Source: Sorangium aterium (GTDB taxonomy: Bacteria > Myxococcota_A > Polyangia > Polyangiales > Polyangiaceae). Taken from it: 64,000 nucleotides of DNA. The translations under genes were made by a program, and so were the position numbers. Location: positions 434,001 to 498,000 of the forward strand of contig NZ_JAQNDK010000003.1 in the NCBI RefSeq assembly GCF_028368935.1, read 5' to 3'. The notes below the pieces were generated by a model, which was not told the DNA's origin, made no database searches, and worked only from the letters and a program-made list of their open reading frames with translations. Positions 1-64,000 of the stretch are shown piece by piece (position 1 is the first letter of the stretch; each line of letters opens with the position of its first letter).

Positions 1-2062
1 AGCGCAGCCTCTTGCCGGAGAGCGTCTCGAGGACGATCGTGGCCACCCGGTGCTCGGCGCCGCCGCGCGCCACGACGCCGAAGGGGAACAGGTGCACGAG
101 CGTGAGCTGCGGCGGCGCGTCGCCGGCCGTCATCTCGGCGATGTACGCGGAGAACTCGCGGCTCACGCGGTCCTGCGCCTCGTCGGAGAAGCCGGCGAGC
201 AGCTCGGTCACCGCGGGCGAGAGGGGAAGGTGAGGGCCGTCGATCTGATGCTGGAGCTCGTGCCGCTCGGTGCCGGCGAGCACGGCCCGCTCCAGCGTGG
301 AGCCCAGGCGCTCGCGCAGCTTCGCGAGCGCTGCGTCGCAGCGCGCGAGGGCGCCGGCGTTGGCGCCGGCCGCGCCGTCCGCCGCCGCGTGGCACGTCGC
401 GCCCTCCTGGTCGAACCGCTCGGCATACGACCGCACCTCGGAGCCGAGGACGAGCGCGAAGGGATCCTGATCGCGCGAGAAGCCGAGGTGGACGCGGGGC
501 TCGCCCGTCATGGGCTCGACGAGGAGCGTCGCGAAGCGGTCGTCGCCGACGCGGTAGGCGTGGACCTCCTTCACCCGGTAAGGCGTGGTGTAGAAGCGCC
601 GCGTGGCGCCGTCGGTCGAGACGCCGAGGTGGACGGACGCGTCCAGGTAGTACCCGAGGCCGGCGCGTCGCGCCGCGTCGTTGGCCTCGGCGACGAGGCG
701 GCCGAACGCGCGGCCGGAGAGCTCGAGATCGTCCACCTGACCGGCCAGCGTCGCGAGCGCCGCGGCGACGTCCTTGCCGTCGGGCTGCGCCCTGGCGACC
801 GCGAGCATCTCGCGGCTGCGCGCCCTGGTCAGCACCTGCGCCTCCGCGCCCGTGCCCTGCGCGTCGCGAGCGTGCGCGTCGCGGGCGATGCGCGCGCGCT
901 CCCAGCTCGGCAAGAGCTCGCCGTACACCTTGTCCCATTCGGTCGTGGGCGCGCCGAGCCTCCAGTCGACGCCCTTCGGCGCGGGGCGGCCGAGCACGAG
1001 CAAGGCGCCGAGCAGCGCGGCGACCGACGCCGCGGCCGCGCCTGCCGCTGCGATCGGCCGCGCGCCGCCGCCGCCCGCGCTGGCCCCGATGCCTGGTTCC
1101 AGCTCGGCTTCGGGCACCATCACGCCGAGCGCGAGCACCTCGATCGCGGAGGCGAGCACCGCCACGACCGCGGCGAGCAGGAGGGCGAAGAAGGCGACGG
1201 CGCCCGCCTCGACGCCCCAGCCGCCCGAGAGGAACGCGCGGTACACGAAGAGCAGCATGAGGCCGGGCATGGCCCACACGGCCGCGATCGCGAGGCCAGG
1301 GTGCTCGCGCCGGGGCACGCGGCGCACGTAGGCGAGGCCCAGCAGGGCGATCGCGAGCGGGCCGAGCACGAACAGCAGGACCATGCCGTAGCCGAGCTGG
1401 AAGCGGGCGTCGGGCAGCGTGGCGACGAGCACGGCCGCGCGCGCGATCGTCTGCGCGGGGATCTCGCCGCGGGACGGCCAGAGATAGAAGACGAGCGCCG
1501 CGGCGACCGACGCGACGAGCAGGGCGCTGCCGCCCTTGCGCGCCTGCGCGTGGAAGCGCAGCACCACGCCCGCCGCGGTGAACGCGAAGACCGCGAGGAA
1601 CGGGGCCGGCCGCGTCAGCAGGCTGTCCGGCAGCGGCAGCATGTCCCACGCGGAGCTCCGGCGGCCGATCCACACGGCGACGTTCATGGCCACGAACGCC
1701 GCGAGCACGGCGATCGCGCGCGACGTCGGCCGCTCGACGAGCAGGCCCGCGCGCCGCTCGGTGCGCGCGCCGAGGAAGAGCAGCCACAGGCCGGCGATCG
1801 CGGGCGCGAGCGCGGCGACCTGGGCGGCGGGCGCGAGCTCGGGGAGCACGCTCCACACGAAGATCCCGTGGCCGTGGGCGACCTCGTACGGCACCAGCGC
1901 CGACAGCGCGAGCGCGAGGCCGCTCCACAGGCAGCGCGCGCGCAAGCGCTCGGCCGACATGCGGTAGAACATCGCGGTCGCGGCGCTCTCGTCGCCGGGA
2001 GGAGCGGCGGCGTCCTGCGGCGGGGCGCTGGCGTTCTGCGGCGGGACGAGGGGCGCGCTCAC
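1..2062 (-). CDS. Polytopic membrane protein with HExxH motif (3' end cut off)
   Basis: The minus-strand frame is open from a GTG at 2062 to the window edge, so the C-terminus is missing. That GTG overlaps the stop of the upstream gene (GTGA), which implies translational coupling. After an Ala/Pro-rich N-terminus the first ~330 residues contain about eight hydrophobic segments, then a soluble region follows. Near residue 600 is RHELQHQIDG, a match to the zinc-metalloprotease signature HExxH, followed about 30 residues later by a helix-like stretch with glutamates (SREFSAYIAEM) that could supply a third ligand. I do not recognise the family. A membrane-anchored zincin-like protein is an inference from the motif; a chance HExxH in an alpha-helical region is the alternative. 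A long antisense frame on the plus strand is a composition shadow. Confidence 0.75.
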   Translation of the reverse strand, partial: MSAPLVPPQNASAPPQDAAAPPGDESAATAMFYRMSAERLRARCLWSGLALALSALVPYEVAHGHGIFVWSVLPELAPAAQVAALAPAIAGLWLLFLGARTERRAGLLVERPTSRAIAVLAAFVAMNVAVWIGRRSSAWDMLPLPDSLLTRPAPFLAVFAFTAAGVVLRFHAQARKGGSALLVASVAAALVFYLWPSRGEIPAQTIARAAVLVATLPDARFQLGYGMVLLFVLGPLAIALLGLAYVRRVPRREHPGLAIAAVWAMPGLMLLFVYRAFLSGGWGVEAGAVAFFALLLAAVVAVLASAIEVLALGVMVPEAELEPGIGASAGGGGARPIAAAGAAAASVAALLGALLVLGRPAPKGVDWRLGAPTTEWDKVYGELLPSWERARIARDAHARDAQGTGAEAQVLTRARSREMLAVARAQPDGKDVAAALATLAGQVDDLELSGRAFGRLVAEANDAARRAGLGYYLDASVHLGVSTDGATRRFYTTPYRVKEVHAYRVGDDRFATLLVEPMTGEPRVHLGFSRDQDPFALVLGSEVRSYAERFDQEGATCHAAADGAAGANAGALARCDAALAKLRERLGSTLERAVLAGTERHELQHQIDGPHLPLSPAVTELLAGFSDEAQDRVSREFSAYIAEMTAGDAPPQLTLVHLFPFGVVARGGAEHRVATIVLETLSGKRLR

Positions 2063-3864
2063 GGCTCGACCGCCGCGCTCGCGATGCGCGAGATCGACCG
2101 CTTCTGCGGGAACACCGGGTCGCGGTACCGCACCTCGAACAGCACGCGCTTCCCATCGGCGGAGAACCGCGGCACCCGCTCCGCCGCGGAGCCCACCGTG
2201 AGCTTCTTGATCTCGCCCGTGGAGAGCGCCAGCACGGCGATGTCCGTACCGCCCGCGCCCCGCGTCTCGAACGCGACGCGCGCGGCGTCGGGCGAGAACG
2301 CGGGCCACGAAGCGCCGCCCGGGGCCGCGTACACCTTGCGGCGCCACGTCGCCGTGTCGATGACCGCGATCCCCGGCTCGTCGCCGTCGACGACGCACAC
2401 GATCTTCGTCCCGTCGTTCGACGCCGCCGGGTTGCGCAGGTCCTCCCCGGGCTTCGCGCGGAACGGGCGCTCGATCGACAGCGGCTGCTTGCCCACGTCG
2501 ACCACCGCGAGGTGCGGCGCGTCGTCCTCCGACGCGTCGGGCACGTAGACGAACACGAGCCTCGTCTCGTCGAGCCACGCGAACCCGCCGAGCGACTGAT
2601 TCTCGGTGTGGAAGCCGAACACCTCCTTGCCGCCGTCGGTGTCGAGCACCATCAGATCGGCCTGCGCGCCCGCCTCCGGGCGATCGTAGACCGCCACGAA
2701 CCTGCCGCCGGGGGCGAGCTTGGGGTCGACGAACCGGTGCTCCGGGTCGACGCGCACGCGCTTGCTCTGCCCGGATCGGTCGACGACCGTGATCGTCTTC
2801 GCCCAGCCGAAGAAGTCCTCCACCAGCGCGGCCCGGTCGCCGTCGCGCTGCGACGACGGATACGAGTACACGTGATAGCCCCTCCACATCGGCTTGACCG
2901 CGCCGGGATCCGTGGTCGGGACGGCCGGCTGATCGAGCGGCCGCCACTCGACCGTTTCCAGCGCTTCGCTGCGGGCGAGGTCCCTCGACCTCACCGAGTG
3001 GAACACCGAGACATCGGCCGTCTTGACGAAATACCCGCCCTCGGCCGTGCCCACGAGCAGGTCCTCCGCCGCCTGGGGCGACAGGAACGTCACGCGCCCC
3101 TGCTCCTCGGCCTCGACCTCCTTCGCGCGGGCGGCGTATGCGGCGGCGGCCCGGTCGAGGTTCGCGGCGCGGTCCTTCACGAACCTCCGCGCCGACGCCA
3201 GCCGCTCCAGCAGCTTGATGTCCGATCCCTCCGTGATCTCGCGCACCGAGGGGTGGTCCATGAGCTGCGCGATCACCGCGTCGAGCGCCTGGGACGCCAT
3301 GGAGTTCGCGAGCAGCGCCATCGCGCGGTCCTTCTTCGTCGCCCCGGAGTAGCCGCGGATCCGCCCCTCGGTCGATGTGCCCTTGTCGAGGGACGTGAGC
3401 GTCACCGGCGCGTCGACCCGGAGCTCGAAATACCCCTCCTTGACCGGGTGCTCCACGATCTCGGGCGCGAGGCGCGCCTCGATGATGAAGCCGGCGCCGA
3501 GCGCCTTCGCGGCCTCCTTCGGGTCCTTGGCGCTCTCGAGCGCCTTCATCACCTTCGGGTCGCCGCCCTTCACGGGATCGAACCCGAGCTCCGCGAGGTG
3601 CTCGCCGAGCTCGTCGGCGAGCCTCGCCGCGGGCTGCGACCCCTCCCACCAGGTCCCGTCGAGATCGATCGCCACGAGGATGCGCAGCGGATCGGCCGTG
3701 GTCATCGAGCGGAAGGCGAGGAGGCCCGCCGCCGCGATCACGAGGCCGAGCACCGCGAAGACCGGCCAGAGCCTGCGCTTCGGCACGAGCGCCTCGAGCG
3801 ACTCCGGCGGTTCGGCCTCGGGGGCGGGGGGCTGCGCGTCGGTCGGGGGTCGAGGCTCCTCCAT
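2059..3864 (-). CDS. Membrane-anchored TolB-like beta-propeller protein
   Basis: This is a 601-residue protein. Residues 1-30 are Pro/Glu-rich and cytoplasmic-like, one transmembrane segment follows (VFAVLGLVIAAAGLLAF, about 35-51), and the rest should be periplasmic. The C-terminal half carries repeated propeller blades of the TolB/WD40-like type, visible as LAPGGRFVAVYD, ASNDGTKIVCVVD, FSPDAARVAFETR and FSADGKRVLFEVR. A predicted helical stretch near residues 215-255 precedes the propeller. It is the first gene of a two-gene unit with the HExxH membrane protein (4-base stop/start overlap), so the two products probably work together at the envelope. Function is unknown; propellers of this sort usually mediate protein contacts. 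Confidence 0.8.
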   Translation of the reverse strand: MEEPRPPTDAQPPAPEAEPPESLEALVPKRRLWPVFAVLGLVIAAAGLLAFRSMTTADPLRILVAIDLDGTWWEGSQPAARLADELGEHLAELGFDPVKGGDPKVMKALESAKDPKEAAKALGAGFIIEARLAPEIVEHPVKEGYFELRVDAPVTLTSLDKGTSTEGRIRGYSGATKKDRAMALLANSMASQALDAVIAQLMDHPSVREITEGSDIKLLERLASARRFVKDRAANLDRAAAAYAARAKEVEAEEQGRVTFLSPQAAEDLLVGTAEGGYFVKTADVSVFHSVRSRDLARSEALETVEWRPLDQPAVPTTDPGAVKPMWRGYHVYSYPSSQRDGDRAALVEDFFGWAKTITVVDRSGQSKRVRVDPEHRFVDPKLAPGGRFVAVYDRPEAGAQADLMVLDTDGGKEVFGFHTENQSLGGFAWLDETRLVFVYVPDASEDDAPHLAVVDVGKQPLSIERPFRAKPGEDLRNPAASNDGTKIVCVVDGDEPGIAVIDTATWRRKVYAAPGGASWPAFSPDAARVAFETRGAGGTDIAVLALSTGEIKKLTVGSAAERVPRFSADGKRVLFEVRYRDPVFPQKRSISRIASAAVEP

Positions 3865-4160
3865 GGAAAGGGACGTGCCCTATCCGCGAGAGGGCGTAAA
3901 GCTGCGTGAATGTGGCGTGGATGGGGGTGGCTCGGCCGCGCTGTCTGAGGGTCACGCGGCCCTTACGCCGGTCTGGCGACGCTGCATGAACAGGAGCGGA
4001 GGCGCCGATCTGGGAGGGCGCGCCGCCTTCGGGATCGTCACCCCCCATGACTGCCCGACCATACTCCGCCGGGGCAGCGACTTGAAAACGTCTTGAATTC
4101 CGGGGAGGCATGCGGCGTGCAAGGCGCGCCCAGACCTGCTCTTCCTCAACGAGGTGCCTG

Positions 4161-5339
4161 ATGAACACCGCACATGCTTTTCGCCGCACGCTTGCATATC
4201 GCCTCTTCGCCCTGCTCGCGCTCCCCGCTGCGGGTGGCGCGACCGGCTGCGTCACCGCCACGAGCAGCTGCCCCGATAATCCGGAGCCCATCTCCAAGGT
4301 TGCCTGTTTCGCGTGGCCGCAGGACGGCGCGGGGGGCGCCGGAGAGGCCGGCGGCGCTGGGGGGGCCGGCGGCGCAGGTGGCGCAGGCGCCGGCGGGAGC
4401 GAGCCTGTCGCGTGCCCCTCGCGGCCGGAAGCGCAGGAGATCCTCAATCAGTCCGCCTTCGGATCTCACAGCGTCAAGAGCGATGGATCCTTGGAGGACG
4501 GGCAGTGCTGCTATCAGACGTACTTCATCCCGATGTGCGAGGGGCGCCCGTACCTCGTCGAAGAGGCAGCGCGAACAGCGCCGTTCGTCCGCGCCCGCGG
4601 GAGCGCCGGCTGGGGCGCGGCGGAGGCCCTGACGCCGCGGATCGATCATCTCAGCGCGGACCTGCGGGAGGCGCTGGCCGCGGCGTGGACGAGCGACGCG
4701 CTCTTCGAGCACGCATCCGTGGCCTCGTTCGGCCGCTTCGCGCTCGAGCTGCTCGCCGCGGGCGCGCCGGCCGATCTCGTGGAGGAGGCGCACCGCGCGG
4801 CGCTCGACGAGGCCCGCCACGCGCGCCTCTGCTTCGCCCTCGCGAGCGCCTATGCGGGCGAGACGCTCGCGCCCGGCGCGTTTCCCTTCGACGGGCGGGT
4901 GGAGGTCGAGGCAGATCTCGCGTCGATCGCGGCGCGCGCCGCGAAGGAGGGCTGCATCGGCGAGACCATCGCGGCGGTGGTCGCGGCCGAGGAGCTCGGC
5001 GCCGCGGAGGACCCGGCGGTGCGGAGCGCGCTCGCGATCATCGCGGCGGACGAAGCGCGGCACGCGGAGCTCGCGTGGGGCACGGTGGCGTGGGCGATCC
5101 GCGCGGGCGGCGAGCGCGTGCGCGCGGCGGTGGAAGAGGTGTTCGCGGGGCTCGGGCGCGCGGAGCTCGGGGGAGGCGACAGCGCAGGAGGTGCGCAGCT
5201 CGCGGCGCACGGGCGGTTCGGCGCCGCGGCGCGCGGCGAGGCGGCCGCGCGTGCGATCGAGGAGATCGTGCGGCCGGCGTCGAGGTTGCTCCTGGCAGGA
5301 CGCCCGTACGAAGCTGCCCAGAGCGCGATGACGGCTTGA
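4161..5339 (+). CDS. Ferritin-like di-iron domain lipoprotein
   Basis: The start at 4161 is chosen because GAGGTG lies just upstream and the product then opens with an N-terminal signal ending at a cysteine (GGATGC), a plausible but non-canonical lipobox. A Gly/Ala linker (about residues 55-85) and Cys-containing segment follow. The C-terminal ~200 residues form a four-helix ferritin-like domain with two metal half-sites: FEHASVAS then DEARHAR, and GCIGETIAA then DEARHAEL. This E...ExxH repeated twice is the class I di-iron carboxylate pattern. The family includes ferritins, rubrerythrin-like proteins and di-iron oxidases; which chemistry applies here cannot be told. The export signal is unusual for a di-iron protein. 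The SDR gene begins 52 bases downstream on the same strand. Confidence 0.8.
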   Translation: MNTAHAFRRTLAYRLFALLALPAAGGATGCVTATSSCPDNPEPISKVACFAWPQDGAGGAGEAGGAGGAGGAGGAGAGGSEPVACPSRPEAQEILNQSAFGSHSVKSDGSLEDGQCCYQTYFIPMCEGRPYLVEEAARTAPFVRARGSAGWGAAEALTPRIDHLSADLREALAAAWTSDALFEHASVASFGRFALELLAAGAPADLVEEAHRAALDEARHARLCFALASAYAGETLAPGAFPFDGRVEVEADLASIAARAAKEGCIGETIAAVVAAEELGAAEDPAVRSALAIIAADEARHAELAWGTVAWAIRAGGERVRAAVEEVFAGLGRAELGGGDSAGGAQLAAHGRFGAAARGEAAARAIEEIVRPASRLLLAGRPYEAAQSAMTA

Positions 5340-5391
5340 GGGCAGGGGCCCTTCCGCTCGCCCTGGCCACGCGATACGCTCCCTCTCCGCC

Positions 5392-6504
5392 ATGAAGGAA
5401 GCGCATCTCGTGACCGGGGCGACGGGGTTTATCGGCGGCGCGCTCGTCCTGGAGCTGCTGCGGCGGACCGATGACGACATCGTGGCGATGGTCCGACCGG
5501 GCGACACCGGGGCGGTCGAGAGGTTCCGCCAGTCCATCCATCACGCTGCAAGCCTCTACGAAGCGACCGATGTGCTCGCGAAGCTCGACAGGTGCCGTGT
5601 CGTCGCCGGTGACGTCGTCGAGCAAGACTGCGGCATCCGCGAGCCGATCGGTGATCGCGTCGCGCAGGTGTGGCATGTGGCCGCATCGCTGCAATACGAG
5701 AATCGTCACGTGGACGTCATCAGGGCGACCAACGTGGAAGGCACCCGCCGCGTCCTCGCCCTCGCGGGGCAGCTCGGGGCGGGGACGTTCAATTACATCA
5801 GCACGGCGTACGTTGCAGGGCGCGCGACGGGGGCGATCCCCGAGGTGCGGAGCCGCGGCAACGCGACCAACAACCACTACGAGCAGAGCAAGATCGACGC
5901 CGAGACGCTCGTCGCCTCCTGGGCGAACGGGCGCATTCGTATCTTTCGCCCCAGCATCGTGGTGGGGCACAGCCGCACGCTCGGAGCGACCTCGTTTTCG
6001 GGCTGTTATGGCTTCTTTCGCCAGCTCGTGCAGTTCCGCGGGATGATCGAGCGCACCCAGAAGGGCTTGCTGTCGCGATCTCCCGTGCGGATGAGGGTCG
6101 ACCCCGACGGCGACCTGAACCTCGTTCCGGTCGATGCGGTCGTCCAGGAGGCCGTCGGGATCGCCCTCCAGGACGCGTGCGAGGGTGTGTTTCATCTGAC
6201 GCATCCATTCCCATGGAAGACCGGCGCGACGGTGCGCGCGATGTTCGAGCTGCTGGGTATGCACGCGCCCATCTTCATCAACCGGCGTGACGACTTCTCC
6301 TGGCTCGACCAGCAGCTCGACAAGCGGATGGATTTCTACGGTTCGTACATCATCGGTCACAAGCATTTCGAGCGAATCCGGACGGACGCGGCGCTCCGGG
6401 GGCACGAGCGTTTCGCGTACGCCGAGGTGCCCCTCGTGGCGCTCTGCCAGTGGTACCTCGAGATCCTCGAAGCGACGCGCAAGAACCTCCCGGTGGCACG
6501 CTGA
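5392..6504 (+). CDS. NAD(P)-dependent SDR / thioester reductase-like protein
   Basis: A 370-residue extended short-chain dehydrogenase/reductase. The nucleotide-binding loop VTGATGFIGG lies at residues 5-14, the conserved ISTAYVAG at about 132-139, and the catalytic pair sits in HYEQSK (Tyr and Lys four apart) near residue 163. The architecture matches the NAD_binding_4 family, which includes thioester reductase domains and fatty acyl-CoA reductases that release an acyl thioester as aldehyde or alcohol. It stands alone rather than on a synthetase. Its stop is one base from the start of the sulfotransferase gene, so the two are almost surely co-transcribed. Substrate is unknown; a fatty acyl or polyketide thioester is an inference. 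Confidence 0.85.
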   Translation: MKEAHLVTGATGFIGGALVLELLRRTDDDIVAMVRPGDTGAVERFRQSIHHAASLYEATDVLAKLDRCRVVAGDVVEQDCGIREPIGDRVAQVWHVAASLQYENRHVDVIRATNVEGTRRVLALAGQLGAGTFNYISTAYVAGRATGAIPEVRSRGNATNNHYEQSKIDAETLVASWANGRIRIFRPSIVVGHSRTLGATSFSGCYGFFRQLVQFRGMIERTQKGLLSRSPVRMRVDPDGDLNLVPVDAVVQEAVGIALQDACEGVFHLTHPFPWKTGATVRAMFELLGMHAPIFINRRDDFSWLDQQLDKRMDFYGSYIIGHKHFERIRTDAALRGHERFAYAEVPLVALCQWYLEILEATRKNLPVAR

Positions 6505-6505
6505 C

Positions 6506-7597
6506 ATGAGCGCGCTAGGGCCGCTCTTCATCGTGGGGACGGGGCGTTGTGGGTCGACCATGCTGTCGAACCTCGTGCGCCGACATCCGGACCTGCTGAG
6601 CATCTCCGAGTTTTTCTCGGCGACCACCGACCTCGGTGGACGGATCTCCCTGTGTTTCCCGGACCATCCGATCGAGGCGGACGAGCTCTGGCGGATCGTC
6701 GCGGGCATTCAACCCAAGCTGACGACGATGCGGCGCCACGACGTCATGATGGACGAGGTGCTGTATCGGCCGGCGGCGCTGCCATGTTTCGGGGGCGTAC
6801 CGGGTGTGCCGGCCATCCTGGAGACCGCGCTTCCGCATCTGTGCGACGAACCGGAGGCGCTGTTCGCCGACCTCGAGCGCTTCGTCTCCACCCTGCCCGT
6901 GGCGCCGGTCGGCCAGCACTATCAGCAGGTGTTCGGGTTCCTCGCTCACCGCTTCGGCAAGCGAACCTGGGTCGAACGTTCCGGGGGCTCGTTGCGGCTG
7001 GTTCGCCGGCTGATCAAGAACTTTCCCGACGCTCGCTTCGTGCATCTGGTGCGCGATGGCCGCACCTGCGCGATCTCGATGAGCCGTCACCTCGGGTTTC
7101 GCATGGCGTTGATCGCGGTTCAGCTGACCGAGATCCTCGGCGTCGACCCGTGGGAATCGAGGGACCGCGCCTACGTGGACGACGTGCCCGAGGAGCTGCT
7201 CCCGTTCTTGCCCGAGCGCTTCGATCGCGAGGCCTTCCTGCGTTACGAGACGCCGCTGCCGCTGTGCGGCCATTACTGGTCCGGCGAGATCGTGACAGGG
7301 CTCGACGAGCTCTCGGGCGTCGCGCCCGGGCGGCTCTTGACGCTCCGTTACGAGGACTTCGGTCGAGCGCCGCGCCCGACCATCGCTCGCCTGATGGAGT
7401 TCATCGGGGTCGACGTCGATGACGCCTGGATCGAGCGCATGGCGGGCATCGTGCGACCGGCGCGCTCGCGCTTCACCGAGCTCGCGCCCGGAGAGCGACG
7501 CGCGTTGATGGACGCGTGTCAGCCGGGTTTCGCCGCGCTCGCGGAGCTGTATTCCACCGAGCTCGCGGAGGCGGCCGCGGGCGAGGTGCCAGCCTGA
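6506..7597 (+). CDS. Sulfotransferase family protein
   Basis: This is a 363-residue protein starting at ATG 6506, right after the SDR stop; a longer upstream frame exists but overlaps the SDR gene. The 5'-phosphosulfate binding loop is FIVGTGRCGSTMLSNLV at residues 6-22, and the 3'-phosphate-binding motif is in FVHLVRDGRTCAISMSRH near residue 180. These are the PSB and PB motifs of PAPS-dependent sulfotransferases (Sulfotransfer_1/3 families), which move a sulfuryl group to a hydroxyl or amine. The coupling to an acyl-thioester reductase suggests reduction of an acyl chain to an alcohol followed by sulfation, giving a sulfated lipid or natural product. That pathway is inferred from adjacency only. 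Confidence 0.85.
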   Translation: MSALGPLFIVGTGRCGSTMLSNLVRRHPDLLSISEFFSATTDLGGRISLCFPDHPIEADELWRIVAGIQPKLTTMRRHDVMMDEVLYRPAALPCFGGVPGVPAILETALPHLCDEPEALFADLERFVSTLPVAPVGQHYQQVFGFLAHRFGKRTWVERSGGSLRLVRRLIKNFPDARFVHLVRDGRTCAISMSRHLGFRMALIAVQLTEILGVDPWESRDRAYVDDVPEELLPFLPERFDREAFLRYETPLPLCGHYWSGEIVTGLDELSGVAPGRLLTLRYEDFGRAPRPTIARLMEFIGVDVDDAWIERMAGIVRPARSRFTELAPGERRALMDACQPGFAALAELYSTELAEAAAGEVPA

Positions 7598-7848
7598 TCG
7601 CCGCGTGTGGAACGACGGCAACACCCGGCCTTTTCAGCGTATCTATTTTGCGTCTCCCAGCACGATTCCGGCAGGCGGAAGTCTGTGCCCTGGGCGGAGA
7701 CTGCGGATCCTGCTGCATGGACGCGCTCCCCTGAATTCGGCGCGTCCGCTGCGATCTCGCTCATTTCGGGGAGAGGTGTCGTCGTCATAGGCTCGGCGCG
7801 CGACCCCGGCAACCGTCTTGCATAGCCCCGCCGGTCGCAGGAGGCACA

Positions 7849-9726
7849 ATGAAAGCTCGCTTCGGCGCGGGGCTCACCGCGCTCGTCGCCATGATTGCGG
7901 CCATCGCCGGGTGCACGGTGCTCGACGGTTATGACGATCTCCCGTGGGACGACACCCAGGGTTTACCGGACTCCCCGACGCGAGATCCATCCCCCAAGGT
8001 CTCCGCGGTGCCGCCTCCCCCGATCAGCGGCGGGACGCTCCTTGTGACCACCGACAAGGCGTTTGCCATTGCGGCGGATCCGGACCGCGACAGGATCTCC
8101 ATCGTCGATCTCGTCAGGTCCAGGGTGCACGGGATCCTCCCCCTGGAGAAGGACGACGAGCCCGGGCGTGTGGTCGAGGGGGCGGCTGGCTCCGTTCATG
8201 TGGCGCTCCGCCGCGGGGGCGCGGTGGTCACGATCGATCTCGCGACCAAGAAGATGCACCGCAGGCCCGTGTGCCCCGCGCCCCGCGGGCTCGCGTATGA
8301 CGCGTCGACAGACCTGCTTCACGTCGCGTGCGCGGGCGGCGAGCTCGTGACGCTCTCCTGGGACGTCGCGGCCCCGCCGGTCCGCGAGCTCCGCCTCGAC
8401 GGCGACCTGCGCGACGTGGTCGTCGAGGGGGACTCGCTCCTCGTGAGCCGCTTCCGGTCCGCCGAGCTCCTGGTGGTCGCGAAGGACGGGACCGTTGTCG
8501 AGCGCATCAGGCCGCTGGCGTACATCCCGGGTGCGCTGTACGACGGCGCGAACGACACGCGCGAGTTCGCGCCGGCGGTGGCGTGGAGGACAGTCCCGCT
8601 GCCTGGGGGCGGTGTGGCCATGGTGCACCAGCGCGCCCTCGTCACGCCCATCGAACCTGCGGGGGCCGGCAGCTACTACTCGACGGATTGCAGACAGAGC
8701 GTGATCCATACGGCGGTGACCGTCACGCGACCGTTGCCCAGCGAGGGCCATCCGTCGGACCTTGTGCTGTCCAGGCATGGTGTGGGCGGCATCGGGGTAG
8801 GGGTGCTCCCGGTCGACATCGCTGTGTCGCCGGATGGGCTCAGCGTGGCGATCCTGCAGGCGGGCAGCCGCGATCTCGTCGTGACGCCGCTCGAGACCCT
8901 CGAGCGGGAGGACGGGATCGAACGCTGCGCGCTCGCCCCCGACCAGGACCGCCCCTTTATCGGCCCCAGCGGCGAGCCCATCGCCGTCAGCTACTTCGGA
9001 GCGAACAAGCTGCTCGTGCAGCTACGGGAGCCGCCGGGCATCCTGAAGGTCTCAGCCCTCGACGGCGTGAAGTTCGGCATGATCGAGCTTCCCGGTGAGA
9101 GCCGGCTCGACGATGCCCATGCCCTCTTCCACGGCAACCGCGGTGGAGCCCTCTCCGTCACCTGCGCGTCCTGCCACCCGGAGGGGCATGAAGATGGTCG
9201 TGTATGGAACTTCCAGCCCGCCGGACCGCGCCGCACACAATCCGTGTCAGGCGGCGTCCTCGCGACGATGCCGTTTCACTGGGACGGTGACCTGGGATAC
9301 TTCACGGGCTTCATGGAGGAGGTGTTCGTGAAGCGGATGGGCGGCTCGCTTCCGGACGGCGAGCACCTCGACGCGTTCGCGGCGTGGCTCGACACGATCA
9401 AGGCCCTGCCCCGGTCGAAGCCGGCCGACGAGGACGCCGCCGCGCGCGGCGAGGCGCTCTTCAACGACCCGACCCTGGCGTGCGCGACGTGCCATTCCGG
9501 CGAGACGCTCACAAACAACCAGACCGTCGACGTGGGCACGGGCAAGCCCTTCCAGGTGCCCTCGCTCCGCGGGCTCGCGGCGCGCGCTCCGTACATGCAC
9601 GACGGCTGCGCCGCGACGCTCCACGACCGCTTCGGCCCGTGCGGTGGAGGGGACCGACACGGCGTCACCTCGGTGCTCGCGCCGGCTCAGATCGACGATC
9701 TCGTCGCGTACATCGAGACGCTCTGA
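7849..9726 (+). CDS. Beta-propeller / di-heme cytochrome c lipoprotein
   Basis: A 625-residue exported protein. CAGGAGG lies just before the ATG. The signal peptide ends IAAIAGC, a lipobox, so the mature protein is lipid-anchored. Residues ~60-420 look like YVTN/NHL-type propeller repeats (for example AIAADPDRDRISIVD). Two haem c sites follow, CASCHPEG near residue 438 and CATCHSGET near 544, with ARAPYMHDG near the C-terminus, as in di-haem cytochrome c peroxidase/MauG-like domains where a Met or His serves as distal ligand. A role in periplasmic electron transfer or peroxide reduction is likely for the haem part; the propeller may bind a partner. It stands alone, with about 250 untranslated bases upstream. 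Confidence 0.85.
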   Translation: MKARFGAGLTALVAMIAAIAGCTVLDGYDDLPWDDTQGLPDSPTRDPSPKVSAVPPPPISGGTLLVTTDKAFAIAADPDRDRISIVDLVRSRVHGILPLEKDDEPGRVVEGAAGSVHVALRRGGAVVTIDLATKKMHRRPVCPAPRGLAYDASTDLLHVACAGGELVTLSWDVAAPPVRELRLDGDLRDVVVEGDSLLVSRFRSAELLVVAKDGTVVERIRPLAYIPGALYDGANDTREFAPAVAWRTVPLPGGGVAMVHQRALVTPIEPAGAGSYYSTDCRQSVIHTAVTVTRPLPSEGHPSDLVLSRHGVGGIGVGVLPVDIAVSPDGLSVAILQAGSRDLVVTPLETLEREDGIERCALAPDQDRPFIGPSGEPIAVSYFGANKLLVQLREPPGILKVSALDGVKFGMIELPGESRLDDAHALFHGNRGGALSVTCASCHPEGHEDGRVWNFQPAGPRRTQSVSGGVLATMPFHWDGDLGYFTGFMEEVFVKRMGGSLPDGEHLDAFAAWLDTIKALPRSKPADEDAAARGEALFNDPTLACATCHSGETLTNNQTVDVGTGKPFQVPSLRGLAARAPYMHDGCAATLHDRFGPCGGGDRHGVTSVLAPAQIDDLVAYIETL

Positions 9727-9818
9727 CCCGATGGCTCCCGGCCCGCGCCGGGCGCCAGTCGCACCGCCGCGAAGCGCCCGGCCTTGGGGGCGACGTGCCG
9801 AGGAGCTACGCTCATCGC

Positions 9819-10229
9819 ATGTCCGACCTGCTCGTCAACATCGATGTACCGGCGCTCGATCCTGCCATCGCGTTCTACACGCGTGCGTTCGGCCTGCGCG
9901 TCGGGCGGCGCTTTGGTGCCTCCGGGGTCGAGCTCCTCGGCGCTGCGGCCCCCATCTACCTCCTGCTGAAGCCGGCCGGCAGCGAGCCCGCCGCCGGCGC
10001 AACCCCGCGCGATTACCGGCGCCACTGGACGCCGGTCCACCTCGATTTCGTGGTCGACGATCTCGAGGCCGCCGCGCGCCGCGCGCAGGAGGCAGGCGCG
10101 GTCCCCGAAGCCGATATCGAGGTGGCAGCGTGGGGGCGCATGCTCCGCCTGGCCGATCCCTTCGGCCACGGCGTCTGCCTCCTTCAGTTCAGCGGCCGCG
10201 GCTACGACGAGATCGCCACACCCGGCTGA
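9819..10229 (+). CDS. VOC (glyoxalase/bleomycin resistance) family protein
   Basis: A 136-residue protein, the usual size of one VOC unit (two beta-alpha-beta-beta-beta modules). Recognisable features are the N-terminal LLVNIDVPALDPAIAFYTRAFGL and the C-terminal RLADPFGHGVCLLQF, the place where the metal-binding Glu normally lies; here that position reads CLLQF, so Gln takes the place of the usual Glu and metal binding may be altered. The start at 9819 is the first ATG giving the canonical N-terminus; the longer frame upstream overlaps the cytochrome gene. Neighbours do not indicate a substrate. Confidence 0.8.
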   Translation: MSDLLVNIDVPALDPAIAFYTRAFGLRVGRRFGASGVELLGAAAPIYLLLKPAGSEPAAGATPRDYRRHWTPVHLDFVVDDLEAAARRAQEAGAVPEADIEVAAWGRMLRLADPFGHGVCLLQFSGRGYDEIATPG

Positions 10230-10277
10230 GCGCGCGGAGGTCACGCGGGGCAGTCGCCTTCGGTGCCCTCGGCGAGA

Positions 10278-10931
10278 TCACGTGTCTTCTCGCCCCGCAC
10301 CGGCGCGGGGCCCTGGGGCCTGCTTCCCGCGCAGGTAGCGCTCGAGCAGCTGCACGAGCTCCTCGGCCAGCGCGCCGGAGCGCAGGTCGTCGGGCCGCTC
10401 GACGATCGCGTGATGCACCACCGCGTGCGCCGCGGTCTGCATCATCCACCACGCGAGCTCCACGTCCGGCGCCGGGCAGCCCCACGCCGAGAGGAGCTGC
10501 TTTGCCTCCTCGAGCAGGAAGCCCTCGCTCGCCGCGGACCGGGGCGCCCTGATGCGCGGCATCTGCTCGAGGAACACGCGGTGCAGCTCGGGCTCCACGG
10601 CGTGGGCGGCGATGCCGGCCTCCACGATCGTCCGGACCACCCGGTCGGGCGACTGCCCCTGGTTCGCGGCGAGCACCGCGGCCGCGGCCGCGCGGCCCTG
10701 CTCGATGTGCCGGCGGTGGAGCTCGGCCACGAGCGCCTCCTTGCCCGGAAAGAACTGGTAGAGCGACGCGACGTTCACCCCGGCCCGCTGGGCCACGCGG
10801 TTCGTCGTCAGCCGCGCGTACCCGTCCCGGACCAGAATGTAAGCGGTCGCCTGCAGGATCGCCTCGACCGTCGCGCGCGACCGGTCCTGCGTGGGCTGTT
10901 TCCGCGGCGTTATGGCGTCCCGCTTGCGCAT
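10278..10931 (-). CDS. TetR family transcriptional regulator
   Basis: The product from ATG 10931 has 217 residues. The N-terminal helix-turn-helix is evident: QDRSRATVEAILQATAYIL, then the recognition region RLTTNRVAQRAGVNVASLYQFF, both standard TetR_N motifs. The C-terminal ligand-binding domain carries no family-specific motif that I recognise. It is transcribed divergently from the flavin monooxygenase, 83 bases apart, so it most likely represses that gene and itself, with release by the enzyme's substrate or a related toxic aromatic. Confidence 0.9.
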   Translation of the reverse strand: MRKRDAITPRKQPTQDRSRATVEAILQATAYILVRDGYARLTTNRVAQRAGVNVASLYQFFPGKEALVAELHRRHIEQGRAAAAAVLAANQGQSPDRVVRTIVEAGIAAHAVEPELHRVFLEQMPRIRAPRSAASEGFLLEEAKQLLSAWGCPAPDVELAWWMMQTAAHAVVHHAIVERPDDLRSGALAEELVQLLERYLRGKQAPGPRAGAGREDT

Positions 10932-10952
10932 GGAACCATGCTGGCAGAACGC

Positions 10953-10977
10953 AAGCTGACGAGGCAAGCGACAGCTT
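10953..10977. promoter_or_regulatory. Candidate TetR operator in divergent intergenic region
   Basis: AAGCTGAC at 10953-10960 and GACAGCTT at 10970-10977 form an inverted repeat (7 of 8 positions) with a 9-base spacer, in the middle of the 83 bases between the divergent TetR and monooxygenase starts. The location and size suit a TetR dimer site. No binding data; the spacing is inferred to be functional. Confidence 0.45.
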
Positions 10978-11014
10978 CCAAGATGGCGTGACTTCACCTG
11001 ACAGGAGACAGCCA

Positions 11015-12634
11015 ATGAATCTGTCGCTGAGCACGCATGTCCTCATCGCGGGGGCAGGGCCCACCGGCCTGACCCTCGCGTGCGACCTGGCCCGCCGTGG
11101 CGTGGCGTGCCGCATCGTCGACAAGGCGCCATCCCATTTCGCCGGCTCCCGCGGGAAGGGCGTGCAGCCGCGCACCCTCGAGGTCCTCGACGACCTCGGG
11201 GTGGTGGACGCGGCGATGGCCGCCGGAGCCCCTTACCCGTTGATCCGCGCCTACGACGGCGATGCGGTGATGGGCGACTGGGCCATGTTCGAGCGCCGCG
11301 CGCCGGCGCCGGACGTGCCCTATCCGAACATCGTGCTCCTCGGGCAATGGCGGACGGAGGAGATCCTGCGCGCCCGGCTGGCGGACCACGACATCCGTGT
11401 CGAGCTCGCCACCGAGCTGACCGGCTTCGAGCAGGACGGCGACGGCGTGACCGCCACGCTGGCCCGCGCGGGCGAGACGGAGCGGGTCCGCGCCGGCTAC
11501 CTCGTCGGCGCGGACGGGGGGCGCAGCTTCGTGCGGCGCGCGCTCGGCGTCGGCTTTCAGGGGGAGACGCTGGAGGCGGACCGGGCGCTCGTGGGCGACG
11601 TCCGCGCCGATGGGCTCGACCGCGAGCGCTGGCACGCCTGGCCGAAAGCGCGCGGCGGCCCGGTCGCGCTGTGCCCGCTGCCTGGAACGGAGCGCTTCCA
11701 GATCGTGATACCGATCCACGGCGACGAGGCGCCCGAGCTGACGGTGGAGGCCGTCGAGAGGCTGTTCCACGAGCGGACCGGGCGCTCGGATGTCCGGCTG
11801 CACGACGCGAGCTGGCTGTCGCTCTACCGGCCCAGCGTGCGGATGGTGGACAGGTACCGGGTCGGCCGGGTGTTCCTCGCCGGCGACGCCGCGCACGTGC
11901 ACCCCGCGGCCGGCGGGCAGGGCCTGAACACCGGGGTCCAGGACGCCTACAACCTCGGCTGGAAGCTCGGCCAGGTGCTGGCGGGAGCGCCCGCGGCGCT
12001 GCTCGACACCTACGAGGAGGAGCGGCTGCCGGTCGCCGCGGCGATGCTCGGGCTCACCTCGAGGCTGCATCGCCGGACCGCGGAGGGAAGCGCGGGCGAG
12101 CAGCAACGCGGCGCGGAGACGCAGCAGCTCGACATCAGCTACCGCGGGAGCTCGCTGGCCCGCAGCGAGCACGGCGCGCCGGCGCGCGTCCTGCCGGGGG
12201 ACCGAGCGCCCGACGCGCCCTGCCATGACGCCGACGGGGCGCCAATCCGCCTGTTCGATGTGCTCCGTGGCCCGCACTTCACGCTGCTCGCGTTCGGCGC
12301 GGCGCGCGGGGACACTGTCGCGCGGGTGAACGCCCGGTATGGCGCCGCCGTGCACGCGCGCGCCGTGGTGCAGCCGGGGGAGCCAGCAGGCCGGCGCGCC
12401 CTCGTCGATACGGACGGGCACGCGCGCGCCGGCTACGACATCGACGGCGATGCGCTCGTGCTGGTCCGCCCGGACGGCTACATCGGATGGCGCGCTTCCC
12501 CGGGCACGCTCGAGCAGCTCGAGGACTACCTCCGCCCGCTGGTCGGCTTTGCTAGGGCTGAGGTTGGCGGTACGCTGAATCCGATCGAGCTACCGCGCAG
12601 GCCACGCGACACCTCTCGAGATGGCGCCCCCTGA
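11015..12634 (+). CDS. FAD-dependent aromatic monooxygenase (PF01494 type)
   Basis: ACAGGAGACA precedes the ATG at 11015; the product has 539 residues. The Rossmann ADP-binding motif is in HVLIAGAGPTGLTLACDLARRG (GxGxxG, residues ~10-16), the second FAD/NADPH motif is GADGGRSFVRRAL near 165-177, and the third is RVFLAGDAAHVHPAAGGQG near 285, where GD contacts the FAD ribityl chain. This is the PheA/UbiH group of single-component flavin hydroxylases, which hydroxylate phenols or polyketide aromatics. A C-terminal thioredoxin-like domain follows, as in this family. The last ~25 residues are unlike a normal end and run into a fragment of another gene, so the 3' end may have been altered by a deletion. 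Confidence 0.9.
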   Translation: MNLSLSTHVLIAGAGPTGLTLACDLARRGVACRIVDKAPSHFAGSRGKGVQPRTLEVLDDLGVVDAAMAAGAPYPLIRAYDGDAVMGDWAMFERRAPAPDVPYPNIVLLGQWRTEEILRARLADHDIRVELATELTGFEQDGDGVTATLARAGETERVRAGYLVGADGGRSFVRRALGVGFQGETLEADRALVGDVRADGLDRERWHAWPKARGGPVALCPLPGTERFQIVIPIHGDEAPELTVEAVERLFHERTGRSDVRLHDASWLSLYRPSVRMVDRYRVGRVFLAGDAAHVHPAAGGQGLNTGVQDAYNLGWKLGQVLAGAPAALLDTYEEERLPVAAAMLGLTSRLHRRTAEGSAGEQQRGAETQQLDISYRGSSLARSEHGAPARVLPGDRAPDAPCHDADGAPIRLFDVLRGPHFTLLAFGAARGDTVARVNARYGAAVHARAVVQPGEPAGRRALVDTDGHARAGYDIDGDALVLVRPDGYIGWRASPGTLEQLEDYLRPLVGFARAEVGGTLNPIELPRRPRDTSRDGAP

Positions 12635-12636
12635 CG

Positions 12637-12945
12637 CGATGGAGCAGCACGAACTACGCCACGACCAACTACGTCGAGCAGGCGTACTTCTTCAACGCCG
12701 GAGAGACGATCTCCTTCGGCACCTGCTCGGCGGTGCTTTACGGGGCGAGCCGCTCGGGGATGTCGTACATCCGCCTGTTCGATCGCAATGGCGTTCAGGT
12801 CGCGGTGGACTCCGCCGAGACGATCGGCTGCTCCGAGATGCCGAAGACGACGCACGTCGCGGCGCTCTCGGACTACTACACCTTCCGCGCCGGCTGCGTG
12901 GGCAACACCTCGTGCACCGCGACCGTGGCCGTCTACGCCGAGTGA
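12637..12945 (+). pseudogene. C-terminal fragment of a secreted repeat-domain protein
   Basis: The frame is open from just after the monooxygenase stop to TGA at about 12943-12945 but has no proper start. It reads as one beta-sandwich domain: SSTNYATTNYV, then GETISFGTC, SYIRLFDRNGVQVAVD and paired cysteines in the tail. This pattern is typical of the cysteine-containing PPC-like domains at the C-termini of myxobacterial secreted enzymes. Only the last domain survives; the signal peptide and upstream domains are gone. The likely explanation is a deletion that fused the monooxygenase gene end to this fragment. An in-frame GTG at 12733 could start a 70-residue piece, but that would split the domain. 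Confidence 0.55.
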
Positions 12946-13136
12946 GGATCGAGCAACTCGCGGCAAGGAGCGAAGCCTCGCCACGACGGCGAGCATAGCA
13001 CCAGGTCCACGCCCACGTGATAGAATCCCTGTTACTTTTGCGCACCAGGTGCAGATTCGGCGCCGCGACGAGTGAAGATCGTCAAGAGCGACTCGGCCAT
13101 GGCCCGCAGCTCGCGGGGAGGCTGGCGCGTGGTCGT

Positions 13137-13277
13137 CTACTCCAGCACCAGGCTGACCAGCCTGCGGACAGAGTCGCAGTCAGCTTGCTGCACGGCCAGC
13201 GACGTCGCCACCTCTTTTGACAGAATAGCGTCCAGGGCATCTCGCAGCGTTCGGAGCTCGTCCATGATGCCCGGCAT
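13137..13277 (-). CDS. Possible 46-residue helical small protein
   Basis: A short frame from ATG 13277 to TAG with high third-position GC. The product is amphipathic and probably helical (MDELRTLRDALDAILS at residues 5-20, VRRLVSLVLE at the C-terminus) with one cysteine. It diverges from the small lipoprotein gene. There is no clear ribosome-binding site. It may be a genuine small gene or the tail of a decayed one; no family recognised. Confidence 0.35.
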   Translation of the reverse strand: MPGIMDELRTLRDALDAILSKEVATSLAVQQADCDSVRRLVSLVLE

Positions 13278-13348
13278 GGATCAGAGAACGCCGGTGCATC
13301 GGTCATGCGCGCTCGACCGTGGTCTGCAAATCGCAGCAATCTCCACTC

Positions 13349-13708
13349 ATGGAAGCCACGACACAGAGGCTGATTGCCGCCCTGTTGCTATCGCCCGCTT
13401 GTTTCTCATGTGCCATGACGACGGAGGATGTGGGCGAAGGGCCCGACGTGGTCATGTTGGATGACATGAACACGTCAGAGGCTACTGACACCGCATCGAA
13501 TGAGCTGGATTTTCATGACGTACCGCGCATCGAACGTCAATGGATCTGCCTCGCCTTGACGAGATCTGGCCAAGAAGCGAAGGAGGCGTTTTGTGGATCG
13601 CGATGGAGTCTCGATCCAGACAAAAAGGACGTATGCTCGAAGAAGGCGAGCAGCGAGAGCGAATTTGAATGGGTTCTCTACTGCGCACTGACAACGTTCC
13701 CGGATTAG
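13349..13708 (+). CDS. Small putative lipoprotein, AT-richer than neighbours
   Basis: Starting at ATG 13349 gives a 119-residue product with a hydrophobic N-terminus (RLIAALLLSPACFSC) that could be a lipoprotein signal. The mature part is acidic at first (about residues 28-50) and then contains four cysteines in WICLALT, EAFCGSRW, DVCSKK and LYCALT, probably two disulfides. The gene uses A/T-ending codons far more than its neighbours, suggesting recent transfer. Function unknown. Confidence 0.55.
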   Translation: MEATTQRLIAALLLSPACFSCAMTTEDVGEGPDVVMLDDMNTSEATDTASNELDFHDVPRIERQWICLALTRSGQEAKEAFCGSRWSLDPDKKDVCSKKASSESEFEWVLYCALTTFPD

Positions 13709-13729
13709 CCGTGTGAGCCGCTAGATCAG

Positions 13730-14166
13730 CTATCCGATCGCCGTTCGCCGGGGTGGCGTGCAAGGCGAACCGGACCGCCAGATCGCCCTGCTCATCGGTA
13801 AGCCGATCGAGCCGGGGTCCCCGGACTGCGGCTCGCTCCTGTGCATGGTGAACGCGAATGGATCCGCGGGGGGCTGCGCGTTGGTGAGGTACGTGGCAGC
13901 CGACTGGAGAGCGAAAAAGATGCGAAGTTCGTCTTCCGCGGTGAGGTGCATCGTCCACTCGACCCAAGTCCTCGTCGACGTGGTGGTTGAATAGAACGTC
14001 GCGGGCGGGAGGTCGACCTGCTCAAGAGCGCACCGGGGGCGTCCGGACCGATGAGCGACGGGTCGAATCGGGCGCGATCGAGGCCGTTCACGAGGCTGAC
14101 GGCGACCTTCTGGATGCCTCTGACGTCGAGGTTTATGACCACGGTGCACGCGCTGATCTTCCGCAT
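13730..14166 (-). pseudogene. Truncated, frameshifted glycosyltransferase 5' fragment
   Basis: From ATG 14166 on the minus strand the first ~45 residues look like the N-terminus of a GT4 glycosyltransferase (VVINLDVRGIQKVAVSLVN, then LDRARFDPSLIG). The reading then fails: the best continuation moves to another minus-strand frame near 14020 (ALEQVDLPPATFY), which runs to a stop at 13730, and no GT catalytic half follows. Its 5' end overlaps, head to head, the start of the plus-strand glycosyltransferase. This is a decayed gene end left by rearrangement. Confidence 0.5.
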
Positions 14167-14191
14167 GGGGCTCGCCTCCCGCGCTCGTATC

Positions 14192-15382
14192 ATGACGCCT
14201 CCGCTCAAGGTAAACTTGGTGCGGCGCGCGCAGCGATCGTGTAGATCGGAGTCTCTGCGACGGCTCCGGCTCCTCCACCTGATGCCTTGTCGCTTCTGGG
14301 GCGGTCCGGAGCGGCAGACCGTGCAAGCGGCAAGGGTCCTGCGCGAGCGCGGCGCGTGCGACGTCTCGTTCGCCGTGCTCCCGCACCGGCAGGCGAAGGT
14401 CGCGGACAACCCGCTCGTCGTGGGCGCGCGCGCGGAGGGGTTCGAGGCCGAGCCGCTCGCGCTGCAGCGGGGCTACGACCTGATCGACGGGGCGCGGCGG
14501 CTCCGCGCGATCGCGGCGCAGCGCCGGCCCGACCTGGTCTGCACGGTGGGGTACAAGGCGGACCTCCTGGCGCTCGGGCTGCGCGGGCGCGGCGCACCGC
14601 GGGTGCTGGCGGTGGCGCGCGGGTGGACGGGCGAGGACCTGAAGGTGAGGCTCTTCGAGTGGGCCGATCGCCGGACGCTGCGCTGGCACGACGGGGTCGT
14701 GGTCGTGTCGGAGGCGCAGCGCGCGGCGGTGCGGGCGTGCGGGGTGAGCGAGGCGCGGATCTTCTGGGTGCCGAACGCGATCGACCTGGATCGGATGCCG
14801 CCGCCCGTCCCGCGCGCGCAGCTGCTCGCCGAGCTCGGGGTCGGCTCGTCGGCGCAGCTCATCGGGGCGGTAGGGCGGATCAGCCCCGAGAAGGGGCAGC
14901 GCTCGCTCGTGGAGGCGTTCGCGGCGGTGGCGCGCGCGGACGCGCGGGCCGTGCTCGTGCTGGTGGGCGACGGGCCGGACGAGGCTGCGGTGCGGGCGGA
15001 GGTGGCGGCGCAGGGGCTCGGCGAGCGCGTGCGGCTGCTCGGCCTGCGCCGGGACGGCGCGCAGCTCATCGGGGCGCTGGACGTGCTGGCGCTGCCGTCG
15101 CGCACCGAGGGTCTGCCGAACGTGGTGCTGGAGGCGTTCGCCTATGGGACGCCGGTCGTCGCGAGCGCCGTCGGCGGCGTGCCGGAGCTCGTGCTGGACG
15201 GCGAGACAGGGTGGCTCGTCCCGCCCGGGCAACCGGGCCCGCTGGCGCAGGCGTTGCTCGACGCGCTGGCGTCGCCGGAGGAGGCGGGGGCGCGCGCGAC
15301 CCGCGCCCGGGCGCGGCTCCTGTCGCGGTTCACGGCGGAGCGGCAGGCCGACGCGTGGCTTGCGTCACCACCTGATCGGTGA
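14192..15382 (+). CDS. GT4-family glycosyltransferase
   Basis: The product is about 396 residues. The N-terminal half begins LRLLHLMPCRFWGGPERQTVQAA, the acceptor-side fold with its Gly-rich loop. The C-terminal GT-B domain contains AVGRISPEKGQRSLVEAF, the donor-site stretch PSRTEGLPNVVLEAFAYGTPVVAS (EX7E motif), and DGETGWLVPPG, all diagnostic of Glycos_transf_1. It likely adds a sugar from a nucleotide sugar to a surface polysaccharide. The start is uncertain: ATG 14192 lies in sequence shared with an opposing GT fragment, and no ribosome-binding site is convincing (TTG 14216 and GTG 14219 are alternatives). The C-terminus also ends abruptly at the junction with another opposing GT fragment, so the gene may have been moved as a block. 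Confidence 0.8.
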   Translation: MTPPLKVNLVRRAQRSCRSESLRRLRLLHLMPCRFWGGPERQTVQAARVLRERGACDVSFAVLPHRQAKVADNPLVVGARAEGFEAEPLALQRGYDLIDGARRLRAIAAQRRPDLVCTVGYKADLLALGLRGRGAPRVLAVARGWTGEDLKVRLFEWADRRTLRWHDGVVVVSEAQRAAVRACGVSEARIFWVPNAIDLDRMPPPVPRAQLLAELGVGSSAQLIGAVGRISPEKGQRSLVEAFAAVARADARAVLVLVGDGPDEAAVRAEVAAQGLGERVRLLGLRRDGAQLIGALDVLALPSRTEGLPNVVLEAFAYGTPVVASAVGGVPELVLDGETGWLVPPGQPGPLAQALLDALASPEEAGARATRARARLLSRFTAERQADAWLASPPDR

Positions 15383-15602
15383 TCTGCGCGATCTCGGTCA
15401 TCGCCGGAGGGACGGGGCCGCACCCGCCCATCCGCACCCGACCGTCCCTGACGACGCCGTCCTCGAAGCTCAGGTAAGTGACCCGCGCGAAGCGCGCGAG
15501 CTGCCGGACAAAGTGCCAGTTGCGTAGCTTGGCCCCGGTGTCCAGCGGCCAGCAGGCACGAGGTGCGAAATAGAGAATACGCATCTGTCGCATTGTGGAC
15601 AT
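15330..15602 (-). pseudogene. Glycosyltransferase N-terminal fragment
   Basis: From ATG 15602 (or 15584) the product starts MRILYFAPRACWPLDTGAKL and continues RNWHFVRQLARFARVTYLSF, a typical start of a GT4 glycosyltransferase that recognises a nucleotide sugar with a GAKLR loop. After about 75 residues the frame runs into the antisense of the plus-strand glycosyltransferase tail (junction near 15365-15382) and stops at 15330, so the catalytic two-thirds are gone. It is a second truncated GT gene facing the intact one. Confidence 0.6.
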
Positions 15603-16629
15603 AGACGCCTCCGGCTGGTGCGCGTCGCACAGGCAGGTTGGGACGATGTCTCCCCGCGCGGCACGTTCCGGGCGACGCGCGGTCCGATCCCCCTGCACTC
15701 GCTCGGTGATGGACTGGGCGGCCGGCGCTCAAGGAGCGACGACCGTAGCCTGGAGAGGCTAATATGCCTTTCCGGTGCGCTGTACAGGAATCAGCGCAAA
15801 TCTGGTTGGTGAGCGTGCGTGGAGGCGGGAGGAGGACCGCGCGCCTCGCATTTCGCACCTTGCATCGGGCGACGCGCACGGAATGACGTGCACGCGGGCC
15901 GAGCGCTCCGGCCGGACACGACTAGACGGCGGATCTGCAAGCCGACTCCGCCGAGCAGGCAGGCGAGGCAGAGGGCGCGCTCTGCTGGGTCCACTACCGG
16001 GTCATCAACGACAGCGCGGGGGGTCGTGGTTTGCCCTGGATGGCCGAGGATCCGTTCAAGTACAAGCTCCTGGGCGACACGATGACCGGCCCCCAACGCC
16101 TGCACGGGTTTCTAGAAAACGGCGACCGCTGGACGTACGTCCACAACCACGTTCCTGCCGACATACCTACGACGTACATGTGTTGGGGTCTGGCCCCGAG
16201 AAGGAGGCATATTCGAGCATGGCGCTGAAGGCATCCACCGCCACGTCGTCCAGGACCACGAAGGTCCAAAAGAACGATTCTTCGCGCGAAGCGCAGGGCG
16301 CACCTCTCCTGTCCAACGGCGCAGCAGCGTATATGCTCAGCGCCGCCCACGAGGCCGAGCTCCTCCGAGAGGCCGAGCCGCTCGGCGAAACCACGCAGGT
16401 TTTCCCGGGCAAGGTCGTCGGGCGCGTGATCAGGGCGAGCCGCATCCAGCTCGCCCTGAGCGCGACGTGGCGGATCTCGTCCGGGAGCGGCGGACGAGGG
16501 CGAGCCCGACGCCGAGGTGGCGGACGAGGGCGAGACGGAAGCCAAGGCGACGGAAGACGTCGATCCCGGCAACGACGGCGCGCGGTGATCGCGCTGGACC
16601 GCCGCCGCACGGCCGAGGGCCGCGGCGCG
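15603..16629. other. About 1 kb of decayed coding sequence
   Basis: No intact gene can be defended here. A plus-strand frame from about 15927 to 16228 has coding-like codon use (for example PWMAEDPFKYKLLGD and LENGDRWTYVHNHVP) but lacks a start. A minus-strand frame ending at 16167 also looks partly coding. At 16484-16588 a plus frame encodes an acidic tail (DEGEPDAEVADEGETEAK) to a TGA, with a 15-bp direct repeat of GCGGACGAGGGCGAG at 16490 and 16520; its upstream part is missing. I read this as remnants of two or three genes, continuing the rearranged zone to its left. Confidence 0.4.
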
Positions 16630-16805
16630 AGTGCCTCCGTCAGGTCTGCAAGGGATGATTTCAGGATCGAAAGCTTCAGGGGTTTCCTGATGGGTAAGTT
16701 CTTGAAGGAGGTGCGGAAAGGCCCTGGCCCGTGTCCTGCTAAGTATCCAGAGCAGAGCGCCCGTGACGGCTTCCCCCCCGCCGTCGAATGGGCGCTCTGT
16801 TTTTT
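16630..16805 (+). ncRNA. Candidate structured RNA, copy 1
   Basis: This 176-base element recurs at 18520-18695 with about 17 substitutions and no length change before the terminator. Predicted helices: P1 TGATT/GATCG closing a TCAG loop (16656-16669); P2 TTCAGGGG (16675-16682) with TTCTTGAA (16699-16706); P3 GGT (16710-16712) with GCC (16721-16723) around GCGGAAAG; P4 CTGG (16724-16727) with CCAG (16747-16750) enclosing the invariant CCTGCTAAGTA; then an intrinsic terminator. Differences between the copies in P1, P2 and P3 keep pairing (C-G to U-G, U-A to U-G), the mark of selected RNA structure. It contains no sensible open frame and matches no riboswitch motif I know. It runs toward the 3' end of the hybrid kinase gene. 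Confidence 0.6.
16753..16805 (+). terminator. Intrinsic terminator of RNA copy 1
   Basis: CAGAGCGCCC (16753-16762) pairs with GGGCGCTCTG (16790-16799), and GACGGC (16765-16770) with GCCGTC (16780-16785), separated by a small internal loop and a C-rich apical loop, followed by six T residues. There is no T-run on the opposite side, so it terminates plus-strand transcripts only and is not the kinase gene's terminator. Confidence 0.85.
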
Positions 16806-16933
16806 GTGCGCCGGCGGCCCCGAGCCGCAATCCGGCGACGAACCCTCGCTCGATCTTGGACATAGGGGCTCTGCGACCAGTCGCTCGGCGCCGCGGTCAC
16901 CGGCCGGGGCACGAAGCCCGAGCTGGTCCCTTA

Positions 16934-18487
16934 TTAGGTTGCGCCCCCACCGCGCGCCGCGCAGCGCTTGGCGAGCAGCTCGGCGATGGCCTCTGTGTCG
17001 GCCGGCTTGGTCAAGTGAAGATCGAAGCCGGCGCGCCGCGCCTCGGCCTTGTCCTCGTCGCGGCCGTAGCCGGAGAGCGCCACGAGCAGGCAGCCCGCCG
17101 TCTCCTGCTCCCGGCGCGCCCTCCTCGCCACCTCGAACCCATCGAGGAGCGGCAGCCCGAGATCGATGAAGGCGATGTCGGGGCAGAGACGGCCGAACGC
17201 ATGGATCGCGGCGAGCCCATCGTGCTCCATCCACACCTCGTGGCCATGGAGCTCGAGGAGCATCTTGAGGCTCTCCGCCGTGTCCAGGTTGTCCTCGACG
17301 ACGAGGATCCGCAATGGGCTGCCGGCGGCTTTCTCGCGCAGGCTGGCCGGCTGCGTTTCGCGCGCGCTCTTGGGGAGCGCCGGCAGCGTCACCGTGAACG
17401 CCGCCCCCAGCCCCCGTCCCGCGCTCTCGACGTCGATTCGCCCGCTGTGCAGGTTCACGAGCTGCTTCGCCAGCCAGAGGCCAACGCCCAGCCCGCCCTG
17501 GGAGCGCGCGAGATCGGATGTCTCCTGCACGAACGCCTCGAACACCCGCGGTTGCATCCCCTCCTCGATGCCCACCCCGGTGTCCGTCACCCGGACGACG
17601 GCCTCACCTGTCTCCGAGCGGCTCACCTCGATGCCGATGCGCCCGCCCGGCGGCGTGAACTTGGCCGCGTTGGTGAGCAGATTGACGAGCACCTGGAGGA
17701 TGCGGACCCGATCCGCCTCGATCCGGAGCTGCTCGGCCGGGAGGGTGACCGAGAGCGTGTGCCCAGGGGTCTGGATAAACGGTCGGGTGGCCTCGACCGC
17801 CTCCTGTACCAGGTCAGCCAGCTCCAGCGTCTCCCGCTGAAGCGCGATTTTCCCGCGGTTGATGCGTGAGACGTCGAGCAGATCGTCGACGAGCCTCGCC
17901 ATGTGGGAGACCTGCCGCGCGATGATGTCGCGCGCGTACACGAACTTCGGATCCTCCAGGCCGAGGACGCGCATGATGGCCACCGCATTGCGGATCGGCG
18001 CGAGCGGGCCGCGGAGCTCGTGCGCCAGCATCGCGAGGAAGTCGTCCTTGCGGCGGTCGGACTCCCGCAGCATCTCCTCGAGCTCCTTGCGGCGCGTGAT
18101 GTCGGTGACCACGGCGATCCAGCCGTCCGGCGTCCCGCGTGCGTCGTGGGTGGGGACGTAGATCGCCTTGATCCAGCGCAGGCCCAGGCCTCGGAAGAGG
18201 ACCTGCTCCTCATACTCCACGCGCTCTCCCTGGAGCACACGGTCGAAGTACGGCTTGAGATCCTCGAAGGCCTGTGCCCCGACGATCTCGATGATCGTCT
18301 GCCCCACGATCTCCGCGACGGGCCGCGCGATCCACGCGGCGTACTCCGGGCTCACCCAGAGGTAGCGGAGGTCGCGGCTGCAGTACGTGACCGCGGCGGC
18401 CATCCGGTCCGTCACCATCCGGAGCTGCTCCAGAGCCGCCCGCAGGCCCGCCTCAGTCTCATGCATCGCCGAACTCTCCGCGCTCAT
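16934..18487 (-). CDS. PAS-histidine kinase-receiver hybrid sensor
   Basis: This soluble 517-residue hybrid kinase has no transmembrane segment. A PAS domain spans about residues 20-135 (ending VVTDITRRKELEEML). The HisKA dimerisation helix contains FLAMLAHELRGP with the phospho-accepting His156. The ATPase domain has the N box NLLTNAAKFTPPGG, G1 DTGVGIEEG and G2 GGLGVGLWLAKQL. A C-terminal receiver begins RILVVEDNLDTAESL near 393, with phospho-acceptor Asp442 in AFIDLGLPLLDGF and the conserved Lys in HLTKPAD. No response regulator or output gene is adjacent, so phosphotransfer probably goes to a distant partner. The gene sits exactly between two copies of a structured RNA; copy 2 starts 33 bases upstream in the divergent direction. 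Confidence 0.92.
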   Translation of the reverse strand: MSAESSAMHETEAGLRAALEQLRMVTDRMAAAVTYCSRDLRYLWVSPEYAAWIARPVAEIVGQTIIEIVGAQAFEDLKPYFDRVLQGERVEYEEQVLFRGLGLRWIKAIYVPTHDARGTPDGWIAVVTDITRRKELEEMLRESDRRKDDFLAMLAHELRGPLAPIRNAVAIMRVLGLEDPKFVYARDIIARQVSHMARLVDDLLDVSRINRGKIALQRETLELADLVQEAVEATRPFIQTPGHTLSVTLPAEQLRIEADRVRILQVLVNLLTNAAKFTPPGGRIGIEVSRSETGEAVVRVTDTGVGIEEGMQPRVFEAFVQETSDLARSQGGLGVGLWLAKQLVNLHSGRIDVESAGRGLGAAFTVTLPALPKSARETQPASLREKAAGSPLRILVVEDNLDTAESLKMLLELHGHEVWMEHDGLAAIHAFGRLCPDIAFIDLGLPLLDGFEVARRARREQETAGCLLVALSGYGRDEDKAEARRAGFDLHLTKPADTEAIAELLAKRCAARGGGAT

Positions 18488-18519
18488 GCCACCCCGACCG
18501 GCGCGACCCGAAGCATTCC

Positions 18520-18695
18520 AGTGCGTCCGTCAGGTCTGCAAGCGGCGATCTCAGGATCGAAAGCTTCAGGGGCTTCCTTACGGGTAAGTCCTTGAAAAGG
18601 GTGCGGAAAGACCCTGGCCCGTCTCCTGCTAAGTAACCAGGACAGAGCGCCCGTGACGGCTTCCCCCCCCGCCGTCGAATGGGCGCTCTTTTTTT
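18520..18695 (+). ncRNA. Candidate structured RNA, copy 2
   Basis: Second copy of the 176-base element. Pairing is stronger here: CGATC/GATCG around TCAG (P1), TTCAGGGG with TCCTTGAA (P2) with an inner CTTA/TAAG hairpin, GGGT/ACCC around GCGGAAAG (P3), and CCTGG/CCAGG enclosing the same CCTGCTAAGTA loop (P4), followed by the terminator. It begins 33 bases from the hybrid kinase start, pointing away from it, so the two would share a divergent promoter region. The sequences immediately upstream of the two copies are unrelated, so the shared block marks the transcript or a mobile unit rather than a duplicated gene neighbourhood. Confidence 0.6.
18644..18695 (+). terminator. Intrinsic terminator of RNA copy 2
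   Basis: AGAGCGCCC (18644-18652) pairs with GGGCGCTCT (18681-18689); GACGGC (18655-18660) with GCCGTC (18671-18676). The loop is one C longer than in copy 1. Seven T residues end the run at 18695. It lies beyond the 3' end of the convergent O-methyltransferase gene but the T-run serves only the plus strand. Confidence 0.85.
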
Positions 18696-18750
18696 GTGGG
18701 CCGGCGCGGGAGGGCGCGAGGAGCGCCCGGCAGACGCTGGGCCGGTGCGG

Positions 18751-19425
18751 CTACGGACCCTCGGTGACGAGGACGATGGCGAGACCGTCGTATCCCTTGC
18801 TGCCCACGGTCTGGATCGCGGTCGCGCTCACGCGTCGCTCGGTGGCAAGCAGCTTGTTCAGGCGGCGCACGCCCTGGACGCTGGGATCGGCGCTCTCGGG
18901 GTCGATGATCGCCCCCTTGCGAACGACGTTGTCGATCACGATGACGCTGCCGCGGCGGGAGAGCTTGAGCGCCCACGCGAAGTAGTCGGGATTGCTCGGC
19001 TTGTCGGCGTCGATGAAGATGAGGTCGAACGGGCCGCGGCCCTCCGCGGCGAGCTTGGGCAGCGTGTCGAGCGCTCGCCCCAGGCGCAGCTCGACGATGT
19101 TGGCCAGCCCGGCGCGATCGAGGTTCGCGCGGGCGACCTCGGCGTGCTTCGGCTCCGACTCCAGCGTGATCAGGCGGCCGACGGCAGGCAGCGCCCGCGC
19201 GAGCCAGATCGTACTGTAACCCCCGAGCGTGCCGATCTCCAGGATGGTCCGCGCCCCCTGGATCCGCGCCAGGAGATGCAGCAGCTTGCCCTGGTTCGGC
19301 GCGACGTTGATCGGCGGCAGGCCGGCCGCGGCGCTGGCCGCGAGCGCCGCATCGAGCGCGGCGTCGGACGGCACGAGCGTATCGGTGAGGTAGCGATCGA
19401 CGGCGGACCATTGCTCCTGAGACAT
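18751..19425 (-). CDS. SAM-dependent O-methyltransferase (class III type)
   Basis: Start ATG 19425 is fixed by a strong GGAGGAGG nine bases upstream; the product has 224 residues. The SAM-binding motif I is ARTILEIGTLGGYSTIWLARAL (residues ~58-79), the acidic residue binding the ribose is in LITLESEPKH, and the Mg-binding catalytic Asp is in PFDLIFIDADKPSNPDYF, followed by GSVIVIDNVVRKG. This matches the CCoAOMT/COMT-like family (Methyltransf_3/24), which methylates catechol-type hydroxyls using a divalent metal. It is a monocistronic gene with no biosynthetic neighbours, so a detoxifying or housekeeping role is as likely as natural-product tailoring. Confidence 0.9.
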   Translation of the reverse strand: MSQEQWSAVDRYLTDTLVPSDAALDAALAASAAAGLPPINVAPNQGKLLHLLARIQGARTILEIGTLGGYSTIWLARALPAVGRLITLESEPKHAEVARANLDRAGLANIVELRLGRALDTLPKLAAEGRGPFDLIFIDADKPSNPDYFAWALKLSRRGSVIVIDNVVRKGAIIDPESADPSVQGVRRLNKLLATERRVSATAIQTVGSKGYDGLAIVLVTEGP

Positions 19426-19628
19426 GAAAATCATCCTCCTCCCATCGCGGCGACCACCGTCGCGGCGCACGGGTGAGCTGAGCGCCAGATGTTCAAACTT
19501 CCTGCAGCTGACAGAGACGCTGAGCGTCCCGATAGCGACGCCTCGCGGCCACGTCAAACGTTGGATGTTTGTCCGCTATAGCAGATGAGCGCGGTGGGCG
19601 CAGCGCCCGCCGCCGCGCAGGGCTCGTC

Positions 19629-21713
19629 CTACCGCGGCACGAGGACGCGGACGTCCCAGGGCGCGAGGTCCAGCGCGAGGGCGCCGGCCCGGAGGCGCGA
19701 GGCGGCCTGCGCGCCGCTCAGCGCGTCGCGCAGGCCGCCTCGCGCGTGGGCGGCGAACGGCTCCGGGACGGTGAGCCGCTTCTTGACCGGTCGATCGCTG
19801 AAATTCAGGACGACGAGCGCGAAGCGGGACGCGTCGTCGCCGTGCCTGACATAGGCGAAGACCTCGTCGTCGGGCCCCCCGGCGTGGACCGTGAGGTGCC
19901 CCGGCGACCGGAGCGCCGCGACACCGCGCCTGAGCCGGATCAGCCGCTCGTAGTGCCGCGCCAGCTGGCCGCGCGGGGGCCGTGAGACCGGGGCGAGGCC
20001 GGCGTAAGGCTCGTACTCGGCGCCGAGCTCGTCGAACGTGTAGACGCACGGGATCCCCGGCAGGGTCAGCAGCGCCGCCGCAGCGACGCGCGTCAGCCCC
20101 GGCCCATGGCGGGTGATGAAGCGCGCGCCGGTGTCGTTGTTGTTGATGAACCTGAGCGTGCGCTCGGGGCGCGCGGCGGTGGCGGCGAGCGCCGCGCCGA
20201 GCCGGGCCGCGATGCCCCGCGGCGCGCCGAACACGTCTTTCCAGGCCCAGCGTCCGAGCTCCTCGGTCCAGTCGTAGGCCGCGTCGAACCCATTCTGCAG
20301 ATAGTACGGATCGCGCGCCGAGGCCTCGGCGATCAGCGCGACATGCGGGCTCACGCGCCGGAGCTCGGCGGCCCAGGGGGACCAGAGCTCGCCCCGCCGC
20401 TGCCTGATGCCCCACGCGGCGTCGACGCGATAGCCATCGATGTCGAAGCGGCGCACCCAGTGCAGCGACGCCTCGAGCATCCAGCGCGCCACCTCGGCGC
20501 TGTCGTAGTTCAGGTTCGGCAGGTGCTCCCAGTCGAAGTAATGCGTCGGCTCACCGCCGTCGTCGCGATCGTAGAAGTCGAAGGTGTGGGCGCGGTTCGA
20601 GCGCCGCTCGGCCTCCCGGAAATACGGGTGCTCGGCCGAGGTGTGGTTGGGCACGAGATCGAGCAGCACGCGCAGGCCGCGTCGGTGCGCGTCGTCCACG
20701 AGCTCGCGGAGATCTTGCTCCGTTCCGTAGTCGGGGCGCACGCTGAAGTAGTCGGTGACGGCATACCCGAAGTCGCCCTCGGGCGCTGTGAAGAGGGGAG
20801 ATAGCCAGATCGCCGTGACGCCGAGCCGCTCGATCGCGGGGAGGGCGGCGCGGACGCTCTGGAGCGGCGGATCGCCGAAGAACGGCGGCACGACGCCGTA
20901 GAGGACGGCGTCGTCGATCCACGCCGGCGCGGTCGCGCCAGGGGCGGCTTCGAGCGGCGGCGCGACACGCGCGGCGTCGCCCCGGCCGCGCTCGTCGCGC
21001 ACCCTGAGCTCGTACAGCGCCTGACCGCCGGCGGCGGGCGCCGGCAGCTCGAGGCGAACGCCCTGCCCGAGCGGCTCAGGCGTCGCGCCGCCGCGCAGCC
21101 GGAACCAGTCGAAGGCGACGAGCTCGGCGCGCGAGCGCTCGCCGGGCTCGCTGCTCGTCGCGTCGAGGACGAGCTTGCCGCCGGCCAGCGCAGCGTGGGC
21201 ACGGGCGCGCGGCGTGTCCTCGAGCCGGACGCGGTAGGTGACGGGCGGAGAGTCCAGGTCGCCCGCGCTCGCCTCCCGGCAGCGCGCGACGATCTCGTTC
21301 TCGCCCTCGATCAGCGGGATGTCCGCGAAGAACCGGTGCTGCTCGATCGCCGCGGGGAACACGTCGCCGCCCACCCGGATCGCGCATTCCTCCAGCGTGT
21401 CCGCCCCGGCGAGGGCGCCCTGGATGCGCGCGCTGAAGGCCCAGACGTCGGCATCGCCGGCGTGCAGCTCCAGCCGGGCTTGCGCCGATCCCGATGGGCG
21501 CGGCGATACCGAGGGGGTGACCGACTCGCACGAGGACGCCGCCAGGAGCAGAGCGGCAGCCCATCCGAGCCGGGCGAGCGGCCGAAGGCGACGTGATGGG
21601 CCTTCGATGCGCCGTCGCCGGACACCGGTGCTCGCGTCGATCGAGACGACCGGCGTAGATGGGATTGCACAGGGAGAGAAGGCGGCCGTCGAGCGGAGGA
21701 GACGTCTCAGCAT
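19629..21713 (-). CDS. GH13 (alpha-amylase family) lipoprotein
   Basis: The frame encodes up to 694 residues. A hydrophobic stretch ending AAALLLAASSC is a lipobox near residue 62, so the first ~40 residues may be untranslated, but no better start codon is visible. An N-terminal all-beta region (~70-270) precedes the (beta/alpha)8 barrel. Conserved regions: I DLVPNHTS; II DIDGYRVDAAWG with the nucleophile Asp near 429; III LIAEAS with the acid/base Glu near 461; IV FINNNDTGAR with the transition-state Asp. Region IV normally reads NHD; here His is replaced by Asn. A C-terminal beta domain ends the protein. It should hydrolyse or rearrange alpha-glucans or maltodextrins at the cell surface. 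Confidence 0.88.
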   Translation of the reverse strand: MLRRLLRSTAAFSPCAIPSTPVVSIDASTGVRRRRIEGPSRRLRPLARLGWAAALLLAASSCESVTPSVSPRPSGSAQARLELHAGDADVWAFSARIQGALAGADTLEECAIRVGGDVFPAAIEQHRFFADIPLIEGENEIVARCREASAGDLDSPPVTYRVRLEDTPRARAHAALAGGKLVLDATSSEPGERSRAELVAFDWFRLRGGATPEPLGQGVRLELPAPAAGGQALYELRVRDERGRGDAARVAPPLEAAPGATAPAWIDDAVLYGVVPPFFGDPPLQSVRAALPAIERLGVTAIWLSPLFTAPEGDFGYAVTDYFSVRPDYGTEQDLRELVDDAHRRGLRVLLDLVPNHTSAEHPYFREAERRSNRAHTFDFYDRDDGGEPTHYFDWEHLPNLNYDSAEVARWMLEASLHWVRRFDIDGYRVDAAWGIRQRRGELWSPWAAELRRVSPHVALIAEASARDPYYLQNGFDAAYDWTEELGRWAWKDVFGAPRGIAARLGAALAATAARPERTLRFINNNDTGARFITRHGPGLTRVAAAALLTLPGIPCVYTFDELGAEYEPYAGLAPVSRPPRGQLARHYERLIRLRRGVAALRSPGHLTVHAGGPDDEVFAYVRHGDDASRFALVVLNFSDRPVKKRLTVPEPFAAHARGGLRDALSGAQAASRLRAGALALDLAPWDVRVLVPR

Positions 21714-21816
21714 GGGGGCGATGCGGCAAGCGGGGGAGCCCCTCTATTCCAGATCCACCCCCGGCGATCCCCGAAGCGCAGAGAGCGCGGAGCTTTTATG
21801 TCGTGATCTTCTCCAT

Positions 21817-23229
21817 CTACTCCATGTCCGCTATGTCGTTGCCTCCACGGTGATGCATTCCCGTGCTGGGGCTTCCTCGGCGCCTCCTCGCGCCAGGATC
21901 AGGCGGCGGCGCCGAGACGCGATTGCGGGCGCGCACGACGAGCGGGACGCCGCCCGACGGGCTCAGCGTCAGATTGCGGCGCACGGGTCGGGGCGGCCGC
22001 TCGTCGAGCAGGCGGAACTCCCATGCCGAAAGCGCCACGCCGAGCACGATCTTCATCTCGAACATCGCGAAGGCCGCGCCGATGCAGCGGCGGTGTCCGC
22101 CGCCGAACGGCAGGTACTCGAACGGGGAGAACTTGCGCTCCAGGAAGCGCTCTGGCCTGAACCGGGACGGCTCGGGGTAGAGATCGGGGTGGTGGTGCAC
22201 GAGCAGGATGCAGGGCGCCACCCCCGTTCCCGGCAGGAGCTCGTGCTCGTCGAGGCGGAACGGCTGCGCCAGGAGGCGAGGGGACTCGGTGACGATCGGA
22301 TAGATGCGCAGCGCCTCCTTGCACACGGCGTCCAGGTAGGGCAGGGCGGCGAGCCGCTCGGGGTCGGGCTCCGGGCCGAGGGCGTCGATCTCGTCGCGGA
22401 GGCGCGCGAGGACGCCGGGGTTGCGGTGCACATGATCGAGGGCCCACGCGAGGGCGAGCGCCGTTGTCTCGTGCCCGGCGAACAGCAGCGTGCGGAGCTC
22501 GTCGAAGATGGCCTGATCGCTCATGGTCGATCCGTCGTCGTAACGGGCCGAGACCATGAGGCTCAGGATGTCGTCGCCCGGCGCCGCGCGCGCCCGCTCG
22601 ATCTGCCCGCGGAACAGGGCATCCAGGTCATCGACGCGCCGGCGGAAGCGCGCGTAGGGGCCGAGGCCGCCGAGGTCCCGCTGCAAGAACGGCAGGAAGG
22701 TCAACGCCGGGGTCAGCGCGTCGGTCATGGCGACGACGGCGCGGGCGAACGCGCTCGTTCGAGACGGCTCCTCCACCCCGAACACGGCGCGGATGATGAC
22801 GTCGAGCGAGATCGCCTGCGTGATCTCCTGGGCGACGGCGCGGGGCGCGCGCGCCGCCTCGGTGAGCCGGCGGGCGGCGGTGTCCGCCATCGCCGCGGCG
22901 TAAGCGCGCATGCGATCGCCGTGGAACGGCGGTGTCAGCAGCTTCCGCTCGCGCCTGTGGCGCTCGCCCGAGAGCATGAGGAGCGAGTGCTCCCCCACGA
23001 GGGGCGCGATCGCCCTGGTGGCGAAGGGAAGGAATGTCTCCGGCGGCGCCGTCAACACTTCCTCCACCGATCTGGGGCATCCGGCGATCACGACGTCACC
23101 GCTGACCACGGGGACGTTGAAGACATCCCCGTATGTGGAGGCGCACCGCGAAAGGAACTCGAAGGGACGGGTGATGAACTGGTAGGTCGTCAGAAGTCGG
23201 CCGCGCGGGCCTCGAAGCAACTGGCTCAT
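21817..23229 (-). CDS. Cytochrome P450
   Basis: Start at ATG 23229 gives 470 residues; a proline-rich stretch just upstream (PEIELPPRY) resembles P450 N-termini, so the true start could be further out. Motifs: I-helix oxygen-binding LLFAGHETTALALAWAL near 255; K-helix ExxR in CKEALRIYP; haem loop FGGGHRRCIG with the thiolate Cys near 400. The bacterial form lacks a membrane anchor and depends on separate ferredoxin and reductase, not encoded nearby. The overall pattern (RPERFLERKFSPFEYLPFGG) is that of the CYP110/CYP4-like bacterial group that oxidises fatty acids or terpenes; the substrate here is unknown. It is monocistronic and lies head to head with the DUF899 gene. Confidence 0.92.
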   Translation of the reverse strand: MSQLLRGPRGRLLTTYQFITRPFEFLSRCASTYGDVFNVPVVSGDVVIAGCPRSVEEVLTAPPETFLPFATRAIAPLVGEHSLLMLSGERHRRERKLLTPPFHGDRMRAYAAAMADTAARRLTEAARAPRAVAQEITQAISLDVIIRAVFGVEEPSRTSAFARAVVAMTDALTPALTFLPFLQRDLGGLGPYARFRRRVDDLDALFRGQIERARAAPGDDILSLMVSARYDDGSTMSDQAIFDELRTLLFAGHETTALALAWALDHVHRNPGVLARLRDEIDALGPEPDPERLAALPYLDAVCKEALRIYPIVTESPRLLAQPFRLDEHELLPGTGVAPCILLVHHHPDLYPEPSRFRPERFLERKFSPFEYLPFGGGHRRCIGAAFAMFEMKIVLGVALSAWEFRLLDERPPRPVRRNLTLSPSGGVPLVVRARNRVSAPPPDPGARRRRGSPSTGMHHRGGNDIADME

Positions 23230-23628
23230 GGCGTACCTCGGCGGGAGCTCGATCTCGGGGGCGCGCGGCGCCTCGCCGGGATCGATACCAAGGATGGGCT
23301 CGGCGCGCCGCTCCGGCAGCGGCGTCGGGCGCCAATGTTGCGACGGATGGCGCCAGGTGGGGGCGCGCCGCGCGCTGTCCGCCCGACCAGGGCCATCGTG
23401 ACCATGCTGCCGGGGCCGAGGCCGGCCGGCGCTGCCGCGCTCGCCCACCGGAGAGCTCGCCTGGGGCATTACGCAATGCTCGTGCCATAGGCGTAGCGGC
23501 GGCCGGCGACATTTTTGATGGATGCGCCGATGAGTTCTGCGCGCTCCGGCAGTCCACCCCCCGAACCCATCCCGCGGCAGCGCCCGCACCGGGCGAGGCC
23601 CATTCCCGATGACAATGGAGACGTCCCC

Positions 23629-24498
23629 ATGACCCGGATCGAACTGCCCCGCGTCGTGTCGCGCGCCGAGTGGCTGGAGGCACGCAAGGCGCTGCTCGCC
23701 CGCGAGAAGGAGCTGACCAGAGCGCGCGATCGGCTCAACGCGGATCGCCGGCGCCTGCCGATGGTCGAGGTGACCGAGCCGTACGAGTTCTCGGGCGCCC
23801 ACGGCAAGCTGCGCCTCCTCGATCTGTTCGAGGGCCGGCAGCAGCTCATCGTCTATCACTTCATGTGGCTGTTCGAGGACGACGGCACACCCAAGGATCG
23901 CGGCTGCCCGAGCTGCTCGGGCTACGCCGATCAGATCTCGAAGGGCCACCTGCGGCACTGGCACAACGTCGGAACCACGTTCGCGTTCATCTCGCGCGCT
24001 CCCTGGGAGAAGATCGCGCCGTTCAAGGCGCGCATGGGCTGGCCCGTGCCCTGGTACTCGTCGGCGGGCACCCGCTTCAACCACGACTACCACGTCACGC
24101 TGGACGAGTCGGTCACGCCCGTGGAGTACAACTACCGAACGCCCGCCGAGCACGAGCAGGCGGGCTCCGCCTACTATCTTGGGGGCAAGCAGCCCTTCGA
24201 CCTGCACGGGCTGAGCTGCTTCCTGCGCGACGGCGAGCGCGTGTACCACACCTACTCGACCTATGGGCGCGGCACGGAGTCGACCGGCGGCTCGTACTAT
24301 TTCCTCGATCTGACCGCGCTCGGGCGCCAGGAGGAATGGGAAGAGCCCAAGGGGCGCAGCACCGGGCTGGGCGCCAAGGCCGGCGACGAGCGCATCCGTT
24401 ACCCCGACGAGCAGGAGGACCTGTCCGACTCGCGCGGCGCGCGGCCCGCGGCCGCCGCTCCCGAGGCGGACGACTGTTGCTCACGGATGCGGCGCTGA
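23629..24498 (+). CDS. DUF899 thioredoxin-like family protein
   Basis: The start at ATG 23629 follows GGAG at a good distance; product 289 residues. The N-terminal VSRAEWLEARKALLAREKEL helix and the following PMVEVTEPYEF are family hallmarks. The thioredoxin-like core contains GCPSCSGYADQ, a CxxC where the redox site is expected, and HNVGTTFAFISRAPWEKI. The C-terminal half has YSTYGRGTESTGGSYYFLDLT. This abundant family is thought to be redox-active but has no established substrate. The tail ends with three cysteine/arginine-rich residues (DDCCSRMRR), which could bind metal. Confidence 0.88.
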   Translation: MTRIELPRVVSRAEWLEARKALLAREKELTRARDRLNADRRRLPMVEVTEPYEFSGAHGKLRLLDLFEGRQQLIVYHFMWLFEDDGTPKDRGCPSCSGYADQISKGHLRHWHNVGTTFAFISRAPWEKIAPFKARMGWPVPWYSSAGTRFNHDYHVTLDESVTPVEYNYRTPAEHEQAGSAYYLGGKQPFDLHGLSCFLRDGERVYHTYSTYGRGTESTGGSYYFLDLTALGRQEEWEEPKGRSTGLGAKAGDERIRYPDEQEDLSDSRGARPAAAAPEADDCCSRMRR

Positions 24499-24577
24499 AC
24501 CGCGGGTCCGGCGCCATTCTCGGCGAGAGCGCGACGCCCGAGCGGCCTCGCTCGCCGTCGGCAGGAGTGAACGCCGC

Positions 24578-24961
24578 TCACCGCGCATCGAACCTCACGT
24601 CCAGGTCCGGGTACTTGCGGGCGAAGTACTCCAGAGCCAGCCACGTGTGGCAGTGCCGGACGTCGGGCTGGTGCGCCGTCGGGCAGTTGCAGCCGAGGAA
24701 CACGTCACCTTGCCGGGCCTCCTGCGCCAGCGCGTCGAAGCGCTCCCGTTGCTCCGCAAACCGCTCATCGAGCGCCGCGAGGTAGGCGGCGCGAAACCTC
24801 TTGAAGCCAGCTTGCGAGAGGTCCGACAGGAACTCCTCGACCATCTCCGGGGTGGGCCTCAGGATGTGGTGCGTGTGTTTGCGCGTGTCGTACCGCTTGC
24901 CTTCTGGCAGCGGATCGTCCTCCGGGCGGCGCCCGCGGACGAGGTGGTAGCGTGCAAGCAT
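24578..24961 (-). CDS. DUF488-like small protein
   Basis: AAAGGAGG lies nine bases before ATG 24961; the product has 127 residues. The N-terminus is basic (MLARYHLVRGRRPE). The C-terminus carries VFLGCNCPTAHQPDVRHCH, followed by LALEYFARKYPDLDV, resembling the Cys/His cluster near the C-terminus of DUF488 proteins (typically C-x-C...RCHR). A catalytic or metal-binding role of the Cys/His cluster is likely but unproven. A helical stretch around 40-90 is rich in Arg and Glu. Assignment to DUF488 is tentative. Confidence 0.65.
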   Translation of the reverse strand: MLARYHLVRGRRPEDDPLPEGKRYDTRKHTHHILRPTPEMVEEFLSDLSQAGFKRFRAAYLAALDERFAEQRERFDALAQEARQGDVFLGCNCPTAHQPDVRHCHTWLALEYFARKYPDLDVRFDAR

Positions 24962-25057
24962 GCGCTCATTCCTCCTTTCGTTCGTCGCTGGGATGCGTCG
25001 GCCGCGACGTCTCATGGCGGTCCGGACGAAGCGCGGCGCGCAGCACGAGCGCGCCTC

Positions 25058-26755
25058 TCACCGCGGCGCCGGCGCGCGCGCCACGCGTCCGCCCACGACC
25101 ACCATGTCGATCGGCGTGTCGACGAGCGAGCGATCGGGCGAGAGATCGCGGCCCAGGACCGTCAGATCGGCCACGTAGCCGGGCGCGATCCGGCCCCGCT
25201 GGCCCTCGGCGAAGGCCGCGTACGCGGGCGCCGCGGTGAAGGCCAGGAGCGCCTCGTCGAGGTCGAGCCGCTCCTCGGGCATCCACCCGCCCGGGGGCTG
25301 GCCCGAGGGATCCTGCCGGGTCACGGCTGCATAGATGCCGAGCAGCGGTGAGGCGTCCTCCACCGGGAAATCCGAGCCGAACACGAGGCGCGCGCCCGAC
25401 GAGAGCAGCGATCTCCAGGCATACGCGCCCTTCAGGCGATCGGCGCCGAGCCGCGCGGGCGCCCACGGCATGTCGCTCGTCGCGTGCGTCGGCTGCATCG
25501 AGGCGATCACCCCGAGCGCCGCGAAGCGCGGCAGATCGTCGGGCGAGAGGATCTGCGCGTGCTCCACCCGGAACCGCAGCGCCGCTGCCCGCCCCGGGCC
25601 GAGCGCCTCGAACGCGTCGAGCACGGCGCGGTTGGCGCGGTCGCCGATCGCGTGCACCGCGAGCTGGAAGCCCGCGTCCGCGACGAGCCGCGCCGCGCGC
25701 GCGAGCGCCTCGCGATCCATCAGCAAGAGCCCGCTCGTCGAGGGCTCGTCCGCGTACGGCTCGAGCAGCGCCGCGCCGCGCGAGCCGAGCGCGCCGTCGG
25801 CGAAGAGCTTGACCCCGCGCAGCACGAACATCGCCGTGCCTGTCGGGTCCACGTCGGGCGTGCGCGCCTTCAGTCCCTCGAGCTGCCCGTCGCCTGCGAG
25901 GTAGGCGTAAACGCGGATCGGCAGCCGCCCGGCCGCGGCGAGCGCGCGGTAGACGGCCACGGTCTCGTCGTCGATGCCCATCTCGTGCACGGCCGTGAGC
26001 CCGGACGAGAGCGCCTCCTCCGCCGCGCGCAGGATGCGCCGCTCGCGCACGGCGGGCGGGTCGGCCGGGATCCTGGCCTCGATGAGGCCCATCGCGTTGT
26101 CGACGAAGACGCCCGTCGGCTCACCCGCGGCATCGCGCAGGATGCGCCCGCCCGGCGGATCCTGCGTGCCTCGACCGACCCCGGCCGCGCGCATCGCCAC
26201 GGCGTTCGCCCAGAGCGCGTGCCCGTCGACGCGGCGCAGCGCCACCGGGTGCTCCGGCGCCGCTGCGTCGAGGGGGGCGTGCGTGGGGAACGCCGCGCCC
26301 GGCCAGAGGTTCTGGTCCCAGCCGCGGCCGGTGATCCACTCGGCCCTCGGGCGCGCCTTCGCCGCCTCGGCCACGATGGCCGCCGCCGCCTCGGCGCTCT
26401 TCGCGCCGCGCACGCTCAGCGTCTCCAGCGCGACCCCGAGCCCGTAGAGATGGGCATGTCCGTCGACGAGCCCGGGCACGACCGCGCGCCCCGGCAGCTC
26501 CTCGACGCGCGTCCCCGGCCCGACGAAGGCCTTCGCGCCGGCCGCGCTGCCCACGAAGACGATCCGCTCGCCGCGCACGGCGACCGCCTCGGCGCGCGGG
26601 TTCCCGGGGTCCATCGTCCGGACGACGCCGGCCGTGATCACGAGATCGGCGGGCGCCTCGGGCGTCGACGTCGCGGCGGACAGGCCCGGCGAGGCACAGC
26701 CGGGGGCGAGGCTGCCGAAGAGGCTCAGGAGCGTCGCTCGGAGCGCGTTCGACAT
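25058..26755 (-). CDS. YtcJ-like amidohydrolase lipoprotein
   Basis: From ATG 26755 the product has 565 residues (an in-frame GTG lies nine bases upstream). The signal peptide ends GSLAPGC, a lipobox. Metal-dependent hydrolase motifs of the Amidohydro_3 family: PGLVDGHAHLYGLG (first HxH ligands) near residue 75, GRGWDQNLW, VDGHALWANAVAM, HAIGDRANRAVLDAF, FRVEHAQIL and GSDFPVEDASPL, the last providing the catalytic Asp. The mature enzyme should sit on the periplasmic or outer side of a membrane and hydrolyse an amide, carbamate or related bond; the substrate is unknown. It is transcribed in the same direction as, and just downstream of, a membrane protein gene with a ~50-base gap. Confidence 0.88.
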   Translation of the reverse strand: MSNALRATLLSLFGSLAPGCASPGLSAATSTPEAPADLVITAGVVRTMDPGNPRAEAVAVRGERIVFVGSAAGAKAFVGPGTRVEELPGRAVVPGLVDGHAHLYGLGVALETLSVRGAKSAEAAAAIVAEAAKARPRAEWITGRGWDQNLWPGAAFPTHAPLDAAAPEHPVALRRVDGHALWANAVAMRAAGVGRGTQDPPGGRILRDAAGEPTGVFVDNAMGLIEARIPADPPAVRERRILRAAEEALSSGLTAVHEMGIDDETVAVYRALAAAGRLPIRVYAYLAGDGQLEGLKARTPDVDPTGTAMFVLRGVKLFADGALGSRGAALLEPYADEPSTSGLLLMDREALARAARLVADAGFQLAVHAIGDRANRAVLDAFEALGPGRAAALRFRVEHAQILSPDDLPRFAALGVIASMQPTHATSDMPWAPARLGADRLKGAYAWRSLLSSGARLVFGSDFPVEDASPLLGIYAAVTRQDPSGQPPGGWMPEERLDLDEALLAFTAAPAYAAFAEGQRGRIAPGYVADLTVLGRDLSPDRSLVDTPIDMVVVGGRVARAPAPR

Positions 26756-26803
26756 GAGCGCCACCCTAGCACCCGCATGGGGCGCGCAACGGCGGGCAGG
26801 GGG

Positions 26804-28234
26804 CTACCAGAAGCTCAGCGTGACCGCGACGGTCAGCAGCGGCAGCGGCGCGAGCACCGCGGTGAAGAAGACGAGGACGTCGATCCGAGCAATCTGCGCG
26901 CGCCCTTGCTCGAGCAGCTCGGCCTGCTCGCCGGCGACGATCTCGGCGCCGCAGAGAGCCCCTCCGCGGTACGTGCCCCCGGACGTCGGCCCGAGGACCA
27001 CGACCGGTCCGGGCGGCAAGCCGCGGTCTGCGGCGCGCACGGGAGGCGAGCCGTCCGCGAAGTCGAGCCAGCCGTTTTCCTCGAGCACCGCGACCCTCGC
27101 CCCCGCGATCCGCGCGAGGGCGCGGCGGGCGCGCCAGCGATGGCGGAGCAGCGCCGCGGAGAGCAGTACTCCGCAGGCCGCGACGGCGATCGCGCGCCGG
27201 TGGGCGCCGAGCACGTCCGCGACGAGGCGCATGGACGCGGGCATCGGGAAGAACCGCGGCGCCGTGAGGACGACCGGACCTGCTTCGCCGCCGCGATGGG
27301 CATCGTAGATCACTCCGTCGAGCACGAGCAGCTCGCCCAGCTGGCGGTCTTTGGCGAACAGAGACGCCTTGCGAACGAGCGGCGACGCCTGGCGGATGAT
27401 GAAAGAATCGCGGGGATCGATCCAGCCCGGCTGCTGCCGGCACGCCTCGGGGTCGACCATCGCGTACGTGCCGCGCTGAGACAGCCACGTCACGAGCTGA
27501 GCGTCGAAAGGCCTCCCGGCCTCCTCCACGTCGATAAAACACCTCTCGGACAGGCTCGGGCACAACCGGCGCACGCCCAGCCGGCCGATGGTCACGTCGT
27601 GGATGCGCGTCACGAGGGGCGGTCCGGACGGGTCCGACGGGCCCTCGGCGATCATCGAGGGCTCCCCCACGACGGGCGGGACGACTCCGATGCTCGGAAG
27701 GGACGTGATGTGATGCTCCGGATCGGGCTCTCGTATGGCGCGAGCGAGCGATACGGCAATGAGGCCCGTGGCCAGCACGAGGACGGCGACGCTCGCCGCG
27801 TGGAGAGCGCGCGGCGGCACGCGAACCATGGTGGTCGTCATGGCAGCGAAGAACACGGCCCCGAGGGCGCCGACGAGGGCGGACAGGAGCCCGAACACGC
27901 GCCCGATCATCGGCAACCACTCTCGCCATGCGTACCAGGAAGGGGGGATGTCGGGGCACGTCATCCCATCCCGGGTCATGCGGAAGAAAAGGTACGCGAG
28001 CGGAAAAACGAAGAGGGGAAGAGAGACGCGCAGCGCAGGGCTGCGGGCCGCGGCGGCGATGCAGAGGAGCGCGACGACCAAGCACACCTCCATCACGAAC
28101 CAGGGGACGGCCACTTCCTTGCCCGCGAAGACGGCGAGCACGACGCAGGGGCCAGCCAGGACACCGACGCACGCGGCGTGAATCCTCGGAGGGTCCGAGG
28201 AGAAAGAGGGGGGATGATCGCCCGGTGCCAGCAT
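26804..28234 (-). CDS. Multi-spanning membrane protein of unknown function
   Basis: AAGGAG six bases before ATG 28234 sets the start; product 476 residues. Residues 20-210 hold about five transmembrane segments (for example FVMEVCLVVALLCIAAAA). A soluble segment of about 170 residues follows (~195-330), containing LCPSLSERCFIDVEEAG with two cysteines. A further transmembrane segment, AIAVAACGVLLSAALL, precedes a small domain with VVVLGPTSGGTYRGGALCG, and a last membrane segment, VLVFFTAVLAPLPLLTVAV. The C-terminal part recalls the modulating domain of GIDE-like proteins, but I cannot confirm this. Confidence 0.75.
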   Translation of the reverse strand: MLAPGDHPPSFSSDPPRIHAACVGVLAGPCVVLAVFAGKEVAVPWFVMEVCLVVALLCIAAAARSPALRVSLPLFVFPLAYLFFRMTRDGMTCPDIPPSWYAWREWLPMIGRVFGLLSALVGALGAVFFAAMTTTMVRVPPRALHAASVAVLVLATGLIAVSLARAIREPDPEHHITSLPSIGVVPPVVGEPSMIAEGPSDPSGPPLVTRIHDVTIGRLGVRRLCPSLSERCFIDVEEAGRPFDAQLVTWLSQRGTYAMVDPEACRQQPGWIDPRDSFIIRQASPLVRKASLFAKDRQLGELLVLDGVIYDAHRGGEAGPVVLTAPRFFPMPASMRLVADVLGAHRRAIAVAACGVLLSAALLRHRWRARRALARIAGARVAVLEENGWLDFADGSPPVRAADRGLPPGPVVVLGPTSGGTYRGGALCGAEIVAGEQAELLEQGRAQIARIDVLVFFTAVLAPLPLLTVAVTLSFW

Positions 28235-28811
28235 CAACGCTCCTTGAGCTTCACCAAGGCGCCCCGCCCACGGCAGGACCACCTGGGCGCCGAGGAGCGC
28301 GCTGCACGCTGCGCGCCTCGGAAAACCGCGCCTCGGCCTGCATGTCCGACGATCCCATGGGGCGCCGATCGCCGTCAAGGAGGCCGCCGGATCGCGACGG
28401 AGGGGCGCCGAGCGTTCGAACGCGGGGTTTCAAGGGGAGCACCGGCCGCCGCGGCGGAGCTGGCGATCGAGCCTGAGCGTGCCGCGGCCTCCCGGACCAG
28501 AGAGCACCAGGGAAGACATCTGGTGGAGGCTCGCGCCGTCGGCGTGGGGGCTCTGACCTCCACCGCGCCGCGCGGGCGCCCTCCAGCGCCGCGCGGCGGA
28601 GCCCGAAAACCCCGAGAAAGAACGTCTTCTCCACGGCTCCTGGGCGCACCGGCGGCGGCCCGAAGCGCCCCGACAACCTGGCCTGCCGGTTGCTCTATCG
28701 GGATGCGACGCCGCGAGACAGCGACGAAGGCCTCGCAGGCGACTCGGTATCGCCAGAGGCCGCCGAGACGCGATCTCGTGAGCGTGAACCCCGACCCAAG
28801 GATACACCACC
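28235..28811. other. Non-coding stretch upstream of two divergent genes
   Basis: This 577-base interval separates the membrane protein from the frameshifted lipoprotein gene. Open frames on both strands are Arg/Pro-rich and show no codon bias or family motif. I see no repeat, terminator or recognisable operator in it. Confidence 0.4.
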
Positions 28812-29262
28812 ATGAAGCTCAAGAACCTGCTCCTCTGCTCGCTCATCTCGTCCTTCTCGCTCGTCGGCTGCGTCGCCGAGCCGCTCGACGGCGACAGCGC
28901 CGATGAGGGCGCGAGCGACGCTACCGAGGTCGTGGGGGAGGGCGCCGAGGCGATCATCGGCCCCGGGGGGGGATGACGGCGGCGGCCCGGTCACGAAGAC
29001 GGTGAACCTCTCGTGCTCGATCACCTTTCCGAGCATCTTCAACCCGAACGCCGCGATCAAGAACACCTCGCTCTTCGCCGTTCCGGACTCGGCGAAGATC
29101 ACCTTCACGGCCACGCACTACTACGGCGATCCTGGGCCCTACACCCGCTCGGTCACCGGGCCGCTCGCCAAGGGGCAGACCAAGCTCGTCCCGCTCTCGC
29201 ACCCCGGCGCGCTCGATGCCTACGGCTGCACCGCCAAGGCCACCTGGACCATCCTCGACTGA
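28812..29262 (+). pseudogene. Lipoprotein gene broken at a poly-G tract (possibly phase-variable)
   Basis: The ATG at 28812 starts a clear lipoprotein signal, MKLKNLLLCSLISSFSLVGC, followed by an acidic linker (EPLDGDSADEGASDAT). At an eight-G run (28965-28972) the frame meets TGA at 28974. The rest of the protein is intact in the +1 frame: DDGGGPVTKTVNLSCSITF through HYYGDPGPYTRSVTG to YGCTAKATWTILD, stop at 29260-29262. Removing one G joins the two into a 149-residue secreted protein with a two-cysteine beta-rich domain. Either slipped-strand phase variation, a fixed frameshift or a sequencing error explains this; the codon use of both halves argues that the gene was recently or is still functional. 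Confidence 0.65.
28965..28972 (+). repeat. Eight-G homopolymer inside lipoprotein gene
   Basis: The run of eight G residues follows four C residues, in the linker between the lipobox and the mature domain. Seven G residues would restore the full frame. Such tracts are slippage-prone and also error-prone in sequencing. Confidence 0.8.
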
Positions 29263-29296
29263 ACCGACCCTGCTGGTTCCTCTTCGGGGTAATTCA

Positions 29297-29369
29297 CAGG
29301 GAGCCGGGGAGACGGGGAGTGAAATCCCACCAATCTCCCTGCCTCCCCGACTCCCTGTTTGATTTTTTT
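29297..29369 (+). terminator. Long-stem intrinsic terminator
   Basis: Two 23-base arms (29297-29319 and 29335-29357) are near-perfect inverted repeats, built from GGGAG-like units (CAGGGAGCCGGGGAG against CTCCCCGACTCCCTG) with a 15-base loop, followed by TTTGATTTTTTT. It lies 35 bases past the lipoprotein stop and should end that transcript. The arms are unusually long for a terminator. Confidence 0.75.
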
Positions 29370-29459
29370 CTGCTCAAAATGTCAACAAAATGAGGGGAAT
29401 TGTCAGGTTCGGAGCGAGGTATGGACGACCGGGCACGGCGCACCGCGCGATGTCGTCTC

Positions 29460-30698
29460 TCATTCTCCTGCTTCGGTACTGCATGTAATGTTGATCCACC
29501 CTCGACGGCCTTCGATCGCGCCGCCAATGAACCGGAGCGGCCATGGGTGATCCGAACGCTCGCAGCTCCACTGCGATACGAGCTCCGGCACCTCGGTCGC
29601 GCAGAAGCCGCTCGGGCATCCCGGACAATCGAGCGAATGCCGGCAGCTCTCCAGGTCGGCGCCGGCGAGCTGCACGACCTCGCAGCGGCGCAGCTCCGCG
29701 CCGCCGCGCTCGACGAACGTGGGCTGCCCGCCTGGATCGCGCTGGCCTCGCGCGGCATCGCAGCGCTCGAGATCGGCCTGATCGATCATGACGTTGCAAG
29801 CGACCACACCTCCGGCGTCCACGGCGAGCGGGTGGGCCTGGCAGATGAAGCCGCAATCGGCCCACCCCGGGTGAAGGAGCATGTCCCACGTGTCCTGATC
29901 GTCGCAGCGCGAGGTGATCGGCTCCGCGCGCACGAGCTCGCTCCACGCCTCCAGTCGCGTGCTGCCTCGGTCGACGGTGCGACAGGTCCAATCGGGCGTG
30001 GTGAAAGGCCCGACCACCTCCGTGTCCAGGGTCATCGACAGCGCCGTCTGGCTGGGTACCTCGTCGGCGATGAGCCCGGGCCCCTCGTCGTCCCGCGTGC
30101 TCGCGACGAGCAGCCTCGCGAGCCTGTCCTGGGGCAGTGACCTGACGAGGGCCACCTCCGCCTCGCCCACGGGTGCGAGCGCGCCCGTGACGAGCTCCAG
30201 CGCGCGCCTGGCCGTCCGTAGCGGGCGGTACTCCTCCCCGGGCTCGGCCAGGCGTTGCCCCAGCGCCTCTGTCACGCCTGCCATCACCGCCTCGACCTCC
30301 TCCTCGTGCGAGGTCTGCGTGATCCACGCGAGCGCGGGGATTTCCCGCGAGGTGAGGAGCGCTGCAGCGTCGGGCGCGCTCGGCCGCGCGACGACCACCC
30401 GGATATCGCCGGGGTGCCACTGGGCCGGATCCGCGCTGCCACATGTTCCCCACCGCGATTCGATCACGGCAAGGAGGCTCGCGCGCATGCTCTGGGCGAC
30501 GCGCTCGCGGAGCTGCGCGGCTTCGGCCGTGTCAGCGTCATCGACGACCAGGACGATGACCTGCGGGCGCTCCTCAGTGAGCTTTCCGCCCTCGACCAGC
30601 TGCGAGGTTGTCCGGGGGAGCACCGCCACGGGATCCGTGCCGCACGCCACGGCGGCGAGCGTCAACCATGGGAGATGGAGAGACCTCAATTGCCACAT
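29460..30698 (-). CDS. Cys-rich lipoprotein of unknown function
   Basis: ATG 30698 gives 412 residues with an N-terminal signal ending LTLAAVAC (lipobox). The first half includes a beta/alpha region with IVLVVDDADTAEAAQLRERV and VVVARPSAPDAAALLTS, reminiscent of a von Willebrand A-like Rossmann fold (VLVVDDADT resembling a MIDAS start, but without DxSxS). The second half has about a dozen cysteines, in pairs such as CDDQDTW, ADCGFICQAH, LDCPGCPSGFC and WSCERS, implying several disulfides. It is probably a surface-exposed adhesin-like or protein-interacting lipoprotein of the myxobacterial vWA-like sort. I cannot name a family. Confidence 0.7.
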   Translation of the reverse strand: MWQLRSLHLPWLTLAAVACGTDPVAVLPRTTSQLVEGGKLTEERPQVIVLVVDDADTAEAAQLRERVAQSMRASLLAVIESRWGTCGSADPAQWHPGDIRVVVARPSAPDAAALLTSREIPALAWITQTSHEEEVEAVMAGVTEALGQRLAEPGEEYRPLRTARRALELVTGALAPVGEAEVALVRSLPQDRLARLLVASTRDDEGPGLIADEVPSQTALSMTLDTEVVGPFTTPDWTCRTVDRGSTRLEAWSELVRAEPITSRCDDQDTWDMLLHPGWADCGFICQAHPLAVDAGGVVACNVMIDQADLERCDAARGQRDPGGQPTFVERGGAELRRCEVVQLAGADLESCRHSLDCPGCPSGFCATEVPELVSQWSCERSDHPWPLRFIGGAIEGRRGWINITCSTEAGE

Positions 30699-30917
30699 CA
30701 CGGGCGGTGCTGGCAACACGCATACCAGTGAGCGTGCTGCTCTCCAGGCCGAGAAGAGCGCTATTCCTGCGGTGTCCGAAGTGGGCTGAGCGCGCTCCAT
30801 GCCAACACGGCGGCGCGCGGCGCCAACCCAGTTGCTCAGCCCGAGCGAACCGCTCTCTCCCGGAATGGTGACGCCGGATCCGCGACTGACCCGCGGAGCC
30901 CTCGGGGATGAGGCCCG

Positions 30918-31994
30918 CTACTTGTTCGTCTGGTGCTGGCGGGCGCGATCCGCGACCGTTTGCCCGCCGGGGACGCCGCGCACGTCGCGGTTCTGCCACT
31001 GCAGCATCCAGCCGGGGTATTCGGGCGGCAGCGCGCTCGCCTCGTCGAGCTGCTTGACATGCTCGGGAGAGAGCGTGACCTCCGCGGCGGCGAGGTTGTC
31101 GGCGAGCTGCTCCCGCGTCTTTGCGCCGATGATGACGCTGGTGACGAAGGGGCGAGTCAACTGCCACGCGAGCGCGACGCGCGCGACCGACAGGCCCGTG
31201 GCGCCCGCGACCTCGCGCAGCGCGCCGAGCACGCGCGGCAGGCGGGCGCGGTCGACGGGCGGGAAGTCGAAGCTCGTGCGCCGCGCGCCGTCAGGGCCGC
31301 CCGGCTTCTCCGGATCGAACTTGCCCGACAGCATGCCGCCCGCGAGCGGGCTCCAGGGGAGGATCGCGATGCCCTCCGACTGCGCCAGGGGCACGATCTC
31401 GCGCTCGATGTCGCGCCCCGCGAGCGAGTAGTAGACCTGGGCGCTCTCGAACCGCGCGAGGCCGTTCGCCTGCGCGAAGCCGATCGCCTTCATGGCCAGC
31501 CACGCGGGCAGGTTGCTGAAGCCGACGTAACGGGCCTTGCCCGAGCGCACCACGTCGTCGAGGGCGCGCACCGTCTCCTCGATGGGCGTCACGGGATCGA
31601 CGCCGTGGATCTGGTAGAGGTCGACGTGATCGAGCCCGAGCCTCTGGAGGCTCGCGTCGATGCTCGCGAGGATGTGCGCCCGCGATAGGCCGATCTGGTT
31701 CACGCCCGGGCCCACGCGTCCGCGCACCTTGGTGGCCACGACGACCTGCTCGCGCGGGCGTCCCAGCGCCTTGAGCGCCCCGCCGACGAGCCGCTCCGAC
31801 TCGCCTTCGGCGTAGACGTCCGCCGTGTCGATGAAGTTGACGCCGCTGTCGAGCGACGTGCCCACGACCGCCTCGACCTCGCTGGTGCCGAGCGCGCCGA
31901 TCACCTGCCAGAAGCCCTTCCCGCCGAACGTCATGGTGCCGAGGCAGAGCTCGGACACGTAGAGGCCTGTCTTCCCAAGGAGCTTGTATCGCAT
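30918..31994 (-). CDS. Aldo/keto reductase
   Basis: A 358-residue (beta/alpha)8 NADPH-dependent oxidoreductase. The catalytic tetrad is visible: Asp and Tyr in FIDTADVYAEGESE, Lys in VVATKVRGRVG, and His in DLYQIHGVD. The cofactor-binding C-terminal part is ALAWQLTRPFVTSVIIGAKT. The family reduces aldehydes and ketones, often xenobiotic. It diverges from a MerR regulator; its own promoter has the 19-base spacer and central palindrome typical of MerR control, so it is very likely the regulator's main target. Confidence 0.93.
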   Translation of the reverse strand: MRYKLLGKTGLYVSELCLGTMTFGGKGFWQVIGALGTSEVEAVVGTSLDSGVNFIDTADVYAEGESERLVGGALKALGRPREQVVVATKVRGRVGPGVNQIGLSRAHILASIDASLQRLGLDHVDLYQIHGVDPVTPIEETVRALDDVVRSGKARYVGFSNLPAWLAMKAIGFAQANGLARFESAQVYYSLAGRDIEREIVPLAQSEGIAILPWSPLAGGMLSGKFDPEKPGGPDGARRTSFDFPPVDRARLPRVLGALREVAGATGLSVARVALAWQLTRPFVTSVIIGAKTREQLADNLAAAEVTLSPEHVKQLDEASALPPEYPGWMLQWQNRDVRGVPGGQTVADRARQHQTNK

Positions 31995-32021
31995 CGTGCC
32001 TTCTCCCTTGTGTGTCCCGGA

Positions 32022-32052
32022 GGGGTAAGTCTTCGAGCGCGCTCGAAGTCAA
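32022..32052 (-). promoter_or_regulatory. MerR-type promoter of the aldo/keto reductase
   Basis: Read on the minus strand: -35 TTGACT (32052-32047), a 19-base spacer (32046-32028) centred on TCGAGCGCGCTCGA, and -10 TACCCC (32027-32022). The overlong 19-base spacer containing a dyad is the hallmark of MerR-activated promoters, where the regulator untwists the DNA to realign the two boxes. Confidence 0.75.
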
Positions 32053-32090
32053 GGAGCGGACGGCGAAACAAAACGGGGCCGGGTGCGCCC

Positions 32091-32121
32091 TTGACTTCGA
32101 GCGCGCTCGAGCTTTTACCGT
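32091..32121 (+). promoter_or_regulatory. MerR-type promoter of the regulator gene
   Basis: -35 TTGACT (32091-32096), 19-base spacer (32097-32115) with the same TCGAGCGCGCTCGA palindrome, and -10 TACCGT (32116-32121). It faces right, toward the MerR gene 52 bases downstream, and duplicates the operator at the divergent reductase promoter. Both promoters should respond to the same signal. Confidence 0.75.
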
Positions 32122-32173
32122 GACGGGTGCCGAAACGCCGCCGGCCCTCCCCCGCGCGGCAAGGAGAGGTCCA

Positions 32174-32701
32174 GTGCAGCCCCGCCGAGCAGCTGATCGC
32201 CCTCCGCTCTCCGCCATCGACGTCCGCCCCCCTCCCGCGGAGCGCGCCGAGGCGCCCTCGGGAGCGGCTGACAGGCTGACCATCGCCGAGGTCGCTGCCG
32301 CCACGAGCACGAGCACGCACACGCTGCGCTACTACGAGCGGATCGGCCTCATCCAGCCGATCGCGCGGGCGCGCAGCGGCCACCGCCGCTACGGTCCCGA
32401 CGACGTGCGCTGGGTCGTCTTCCTCCGCCGGCTGCACGAGACGGGCATGCCCATCCAGCGGATGCTCGCCTACGCGACGCTCGCGCGCCGGGGCGACGCG
32501 ACCATCTCGGAGCGTCGCGCCCTGCTCGAAGCGCACCGCGACGAGGTGGCCAGGAAGCTCGCCGAGCAGCAGGCCCACCTCGCCGGCATCGAGAAGAAGG
32601 TGCGAATGTACGAGGAGCTGGAGCGTCAGCTCGCCGAGAAGAGCGGCCGTGACGCGCCCGCGCCCGGCCGTCAGCCGGCGGCCTTCGTGCCGAGCGCCTG
32701 A
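32174..32701 (+). CDS. MerR family transcriptional regulator
   Basis: AAGGAGAGG before GTG 32174 sets the start, giving 175 residues. After a Pro/Ala-rich leader of ~35 residues, the winged helix-turn-helix reads TIAEVAAATSTSTHTLRYYERIG, with RSGHRRYGPDDVRWVVFLRRL forming wing and third helix. A long coiled-coil dimerisation helix follows (HRDEVARKLAEQQAHLAGIEKK). The C-terminus lacks the cysteines used by metal sensors, so an organic or redox signal is likely. Two flanking 19-base-spacer promoters show that it controls the aldo/keto reductase and itself. The extra N-terminal leader is unusual for this family. Confidence 0.92.
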   Translation: MQPRRAADRPPLSAIDVRPPPAERAEAPSGAADRLTIAEVAAATSTSTHTLRYYERIGLIQPIARARSGHRRYGPDDVRWVVFLRRLHETGMPIQRMLAYATLARRGDATISERRALLEAHRDEVARKLAEQQAHLAGIEKKVRMYEELERQLAEKSGRDAPAPGRQPAAFVPSA

Positions 32702-32816
32702 TCGCCGATCGTGCCAGTCCTTGTGCGCGCGTGCGATCCCCGGGGAGGGTGTGGGTGTATTGTTCCTCGGCGTTGAGGCTGACCAAACCCTCGACGGCCA
32801 CTGATATGCTGCGGCC

Positions 32817-34526
32817 GTGCGACGGCTCGCCCAGCTTGCGCTCGCCGTGGTCTTGACGGGGTGCGCGTCGCATGGAGACGAGGATGCGATCGCGACCGCG
32901 ACCTCGCTCCCGATCGAGGTCCTCGGCGCGCCGGGTGCCGCCGTCGCGGTCACGATCGACGTCCCCGGCGACGTCGCCTCCGCGCCGGGCGCCGGGCTCG
33001 CGCTCACGGTGCACAACGTCGTCGAGGCCGACGCGGCCTACGTGGTGGTGAACGACGCGGCGCCGATCGACCTCGCCGCGCCGGGGCTGCGCAGGCCGTC
33101 GGGCGGCCACGCGACCGCCACGCTCCCGCTCCCCGACGGCACGCTGCGCGCGGGCGCCAACCGCGTGGTGTTCCGCTACGACCGCCAGGTCCGCGACGTA
33201 TCCGGGTTCCGCGTGATCGACGTGGCCGTGGTGGCCGGGGGGCTGCGGGGGACGGCCGACCTCCTCGCCGACGACCCCGCCGCCTGGACCGCGCCGTCGG
33301 CCGACGCCGGCGCCATCGAGCGCGGGCGGCGCTTCTTCGCCGAGGAGAGCCGTGACGGCGGGCCTGTGTGCGCGCGCTGCCACGCCGACGATGGCGCCGA
33401 CCTGGCCTACTTCGCGTTCTCCAACCACAGCGTGATCGCGCGCGCCCAGCACCACCTGTTCACCCCCGCCGAGGCCGCCGACGTGGCGAGCTACGTGCGC
33501 TCCCTGGCCGTCCCCCCCGTCGGACGCGTGATCGACGCACCGTTCCAGCCCGGCCCGCAGCACGCGGGCGCGGCCGGCGCCGGGCACCAGGCCGTGCTCG
33601 ACTCCGACGAGGCGCTCGGCGCCGCGCTGTTCCCCGGCGGCTTCCCCGAGGACCCGGCCTGGGACCTGGCCGCGTCGCTCGACACCTCGGCCATCGCGCT
33701 CCCGGTCGAGACGCCGTCGTGGATGCGCTGGCTGCCGCGCAGGATCGACGAGACCTGGTTCACGCGCGACGACGGCCGGCTCGCCGAGGCGCAGGCCGCG
33801 CTCGAGCGCGACGGCACGCTCGAGGCGGCGCGCGCCTTCGAGACCGCCGCGGTGCAGATCGGCAAGGAGATCCTCATCACGACGGGCGATCACGCCGGGC
33901 GCGTGGAGCTCCTGCGTTACGCCGCGATCAAGCTGTGGGACTGGCAGCGGCGCCACGGCGGCTTCGACGGCGCGGACCGCGGCTTCCCCGACGGCGGGCC
34001 CGCCTTCCCCTACGAGGTCGGCTTCGCGTTCTTCGAGGCGGCGTTCGCCGACGCCGTGCCGGACGCGATGGCGCAGACCTTTTCCTGGTGGGTGGCCCAG
34101 GCCGCGGTCAACCCCGGCCGGGGCCACACGTCGGGCGATCGACCGCTGAACTGGAAGGACGTCCTCACCGCCGCCGACGGCGCCGGCGCCGGCCCGTGGA
34201 CGATCATCTACCTCCACCTCGTCGGCAGCCTGGAGGAGTCGCAGGGCGCGCTCGCCGACGACTTCGGCACCGATCGCGGGCCGGTGCGCCTGCTCGCCGT
34301 GCCGCTGCGGCGCGTCCCCGGCCCGATCCGCGCCGCGCTGCTGCGCCGCTTCTTCGCGCGCGAGGCAGCGTTCCTGGCCGGCGGCGGGACGCTCACGTCC
34401 GATCATCACGTGGTCCTTGGCAACGCCTGGCGGGATGGGTGTGAGGGGCTCGCCCTCGACCAGCGCGCGGAGCTGCGCGCGCTCGCGCCGCCCGAGGTCG
34501 CCGCCGACCTGGCGGCGTGTCCCTAG
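32817..34526 (+). CDS. Mono-haem cytochrome c lipoprotein
   Basis: GTG 32817 starts a signal peptide ending VVLTGC (lipobox); 569 residues. Residues 30-150 form a beta-sandwich-like region. Around residue 183 is a haem c site, GPVCARCHADDGADL, with TPAEAADVASYVRSL nearby, typical of a cytochrome c domain. The larger C-terminal half (~260-560) is mostly helical and unidentified. The next gene starts 21 bases downstream and encodes another lipoprotein with a G8 domain, so the two form an operon. An extracytoplasmic redox role is likely for the haem domain; the rest is unknown. Confidence 0.8.
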   Translation: MRRLAQLALAVVLTGCASHGDEDAIATATSLPIEVLGAPGAAVAVTIDVPGDVASAPGAGLALTVHNVVEADAAYVVVNDAAPIDLAAPGLRRPSGGHATATLPLPDGTLRAGANRVVFRYDRQVRDVSGFRVIDVAVVAGGLRGTADLLADDPAAWTAPSADAGAIERGRRFFAEESRDGGPVCARCHADDGADLAYFAFSNHSVIARAQHHLFTPAEAADVASYVRSLAVPPVGRVIDAPFQPGPQHAGAAGAGHQAVLDSDEALGAALFPGGFPEDPAWDLAASLDTSAIALPVETPSWMRWLPRRIDETWFTRDDGRLAEAQAALERDGTLEAARAFETAAVQIGKEILITTGDHAGRVELLRYAAIKLWDWQRRHGGFDGADRGFPDGGPAFPYEVGFAFFEAAFADAVPDAMAQTFSWWVAQAAVNPGRGHTSGDRPLNWKDVLTAADGAGAGPWTIIYLHLVGSLEESQGALADDFGTDRGPVRLLAVPLRRVPGPIRAALLRRFFAREAAFLAGGGTLTSDHHVVLGNAWRDGCEGLALDQRAELRALAPPEVAADLAACP

Positions 34527-34547
34527 GCGGCGATTGCTGGAGGAACA

Positions 34548-36590
34548 ATGGTTCGAACACGTCTCGCGCTCTCACTCGTGGCCGCCGCCGTACTCGCGGC
34601 CTGCGGCAGCTCGGGGAACGGCCTCGACAGCGCCGGCGGCCCCGGCGGTCCGACCGCCGACTGCCCCGACGGCGAGTCCTGCTCCTTCTGCGACGCCACG
34701 ACCTGGGGCGGCGCGCTCCCCGGCGCGGACACCGACGTGGTGATCCCGTCAGGGAAGGTCGTCGTCGTCGACTGCCCCGCCGAGGCGCACACGGTCCTGG
34801 TCGAGGCCGGCGGCACGCTGCACGCGTCGCGCGAGGCGTCGGCCACGCTGACCCTGCACGGCAACCTGGTCGTGGAGGGGACCGTCGATTACGGCACGCC
34901 CGACGACCGCGTTCCCGACGGCGTGACCGCCGAGATCGTCTTCACCGGCATGCACGACGAGGACTACGCCGGCACGCCCAGCGCGGTGGAGGGAGGGGAC
35001 GGCCCGCGGTCGGTCGACACGCCCATCTCCGTCGTCGGCGGCGACGTCGGGGTGTGGGTCATGGGCGCCGGGCGCCTTCTCGCGGCCGGCGCGCCCAAGC
35101 GCGCGTGGGGGAAGCTCGTCGAGGGCGCGGGGGACGGCGACGCGGTGTTCACCGTCGACGACGCGTCGGGGTGGAAGGCCGGCGATCGCGTCGTCCTCAC
35201 CCCGTCGGCCCCGCTCGCCGGCGGCGACGTGGCGGTCGACCAGTTCGATGAGGGGACCATCGCCGCTGTCGACGGCAAGGAGGTGACGCTGGCCAAGGCG
35301 CCGGCGTTCACCCACGACGGCTGCGCGGACTGCCTGCGCCGCGCCGAGGCCGCGAACCTGTCGCGCAACGTGGTCATCCGCTCGGCCGACGACACCGCAC
35401 ACGCGCACATCCTGGTCGCCGAGCAGGGGCACGCGCAGCTCGACAGCGTGGAGCTCCGCTGGCTCGGCCCGCTGATCCCGTGCAGCGGCGGCGCCGAGGG
35501 GACCGCGCTCCCCGCCCGCCGCGCGCCGCTCTGGTTCCACCAGCAGAAGGACGCCTCGGCGGGCTCGTTCGTGCGTCACGCGGCGATCTGGGGCGGCGAG
35601 CTGCACTTCATCATGGTCGAGCAGTCGAACGACATCGAGATCAGCGACGTCGCCGGCTACGACACCCAGGGGGTGGGCTTCGGCCTGTTCTACGACAACG
35701 GCGCGTGCGGCACGTTCTGTGACGATCGCGAGAAGGCGCCGGCCGGCGTGCTCCTCGACCACGTGCTGGCCGCGCGCGTCGGCATCCCCGAGCGCGTCGA
35801 CGGCTGCATCCGCGTGGACCACCGCATGACCGGCATCGCCGTGTCGGGCGGCGAGGGCTCGGGCGCGCGCGACTCGGTCGCCGTCGGCGTGGGCTACGAC
35901 GGCACAGGCGAGGACGTCTCCGGCTTCGGCTGGCAGGAGGGGGGCTCGGGGCGGCCGGCGGACTTCGTCTTCGACGGCAACGTCGCCCATCACGTCCGCG
36001 GGCACGGCGCGATGATCTGGCACAACATCGAGGTCGCGCAGCCGGCGTACCGCGACAACGCGTTCTGGTCGAACGGCCACTACGGCGTCCTCTGGGGTGC
36101 CTACGTGAATCCGCTGCTGTTCTCCGACGTCGTGGCGGTGGACAACGGGCTGGCGTCAATCGGCGTCAAGGCCATCCCGCTCGACGACACGGCCCGCTTG
36201 CAGGGGGGCACCGTCGACGACATCAAGATCCTGGCTTACGTGTTCATCCAGGAGAAGCCGGCGATCTTCGACCACGTGACGTTCACGGGCGATCGTCCGG
36301 TCGCGGTGACGCAGCTCCACGAGGCGTGCGACGGCGGCGACGAGGAGGACCCCGCCGATCCCGACTGCCTGCGCGTGTGGCTGCGCTTCGTCGATCCGGT
36401 ATTCCCGCCGGGCGTGCTGCCGTTCGATTTCGGGCAGACGTTCAACCGCTACTCGACCTGGGAGGTGCGCGGCTTCTCCAGCCCCGACTTCCCGGACCTG
36501 CCGGCCGACTTCGATCTCTACCGCGCCGACAACGAGGTCGAGGGGGGCGCCTACTTCGCGCCGTTCGACGCGTGGCTCGTTCCACGTTGA
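34548..36590 (+). CDS. G8-domain, right-handed beta-helix lipoprotein
   Basis: GGAGGAAC precedes ATG 34548. The signal peptide ends VLAAC. Residues ~45-170 form a G8 domain: ATTWGGALPGADTDVVIPSG, then VEAGGTLHAS and LTLHGNLVVEG, the conserved Gly-rich beta pattern seen in hyaluronan-binding TMEM2/CEMIP relatives. From ~230 on, the repetitive sequence (NLSRNVVIRSAD, GHAQLDSVELRWLG, SNDIEISDVAGYDTQGVGFG) suggests a parallel beta-helix like pectate-lyase or CEMIP-type proteins. A polysaccharide-binding or -cleaving function at the cell surface is plausible. Several cysteines occur. It shares an operon with the cytochrome c lipoprotein. Confidence 0.8.
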   Translation: MVRTRLALSLVAAAVLAACGSSGNGLDSAGGPGGPTADCPDGESCSFCDATTWGGALPGADTDVVIPSGKVVVVDCPAEAHTVLVEAGGTLHASREASATLTLHGNLVVEGTVDYGTPDDRVPDGVTAEIVFTGMHDEDYAGTPSAVEGGDGPRSVDTPISVVGGDVGVWVMGAGRLLAAGAPKRAWGKLVEGAGDGDAVFTVDDASGWKAGDRVVLTPSAPLAGGDVAVDQFDEGTIAAVDGKEVTLAKAPAFTHDGCADCLRRAEAANLSRNVVIRSADDTAHAHILVAEQGHAQLDSVELRWLGPLIPCSGGAEGTALPARRAPLWFHQQKDASAGSFVRHAAIWGGELHFIMVEQSNDIEISDVAGYDTQGVGFGLFYDNGACGTFCDDREKAPAGVLLDHVLAARVGIPERVDGCIRVDHRMTGIAVSGGEGSGARDSVAVGVGYDGTGEDVSGFGWQEGGSGRPADFVFDGNVAHHVRGHGAMIWHNIEVAQPAYRDNAFWSNGHYGVLWGAYVNPLLFSDVVAVDNGLASIGVKAIPLDDTARLQGGTVDDIKILAYVFIQEKPAIFDHVTFTGDRPVAVTQLHEACDGGDEEDPADPDCLRVWLRFVDPVFPPGVLPFDFGQTFNRYSTWEVRGFSSPDFPDLPADFDLYRADNEVEGGAYFAPFDAWLVPR

Positions 36591-36740
36591 TGCGGCGAGA
36601 AGCGCCGACAGCCGCGTGTGGGTCGAGCACCGGATGATGTTTGACCTCTGACCATAGGAGAAGGAGCGCCGCGTCGACGACGGTCGTCCCCCTGGATCGG
36701 TCGCTCCCGGCGTCGTACCCAGGAATCGCCTTTGCTTGTG

Positions 36741-36752
36741 CATGGTACCATG
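36741..36752. promoter_or_regulatory. 12-bp perfect palindrome upstream of DUF2330 gene
   Basis: CATGGTACCATG is an isolated perfect palindrome in the 210 bases before the DUF2330 gene, 50 bases from its start, next to TTTGCTTG and TGTTTGCC. It could be an operator, but palindromes of this length can occur by chance. Confidence 0.3.
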
Positions 36753-36801
36753 TTTGCCTGGGGGCGTTCGCCCGAGCGGTCGGGTGAGGAGGAGGTAGAC
36801 C

Positions 36802-38508
36802 ATGCGCAAGCTAGGGGTGGCTATGGGGATGGCGGCGGCGGCGCTGATGACCGCGCCACGACCCGCTGAGGCGTGCGGCGGATTCTTTTGCGGACGACAG
36901 CCGGTGGACCAGACCGCGGAGCGGATCTTGTTCGCGACGAATCAGGATGGCTCGGTCACGATGGTGACGCAGATCCAGTATGCGGGCGCGGCGCCGGACT
37001 TCGCCTGGGTGGTCCCGCTGGCCGAGGTGCCGGCGGTGGACAGCCTCGCTGTGTTCCCGCAGCTTGCGCTCACCGCCCTTGATACAGCGACAGGTCCGCA
37101 GTTCCAGTGGCCCAACGACCCGAACTGCTACCCTGCCTTCCCCGAGGCAACCGCAGGGGGCGGGTCCACTTCAGGCGGCACCGACGACGGCGACGTCGCG
37201 GTGCACATCCGGGAAGAGGTCGGGCCGTACGACGTGGCCGTGGTCGAGTCGACCGATCCCACGGCGCTCATCGACTGGCTTCGCGACAACAACTTCCGCG
37301 TCAACGACGCGATGGCGCCGTACATCGGCATCTATACGAGCGAGGGGATGAAGTTCCTCGCGCTGCGGCTCAAGCCGGACGCCGAGGTCACCGACATCCA
37401 GCCGTTCCGCTTCACGCTTCCGTCGGGGTCGCCGTCGATCCCGATCCGGTTGACGGCGATCGCGGCCGAGCCGGAGATGGGGATCACCGTGATGATCCTC
37501 GGCGACCGGCGCTATGGGCCGGCCAACTGGACGGACGTCGAGATCGACGACGACCAGATCGTCTGGAGCGCGAACCAGTGGCCGGTGCAGACGAACTGGA
37601 CGGCGCTCGTCGCGCGCAGCGTCGATGAGGCCGGCGGTCGCGGCTTCGTCACGGAGATGAGCGGACCGACGATCGGCATCGCCGACCAGGTCCGCAACAC
37701 GATGAGCTCGGACGAGCAGCAGGTGGCCGCCCGCGACGCGCTGCTGCCGCTCCTGGAGGGCAACACGACCATCACCCGGCTCTATACCCGCCTGTCGCCC
37801 GAGGAGATGACCGTCGATCCGATCTTTCGGCGCACCGACGGTCCCGTGGTGTCGAACACCCACCTGCTCCCGCGCTACGTCGATGACCGCGACCTGTGCG
37901 TGGGCGCTCCCGGCGCCGAGGCTGCCGGCGCCGCGTCGCCGTGCGACTTCGCGGCGTGCGGCGCAGGCGGCCTGTGCCGCGTCGTCGAGGGCGCAGACGG
38001 CGCCCAGCCCGTCGCAGCCTGCGCGTGCGTGCCCGGGACGACCGCGCGCACGACGTTCGATCCGTCGGGCCGGCCGACGGTGACCTGCCAGGACCTCCGC
38101 ATGTCGTTCCTCAACCCCGGTGACCGGGCGCTACCTGACGCGCCGCCGCTCGCGGATCCTTGTGCGACGTTCGATTGCGGCGCGAACGGCGAGTGCGTGC
38201 CCATGAACATGACGCCGACCTGCCGCTGTTCGACCGGCTATGTGGCGGTAGGCGCGATCGCCGCCGACGGCAGCCGCGCGACGACCTGCGTGCTTCCCGA
38301 CGAGCCCGTCCCGGCGTCCTTCTACGACCGGCGCGTCCCGCAGCTGCCCGATTCGCTGCCGGGTGGTCGACCCGTCGATGTGCCGCCCCCCGCCGTCGTG
38401 GCCGCCTCTGGAGGCTGCAACGCCGGCGGTCATGCTGGCAGCGCCGTCGGCCTCAGCGGCGCGCTGCTCGGCCTGCTGGTGGCCGTGCGCCGCCGCCGGC
38501 GCTCGTAG
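36802..38508 (+). CDS. DUF2330 protein with MYXO-CTERM surface-anchoring tail
   Basis: AGGAGG precedes ATG 36802; 568 residues with a signal peptide (AALMTAPRPAEA). The DUF2330 core starts CGGFFCGRQPVDQTAERILF, then DFAWVVPLAEVPAV, and runs to about residue 350. Two EGF-like cysteine modules follow (CDFAACGAGGLCRVV; CATFDCGANGEC). The C-terminus has GGCNAGG, a transmembrane segment and RRRRRS, the MYXO-CTERM pattern that is processed and anchored at the myxobacterial cell surface. DUF2330 function is unknown. A lipoprotein gene follows 11 bases downstream and is probably co-transcribed. Confidence 0.88.
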   Translation: MRKLGVAMGMAAAALMTAPRPAEACGGFFCGRQPVDQTAERILFATNQDGSVTMVTQIQYAGAAPDFAWVVPLAEVPAVDSLAVFPQLALTALDTATGPQFQWPNDPNCYPAFPEATAGGGSTSGGTDDGDVAVHIREEVGPYDVAVVESTDPTALIDWLRDNNFRVNDAMAPYIGIYTSEGMKFLALRLKPDAEVTDIQPFRFTLPSGSPSIPIRLTAIAAEPEMGITVMILGDRRYGPANWTDVEIDDDQIVWSANQWPVQTNWTALVARSVDEAGGRGFVTEMSGPTIGIADQVRNTMSSDEQQVAARDALLPLLEGNTTITRLYTRLSPEEMTVDPIFRRTDGPVVSNTHLLPRYVDDRDLCVGAPGAEAAGAASPCDFAACGAGGLCRVVEGADGAQPVAACACVPGTTARTTFDPSGRPTVTCQDLRMSFLNPGDRALPDAPPLADPCATFDCGANGECVPMNMTPTCRCSTGYVAVGAIAADGSRATTCVLPDEPVPASFYDRRVPQLPDSLPGGRPVDVPPPAVVAASGGCNAGGHAGSAVGLSGALLGLLVAVRRRRRS

Positions 38509-38519
38509 GAGTCCGCGCC

Positions 38520-39008
38520 GTGGCCTGCTCGACCTTCGCCGCCGGCCTCGCCGTGCTCCTCGCGCTCGCTCCTGGCTGCGCCGGCGGGGACGAGCCGCCG
38601 GCGCAGGGAGTCGCCGAGCTCGGCACCGGCGAGTGGCAGTTCGAGCCGCTGGCCGACGGCCAGGAAGTCGAGCTCGCCCACGGCGCGCAGGGCGGCTGGC
38701 ACGTGTGGACCAGCCTTCGTACGCTCGGCGTCGAGCCCGAGGGCGTCCAGCTCGAGGTCACGACGACCGTGATCGACGATCCGTCCTCGGCGACGACCAG
38801 CCGGGGGAGGATCGTGCTCACGGAGCTCGAGGACGGCCGGTGCGAGTTCATCGGATGGCCGGCCGTGCTTCGCGAGCCAGCTTGTGCCATCGGTCTACCG
38901 CTCCGGATCAGGGGGGTGGTGACCGACGCGCGAGGCGCGGTTGCGACCGCCGAGCGGCTGGTGCGCCCTCGATGGGACAGCGACGAGGCCTGTGCTGGGC
39001 GGCCGTAG
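38520..39008 (+). CDS. Small lipoprotein, partner of DUF2330 protein
   Basis: GTG 38520 is preceded by AGGAG; the product has 162 residues with a signal ending LALAPGC. The mature part is beta-rich (GEWQFEPLADGQEVELAHGA, WHVWTSLRTLGVEPEGVQ, VLTELEDGRCEFIGW) and has a two-cysteine C-terminal half. Similar small lipoproteins commonly follow DUF2330 MYXO-CTERM genes as far as the tight spacing suggests; a role as a partner is inference. No family recognised. Confidence 0.75.
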   Translation: MACSTFAAGLAVLLALAPGCAGGDEPPAQGVAELGTGEWQFEPLADGQEVELAHGAQGGWHVWTSLRTLGVEPEGVQLEVTTTVIDDPSSATTSRGRIVLTELEDGRCEFIGWPAVLREPACAIGLPLRIRGVVTDARGAVATAERLVRPRWDSDEACAGRP

Positions 39009-39050
39009 CACCCGAAATCCACATCGCCAGCCTGGTCCAGCAGATCCATG

Positions 39051-39830
39051 TCAGAGCGAGTGAACGACCCAGATGGCTGGCTCCTCATAACGCCCGCGCC
39101 GACCCTGGACGTACACGGGGGCAAGGCCGCCGGGGATCTCGAACGAGCGCTCGGAAGGCAAGATAGGCCTGCCGAGCCAGACCTCCCAGAAATCGAGCTC
39201 CAGGTCGACCACGAGGGCGCAACGAGGAGTCCCGGCGATCCGGCCCCCAACGCGGAGATGCGTTCGGACCCACGGGTCGGTGGGCAAGCCGTCCTCGCGG
39301 GCGCGATCGAGGAACTCCTCGATGTCGATGCCTGGGCAGGATGCCTTGGACGGGGGGCGCACCGGGGCGAGCACGCCGGCGAGGCCCGATCGCCTCGCCA
39401 GGGCCTTGAAGCCGGCGAGCACGAGCGCGCTCACGCCCTGGCCGCGGAACAGCGGCGACACCGAGGCGGTGAAGGCGCCCAAGTGGGTTGGCGGCTCGCC
39501 GTCGCGGACCGCCTTCGCACGGAGGACCTGCCACTTCCAGCCGCTGTCGGGCAGCGCCGCCAGATCGTCGCTCCGCACGGCGATCGGCGCCGCGTTGCCG
39601 ACCGCGGCCAGGCGCCCCGTCGCTCTCTCGACGAGGCCGAACGTGAACGCGGGGGTTTCCCGGATGATCTCCAGATAGGCGTCCTCGACGTCGTTGGAGT
39701 AGATGAACGGCGTCGCGGCCCACGCCTGCGCGACGAGGACATCCATCAGGGCGCCGAGGTCCGCGCGCTCTGCGCGCGTGAACATGTCGAAGCGGTCGCT
39801 CACCGCTCCAGGCGGAGCATCGTGGGTCAT
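39051..39830 (-). CDS. GNAT-like acetyltransferase
   Basis: ATG 39830 gives 259 residues. The acetyl-CoA-binding signature is ASVSPLFRGQGVSALVLAGF (R-G-x-G-V near residue 130) followed by KALARRSGLAGVLAPVRP, in line with a GNAT fold; the N-terminal part (FTRAERADLGALMDVLV) also fits. The C-terminus has HLRVGGRIAGTPRCALVVD. The substrate is unknown. There is no strong ribosome-binding site, and a longer N-terminus up to 39923 is possible. Confidence 0.65.
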   Translation of the reverse strand: MTHDAPPGAVSDRFDMFTRAERADLGALMDVLVAQAWAATPFIYSNDVEDAYLEIIRETPAFTFGLVERATGRLAAVGNAAPIAVRSDDLAALPDSGWKWQVLRAKAVRDGEPPTHLGAFTASVSPLFRGQGVSALVLAGFKALARRSGLAGVLAPVRPPSKASCPGIDIEEFLDRAREDGLPTDPWVRTHLRVGGRIAGTPRCALVVDLELDFWEVWLGRPILPSERSFEIPGGLAPVYVQGRRGRYEEPAIWVVHSL

Positions 39831-40023
39831 GCGAAGTCGTTCAGCTCGGCGAACGCCGTAGTCACGTCCAAGGAGGGGCGCAACGCCCACGACGAGCGGA
39901 GCAAATCCGCCATGGATTGTCAAGCGAGCGCCATGGTTCCAACGTCAAGCCGCGACGCAGAATCGTTCGTTCGCGCCGACGTGCTCCAACGCGTGATGGT
40001 TACCCTCGCCGAGGTATCTTTGA

Positions 40024-40206
40024 CGCGGAGAGCCCGTCTCGAGCGAGTCGCTCGAGGCGAAGCGGCGGAGACCGCTCACGGTGGAGCTCGACGGCTTCAA
40101 TGTGCAAGCTGCGGTACGGATCGAGGGATGGGCCGATGAGGGGCGGGAGCGGCTCGTGAGGTACTGTGCCCGCCTCGGGGGGTGCGTCCTGCGAAAGTCG
40201 GGCTAG
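40024..40206 (+). pseudogene. Y2-type (IS91/IS801-like) transposase remnant
   Basis: The open frame from 40024 to TAG at 40204-40206 encodes a short sequence: KRRRPLTVELDGFNVQAAV, RIEGWADEGRERLVRYCARL. This is the conserved block before the active-site tail of Transposase_32 (IS91/IS801) proteins, whose usual form is LDGFxLHAxVRI...RxRLERLCRY. Only ~60 residues remain and no terminal ends of the element are visible. A 19-bp palindrome (40038-40056, 9-base arms around one G) lies inside it. Confidence 0.6.
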
Positions 40207-41744
40207 GGGTACGTGCCGAACGCCCACCATTCGGTCGCCATGTTGTCGTCGGTGATGATCGGGTCATCCTGCGTCCGCAGCAGGATTGACTCCCGGCCTT
40301 CCCAGGTGGGCCCGCCGCGCCAGTCCTGTTCTTTCAGCAGATCGAGCTGCGCGGCGCTGCTGCCGGCGGGCAGCACGGGACGACCGTCGATACGCCACGC
40401 GTCGAGCTTCCTCTCGAAGCGCGCGTGGTCGATGGTAATCGGACCGTCGCTCGCGATCAGCATGTTCTGGTAGCGGAGGGCGTTGGGGAATACGGTCGCC
40501 CCGGTCTTCTGAGCCGCGGTGGACATGGTGGTGTTGTAGTAGAGCGCGCCGCCCAGCTTCAGGTGCCGGCGGGACAGATCCATCATCTCTCGGGAGAGCA
40601 ACATCGAGGCATACGAGCGCCAGTACACGATTGTGTTCTCGACGATGACGTCGAAGCGCCGCGAGGTCCGCCCCAGGTAGCGCCGGCCATCATCGATGAG
40701 GAGCTCCACCTTCGGGTTGTCCAGCGCGCTCGCGACGACGGGCGCGCGCCGCGCCGCCTCGACGAACCCGGGGTTGATCTCGACCACGGTGAGGCGCTCG
40801 ACGTCGGGGTCGTTCGCCAGCACCTGAAGCCAGGAGCCGGACCCGAGGCCGATCATGAGGATGTCGCGCGGCTGGGGATGGAACGCGGACACCAGATAGG
40901 CCCGCAGCACCCGGTTCTCGTCCTTTTCCGGCAGCGGGCTGACGTTGGTGATGCCCTCGTAAGATCCGCCGCCGTACACCGTGCCCGACCGGGAGACCGT
41001 GACGACGCCTTCGCGACGCTCGATGACGTGGGCGAAGCGACCGTGTTCGCGGTGTTCCTCCCCGTAAAGGAGCTTCTCGTAGAGGTCGCCGTAGAGCGTC
41101 GGCGCCGACCCCACGAAGGACGCGATGGCGGCGACCAAGATGGCGCCGCTGAACACGCGCGAGCGCGCCGTCGTCGACGCTGAGAGCATGAGCATCGCGC
41201 CGATCGCGGCGCCCGCGATCGCGAGGGCCACGTTGAGCTCGCGCAGAGGCAAGACATCCAGCAGCACGAGGCCGGTGACCAGGCTGCCCAGCGTCGAGCC
41301 CACGATGTTGCCGACGTAGACGTAGGACAGCCGCGCGCCGGCCAGCTCGTCCGCGCGGATCCCGAAGTGGCACAGGAGCGGGAACCCCGCGCCGAGGCAG
41401 GTGCTGGCGAGCGCGAAGACAGGCAGCGTCGAGGCCGGCTCCACACCGCGGCCGACCAGGTGCGCGACGACGGGGGCCACGAGGAAGGCCGCGAGCGCCC
41501 CGGCGAAGATCACCCCGCCCACCCGGTAAAGCTGTCCGGAGCGCTCCACCGCCGTGCTCCGGCAGTAGCGACCGGCGAGGAGCGATCCGCCGGCCAGACC
41601 GGCGAGGTAGGCCGCGAGCAGAAAGCCGAAGGCGTCCGGAGCGCCTTCGACCGTAAAGCCGTAGATCCGGACCCAGAGGACCTCGTGCGAGAGCGCGAGA
41701 TAGCCGCCGAGCGTGGCGCCGAGGACGGCAACGAGGAGCCTCAT
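40203..41744 (-). CDS. Membrane protein with spermidine synthase-like domain
   Basis: This 513-residue protein has an N-terminal half with about seven transmembrane segments (MRLLVAVLGATLGGYLALSHE at the start) and a C-terminal spermidine synthase-like Rossmann domain: ILMIGLGSGSWLQVLAN, then LTVVEINPGFVEAARR with the acidic residue binding the co-substrate, and VELLIDDGRRYLGR. In this family of fused transporters/synthases, aminopropyl transfer is often assumed but not shown. Its start overlaps the stop of the upstream gene (ATGA), which encodes the missing membrane half: the usual single fused protein is split into two here. Confidence 0.8.
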   Translation of the reverse strand: MRLLVAVLGATLGGYLALSHEVLWVRIYGFTVEGAPDAFGFLLAAYLAGLAGGSLLAGRYCRSTAVERSGQLYRVGGVIFAGALAAFLVAPVVAHLVGRGVEPASTLPVFALASTCLGAGFPLLCHFGIRADELAGARLSYVYVGNIVGSTLGSLVTGLVLLDVLPLRELNVALAIAGAAIGAMLMLSASTTARSRVFSGAILVAAIASFVGSAPTLYGDLYEKLLYGEEHREHGRFAHVIERREGVVTVSRSGTVYGGGSYEGITNVSPLPEKDENRVLRAYLVSAFHPQPRDILMIGLGSGSWLQVLANDPDVERLTVVEINPGFVEAARRAPVVASALDNPKVELLIDDGRRYLGRTSRRFDVIVENTIVYWRSYASMLLSREMMDLSRRHLKLGGALYYNTTMSTAAQKTGATVFPNALRYQNMLIASDGPITIDHARFERKLDAWRIDGRPVLPAGSSAAQLDLLKEQDWRGGPTWEGRESILLRTQDDPIITDDNMATEWWAFGTYP

Positions 41745-42403
41745 GGCTCGCCGCGACGCCCACGGCGCAGAACCATCACGAGCACACCGAGAAATACGTT
41801 GAGCGCCGCGGCAACCTCCGCCGTGGCCCGGAGGCCCAGCCCGCCCAGCAGGTAGCGCGCCGCCAGAATGGCACCGAACGCCGCGCCCAGCGTGTTGGTG
41901 AAGTACAGGTTACCTAGCGAGCGACCGACGTTACGCGATCGCGACGCGGCGTGCGCGACCAGGAGGGGGAGTGTGGCTCCCATCAGCATGGCCGGGAGCG
42001 CCACGAGCAGGAAGGCCACCCCACCCGTGGCGACATGGCCAATGCCGTGCGTGACCTCTGCAATGAGGGCGAAGAGGCGAAGGCTGAAGGCGCCGTAGAG
42101 GCCTATCCCGAGCTCGGAGAGCGCAAACAGCGTCACCGCAGCTTGCGGGTACCGGCGCGAAAGCGCCCCACCCGCGAGGCTCCCGAGGCCGAGACCGAGC
42201 ATGAACGCGGTGACGACGATCGTGACCGACAGGATGTCGACGCCGTAGATCGCGTAGAGCGCGCGCTGCCAGACGACCTGATACACCAGCGCTGCCGAGC
42301 CCGAGAGGAAGAACACCGGGAAGAGCCAGGGCTCCATGGCTTGCGCCTTCAGCTGCTCAGCGGCTGGCGGGGCGAGCTTGGTCGAGAGGGTCTGCGAAGG
42401 CAT
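41741..42403 (-). CDS. N-terminal membrane half of split spermidine synthase-like protein
   Basis: A 220-residue integral membrane protein with about six transmembrane segments (PWLFPVFFLSGSAALVYQVV; IVVTAFMLGLGLGSLAGG; LPAMLMGATLPLLV; NTLGAAFGAILAARYLL). This is the conserved N-terminal block of fused MFS-like spermidine synthase proteins, where the MGATLPLL and NTLGAAxG segments are constant. The downstream gene encodes the second membrane block plus the synthase domain; ATGA overlap indicates translational coupling and a hetero-complex. AraC lies immediately upstream (20-base gap). Confidence 0.8.
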   Translation of the reverse strand: MPSQTLSTKLAPPAAEQLKAQAMEPWLFPVFFLSGSAALVYQVVWQRALYAIYGVDILSVTIVVTAFMLGLGLGSLAGGALSRRYPQAAVTLFALSELGIGLYGAFSLRLFALIAEVTHGIGHVATGGVAFLLVALPAMLMGATLPLLVAHAASRSRNVGRSLGNLYFTNTLGAAFGAILAARYLLGGLGLRATAEVAAALNVFLGVLVMVLRRGRRGEP

Positions 42404-42423
42404 GCTTGCTCTCCCACACGGAG

Positions 42424-43443
42424 CTAGCGGACGCGGGCGCGCCGGTACTCTCCCGGTGTCGTTCCCGTCCAGCGACGGAAGCTGCGGTAGAAATGGCGCG
42501 GCTCGCCATAGCCGAGCAGGAACGCGATCTCCTGGAGCGCGAGGTCAGGCCGGCGAACGAGATCGAGCGCCTTCCCCCGCCGCGCCTCGTCGAGCTGCGC
42601 CGTGAACGAGGTGCCGATGTCCTTGAGCGCGCGCTGGAGCGAGCGCGTGCTCATGCCCAGCGAGCGCGCGACCCCCTCCTGGTCCACGTCGCCGCGATCG
42701 AGCCGCTCGTCGATGCGGGCGCGCACGCGCGCGTCGAGCGTCGCGGCGCTGGCGGGCGCCGCGCGCGCGGCGAGGAGCTGCTCGGCGTGGCGAACGAGGT
42801 AATCGCGGACCGACGGGTCCGCGCCGACCACGGGCGCGTCGAGCACGCGCGCATCGTAGACGAGGCCCGTCGCGCCCGCCTCGAAGCGGGCGGGGGCCCC
42901 GATCGCCTCCTCGTAGAGCGACGGCGGGTGCCGGCGAGGATGGCGGAACAGCGCCTCGATCGGCCTCGCCGAGCCGCCGAGGTAGAGCGCGATGAAGCGC
43001 GCGAGCGTCGCGACCATCATCTCGATCGGCTCGGCCATGGCGACGACGCGCGGCTCGTGCTCGAGCGCGAGCCGCGCGACCCCGCCGTGCTCCTCGAGGA
43101 GGATGCGGAGGTACGGGTCCATCAGCCGGCAGAAGCGGCCATAGACGGCGACGCCCTGCCGCACGGTCTCGCTGTGGCGAAGGACGTGCCCCACGATGCC
43201 GACGACCGAAACCGGGATGCAGCGCGCATAAAGCAGCCCGAGAGGCTCGCCGGGGAGGCGCTGGAGAAGGAGCTCCCAGAGCGAGAAGAGCGATGCATAC
43301 GGCACGAGCTCGTCGGGCGCGGTAAGGATCTCGGGCGCGACGCCGGCCGCCTGAAGGAGATCCTCCTGCGGGACTCCGCACGACGAGGCGAAGGCGATGA
43401 GCCCGGCAGGCATGGATGCGAACACGAGATCGCCGTCGGACAT
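42424..43443 (-). CDS. AraC family transcriptional regulator
   Basis: The 339-residue protein has an N-terminal Arabinose_bd-type domain (FASSCGVPQEDLLQAAGVAP; GIVGHVLRHSETVRQGVAVY) as in the OruR/ArgR-like group, and a C-terminal double helix-turn-helix: GVARSLGMSTRSLQRALKD and LALQEIAFLLGYGEPRHFYR with FRRWTGTTPGEYR at the end. It is the first gene of a three-gene unit with the split membrane/spermidine synthase-like pair and probably regulates it, with an amine or fatty acid as effector (inference). Confidence 0.9.
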   Translation of the reverse strand: MSDGDLVFASMPAGLIAFASSCGVPQEDLLQAAGVAPEILTAPDELVPYASLFSLWELLLQRLPGEPLGLLYARCIPVSVVGIVGHVLRHSETVRQGVAVYGRFCRLMDPYLRILLEEHGGVARLALEHEPRVVAMAEPIEMMVATLARFIALYLGGSARPIEALFRHPRRHPPSLYEEAIGAPARFEAGATGLVYDARVLDAPVVGADPSVRDYLVRHAEQLLAARAAPASAATLDARVRARIDERLDRGDVDQEGVARSLGMSTRSLQRALKDIGTSFTAQLDEARRGKALDLVRRPDLALQEIAFLLGYGEPRHFYRSFRRWTGTTPGEYRRARVR

Positions 43444-43784
43444 GGCCTGCGCCGAGGATAGCGCAGCCGCCCGGGGGCTCAGCGCCGATCCCGCCGAGCC
43501 CCCGGGCGGCTGCGGGTCCCCGAGGCACCCGCCGCCTCGCTGTCCAGGGCTGGTCGAGCGTCCGGGGCACGGCGCGCCGGGCCGTCGTCCTGGGCAAAGG
43601 ACTCCCTGTCGCCGGAATCCTTCATGCTCGATGGGGTGGGGACACCGGGAGACCCGACGTAACCGATCTAACCGAGGTCACCGCCCGCGCCTCGGTTCGC
43701 GATCGCTCGACCGATTGCATGGAATCCAGCTTGAACGAGCGCTCCGGCTCGTGGCATCCTTGCCATGCACGCAAAGGGGGGACG

Positions 43785-44321
43785 ATGGCGGTGCATCACA
43801 TCGCGCTGGCGACCAGCGATCTGGTCGCCACACACCGGTTTTATACCCGGGCCATGGGGTTCCGTCTCGTGAAGGTCATCGCGGTGCCTTACGAGGGCAG
43901 CCGCGATGGGGGCTGGGCGAGGCACGCCCTGTATCGGACCAGCGAGCCCGATGGTCCGCTGCTCGCATTCTGGGATGTGCACGAAGAGACGGTGCGGGGG
44001 CGCTTCAGGACGGATCTCTCGACAGGGCTCGGGCTGCCGGTGTGGATGAACCACCTGGCTTTCAGCGCCCCGACGGGTGAGCTCTACGGTCGGATGCTCG
44101 CGCGATGGCTCTCGCACGGCCTCGAGGTGACCGAGAGAGATCACGAGTTCTGCCGCTCGATCTGCACGATCGATCCCAACGGCATCATGGTCGAGTTCTG
44201 CCAGACCCTCCGGGCCTTCTCGGCCGAGGAGGTCGCCGACGCGGAGCGCTCGCTCTTCGATCCCATGCCGCCGCTCGAGCTGCCGCGACCCTCGGTCGTC
44301 CACCGGTCGCAGGTGGGGTGA
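43785..44321 (+). CDS. VOC family (glyoxalase-like) dioxygenase
   Basis: AAGGGGGGACG precedes ATG 43785; 178 residues. The N-terminal metal-binding His is in MAVHHIALATSDLVATHRFYTR; the second half has MNHLAFSAP, the next metal His, and SICTIDPNGIMVEFCQT supplies the Glu ligand, so all three VOC ligands (H/H/E) are present. This makes an Fe- or Mn-type dioxygenase or lactoylglutathione lyase-like enzyme likely. The C-terminal tail (FDPMPPLELPRPSVVH) is characteristic of a dioxygenase-like subgroup. Monocistronic. Confidence 0.85.
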   Translation: MAVHHIALATSDLVATHRFYTRAMGFRLVKVIAVPYEGSRDGGWARHALYRTSEPDGPLLAFWDVHEETVRGRFRTDLSTGLGLPVWMNHLAFSAPTGELYGRMLARWLSHGLEVTERDHEFCRSICTIDPNGIMVEFCQTLRAFSAEEVADAERSLFDPMPPLELPRPSVVHRSQVG

Positions 44322-44412
44322 TGCGCCTGCGCGCGACCAGGCCGGTGATTGCGCCCCATCGTCACGGCATGTGCGGCGCGTGGGACGGCGAGATCGCGTG
44401 CTGCGATGTGGC

Positions 44413-45594
44413 TCAGGGCGCTGCCGGCGCCCCTTCCCGGCAGGGCGCCACCCGATCTGCGCCGCCGAAGAACTCTCCCGAGAGCAGCGACCACGCCCGC
44501 GCGTTCTCCGGCGGGCCGCACTTGAACGGCGCCTTCGAGAGCCGCTTGCCGCGGAGCGCCGCGCGCTGCTCGCGGTAGTAGCGGATCGCCAGCTCGGCGG
44601 CGTACTCCACGACGCCGTTTCCTGGCTGGAACGAGTAATACGTGCCGCCCTTCACGATGGTCTCGTTCGGCGAGTACGGCGTGAGGCAGGAGATCCTCGT
44701 CCCGCAGCGCGCGACGATGCCGTCGTAGATCGGCGAGAGCGCCGCCTGGGACCACCCGCCGTGCGCGACGTCGTTCAGGTGGAAGAGCTCGTGGAAGAGC
44801 GTCTCCCGCACGTCGTCCGCGGAGCGGTGGAGCGAGCCGGAGAGGTTGTATGCGACCGTCCAGCCCGAGGCATAGGCGGAAGGCGTCCGCGCCCGCACGG
44901 ACCGGAAGTACCGGAGCGCGAGGGCGCGATGTCGGTAGCGCACGGGTGAGCTGGCCGCGCCCGCGAGATCCGCGACGAAGGCGTCGAAGTCGGCGATCGC
45001 CGACACCGTCCACTCGAGGTGGCGGCGCTCGGCGCGCACCGGCAGCTCCGGGACGAGGTGGAGCATGCCGCGGTAACCGCCGTCCATCATGTGCTCCCGC
45101 TCCAGCCCGGCGACGCTGCCGTTCTGGTCGAAGAGCGCGGTTGCGCTCGCCGAGGCCTGCGGGTCGCCTTGGTAGCGGAGCGCGAGCAGGCAGCGGATGC
45201 GCTCGTGCCCGGGGCCGGGCGCGGCCACGGTCCCGGCGTTCCGGTGCCGGCAGGCGTCGATGGCGTCTCGGTGGGCGGCGGCGTCGTCCGGGAACAGGAT
45301 GGCCTCGGCTTCGTCCGCCGAGATGGCAGGGGCCGGCTCGGTTCGGGCGGGGGAGGGCGCGGCGCCCTGCGCGCCATCGGCCTGCGCTCCCCCCGCGGAC
45401 GCCGCGCCGGCAGGCTCAGGGCCTCCCGGGCCTGAAGGCGCGCTGGCTGTCGCGAGGACCGGAGAGCTCGGCGGCGCCGCGGCCTTGCCGGCGGCGCCCG
45501 GGGGGCCGGGGCTCGCGGGGGCACACGCCGCGACGAGCAGCGGCAACGCGAGGGTCAATACGGCGGCGAGCGGCGGTGTTGCCCCGGGGCGCAT
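44413..45594 (-). CDS. Zincin-like lipoprotein with HELFH motif
   Basis: The start at ATG 45594 gives a signal ending LLVAAC (lipobox); 393 residues. A long Ala/Pro/Gly-rich linker (~25-90) precedes the folded part. VRETLFHELFHLNDVAH near 260 has the HExxH zinc site, and GVVEYAAELAIRYY about 70 residues later could supply the third ligand and Glu. Two cysteine pairs (RCGTRISCLT; KCGPPENA) suggest disulfides. This looks like a secreted, lipid-anchored metallopeptidase of an undefined family; activity is unproven. A second HExxH protein lies at the left end of the window, but they are unrelated in sequence. Confidence 0.75.
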   Translation of the reverse strand: MRPGATPPLAAVLTLALPLLVAACAPASPGPPGAAGKAAAPPSSPVLATASAPSGPGGPEPAGAASAGGAQADGAQGAAPSPARTEPAPAISADEAEAILFPDDAAAHRDAIDACRHRNAGTVAAPGPGHERIRCLLALRYQGDPQASASATALFDQNGSVAGLEREHMMDGGYRGMLHLVPELPVRAERRHLEWTVSAIADFDAFVADLAGAASSPVRYRHRALALRYFRSVRARTPSAYASGWTVAYNLSGSLHRSADDVRETLFHELFHLNDVAHGGWSQAALSPIYDGIVARCGTRISCLTPYSPNETIVKGGTYYSFQPGNGVVEYAAELAIRYYREQRAALRGKRLSKAPFKCGPPENARAWSLLSGEFFGGADRVAPCREGAPAAP

Positions 45595-45774
45595 CCTGCC
45601 AGGATGCCAGAACTTGGTGCGGCGATCATCCAACGATGTCCGTCGGGGCAGGGGAGGACCCCAGCGATGCGCAACGGGTCCTCTGCGACGCGAGCGCTAC
45701 CCTACCCACGCGCGTGCCGCAGCCGCATGCGGATAAGCCTGCTCCCGGAGCGACGTGGCCCCGATGCGGGCCTT

Positions 45775-46380
45775 CTACGGCACCACCACGGTATCGTTCG
45801 TCTGCAGCGGCAGATCCCCGCGGAGATCGCCTTTCCCGACGACCTCATCGAACACGAACGGAATCCTGCGCTCGCCGATCGCGTCGCGCCGGACGATCAC
45901 CACCTCGTCGGGGTCGGCGAAGCGCGTGAATCCGCCCGCGAGGGCGAGCGCCTGGAGCACGGTGATCTGCCCCCTCGGCGTGAACTCGCCAGGACGCGAC
46001 ACCTCGCCCATCACGTAGACCCGGTAGCTGTGGAGCTCCGCCACCTCGACGCTGACGACCGGCTTCTCATGATAGAATTTGGCGGCCTGCGTCGCGATGT
46101 CCTCGGCGATGCCCATGACGGTGCGCCCCGACGCCAGGACGTCGCCGATGAGCGGGATCGTGATGAACCCGTCGGGTCGCACCGTGACGCGCTGGCTCAG
46201 CGCCTCGTTCTTCCAGGCGCGCACCTCCAGCACGTCGCCGGGGCCGACGGCATAGGCGCTCGTCGCGCGGCGCTCCGCATCGAAGTCGACCCGCGGGGCG
46301 CGCGCGCCGCAGCCCGGGAGCGCCATGAGGACCGTGAGCGCAGAGCAGAGCAGGGCAATCCGGACACAGCGGGAGCACAT
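45775..46380 (-). CDS. Wza-type polysaccharide export lipoprotein
   Basis: AAGGAGG precedes ATG 46380; 201 residues. The lipobox is LMALPGC. The Poly_export motif AYAVGPGDVLEVRAWKNEAL and the SLBB-type segment YRVYVMGEVSRPGEFTPRG, with TVLQALALAGGFTRFADPDE, are all diagnostic of outer-membrane polysaccharide export proteins of the Wza/GumB family. At 201 residues it is the short (GumB-like) form, with one SLBB domain and lacking the C-terminal barrel helix. It diverges from the O-antigen polymerase gene 260 bases away. Confidence 0.92.
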   Translation of the reverse strand: MCSRCVRIALLCSALTVLMALPGCGARAPRVDFDAERRATSAYAVGPGDVLEVRAWKNEALSQRVTVRPDGFITIPLIGDVLASGRTVMGIAEDIATQAAKFYHEKPVVSVEVAELHSYRVYVMGEVSRPGEFTPRGQITVLQALALAGGFTRFADPDEVVIVRRDAIGERRIPFVFDEVVGKGDLRGDLPLQTNDTVVVP

Positions 46381-46640
46381 GCGGTTTCCAGCCTCCTTGA
46401 TGCGATGGCGCTCCAGCAAGCGCCGATCCCGCGGCCGCGCTCCACGCCTGCTCCTCGCGCGCGCACTGGCGCTCTTCCCGCGTGCCGCTCGGACCCGCGG
46501 TGCTAGATCCGTCGCGCGGAAGGGGGGAATGCGCGCCGCGCCTCATCGCGCCCGCGCAGGGCGCCTCCGCGCGGCCGCCACGACGGCGCGGCGCGGGCCG
46601 CCTGTGCGCGGCGCGCGCCACGCGGACGGCGCGCCACACC

Positions 46641-48140
46641 ATGGCAGCGTGGGTCGTGTGCGCGCTGTGCGCGCTCGTCATCATCAAGCCGCAGGAGTTC
46701 ATCCCCGCGCTCGCGGGGATTCCGCTCGTGCACGCGGCGTTCGGGATCACCCTTCTCTGCGTCGCCCTCGACGTCGTGTGGCGGCGGCTCAAGCCGACGC
46801 TCGCGCCTCAGGTCGTCTATGCGCTCGCGTTCCTCGCCTGGGCGGCGCTGACCACCGCGCTGAAGCGCCCGGCCGCGCTCGAGGAGCGCGGCATGCAGCT
46901 CGCGACCGTCGCGGGCATCTTCGTCGCCGTCGCCGTCGCCGCGGCCTCGCCGCGAGGGCTGCGCGCGCTCGCGATCACGCTCGTCGGCTGCGCCGTCCTC
47001 ACGACCGTGGTCGCGATCGTGCAAGCGTTCCAGCCGCACGGCTGCATGATCGCCGCGCCCGATGACTGGGAAGGCAAGGGCGAGCTCGAGCCGGATGGAC
47101 GCCCCTGCGAGACCAACCTCGACTGCCGCATCGAGGCGCCCGTGCCCGACGGGAACTACCGATGCGAGCGTCCGGGGCCGCTCGGCACGTCGACCATCGA
47201 CGGCCGCGTCCGCTACCGCGGCTCGCTCGCCGATCCCAACGAGCTCTCGCTGATGGCCGGCATGTCGATCCCGCTTGCGATCGCGCTCGCGGAGCGGCGC
47301 GCCCGCCCGCGCCGGCCGCGCAGGCCCGTCCGTGGGGGCCCGCCCCCGTCGGCCGGCGCGCCGCCCTGCGCGCCGCGCCGCGCGCTGACGCTGCCCGTCC
47401 TGCTCACGGATCGGCTGATCTCGCGCGTGGCCGCGGCGCTCCGCGCGCTTCCCGTGACGGCGATCATCGCGGCGATCGGCGCGATGGTCGTCCTGTCGCG
47501 CTCGCGCTCGGGCGTCATCGTGTACCTGGTGGTCCTCGGCCTCAGCTTCATCCGGCGGAGCGGGACGCTCGGCGTCATCGCCGCCTGCTTCATCGGGCCG
47601 CCCATGCTCCTGCTCGGCGGCCGGAGCGGCGATGAGGCGAGCGAGAGCTCGGACGAGCGCGTCGAGCTGCTCCGGGAAGCGTTCGAGCTGATCCGCCGGA
47701 CCAAGGGGATCGGCGTCGGCGCAGGGCAGTTCGGCGACGAGTCGTCGCTCGGCTTGACCGCCCACAACTCCTATCTCCTCGCCGCGGCCGAGACGGGCCT
47801 GCTCGGGATGTGCCTGTTCGCGCTCGTCCTGTACGCGTCGCTCAAGGTACCGCTGTCGATCTGGCTGGGCGACGTCGAGGTCGGCCCCACGGCGAGGCGG
47901 TTCGCGCCGGCGATCTTCGTGAGCCTGTGCGGCGCGCTGATCGGGATCTTCTTCCTCTCGTGGGCCTACAAGGACATCCTCTACATGGTGCTCGGCGCCT
48001 CCGCCGCGCTCTACGGCGCCGCGCGGGCCGAGGACAGCCGCGTCGTGGTGCGCGTGTCCGGGAGGGAGGTCGCGCTCGTGTGCGGCGGGATGGTCGTGGT
48101 GCTCGTGCTGCTCAACGTCCTGCTCCGGTTCCTCGGGTGA
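46641..48140 (+). CDS. O-antigen ligase/polymerase family membrane protein
   Basis: The most likely start is ATG 46641, giving 499 residues with about ten transmembrane segments (AAWVVCALCALVIIKPQEF near the start, GGMVVVLVLLNVLLRFL at the end). A large periplasmic loop contains a Cys-rich stretch (DGRPCETNLDCRIEAP) and RYRGSLADPNELSLMAG, and the conserved SLGLTAHNSYLLAAAETGLLG near residue 370 is the Wzy_C/WaaL motif that holds the catalytic His. It should polymerise or ligate lipid-linked oligosaccharides in the inner membrane. The divergent neighbour is a Wza-like exporter, so the two likely serve one exopolysaccharide. Confidence 0.85.
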   Translation: MAAWVVCALCALVIIKPQEFIPALAGIPLVHAAFGITLLCVALDVVWRRLKPTLAPQVVYALAFLAWAALTTALKRPAALEERGMQLATVAGIFVAVAVAAASPRGLRALAITLVGCAVLTTVVAIVQAFQPHGCMIAAPDDWEGKGELEPDGRPCETNLDCRIEAPVPDGNYRCERPGPLGTSTIDGRVRYRGSLADPNELSLMAGMSIPLAIALAERRARPRRPRRPVRGGPPPSAGAPPCAPRRALTLPVLLTDRLISRVAAALRALPVTAIIAAIGAMVVLSRSRSGVIVYLVVLGLSFIRRSGTLGVIAACFIGPPMLLLGGRSGDEASESSDERVELLREAFELIRRTKGIGVGAGQFGDESSLGLTAHNSYLLAAAETGLLGMCLFALVLYASLKVPLSIWLGDVEVGPTARRFAPAIFVSLCGALIGIFFLSWAYKDILYMVLGASAALYGAARAEDSRVVVRVSGREVALVCGGMVVVLVLLNVLLRFLG

Positions 48141-48237
48141 GGGCGCGCGCGAGCGCGGGGCGCCCCTGGGCCGTCCGCGGCGCGGCCTCGCAGGTCGTCT
48201 GACGGGAGCGCCCTGGAATGGTGGTACGCTGGGCGGG

Positions 48238-48810
48238 ATGTCGGCTTCCATCCGCAAGCCCGTCGACCCCGCCGCGGTGCAGTACGCCGGCAACTGGCGC
48301 AAGGACTTCGTGGACAACGTCGTGCGCTATGCGACCCTCGGGATCCGTGAGTACTTCATCTACGACATCCCGCGCGGCCACCTCAAAGGTCACCGGTTGC
48401 CGCTCATGGGCGAGCGGCGCTACGAGAGCATCCCCTCGCGCGCCGGGCGGTACCGATCGGAGGTCCTCGATCTGGATCTCGCGGTGGAGGCAGGGCGTCT
48501 CCGTTTTTACGCGGATACCGCCGAGCTGGTCACCGCCAGCGAGCTGGTGGGCAAGCTCGAAGGGATGATCGAGGCCGCCGAGGCCCGCATCGAGCAGGAG
48601 CAGGCGAGGGCGGAGCAGGAGCAGGCGCGCGCGGAGCAGGCAGTGGGGCGGCTGTCGGCGGCGATCCTGATGCTGCTGGACGTGCGCCGCATCCCGGCGA
48701 GCGAGGAGGCGAGGGGCCGGATCCTCGGCGAGACGGACGTGGACGTTTTGGGACGCTGGCTCCAGCGCGCGGCGACCGCGGCGGCGGTGGAGGAGCTGTT
48801 CTTGAGTTGA
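48238..48810 (+). pseudogene. 5'-truncated Uma2-family gene
   Basis: The 190-residue frame starts in the middle of a Uma2 (DUF820) domain: WRKDFVDNVVRYATLGIREYFIYD is the conserved C-terminal helix and strand after the nuclease core. The preceding part of the PD-(D/E)XK core, with the catalytic Asp and ExK, is absent; residues 1-18 are unlike it. The C-terminal coiled coil has a fivefold EQEQARAEQ-type repeat, common in this myxobacterial family. It is probably a decayed copy unless the short protein has another role. Confidence 0.6.
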
Positions 48811-49074
48811 CCGGCCGCTGACGGAAGCCGGACCGGCGCTCCGGTCAGCGTGATTTCCTGGAGATGGTCCATTCTCGGAATGGAACTGGCGACCTTCAGG
48901 CGAGCGACGCGGCATCAGGGAGCCACGTACGACGCATTCAGCGCCATCCGGATCTCGGGTGTGTGCGCAGGCGCGAGATGCCTCTCCAGCAGGAGGCGCG
49001 CCCATTCTGAATGGCGTGACCGGTTGCACGACGCCGTTGCCACGCGCATCGCCTCGTGGTCTTTTGAGGATACC

Positions 49075-50208
49075 GTGTCTTCCCTCGCCCAGCAGATCGC
49101 CGCGCTCCCTGGCCCTCTCCTCGCTCGCCTCCGGGCTCGCGGGTTCGACCCCGATCGCGTCGCCCGGTGGGCCGCGTCCATCGGCAAGGACCGGGACGCC
49201 CGCAACCGCCTCCAGGGCACGGTCGAGCCGCCCGTGCCCGGCGATATCGCCGACCTGCCCGCCGAGGGCACGCCCGAGCACGCCCGCTGCCGCGAGGCGG
49301 GCCTGGCCGCGCTGCGCCGGGGCGAGGTCGCCCTCTGCGTCCTCGCCGGCGGGATGGCCACCCGGATGGGCGGCGTGGTCAAGGCGCTCGTCGAGGTGCT
49401 GCCTGGTCGGACCTTCCTCGATCTGCGCCTCGCCGAGAGCGATCACCTCCGGCGCACGACGGGGGTCCCGGTCCCGCTGTGGCTGATGACCAGCGAGGCG
49501 ACGAACGGACCGATCCGCGAGGCGCTCGGCGCGCGCCTCGACGAGCCGGGCGATCTCTGCGCCACGTTCGAGCAGCACGTCTCGCTGCGCCTGACCCCGG
49601 AAGGCGGGCTGTTCCTGGACGAGGCGGGCGAGCCGAGCGTCTACGCCACCGGCCACGGCGACCTCCCGGACGCCCTCCGCGAGAGCGGCCTCCTCGGCCG
49701 TTTCATCGCCCGCGGCGGGAAGATCGTCTGGATCGCCAACCTCGACAACCTCGGCGCGACCGTCGATCCGGTCCTCCTGGGCTGGCACCTCGGCCACGGC
49801 GGGCCCCTCTCCGTCGAGGTGGTCGACAAGGGCGGCGACAAGGGCGGCGGGCCGCTGCGGTGGAACGGACGACCGGTGATGGCGGAGGACTTCCGGCTGC
49901 CGGTCGATTTCGATCCGAAGGTCGTGCCCGTCTTCAACACCAACACCTTCCTGGCGAGCGCCGAGGCGCTCGACGCCCTCGCGCTGGACTGGATCTACGT
50001 GGAGGTCGAGAAGAAGGTGGACGACCGCAAGGCGATCCAGTTCGAGCGCATCCTGAACGAGGTCACCTTCGGCCTGCCGGCCCGGTTCGTTCGCGTGCCG
50101 CGCGAGGGCCTCGCGGCGCGGTTCCTCCCCGTCAAGGACGTCGAGGAGCTGGAGCGGCGGCGGCCGGCGATCGAGGCGATCGCCCGCGCGCGCGGCTTCC
50201 TCGGCTGA
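49075..50208 (+). CDS. UTP-glucose-1-phosphate uridylyltransferase (UDPGP family)
   Basis: GTG 49075 follows GAGG; 377 residues. This is the eukaryotic-type UDPGP family rather than GalU: the nucleotide-binding loop is CVLAGGMATRMGGVVKAL near residue 88, then PLWLMTSEATN, VYATGHGDLPDAL with Gly-His-Gly-Asp, VWIANLDNLGATVDP, and the sugar-binding VFNTNTFLASAEAL. It makes UDP-sugar (UDP-glucose, or UDP-GlcNAc-like) for glycan synthesis, in keeping with the polysaccharide genes nearby. The start is set by codon use and alignment to the motif spacing; the longer frame upstream is unlikely. Confidence 0.85.
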   Translation: MSSLAQQIAALPGPLLARLRARGFDPDRVARWAASIGKDRDARNRLQGTVEPPVPGDIADLPAEGTPEHARCREAGLAALRRGEVALCVLAGGMATRMGGVVKALVEVLPGRTFLDLRLAESDHLRRTTGVPVPLWLMTSEATNGPIREALGARLDEPGDLCATFEQHVSLRLTPEGGLFLDEAGEPSVYATGHGDLPDALRESGLLGRFIARGGKIVWIANLDNLGATVDPVLLGWHLGHGGPLSVEVVDKGGDKGGGPLRWNGRPVMAEDFRLPVDFDPKVVPVFNTNTFLASAEALDALALDWIYVEVEKKVDDRKAIQFERILNEVTFGLPARFVRVPREGLAARFLPVKDVEELERRRPAIEAIARARGFLG

Positions 50209-50324
50209 GCCGAGGGGCACAGGCCGCGGCGCGCGGTCGACGACCGAGGGGGCCAGTCATCGTGATAACGACGCGCGCAGCGGAGAAGCGCCCGAGTGCG
50301 CGCCGGCGGACGGGAGGATTGGAT

Positions 50325-50855
50325 ATGGCAGATGCGCAGACTGTCTCTCTGGACGCGGCGACGCCAGCGGACGCCGTGATCCTGTCCAATCTTCTCGAGC
50401 TGTACATCCACGATCTCAGCGATGTGTTCCCCGGTATCGAGCTGGGGCAGGACGGGCGCTTCGGCTATCCCAAGCTCCCTCTCTACTGGTCGGAGCGGGA
50501 GCGGCGGTTCGCGTTCCTCATTCGATGCGGCGGGCGCGTCGCCGGGTTCGTCCTGGCGACGCGCGGTTCGCCGGCGGTGGAGGACCCGGACACCCTCGAT
50601 GTGGCGGAGTTCTTCGTCCTTCGCCGCTATCGCCGCTCCGGCGTGGGCCGCCAGGCGGCGTGCCTCCTGTGGAACGATCTTCCCGGGAAGTGGACCGTGC
50701 GCGTCGCCGAGGGGAACCGGGGCGCTCTGGCGTTCTGGCGCGGCGTCGTCGCGGAGTTCACGAGCGGCGCCGTGACGGAGCTCGTGCGTCCCGGCCAGCC
50801 GAACGCCTGGCGGGTGTTCTGCTTCGAGAGCGTGCCTGAGCGCGTCGGGCCCTGA
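50325..50855 (+). CDS. GNAT family N-acetyltransferase
   Basis: GGGAGGA before ATG 50325; 176 residues. The acetyl-CoA motif is VAEFFVLRRYRRSGVGRQAA near residue 95 (R-R-S-G-V-G-R), and the following WTVRVAEGNRGALAFWRGVV is the beta-bulge/N-terminal helix of the second half, typical of GNAT proteins that acetylate small molecules or peptide N-termini. FAFLIRCGGRVAGFVLA is strand 3-4. It lies 17 bases from the convergent PadR gene end. Confidence 0.9.
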   Translation: MADAQTVSLDAATPADAVILSNLLELYIHDLSDVFPGIELGQDGRFGYPKLPLYWSERERRFAFLIRCGGRVAGFVLATRGSPAVEDPDTLDVAEFFVLRRYRRSGVGRQAACLLWNDLPGKWTVRVAEGNRGALAFWRGVVAEFTSGAVTELVRPGQPNAWRVFCFESVPERVGP

Positions 50856-50873
50856 TTCCACGGGCGGCGCGGA

Positions 50874-51497
50874 TCACGGGCGCCGGCCGGCGCGCCCCTC
50901 CGGATCTTCGCCGAGCAGCTCCTCGATCTCGGCCGCCGCCTTGTCGAGCACCTTCACGGTGCGCGCGAGCACGGACGGCGTGATGCGCCCCCGGCGCATC
51001 GCGTGGCGCAGCATCTTCATGAGCGAGCCGATGCGCTTCATGACGTCGCCGAAATCCTCGGCGAATCGCTCCCACGAGGTCTCGACGAAGCGCTCGTAGA
51101 ACTCGTCGACGTACTCGCGGTTCGCCTTGAGGTCCTCGCGGCCCGCGTCGGTGATCTCGTAGATCTTGCGCCCCTCGGCCTCGATGACGCGCGCGTGGCC
51201 GAGCTCCTCGAGCATCTGCAGCGTCGGATAGATGACGCCGGGGCTCGGACGGTAGGTGTCGCCGCTGCGCTGCTCGATCGCCTGGATGACCTCGTAGCCA
51301 TGGCGAGCTCGCTCGGCGAGCACGTCGAGGACGAGGTAGCGCACGCCGCCGCGATCGGCGCGGAGCGGCGGCCCTCCAAACCAGTCGCCCCACCAGCCCG
51401 GCGGGCCGCCGCCCATGCCGTGCCGACCCCTCCCGAACGGACCCCCCCTCGGCCCTCGCGGGCCTGCGCAGTGATGGTGTTCGTATCCCCAGAACAT
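50874..51497 (-). CDS. PadR family transcriptional regulator
   Basis: From ATG 51497 the product has 207 residues with a Gly/Trp-rich leader (HHHCAGPRGPRGG). The winged helix-turn-helix reads RYLVLDVLAERARHGYEVI, RPSPGVIYPTLQMLEELGHA with wing EGRKIYEITDAGRE. A helical C-terminus dimerises. Two AT-rich dyads lie 125-150 bases upstream and are plausible autoregulatory sites. PadR proteins usually repress detoxification or transport genes. The convergent neighbour is the GNAT acetyltransferase. Confidence 0.93.
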   Translation of the reverse strand: MFWGYEHHHCAGPRGPRGGPFGRGRHGMGGGPPGWWGDWFGGPPLRADRGGVRYLVLDVLAERARHGYEVIQAIEQRSGDTYRPSPGVIYPTLQMLEELGHARVIEAEGRKIYEITDAGREDLKANREYVDEFYERFVETSWERFAEDFGDVMKRIGSLMKMLRHAMRRGRITPSVLARTVKVLDKAAAEIEELLGEDPEGRAGRRP

Positions 51498-51621
51498 AGA
51501 CAAAATCCCTCTCTGGCTCGGCGGCGGACCGCCACGGCGGCGAGCACTCAGCTGCCGCGCGCTCGTGCGCAGACCACCCCGGCTCCGCGGCCCGGCCGCC
51601 ATGCGGCTGCCGGGTCGATAT

Positions 51622-51645
51622 TCTAAAAGATATATCTAAAAGATA
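51622..51645. promoter_or_regulatory. Tandem AT-rich dyads, likely PadR operator
   Basis: TCTAAAAGATA occurs twice, at 51622-51632 and 51635-51645 (13-base period). The second is part of TATCTAAAAGATA, a dyad with 5-base arms (TATCT/AGATA), and AGATATATCT (51628-51637) is a palindrome across both. These AT-rich blocks stand out in GC-rich DNA, 125 bases upstream of the PadR start, and resemble PadR-type operators. Confidence 0.6.
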
Positions 51646-51748
51646 GCTCTCGACCGATGCCCGTCAAGGGGCGGGGCGGACGACCGCAGGCTCCGCGGCC
51701 GGGCAGGGCAGGGCCGCAGGACACAACGATGGGGAGACGCGCCGCGGG

Positions 51749-51894
51749 CAACCTGGGTGGGGTCGGCGCCGCAGCTCAACCTGGGTGGGGCCGCCGCAGC
51801 TCAACCTGGGTGGGGTCGCCGCAGCTCAACCTGGGTGGGGTCGCCGCAGCTCAACCTGGGTGGGGTCGCCAGCTCAACCTGGGTGAGATCGCGG
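51749..51894. repeat. 25-bp tandem repeat (six units)
   Basis: Units start at 51749, 51775, 51800, 51825, 51850 and 51873; the unit is CTCAACCTGGGTGGGGTCGC plus CGCAG. The first copy has a one-base longer spacing and the last is two bases shorter. Since 25 is not a multiple of 3, no conserved protein repeat results, so it is a non-coding minisatellite. It lies between the PadR dyads and the promoter of the Fur-box methyltransferase. Confidence 0.9.
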
Positions 51895-51905
51895 CCGTTC
51901 GCTGC

Positions 51906-51934
51906 TTGACACAGGACGCACGGCCCTGTAACGA
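51906..51934 (+). promoter_or_regulatory. Sigma-70-like promoter of the methyltransferase
   Basis: TTGACA (51906-51911), a 17-base spacer, and TAACGA (51929-51934). The predicted transcription start is 51941-51943, on or just before the ATG, so the mRNA may be leaderless. Confidence 0.6.
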
Positions 51935-51938
51935 AAGT

Positions 51939-51957
51939 GAAAATGATTTTCAGTATC
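51939..51957 (+). promoter_or_regulatory. Fur box overlapping start codon
   Basis: GAAAATGATTTTCAGTATC matches the 19-base Fur consensus GATAATGATAATCATTATC at 15 positions and includes the perfect inverted repeat TGAAAA/TTTTCA. It straddles the predicted transcription start and the ATG at 51943, the position expected for iron-dependent repression. Confidence 0.7.
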
Positions 51958-52725
51958 GACGCTGCCCCTTCGTTTGCTCGACGCGAGCTCGCGGGTGTCG
52001 CCGCGTGCGCGTACGCCTCCGACGCGTTTCCCGACCTCGGGCTCCACGACGAGGAAGCGCGCCAGCTCGCCCGCTTGCTCGAGGTCGAGCGCGCTGGCTT
52101 CACGGAACAGGAGCTCCGCCCCCTCGCGACCCGCACGCGGCTGGTCGACGACGTCGTGGACGACTTCTTCCGCCGTCACCCGGACGGGTTGGCCATCGGG
52201 CTCTTCTCCGGGCCGTGCACCCGATTCTCGCGCGTCGACAACGGGCAGCTCCACTGGATCGACATCGACGTTCCCCGCGTCGTCGCGTGGAAGTCCCGGC
52301 GCGCCCCGCGGACGCCGCGGTATGCGCTGGCCACCGCGTCCCCAGGCTGCGATCACTGGATCGATCAGCTCGCCGACGCGCAGGACTGGCCCACGTTGAT
52401 CCTCGGCCTCGGCCTCTTCTCCCACCTCGGCCCCGAGCGGATCGGCGCCTTCTTGACCCAGGTCTCCCTGCGCCTCGCCAAGGACGTGGAGCTCCTGCTC
52501 GACGCGAGCCCGAGCCTCCAGCTCCGTCCCACCGCGGCGAGGGGCGCGCGTCACGTCGAGCTCCACCGAGAGGGAGGGGTCGTCGAGACGTTTCCATGGC
52601 TGCGCGTCCTGGGCGACAGCGACTATCCCGCGCCGCTAGGCGCCCGCGTCCGGACCACGAATGGACTCGCGCGCTTCTTCCGTAAAGCGCAGTTCCCGAT
52701 CCTCCGCCACCTCCGGCGCGTGTGA
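51943..52725 (+). CDS. Leucine carboxyl methyltransferase-like SAM enzyme
   Basis: A 260-residue protein from ATG 51943 (GTG 51937 is possible). The LCM/PPM-type pattern is visible: LATRTRLVDDVVDDFFRRHP, then AIGLFSGPCTRFSRV (SAM-binding Gly loop) and LHWIDIDVPRVVAW (acidic ribose contact). Bacterial relatives methylate carboxyl groups of small molecules or polyketides. No Shine-Dalgarno is present, which fits a leaderless transcript. A Fur box over the start codon indicates induction under iron limitation, suggesting a role in siderophore or haem/iron metabolism (inference). Confidence 0.82.
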   Translation: MIFSIDAAPSFARRELAGVAACAYASDAFPDLGLHDEEARQLARLLEVERAGFTEQELRPLATRTRLVDDVVDDFFRRHPDGLAIGLFSGPCTRFSRVDNGQLHWIDIDVPRVVAWKSRRAPRTPRYALATASPGCDHWIDQLADAQDWPTLILGLGLFSHLGPERIGAFLTQVSLRLAKDVELLLDASPSLQLRPTAARGARHVELHREGGVVETFPWLRVLGDSDYPAPLGARVRTTNGLARFFRKAQFPILRHLRRV

Positions 52726-52800
52726 GCCCTCGATAGCACCCTCGGGTACACCGCCATCACAAGCAACAGCAAGACCCATGCACAAGGACAGAGAAGCTCG

Positions 52801-52896
52801 ATGAACATCCAGGACTACGTTGACGCACCGGCGCCCTGCGGCGCCGCGCTCCACCATCGCGACGCCCGCGCGTCCCTGGGGAGGGCCCGGACATGA
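52801..52896 (+). CDS. Possible 31-codon leader ORF upstream of rpsD
   Basis: A short frame from ATG 52801 (after AGAGAAG) ends in a TGA that overlaps the rpsD start (ATGA at 52893). It includes a GC-rich hairpin, CGGCGCC/GGCGCCG with loop CTGC at 52829-52846. Translation of this frame and the hairpin could couple to or regulate S4 synthesis. It may also be incidental. Confidence 0.35.
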   Translation: MNIQDYVDAPAPCGAALHHRDARASLGRART

Positions 52897-53504
52897 GCCG
52901 TTACACCGGACCTCGCGTCAAGGTCATGCGCGCGCTCGGGGTCGAGCTCCCCGGGCTGTCGGCCAGGAAGACGGAGCGGAGGCCTTACCCCCCCGGGCAG
53001 CACGGACAGGCCCGCAAGAAGCTCAGCGAGTACGCCCTGCGGCTCCGCGAGAAGCAGAAGGTCAGGCTCAACTACGGCCTCACCAACACGCAGCTGAAGA
53101 CGCTCATGCTCGAGGCGCGCAGGAGCGACCTCGCCGCCGGGACGAAGCTCATCGAGCTGCTCGAGCGGCGGCTCGACAACGTCATCTTCCGCGCGGGCTT
53201 CGCGCGCACCATCCCGGCCGCGCGACAGCTGGTGGCGCACGGGCACGTGCTCGTCGACGGAAAGCGCGTCGATATCCCGTCCTACCGCGTCAGCGCCGGA
53301 GAGACGGTGAGCGTGAGCGAGAAGCGCCGTGACCACCGGACCGTCGTGGAGGGCCTCGCGAAGACGGACATGGAAGCCCCCACGTGGCTCGCGGTCGACA
53401 AGGACGCCCGGCAGGCGCGCGTGGCCGCGCTGCCGGACGAGACGAGCATCCCGTTCCCCATCGCCGTTCAGCTCATCATCGAGTACTACTCGCAGCGGCT
53501 GTGA
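52893..53504 (+). CDS. rpsD: 30S ribosomal protein S4
   Basis: The 203-residue protein starts MSRYTGPRVKVMRALGVELP; GGGAGG lies 10 bases upstream. The S4 RNA-binding domain is at about 90-155: RLDNVIFRAGFARTIPAARQ, LVAHGHVLVDGKRVDIPSY. The C-terminus is VQLIIEYYSQRL. It lacks the N-terminal Cys zinc cluster (RYTGPRVKVMRALG carries none), so it is the zinc-free C-minus form. S4 is a primary 16S rRNA-binding protein and assembly initiator. The gene is isolated rather than in the ribosomal alpha operon, so it is probably a second or displaced copy. Confidence 0.95.
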   Translation: MSRYTGPRVKVMRALGVELPGLSARKTERRPYPPGQHGQARKKLSEYALRLREKQKVRLNYGLTNTQLKTLMLEARRSDLAAGTKLIELLERRLDNVIFRAGFARTIPAARQLVAHGHVLVDGKRVDIPSYRVSAGETVSVSEKRRDHRTVVEGLAKTDMEAPTWLAVDKDARQARVAALPDETSIPFPIAVQLIIEYYSQRL

Positions 53505-53514
53505 CGAGGAGCAG

Positions 53515-53535
53515 GGCTCGCCACGCTGGCGAGCC
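53515..53535 (+). terminator. GC hairpin after rpsD
   Basis: GGCTCGCC (53515-53522) pairs perfectly with GGCGAGCC (53528-53535) around a five-base loop, 11 bases past the stop. There is no T-run, so it is a weak or L-shaped terminator, or an mRNA-stabilising stem. The remaining ~270 bases before the next gene hold nothing else I can support. Confidence 0.55.
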
Positions 53536-53809
53536 GGCCTCCCCCGAAGCGGGGCCGCGGCGACGAGCGCCCGCCTTTCCGGGAGCGTCCACGCAGCGAG
53601 CCGCGCTCGCCGGACGCGGAATGTCCATGGCGTTCGTCGGCGTCGGCCCTCTCTCACGCGGTCAGCGCGCGTGGTGGCGCCGAGCGGTGTGCGTCCCGGG
53701 GTGACGCGCCCGCGAGCACGCGCCTTGCCGTGCGGGTGCGGAGCGCCCCCGCGCGCGCCCTCCGCGCCGCACGGCGCCGGACGCGCTGCCCACACGGGCG
53801 AGGAACACC

Positions 53810-56554
53810 ATGGCCAGCCTGAGCACGGAGAGCACACCCCGGGAGCGCCTGGATCGCGCGATAAGCGTCCTCGGCCGGGTCCGGATGTACTGGCGCGGAG
53901 CGGCCGCGATGATGGCCGTCGGACTCGCGATCTCCCTGGCCCTGGCGCTCGCCACGAAGCGGGTGTGGCGGAGCGAGGCCACGATCCTCTACCGCGACAC
54001 CATCCAGACCGGCCGCGATCCCCAGAGCGGCACCGCGCGCGCGGCGCGCCTCGGGTCGAAGCTGAAGGACGCGCTCACGGCGCGCGGGACGCTCGCCGGC
54101 GTCGTCGAGGCGTTCGGGCTCTACCCGGAGAAGTCCGCCCGCTCGATGGTCGAGGCCGTCGAGGAGATGAAGACCCACGTCGGCTTCCGCGCGCAGAGCA
54201 GCGATACGTACGTCGTCTCGTTCACCCACGACGATCCGCACGTGGCGCAGCAGGTCGCCGCCCGCCTCACGCAGATCCTGCTCGACGACTACCGCCGCGA
54301 CAGCCTCGGCACGGCGACGATGACCCGCGACTTCCTGCGGAAGGAGCTCGCCGAGGCCAGCTCCAAGGTCGACGCGGCGAGCCGCGCGCTGGCGACGTTC
54401 CTCGCCAGGAATCCGCAGTTCCAGTGGGGGCTCAACGACTCTCCGTACGCGCCGACGCCCCAGCCGCTCGGCTCGCCCGGCGCCCCGGCGACCGCCGCCG
54501 CCCGCGCCCTGCCAGCGCAGCCAGCCCGCCCGGCCGATCCGCAGCTCGCGGCGCTCGAGCGCCAGCTCGCCCGCGTCGAGGCGCTGCTCGGGGCCGCGCG
54601 GTCGCCAGCGGTGGCGCCAGGGCAGCCGCTGCCCCAGAGCGTCGTCGAGGCGCAGCGGGCCCGCACCGCCGCTGTCGCCGCGGTCGCGTCGGCCGAGGCG
54701 GCGCTCGCCGAGAAGCTCACGACCGTGACCCCGATCCACCCGGACGCCGTCGCCGCGAAGCGCCGCGTCGAGGCGGCGAAGAGCCAGCTCGCCGCGGCCG
54801 AGAGCGCGCTCGGGCTCGTGCGCGCGGGCGTCACCGAGGCGCCGGCCGGCGAGGAGCGCGCGCTCACGCCGGCGCGGCGCGCGGCGCTCGCGGCGGAGCG
54901 GACCGCGCTCCTCCGGCAGATCGCGGGCCTGCGCGTGCGCGCCGCAGGCGGCAGGGCGTCGTCAGGGGGCGAGGCGCCGCGCGCGCCGGCGGAGAGCGCG
55001 GCCAGGGGCGAGGCGCCGCGCGCCCCGCCGTGGGCAGCCGACGGAGCCGCCGAGGAGCGCGTGATCGAGCTCGAGACCGAGTGGCACCGCCTCCGCCTCG
55101 ATCTCGAGCGGGCGCGCGAGTACCTGAAGACCGTTCAGGCCAACGAGCGGGCCGCGGACCTGTCCGCGGACGCCGCCGAGAACAAGAGCGAGACCGAGCT
55201 CGACGTCCTCGATCAGGCCTACCTGCCGAGCCGCCCCGACCGTGGGCGAGGCCGCGTCTTCTTCGCGGGCGCCGCTGTGACGTTCTTCTTCGCGCTGGGC
55301 GTCGCCGGGGCCCGGGTGCTGCTCAACGACACGCTCTATGACGGCGGCGACATCCACGCGCTCGGCGGCCCGGCCCTGCTGGCCGCGATGCCGGAGCTCC
55401 CGGCGCGCCCGCCGCTCCGCGAGCGCACGATCGTGCCGGCGTACTGCGCAGAGCCGCTCGGCGGGCCCGGGTACGGCGCGGAACCGTCCGGCGGGCCCGG
55501 GCACGGCGCAGAGCCGCCCGGCGCGGCTGGGCCCGGCGCGGAGCCGCCGGGGGAGGCCAGGCACGGCGCCGAGCCGTCCAGCGCGGCTGGGCCCGGCGCA
55601 GAGCCGCTCGGCGGGTATGGGCACGGCGCGGAGCCGCCCGGCGCGCCGGAAGAGGCCGCTCCGGCCGGCGCCGTCCCGGACCCGGAGGACACGCTCCGGG
55701 ATGGCCTCGATCTCGGCGACTGCGAGGTGGTCGACCGGTCGTCCTGGAGCGCGCCCGAGGCGCCGCTCGCCTGCGTGGGCGTGCGTTCGTTCGCGCGCGT
55801 CGGCAGCCCCGCGCTCGACGGGCCCGAGGTGGTGATGATCGGCGCGGACCTCGATCCCGAGGGGCACGGGGTGTTCGAGCTGCTCCGGGGAGCGCCCGCG
55901 CCCGCGCTCGCGGCGCTCCGGGTCCTCCGGCACCGGCTCGATCAGCGGCGGGCGGGCGAGCCGCTGGCGGTCGCGGTGGTGAGCCCCGGCCGGGCCGAGG
56001 GCAAGACCGCGCTCGCGGTCCGCCTCGCGATGACGCTCGCCGAGGCCGAGCGCGCGCGGGTGCTGCTCGTCGACGGCCACCTGGCGTGCCCCCGCGTCGC
56101 CGCGACGCTCGGCCTGCGGCTGCCCGCGCACGCGAGCTTCTCGGAGCAGCTCCGGCGGCGGATGGCGGGCGAGATCCGCCCGCTCGGCGTCATCGCCGTC
56201 AGCCAGTCGCTCTCGGTGCTCGCGGAGCCATCGCTCGAGGCGAGCTACCCCGCGGCGCTCCACTCGGTCCACTTCGAGGCCGCGATGCGCACGCTGCGGC
56301 GCTATCACGACTACGTCGTCATCGACGGCCCTCCGGTCCTCGGCTCGGGCGACGCCAACGTCATCGAAGACGCCGCTGACGGCATCGTCCTCGTCGCGCG
56401 CGCCTCGCTGACCCGGGCGTCGTCGCTGACGAGGGCCGCCGAGCAGCTCGGCGATCGCCGCATCCTCGGGGTGGTCCTCAACGACGTCGCGCCGAGGCCC
56501 GTCGTCAGGAAGCGGATCTGCATCGACGGCGAGCCAGCGGAGCAGTCGGCCTGA
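53810..56554 (+). CDS. Wzz-type chain-length/BY-kinase fusion without tyrosine tail
   Basis: A 914-residue polysaccharide co-polymerase and ATPase. Residues 20-50 include the first transmembrane segment (GAAAMMAVGLAISLALALA), then a periplasmic Wzz region (~60-190, RSEATILYRDTIQTGRD), a coiled-coil/Ala-rich stretch to ~450 and the second membrane segment (VFFAGAAVTFFFALGVAG). A 70-residue AEP-repeat linker follows. The BY-kinase domain has Walker A SPGRAEGKTALAVRLAM near 727, A' LLVDGHLACPRVAATLGL, and B HDYVVIDGPPVLGSGDA. The A' motif has Gly-His where kinases have Asp/Ser-x-Arg. The C-terminus (RICIDGEPAEQSA) has no tyrosine cluster. It should control exopolysaccharide chain length and export, with uncertain autokinase activity. 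Confidence 0.88.
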   Translation: MASLSTESTPRERLDRAISVLGRVRMYWRGAAAMMAVGLAISLALALATKRVWRSEATILYRDTIQTGRDPQSGTARAARLGSKLKDALTARGTLAGVVEAFGLYPEKSARSMVEAVEEMKTHVGFRAQSSDTYVVSFTHDDPHVAQQVAARLTQILLDDYRRDSLGTATMTRDFLRKELAEASSKVDAASRALATFLARNPQFQWGLNDSPYAPTPQPLGSPGAPATAAARALPAQPARPADPQLAALERQLARVEALLGAARSPAVAPGQPLPQSVVEAQRARTAAVAAVASAEAALAEKLTTVTPIHPDAVAAKRRVEAAKSQLAAAESALGLVRAGVTEAPAGEERALTPARRAALAAERTALLRQIAGLRVRAAGGRASSGGEAPRAPAESAARGEAPRAPPWAADGAAEERVIELETEWHRLRLDLERAREYLKTVQANERAADLSADAAENKSETELDVLDQAYLPSRPDRGRGRVFFAGAAVTFFFALGVAGARVLLNDTLYDGGDIHALGGPALLAAMPELPARPPLRERTIVPAYCAEPLGGPGYGAEPSGGPGHGAEPPGAAGPGAEPPGEARHGAEPSSAAGPGAEPLGGYGHGAEPPGAPEEAAPAGAVPDPEDTLRDGLDLGDCEVVDRSSWSAPEAPLACVGVRSFARVGSPALDGPEVVMIGADLDPEGHGVFELLRGAPAPALAALRVLRHRLDQRRAGEPLAVAVVSPGRAEGKTALAVRLAMTLAEAERARVLLVDGHLACPRVAATLGLRLPAHASFSEQLRRRMAGEIRPLGVIAVSQSLSVLAEPSLEASYPAALHSVHFEAAMRTLRRYHDYVVIDGPPVLGSGDANVIEDAADGIVLVARASLTRASSLTRAAEQLGDRRILGVVLNDVAPRPVVRKRICIDGEPAEQSA
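55448..55657 (+). repeat. 30-bp in-frame minisatellite in BY-kinase linker
   Basis: Seven units of 30 bases encode a 10-residue repeat of the type AEPLGGPGYG, AEPSGGPGHG, AEPPGAAGPG. It links the second membrane segment to the ATPase domain. Length polymorphism between strains would be expected. Confidence 0.85.
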
Positions 56555-56686
56555 GGAGAGGCGAGGAGGCGCCGAGAGGGCAGCAGCGAAAGGAGCGCCG
56601 GAGGAGCCGCGGCGGTGCGCCGGCGCCCGTATCGAGTTCAATCGATTCTGTGTCGGCCCTTCAACGATCTCGCGGCATCTTCGCGA

Positions 56687-57113
56687 TCAGAACGTGATCT
56701 TTATCGCGTCGGCCGACTTGTTCGCCTGGCCGTGGTGGACGACCTCGATGTTGTTGCCATCCGGGTCGAGCACGAACGCCGCGTAGTAGCCAGGATGGTA
56801 CGGGCGCTTGCCCGGAGCGCCGTTGTCCTTGCCGCCCGCGGCGACCGCGGCGGCGTGGAACCGATCGACCGTCGCGCGGTCGCTCGCCTGGAAGGCTAGG
56901 TGCGCTCGGCCCGTGGGCACACCGGCCGCGGACGGCGAGCCCACGCTGGAGATGAAGAGCTCGTCGGCCCAGAAGTAATCGTCGGCCTCGCCTGCGATCG
57001 GGATCCCGATCGTCTCAGACGGCCCGATAGAACTTCTTGCTCGCCGCGAGGTCGGCCACGACGAGCTGAACATGATCGATGAGGCGCCCGCGATAAATCT
57101 CTCGTATTTCCAT
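56687..57113 (-). pseudogene. Frameshifted VOC family gene
   Basis: The N-terminus starts at ATG 57113: MEIREIYRGRLIDHVQLVV, ADLAASKKFYRAV, then TGA at 57015-57017. The rest is intact in another frame: IGIPIAGEADDYFWADELF, GRAHLAFQASDRATVDRF, YYAAFVLDPDGNNIEVVHH to the stop at 56687. One or two bases are missing at the junction. Together they make a single VOC domain of ~130 residues with His (DHVQLVV), a second His (RAHLAF) and Glu (NIEVV) metal ligands, so the gene was functional before the mutation, or the base call is wrong. Confidence 0.75.
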
Positions 57114-57225
57114 CACTCCGGGATACCGCACATCGCCCCCGGCGCAAGCGGACTCATTCGAGCTCATCGGCTCGCGGGCCACGCGCGGCACGGTTGTTTA
57201 CGCCGCTCGCCGCGCGCCCGGTCCT

Positions 57226-58611
57226 TCAGCCGATCTTGAAGTTGATCGATTTCGGCCGCGTCAGGTGCAGGAACCCGAGCGTCGAGAGCGTCGCGCCCTT
57301 GCCGCTGTTCTTCGCGCCCGTCCACGGGAGCGCCGGATCCAGGGTGTCACACTGGTTCATGTAGACCGTGCCGACGTCGAGCTCGCGCGCGAGCCGCGCG
57401 GCGCGCTCGCGGTCGCGCGTCCAGACCGACGCGGTGAGCCCGAGATCGCTGTCGTTCATCAGCGCGAGCGCCTCCTCGTCGGATGAGACCGGCACGATGG
57501 GCAGCACCGGCCCGAACGACTCGATGCGCATCACGTCGAGATCGGGCGCCGTGTCCACGAGGAGCGTCGGCTCGAAGAAGCGCCCGCGGCCCTCGACCTG
57601 GGTCGCCCGACCGCCGCAGAGCGCCTTCGCCCCCCGGGAGAGCGCCTGCTTCACCTGCGCCTCCAGGAACGCCGGCGCATGGGGCTGCGCCATCGGACCC
57701 AGGTTCGTCCGCTCGTCGGTCGGATCGCCGAGGACATAGCGCTTCATCAGCTCCAGCGCGGCCTCCACGAACTTCGGATACAGGTCGCGGTGAACATACG
57801 CGCGCTCGACAGCGCAGCAGCTCTGTCCCGCGTTGTAGCAGGCGCCGTCGACGATCCCGTCCACCGCCTTCTCGAGATCCGCGTCGGCCGCGACGTAGGC
57901 GCCGTCCTTCCCGCCGAGCTCCAGGCCGGCGTCGACGGCCACCTTCTTCGATGTGGCCGCATAGATCCTGCGTCCGCCTTCGACGGAACCGGTGAAACCG
58001 ACGAAGTTGACCCGCGGGTCCGATGCGATGCGCTCGGACGTGGGGTGGTCGCAGTGGAAGGCCTGGACGAGGCCGGGCGGCGCGCCGGCCTCCGCGAACG
58101 CCGTCGCGAAGTGCTCTCCGCAGAGCGGAGAGCGCGGCGAGTGCTTGAGCAGCACCACATTGCCCGAGAGCACCGCGGGGATGACCACGTTCACGGCGGT
58201 GAGGAGCGGATAATTCCAGGCGGGCAGATTGAAGACCACACCGAGCGGAGCGCGCACGATCCGCCGCTCGAGCCCGGGGAGCTCCGGCAGGATCACATCG
58301 GCGAGCGCGCCCTCGGCGATCGAGATCATATGCCGGGCTCGCTTGGCCATCCCCGCGACTTCATTGCGGGATTGGCGCAGCGGCTTGCCCGTCATGCGGG
58401 TGATGTCGGCGGCGATCGACGGGGCGCTGGCCTCGATGTGCTCGACCGCGCGCTGGCACAGGGCGGCGCGCTCGGCGATGGATGTGTGCGAGAAGCGCCG
58501 CGCGGCGGCGGTCGCCGTGTCGAGGAGCCGGTCGACGGCGGCCTCGTCTGCAAGAGGCCGGCGGACGGCTTCCTCGAGGGTATACGGGTTGTCGATCACA
58601 AGGTCGGACAT
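57226..58611 (-). CDS. Aldehyde dehydrogenase family protein
   Basis: From ATG 58611, 461 residues. Motifs: cofactor-binding VFNLPAWNYPLLTAV, VNFVGFTGSVEGGRRIY, and the general-base Glu in AVDAGLELGGKDGAYVAA, with the nucleophile Cys in CYNAGQSCCAVERAYV near residue 264. The family oxidises aldehydes to acids with NAD(P)+, the GxxxxxLGGK loop being standard. Sequence near the N-terminus (RRFSHTSIAERAALCQRA) resembles succinate-semialdehyde or aminobutyraldehyde enzymes. It diverges from a PP2C phosphatase 58 bases away, with no ribosome-binding site evident. Confidence 0.92.
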   Translation of the reverse strand: MSDLVIDNPYTLEEAVRRPLADEAAVDRLLDTATAAARRFSHTSIAERAALCQRAVEHIEASAPSIAADITRMTGKPLRQSRNEVAGMAKRARHMISIAEGALADVILPELPGLERRIVRAPLGVVFNLPAWNYPLLTAVNVVIPAVLSGNVVLLKHSPRSPLCGEHFATAFAEAGAPPGLVQAFHCDHPTSERIASDPRVNFVGFTGSVEGGRRIYAATSKKVAVDAGLELGGKDGAYVAADADLEKAVDGIVDGACYNAGQSCCAVERAYVHRDLYPKFVEAALELMKRYVLGDPTDERTNLGPMAQPHAPAFLEAQVKQALSRGAKALCGGRATQVEGRGRFFEPTLLVDTAPDLDVMRIESFGPVLPIVPVSSDEEALALMNDSDLGLTASVWTRDRERAARLARELDVGTVYMNQCDTLDPALPWTGAKNSGKGATLSTLGFLHLTRPKSINFKIG

Positions 58612-58669
58612 GGCGGGGAAGATTAACCCAGTTCCCTGCGGGGCCAAGCGTCGTCTAGACTCGGGGCGA

Positions 58670-59461
58670 ATGCGCGCCACCGCGGCAGGTCTATCCGACG
58701 TCGGCAGGGAGCGGGTCCACAACGAGGACCGATACATCCTCCTCCCCGAGTTCAACGTCTACGTCGTCGCGGATGGCATGGGCGGGCACGAGGCCGGCGA
58801 GGTCGCGAGCCGGATCGCCGCGAGCGCCATCGCCGGCTACTTCCGCGACGCGAACGGCAAGCGGCGCAAGGCGTCGACCGGCGACAGGCTGCGCGCCGCC
58901 GTGACGTACGCGAACGCGCGCATCTACGCGCACGCCGACGACTCGCGGTTCTACCGCGGGATGGGGACCACGGTCGTCGCCGCGGCGTTCTCGCCGCGGG
59001 AGCGCAAGTTCTACGTCGCCCACGCCGGCGACAGCCGCTGCTACCTCCTCCGCAACGGCGATATCTCGCAGCTGACCCGCGACCACTCGCTCATCGCGGA
59101 CGCGCTCCTCGAGCGGCCCGACCTCACGGAGCGCGACCTCGCCTACCTGCCCCGCAACGTGATCACGCGCGCGCTCGGCATCGCCCCCAGCGTCGACATC
59201 GACCTGCGCGCGGAGCGCGTCGAGGCCGGCGACGTGTTCCTCCTCTGCTCCGACGGCCTCCACGGGCTCGTGGACGATCGCGAGATCGCGCGCATCGTCG
59301 AGGACAACGCCGTGCTCGCCGACGCGTGCGGCAAGCTCATCGACTGTGCCAACGAGAACGGTGGCCGCGACAACATCACTGCCGTGCTCATCCGGATCGA
59401 GGAGACGGCATCGGCGTCCTGGAGCCAGCGCCAGGGCGTCAAGAGCCGCAGCGCGCGGTAG
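58670..59461 (+). CDS. PP2C-type Ser/Thr phosphatase
   Basis: A 263-residue protein whose start (ATG 58670) leads directly into GLSDVGRERVHNEDRYILL, containing the first metal-binding motif NED. VVADGMGGHEAGEVASRIA has the second Asp with the DGMGG loop; KFYVAHAGDSRCYLLRNG, TRDHSLIADAL, and LLCSDGLHGLVDD with GGRDNITAVL bring the remaining metal ligands. This is a complete PP2C/PPM catalytic domain and likely counters one of the many Ser/Thr kinases of a myxobacterium. Confidence 0.95.
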   Translation: MRATAAGLSDVGRERVHNEDRYILLPEFNVYVVADGMGGHEAGEVASRIAASAIAGYFRDANGKRRKASTGDRLRAAVTYANARIYAHADDSRFYRGMGTTVVAAAFSPRERKFYVAHAGDSRCYLLRNGDISQLTRDHSLIADALLERPDLTERDLAYLPRNVITRALGIAPSVDIDLRAERVEAGDVFLLCSDGLHGLVDDREIARIVEDNAVLADACGKLIDCANENGGRDNITAVLIRIEETASASWSQRQGVKSRSAR

Positions 59462-59568
59462 CATCCAGAGGCGTGCGGAGGGGGTCGGGAGCGCGCCGCG
59501 TCCTCGCGTGAGCGGCGCCGCCGCGCCCCCGCCGCGTGCACGTGGGCTGACGACAAGGGAGGTCATGC

Positions 59569-59829
59569 ATGCGAACCAGGTGGATCGGGATCGGGCTCTT
59601 CGTCGGCGCGCTGCTCGCGTGGGGCTGCGGCGGCGAGGCCGCGCTCGGCGAGGCGTGCGAGGAAGAGGGCGCGGACGGCGAGTGTGAGGGCGGGGCGGTC
59701 TGCGGCAAGCCCGACGACAGCGCGGCGCTCGAGTGCCTGAAGACGTGCGTCGAGCAGTCGGACTGCCCCGCGGAGCAGGAGTGCAACGGCATCTCCGGCT
59801 CGGACCTCAAGGGCTGCAGGCCGAAGTAG
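59569..59829 (+). CDS. Small cysteine-rich lipoprotein
   Basis: AAGGGAGG before ATG 59569; 86 residues. The signal ends GALLAWGC (lipobox). The mature part has eight cysteines: GEACEEEG, GECEGGAVCGK, ECLKTCVEQSDCPAEQECN, GCRPK, a compact disulfide knot of the Dickkopf-like kind common in myxobacterial lipoproteins. Function unknown; surface-exposed. Confidence 0.85.
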   Translation: MRTRWIGIGLFVGALLAWGCGGEAALGEACEEEGADGECEGGAVCGKPDDSAALECLKTCVEQSDCPAEQECNGISGSDLKGCRPK

Positions 59830-59878
59830 GGGAGGGCGCGGTGTCCACGCCGCGAGCGCGGCGCGCCGGCCGCCGCGC

Positions 59879-60955
59879 TCAGAGCACGCCGGCGTGTGCG
59901 CGATCGAGCAGGCCGTCCATCACCTCGAACAGCTGCCGGTTGCCGTCCTGGGAGTAGCCCGCGAGCTTCTCTTCACAGGCCGGGATGGCCTTCACGAAAT
60001 CCGCGATGACGGCCGGGTCGTCCAGCGAATCGGCGCCGCGGCCGAACCCCTCGCGCTCGAGGTAGCGGGCGTTGAGCACCTGCTCGAACTGGCGGCCGAG
60101 GGGGACGGCGAGCATCGGCTTGCGCAGGTAGACCGCCTCCCCCATCAACGTGAACCCGCCGCCGGCGATGACGGCGCGGCACGACGCGAGGTCGTCGATG
60201 AAGCCCTCCTCGCTGAAGGGGCGGTAGCGCAGGTTGCCCTCGACCTGCTCTTCCGTGATGTTCCGGCGCATCCCGTAGATGCGGCACTCGAGCCCGGTCT
60301 TCGCGAGCGTCGCCGAGAGCGCGTCGTTCCCCTCGGCGGTCTGGTAGACGAGCAGGTGCTCCCCGGGGCGGCGGTTCGCGGCGATGATCTCGGGGCGGAG
60401 GATCGGCGGGACCAGCGTCGTCTCCTGCTTGCGGACCGGCGGGCGGAAGAACGTGGCGATGACGTAATGGTTGCAGAACGGCAGCTTGCTCTTCACGAAC
60501 GCGCGCGTGAGCTGGAAACCCGCCTCGTGGCCGGCGAGGATCTCCGCGTCGTGGGTGCACCGGTTGATGATCTGCATGTTGTCGACCGAGAGGATCGGCA
60601 GCCGGTGGAGCTTGGCGTAGAGGTACGTCCACGACTCGAAGTCGCTGACCGTGAGCTCGGGGCGAAAGTCCTTGATGAGCTCGAAGTACGCGGCGATGTT
60701 CTTCGGCGTGCCCGTCGCGCCGGAGAGCACGTTGGACCAGAGCGTCTTGCCGCGACGCACCCGGTTCTCCTCGTAGATCATGTGGAGCCCGTGGATGCGG
60801 TTCACCCCCGCGAAGCGCTTGGACAGGAAGTCGGTCGCCCTGCCCGACGCCATGATCTCGAGCTCGTGTCCCTGCGCGAGCAGGTGTTCGATCACGACGC
60901 GCGAGCGCATGGCGTGCCCCATCCCTTCGCCGACGACGCCATAGAGGATCTTCAT
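59879..60955 (-). CDS. GT28-like glycosyltransferase (MJ1255 type)
   Basis: From ATG 60955, 358 residues. The N-terminus MKILYGVVGEGMGHAMRSRV is the signature of glycosyltransferases with a UDP-GlcNAc-type GT-B fold and a GxGHxxR loop. The C-terminal donor site is SCRAVIAGGGFTLMGEAVYL, then RKPMLAVPLGRQFEQVLNARYL, as in MurG/MJ1255-like enzymes. It likely transfers a sugar to a lipid or to a polysaccharide primer. It diverges from an unknown gene 115 bases away. Confidence 0.88.
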   Translation of the reverse strand: MKILYGVVGEGMGHAMRSRVVIEHLLAQGHELEIMASGRATDFLSKRFAGVNRIHGLHMIYEENRVRRGKTLWSNVLSGATGTPKNIAAYFELIKDFRPELTVSDFESWTYLYAKLHRLPILSVDNMQIINRCTHDAEILAGHEAGFQLTRAFVKSKLPFCNHYVIATFFRPPVRKQETTLVPPILRPEIIAANRRPGEHLLVYQTAEGNDALSATLAKTGLECRIYGMRRNITEEQVEGNLRYRPFSEEGFIDDLASCRAVIAGGGFTLMGEAVYLRKPMLAVPLGRQFEQVLNARYLEREGFGRGADSLDDPAVIADFVKAIPACEEKLAGYSQDGNRQLFEVMDGLLDRAHAGVL

Positions 60956-61069
60956 GACGCGCGAGTGTAGCGGGGGCTTTGGGGCGTTCGGAAGGAAACG
61001 GCGCCGCCGCGGCGCGGGCGGCGCGGACGGCGACCGAGCGCAGGCGGCGCCGCGGCGCGGGCGGCGGGC

Positions 61070-62071
61070 GTGACGCCCCGCCGCCGGATCTGGAGCGAGC
61101 TGCTGCCGCTCGAGGTGGTGCGGGCGCCCGGGACGCTCGCGCTGCTGCGCCGGTATGCGCTGGAGCTGTCGATCGCGGTGCGGCCGGACACCGCGGCGGG
61201 GCTGCCGGATCTCGTCGCGGCGTGCGCGGATGCGGGGGTGGCGGTCGCTGTGTGGCCGATGATCGCGGACGAGGACGGGCGCTGGGCGAGCGCCTGCAAC
61301 GCGGCGGCGTTCGGCGCGTTCGTGGCCCGGCTGATGGACGCGCTCGACGCGCGGCGCCTGGCCGCGGCGGAGATCGTGTTCGACCTGGAGCCGCCGATCG
61401 ATGCGGTGCGGCGGGCGCTCGCGGGGGGGCGCGGCGCGCTCGATCTGCTCGGCGGTGGGCCGCGGGGAGCGCGGGGGAGCCCGCGGTGGAGCGATGCGCA
61501 GCGCGCGTACGCGGAGCTGGCGGGCGCGGTGCACGCGCGCGGGGTGGCGACCTCGGCCGCGATCGTGCCGCTCGTCCTGACCGACGGGCCGGCGCGCGGC
61601 TGGGAGCGGCTGCTCGGGACGCCCGTGTCCGCGCCGCCGTGGGGGCGCGTCGGCGCGATGCTGTATACGTCGTTGATCGCGGGGTATTCGCGCGGCGCGC
61701 TCGGCCGGGAGGACGCGGTGGCGCTGCTCGCCTGGGGGTGCCGCGCCGCGGCCCGGCGGTTCGGTCCGAGGGCGGGCGCCTCGCTGGGCGCCGTGGGCAA
61801 AGGCGCGCTTGGCGACGAGCCGGTCTACAGCTCGGTCGCCGAGCTCCGCGAGGACGTGGCCGTCGCGGAGGCGGCCGGCGTCTCGGATCTCTCGCTGTTC
61901 GACCTCGGCGGGGTGCTGGCGCGGCCGCCGGCCGAGGCCTGGCTCGAGGCGTTCGTTGCGCCGCCGGAGGCGCATTCGCCCCGGGAGACGCTGCGGGCGC
62001 GCGGCGTGGTCGCGGCCGCAGCGCTCGTGGGTCGGGCGGCGGGCTATGCTCGCCGGCTCACCTCGCCGTGA
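61070..62071 (+). CDS. Unknown protein, probably TIM-barrel
   Basis: GTG 61070 starts a 333-residue protein with no signal peptide. Repeated beta/alpha elements, e.g. AEIVFDLEPPIDAVRRAL, GVATSAAIVPLVL, VGAMLYTSLIAGYSRGAL and VSDLSLFDLGGVLARP, suggest a (beta/alpha)8 barrel with acidic residues at strand ends, as in glycoside hydrolase-like folds. VFDLEPP holds candidate catalytic acids. I know no named family with this sequence. It is divergent from the GT28-like gene, so a role in the same glycan may be suspected. Confidence 0.7.
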   Translation: MTPRRRIWSELLPLEVVRAPGTLALLRRYALELSIAVRPDTAAGLPDLVAACADAGVAVAVWPMIADEDGRWASACNAAAFGAFVARLMDALDARRLAAAEIVFDLEPPIDAVRRALAGGRGALDLLGGGPRGARGSPRWSDAQRAYAELAGAVHARGVATSAAIVPLVLTDGPARGWERLLGTPVSAPPWGRVGAMLYTSLIAGYSRGALGREDAVALLAWGCRAAARRFGPRAGASLGAVGKGALGDEPVYSSVAELREDVAVAEAAGVSDLSLFDLGGVLARPPAEAWLEAFVAPPEAHSPRETLRARGVVAAAALVGRAAGYARRLTSP

Positions 62072-62079
62072 CGGCGATC

Positions 62080-62199
62080 TCACCCGTGGTGTGACTTGCC
62101 CTGGCCGCGGTAGCGCTTCCAGTGATGTCGCTTGTTCTTGTTCTTCGGCCTGCTGTTGTTGGACAGGCCGATAGACGTCTTCTTCGTGTGCACGGACAT
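62080..62199 (-). CDS. 39-residue very basic small protein
   Basis: The frame from ATG 62199 to TGA at 62080-62082 encodes a Lys/Arg/His-rich peptide: HTKKTSIGLSNNSRP, then KNKNKRHHWKRYRGQGK, with no acidic residue. It resembles a small ribosome- or nucleic-acid-associated protein (its basic pattern recalls ribosomal THX but not in order). It lies convergent with the TIM-barrel gene, 8 bases between stops. It is too short for most annotation pipelines. Confidence 0.6.
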   Translation of the reverse strand: MSVHTKKTSIGLSNNSRPKNKNKRHHWKRYRGQGKSHHG

Positions 62200-62359
62200 G
62201 GCCCCGTCATGGCGCCGCGACGGGGCGGGCGACAGGGGTCACGAGCTCCGGCGCTGCTCAGGCCGGACCGCCGGGCTGAGGAGGCGATAACCCTCCCTGA
62301 TGGTCAAGGGCGGGGCGCTTCTGGCGACTTGCCGGTTCGTCCCCCGATCGCCGAAGAGC

Positions 62360-63475
62360 TCAGACGCTCTCGCGATCGGGCGCTCGCGCGGCGGGCGACT
62401 CCGCTGCGCCGACCGCCGCGGCCGCCTGCAGGCTCGGCGCCGCCTCGGCGGCGCCCGCGGAGGCATGCCGGATGCGCCGCTTCGTCTGCACCATGTGCAC
62501 GATCTGGTCGAGGATCACGGCGACGAGGATCACGGCGCCGATGATGATGAAGGTCCAGTTCGGGTCCAGGCGCCAGATGCGTTGAATGCGGTCAGCGTCC
62601 TGGTACGGCAGCTGGAACATATTGATGCCGTTGTCGATGACGCGCATCACCGCGGAGCCGATGATGATGCCGAGCACCGTGCCTTCACCCCCGCGAAGCG
62701 AGCAGCCGCCGAGCACGGCCGCGGCGATCGCATACATCTCGTACGCGATGCCGACCTGCTGCGACATCTGCCCGATGTACGAGGCGTAACAGACGCCGGC
62801 CACGCCGCCGAGGCCCGCCGAGATCACATAGGTAGACGTCTCCACCCGCCTCACGTTGATGCCGGAGTACTCGGCCGCGTCGCGGTTGCCGCCGATCGCA
62901 TAAACGTAACGGCCGAACACCGTGAAGTGCAGCGCATAGGTCGCCACGGCGCTCACGGCGAGGAACATCAGGAGCGGGTACGGGACGAGCGCGTCGCTCC
63001 CGCTCTTGAGCAGCCCGCCGTTCGCGAGGGCGAGCAGCGGCGAGCCACCGAGGCTCAGGGTGCCCCCCTGGGCGATGGTCTGCGAGACGCCGCGCAAGAA
63101 CAACATGCCGCCGAGCGTGACGATGAACGGCTGCAGCTTGAGCCGCGTGATCAACAAGCCCTGGCCGAGGCCGATCAGCAGCGCCACGCCGAGCGCCACC
63201 GGAATGCCGATCCACAGCGGGTAGCCCAGGCCGCCGATCTGGGTCGACGAGAGCTTGGCGATGAGGACGCCCGTCAGGCCGATCACGGACCCGATCGACA
63301 GATCGATGCCGCCGGCGATGATGACGAACCCGATGCCCATCGCGAAGATCCCGAGCATCGAGATCTGCCGCAGGGTGTTGATCGAGTTCGACTGCCCGAG
63401 GAAATCCGGGTTCGAGATGTAGAGGCCCAGACACATCACGACGAGCGCGATGGTCATCCCGAGCTCACGCCTCAC
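62360..63475 (-). CDS. Sugar ABC transporter permease (RbsC type)
   Basis: The start is a GTG at 63475 overlapping the stop of the ATPase gene. The 371-residue protein has about nine transmembrane segments of the BPD_transp_2 family: ISMLGIFAMGIGFVIIAGGI, DLSIGSVIGLTGVLIAKL, LQPFIVTLGGMLFLRGVSQ, YAIGGNRDAAEYSGINV and AAAVLGGCSLRGGEGTVLG are characteristic of ribose/xylose/autoinducer-2-type permeases. It pairs with the RbsA-type ATPase and should import a pentose or related sugar. A long Ala-rich cytoplasmic tail follows. Confidence 0.93.
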   Translation of the reverse strand: MRRELGMTIALVVMCLGLYISNPDFLGQSNSINTLRQISMLGIFAMGIGFVIIAGGIDLSIGSVIGLTGVLIAKLSSTQIGGLGYPLWIGIPVALGVALLIGLGQGLLITRLKLQPFIVTLGGMLFLRGVSQTIAQGGTLSLGGSPLLALANGGLLKSGSDALVPYPLLMFLAVSAVATYALHFTVFGRYVYAIGGNRDAAEYSGINVRRVETSTYVISAGLGGVAGVCYASYIGQMSQQVGIAYEMYAIAAAVLGGCSLRGGEGTVLGIIIGSAVMRVIDNGINMFQLPYQDADRIQRIWRLDPNWTFIIIGAVILVAVILDQIVHMVQTKRRIRHASAGAAEAAPSLQAAAAVGAAESPAARAPDRESV

Positions 63476-64000
63476 GACAGAGCCTCCTTTTCCGCGTGGC
63501 CCGTCATCAAGGTCGCGATCCGCTCCTGGCTGAGCCGTTCCCGCGGCAGCACGCCCTTGATGCGTCGCTCGTGCATGACGGCGACGCGATCGCTCATTCC
63601 GATGATCTCTTCCATGTCCGAGCTGACCATCAAGATCGTGATGCCTTCATCCGCGAGGGCGGCCATGTGGCGGTAGATCTCGGCTTTGGCGCCGACGTCG
63701 ATGCCCCGCGTCGGCTCGTCCAGGATGAGCACGCGCGGGTTCATGGCCAGCCATTTCCCGAGCACCACCTTCTGCTGGTTTCCGCCGGAGAGGTTCACGA
63801 CGGGCTGACGAATGCCGGGCGTCTTCGTCCTCAAGCGCTCCACCTCCGATTCGGCGATCCGGCGCTCCGTCTCCCTGTTCAAGAAGCCCCAGCGGCCGTA
63901 GCTGCCGATGTTGGGCAGGGAGGTGTTCTCTGCGACGCTGAGCGGCAGCACGAGGCCGTGGCGCTTGCGATCCTCCGGCGCCAGGTAGACGCCGCGGTCG
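63472..64000 (-). CDS. Sugar ABC transporter ATP-binding protein (RbsA type, 5' end cut)
   Basis: The frame continues past the right edge. Visible are GVYLAPEDRKRHGLVLPLSV, the signature NLSGGNQQKVVLGKWLAM, Walker B RVLILDEPTRGIDVGAK and ITILMVSSDMEEIIGMSDRV. This is the C-terminal second ABC domain of a RbsA/XylG-like protein with the degenerate second half (DEPTRGID). Stop and permease start overlap (GTGA), so they are co-translated. A substrate-binding protein is expected beyond the window. Confidence 0.93.
   Translation of the reverse strand, partial: DRGVYLAPEDRKRHGLVLPLSVAENTSLPNIGSYGRWGFLNRETERRIAESEVERLRTKTPGIRQPVVNLSGGNQQKVVLGKWLAMNPRVLILDEPTRGIDVGAKAEIYRHMAALADEGITILMVSSDMEEIIGMSDRVAVMHERRIKGVLPRERLSQERIATLMTGHAEKEALS

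Follow-up and report, generated by a model that had tools for sequence, protein, structure and literature searches.

Candidate sigma-54-dependent small genes for poly-C hairpin RNAs in Sorangium and related myxobacteria

A unit of 176 nt that is directly repeated in the 13.5-Mb genome of Sorangium aterium probably consists, in each copy, of a sigma-54 promoter followed by an RNA of approximately 55 nt, which is predicted to fold as a single hairpin whose loop holds seven or eight C residues (C7 to C8), with a U-tract. Related genes, in many cases several to a genome, occur dispersed among soil myxobacteria. Two copies lie in the window (the whole stretch of 64,000 nt of DNA that was analyzed), where a first-pass annotation had noticed them and proposed a structured RNA. 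Sequence comparison establishes the promoter architecture of these units, their covarying stem and constant C loop, their copy number, and their distribution.

RESULTS

The repeat unit and its extent

The two copies in the window, at positions 16630-16805 and 18520-18695, form a direct repeat just as originally described. By alignment and a hand count, the copies differ by 17 substitutions and align without a gap as far as the poly-C run; blastn reported 89% identity across 176 nt. Indels inside the unit are confined to the C-run (7 versus 8) and the position just before the T-run, and the same two-part stem plus T-run closes both copies (Table 1). The repeat is well beyond chance, with blastn placing it at 7 sites in its own genome (E = 4.4e-87 to 2.7e-8) and giving hits in 5 of the 115 genomes searched within the order, its own included. 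In line with the earlier statement that no known riboswitch motif fits, Rfam 15 yielded zero matches at gathering scores across the whole window and 0 matches up to E = 1 in the region 16500-18800.

TABLE 1 Features of the two repeat copies and the neighboring gene, in window positions
Feature	Position	Strand	Basis
Copy 1 upstream palindrome A, putative activator site UAS1, CGTCAGGTCTGCAA	16638..16651	+	Letters, motif statistics
Copy 1 upstream palindrome B, putative UAS2, TTTCAGGATCGAAA	16659..16672	+	Letters, motif statistics
Copy 1 IHF-like box TAAGTTCTTGAAG, weak	16695..16707	+	
Copy 1 putative sigma-54 promoter -24/-12, TGGCCCGTGTCCTGCT	16725..16740	+	GG-N10-GC
Copy 1 predicted 55-nt poly-C hairpin RNA, C7 loop, U-tract	16751..16805	+	Fold -35.4 kcal/mol
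Copy 2 upstream palindrome A, putative UAS1, CGTCAGGTCTGCAA	18528..18541	+	Letters, motif statistics
Copy 2 upstream palindrome B, putative UAS2, TCTCAGGATCGAAA	18549..18562	+	Letters, motif statistics
Copy 2 IHF-like box TAAGTCCTTGAAA, weak	18585..18597	+	
Copy 2 putative sigma-54 promoter -24/-12, TGGCCCGTCTCCTGCT	18615..18630	+	GG-N10-GC
Copy 2 predicted 55-nt poly-C hairpin RNA, C8 loop, U-tract	18641..18695	+	Fold -30.6 kcal/mol
Neighboring PAS-HisKA-HATPase-receiver hybrid histidine kinase	16934..18466	-	Pfam, ORF; alternative start codon 18487

The first-pass annotation interpreted the whole unit as one structured trans-acting RNA of 176 nt or a mobile RNA unit, with hairpins P1 to P4 common to both copies and sequence differences that preserve pairing. 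The direct repeat does span the full 176 nt, and the two copies have folding z-scores of -2.3 and -3.0, to which the strong terminator must contribute. Upstream of that terminator, however, the two copies fold differently, and RNAalifold applied to 31 members recovered the terminator stem only, both for the whole set and for its Polyangium subset; the own-genome subset (n = 7) gave the terminator stem and one long-range helix. The conserved blocks instead correspond to sigma-54 and activator sites at exact spacing, and the supposedly compensatory differences in P1 to P3 fall in or between these DNA sites. Covariation between palindrome letters 3 and 12 is only weak, these being T-A or G-C in 118 of 219 sites when approximately 102 are expected from the marginal frequencies. 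A sigma-54 promoter, activator-type palindromes, and an IHF-like box take up approximately 120 nt of the unit, which is therefore probably not transcribed as a whole; probably only its last 55 nt or so should be. We therefore consider a single 176-nt RNA or a mobile RNA unit very improbable. The suggestion of a multicopy family stands, as does that of an intrinsic terminator, and a trans-acting small RNA remains probable, whereas the single 176-nt structure is unsupported. The case is an example of how the conservation of promoter DNA can be mistaken for a structured RNA when just two copies are in view.

Mobility was rejected on separate grounds. The window copies do not align past the unit, open reading frames (ORFs) flanking the Polyangium copies are common to strains, and no viral contig carries the hairpin pattern. 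A CsrB-like sponge with GGA motifs was a passing idea that was dropped once the blocks turned out to be promoter-like.

Distribution of the family

A pattern describing the hairpin matched 25 times in six of six Sorangium genomes, whereas the reversed control gave 0 matches. In a named genome collection, the same pattern identified 39 stretches in Sorangium, Polyangium, Minicystis rosea, and MAGs assigned to Myxococcales or Polyangiaceae; a match in Streptomyces (L067) was judged on reading to be due to chance. Two covariance models were built, R1 from 63 pattern matches (14 pairs, terminator only) and R2 from 81 matches. R1 has hits (E ≤ 0.01) in 43 of 108 own-family genomes, and R2 has hits in 47 of 377 genomes across the phylum. 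The R2-positive genomes comprise 26 from the own family (own genome included), 14 from other families of the order, 1 from the same class, and 6 from elsewhere in the phylum. Thirteen of the 14 other-family genomes were fetched, one match among them (L204) being masked upstream, and G031 was left out of the reading. Six of the seven matches outside the order were read, and two (L205 and L206) look genuine, but L207, L208, L209, and L227 do not.

Some matches in other Sorangium genomes lie only a few kilobases apart (G115:C1:958227 and 967001; G116:C1:1006406, 1006803, and 1012318; G117:C1:752767, 753344, and 758556), which suggests a conserved cluster of these putative RNA genes.

Promoter and upstream sites

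Within an alignment of 76 hand-chosen members, 7 columns are invariant (76 of 76), and these include a GG and a GC exactly 10 bases apart. A wider set was assembled from 176 places, from which L204 was dropped because of Ns and near-duplicates were merged to leave 156 non-redundant members. GG-N10-GC is kept in 144 of these 156; among the other 12, nine retain TGGCAC with an altered -12 element and three were judged false. We favor a sigma-54 promoter because divergent members change the hairpin stem yet keep TGGCMC-N5-TTGC together with two TTKCA-N4-TGMAA palindromes upstream. R1 and R2 hold promoter and hairpin together, and thus the co-occurrence of these two elements in their matches arises partly by construction.

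The palindromes sit outside both models, and their enrichment is therefore independent of R1 and R2. Scores of at least 9 out of 10 were obtained for 76% of 51, 79% of 61, and 75% of 36 members in three groups, the first of which (n = 51) includes copies from the own genome that a blastn search with the full unit had identified, compared to 0.3%, 2.5%, and 2.5% of shuffled sequences, respectively. The best palindrome begins at a median of 58 to 59 nt upstream of the model start. This enrichment and stereotyped position point to the palindromes as putative activator-type sites. Between them and the -24 element lies a box that resembles the reverse of the IHF consensus. It scores at least 8 out of 9 in 42 of 148 members versus 4.7% of shuffles, which is moderate support at best for an IHF-like site.

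The predicted poly-C hairpin RNA

Transcripts from sigma-54 promoters usually start 12 nt past the C of the -12 element, and the RNA starts of both window copies and of the other own-genome loci were placed accordingly. Because the predicted start sits at the foot of what had been called a terminator, the RNA would be only approximately 55 nt long. For the analysis of its features, the 156 members were reduced to 149 by discarding seven that appeared false by eye (L123, L161, L167, L172, L207, L208, and L209). The longest C-run is 6 to 11 nt in all 149 members, most commonly C8 (66 of 149), although four of the seven discarded members had been excluded for want of a long C-run before these counts were made. 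At least 60% of the C-run is unpaired in 148 of 149 members, at least 8 base pairs enclose it in 147 of 149, and a T-tract follows the hairpin in 139 of 149.

The two arms of the stem were also paired across members. Arms from the same member pair at a median of -30.3 kcal/mol versus -16.5 kcal/mol for arms swapped between dissimilar members (812 swaps), and the own-arm pairing beats 95% of the swaps in 140 of 149 members. Therefore, stem pairing is conserved despite turnover of the stem sequence.

A control covering the full distribution of C-run lengths used all candidates for a hairpin followed by a T-run in 513 kb around the members (n = 149 candidates). The longest C-run was 5 nt or shorter in 69 and 6 to 11 nt in 80, and a sigma-54-like motif precedes 74 of the 80 long-C candidates versus 7 of the 69 others. 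The remaining 6 of the 80 are members with a variant -12 element (one listed twice) and one unit of a Minicystis array. With 74 carrying the motif and these 6 explained, long C-runs occur in hairpins of these loci only in company with a sigma-54-type promoter. On this evidence, we consider it very probable that the units are sigma-54 promoters with a short poly-C hairpin transcript.

The RNA itself could conceivably be functionless, with the loci serving as activator-titration sites or being relic promoters insulated by a terminator. The predicted product is indeed little beyond a terminator, and the activator sites are well conserved. Against this reading, the C loop persists across families of the order despite the turnover of the stem, and hairpins at the same loci that are without this promoter lack the C loop. 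We consequently regard a functionless RNA as improbable.

Several loci hold more than one hairpin. In Minicystis rosea, a tandem array of five poly-C hairpins with T-tracts lies downstream of a single promoter (L037:4788-5093, the same place as L128), and L127 is a second hairpin array in this species. Tandem hairpins are also seen near L171 and L120 and possibly L206. In the own genome, two copies with unlike hairpin types lie 8 kb apart (L282:5827-5916 and 13860-13947).

A converse search with the promoter region

Model R3 comprises the palindromes, the box, and the promoter, with the hairpin left out. In the own genome (G000), it identified 12 sites at E < 1e-3 plus one site shared with R2 at E = 0.019. 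These 13 sites were read, leaving out R3 matches at C2:1331228 (E = 0.0035) and C6:207326 (E = 0.0186) and weaker ones, and 11 of the 13 promoters are predicted to yield a poly-C hairpin RNA of 51 to 59 nt with C7 to C9 in the loop and a U-tract.

Twenty extra R3 sites were read in six Sorangium genomes, extra meaning absent from the R1 list, R2 having been run on G000 alone. A C6 to C10 hairpin is located directly downstream of 11 of the 20. The other nine are without a long C loop, and thus this promoter type appears to serve mainly, but not solely, poly-C hairpins. These nine fall into two other conserved types. Four sites (L260, L263, L264, and L272) have a hairpin that lacks a long C-run and lies ahead of a similar ORF (88 to 135 aa), and five (L261, L262, L267, L268, and L270) have a different conserved sequence with a long inverted repeat. 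The ORF, present in four Sorangium genomes, contains ..VREVDESVLKDLESKYADVACPMHGGPPTFELA.., and the second type, present in five Sorangium genomes, has a conserved CAGAGCGCCCGG.. stretch whose long inverted repeat is ACCACGGAGACACGGAGGCACGGA.., perhaps representing another kind of RNA.

Neighboring genes and candidate activators

In the window, the gene for a PAS hybrid histidine kinase is preceded by copy 2 and followed by copy 1, and the first-pass annotation associated the RNA with this kinase. Across 40 loci, however, histidine kinases recur at only 4, and the largest neighbor cluster among the 14 listed is protein kinase-like (9 loci). Protein kinases and histidine kinases are probably common in these genomes. 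Given these frequencies (9 of 40 and 4 of 40 loci), we treat the kinase as incidental. Two further clusters among the 14 cover four loci each, with three of the four members coming from one genus in each case, and no recurrent local partner gene beyond kinases was found among the 14 neighbor clusters listed.

An activator gene next door was likewise rejected, since motif searches reveal none consistently near the copies. No gene with sigma-54 activator motifs was present in 332 kb around 18 non-Sorangium loci, and 978 kb around other loci contained one such gene, approximately 5 kb from a copy. Matches to PF00158 at E ≤ 1e-20 number 76 in the own genome, all of them candidates for the cognate activator, and 64 in another (G012).

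DISCUSSION

Proposed mechanism

We propose that each repeat is a complete small gene. An activator of sigma-54 (enhancer-binding protein) would bind the two palindromic sites, and an IHF-type site would probably bend the DNA between these sites and the -24/-12 promoter. The promoter would then drive synthesis of an RNA of approximately 55 nt that is almost entirely a stable intrinsic-terminator hairpin, with an all-C stretch of 7 to 8 bases in its loop. Activation of this protein would induce about a dozen scattered promoters in the own genome at once, and the exposed C loop would act in trans, either by pairing with G-runs in target RNAs or by titrating a C-binding protein. Transcription, the start site, a single shared activator, and action in trans are the steps that we infer. 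We have moderate confidence in the proposal as a whole, namely, co-induced sigma-54 small genes whose poly-C hairpin RNAs of approximately 55 nt act in trans.

For the mode of action, we consider pairing of the C loop with G-runs of target RNAs, by analogy with RepG and perhaps with Pxr, the likelier of the two, at slightly short of an even chance. Against this reading, seven G residues located 3 to 12 nt before an ATG showed a nearly equal pooled enrichment, measured against a reversed control, of 1.92 in 40 carrier genomes versus 1.85 in 75 genomes without a detected copy (Mann-Whitney p = 0.52), and the comparison genomes may hold undetected copies. This result may leave room for a few specific targets.

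Alternatively, the hairpins could act as a sponge whose C loops titrate a C-preferring RNA-binding protein rather than pair with mRNAs. Rho and a cold-shock-type protein are candidates for such a partner. A sponge would be consistent with a C loop that stays constant while the stems vary freely, with the many copies per genome, with several hairpins being served in tandem by a single promoter in Minicystis and, it appears, in other cases, and with a G-run signal that is not specific to carriers. The protein is a candidate only, however, a single C8 loop is a small site, and most members read have a single hairpin. We thus consider a sponge unlikely, although less so than a functionless RNA.

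Relationship to Pxr and RepG

Judged by analogy of their biology, the closest relative of the poly-C RNAs is Pxr of Myxococcus xanthus. The accessible text on this small RNA describes a predicted sigma-54 promoter with an enhancer region, control by PxrR and PxrK, and an essential stem-loop 1 (PMC5684412, PMC5568312, PMC10217877). Stem-loop 1 loses its activity when a C in its loop is changed to A, the probe 3'Biotin-TEG-pxr is reported to bind it, and Cystobacter carries tandem pxr paralogues (PMC5684412, PMC5568312). Like the poly-C genes, therefore, Pxr is a myxobacterial small RNA gene with a predicted sigma-54 promoter and an upstream enhancer region, and the complement of the published probe holds the C-rich stretch CCCCCCACCCC. 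The differences are also considerable. As described in these sources, Pxr is 108 nt long with three stem-loops, adjoins the activator gene pxrR, and arose at the base of Cystobacterineae, whereas the RNAs here are predicted to be one hairpin of 51 to 59 nt at 11 own-genome loci, are many per Sorangium genome, and have no activator gene consistently nearby. Moreover, pairing of Pxr with its likely target is predicted, in the available part of one report, to proceed mainly via the third stem-loop and not the C-rich first (PMC11928866), which speaks against carrying the Pxr mechanism over directly. The 26-nt complement of the probe, allowing up to 3 mismatches, gave 0 matches in 377 genomes of the phylum and 57 genomes of another class, a collection with no identified Myxococcaceae and so no positive control.

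RepG of Helicobacter pylori provides a mechanistic model by analogy. In the portions of the publication available, the C-rich loop of its terminator hairpin is the working part and pairs with a homopolymeric G-repeat, and a mutant with the second stem-loop alone still works (PMC8295292). The RNAs described here share the C-rich terminator loop; their C-run is C6 to C11, and all but one of the 149 members leave at least 60% of it unpaired. RepG differs in being described there from one locus, in having an extra stem-loop, in having a C/U-rich rather than all-C loop, and in belonging to another phylum.

If the proposal is true, about a dozen unlinked Sorangium loci would make up a single sigma-54 regulon with mostly terminator hairpins as its products, and the poly-C RNAs would be among the shortest small RNA genes known to us. 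Polyangiales would gain a candidate for a system corresponding to the developmental checkpoint formed by Pxr, and comparison could test what the C-rich loop of Pxr binds. In a literature search conducted mostly without subscription papers, we found no description of such RNAs in work on small RNAs or sigma-54 in Sorangium and other myxobacteria, nor any small RNA of this kind for Polyangiales. A broader reading, which we offer tentatively and deem somewhat unlikely, is that these are ancient, order-wide minimal RNA genes of Myxococcota in which the hairpin is the whole RNA, one activator fires up to a dozen or more unlinked copies, and Pxr, which acts as gatekeeper of fruiting in Myxococcus, is a late, elaborated member. 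The cell would in that case be flooded with C8 loops that either bind G-runs or sequester a C-binding protein.

Comparison with the Qrr RNAs

The Qrr RNAs of Vibrio use Hfq and are unlike the poly-C RNAs in size and sequence. For myxobacteria, the accessible text of one report states that no hfq homologue was found (PMC5684412). Several sigma-54 Qrr small RNA genes occur per Vibrio genome, with paralogue numbers given in the part available to us (PMC5568312), and in this respect they resemble the poly-C family. The LuxO site of Vibrio is given as TTGCAWWWTGCAA in the accessible text (PMC10162802). This site resembles TTKCA-N4-TGMAA, although its spacer is 3 nt and that of the palindromes described here is 4 nt.
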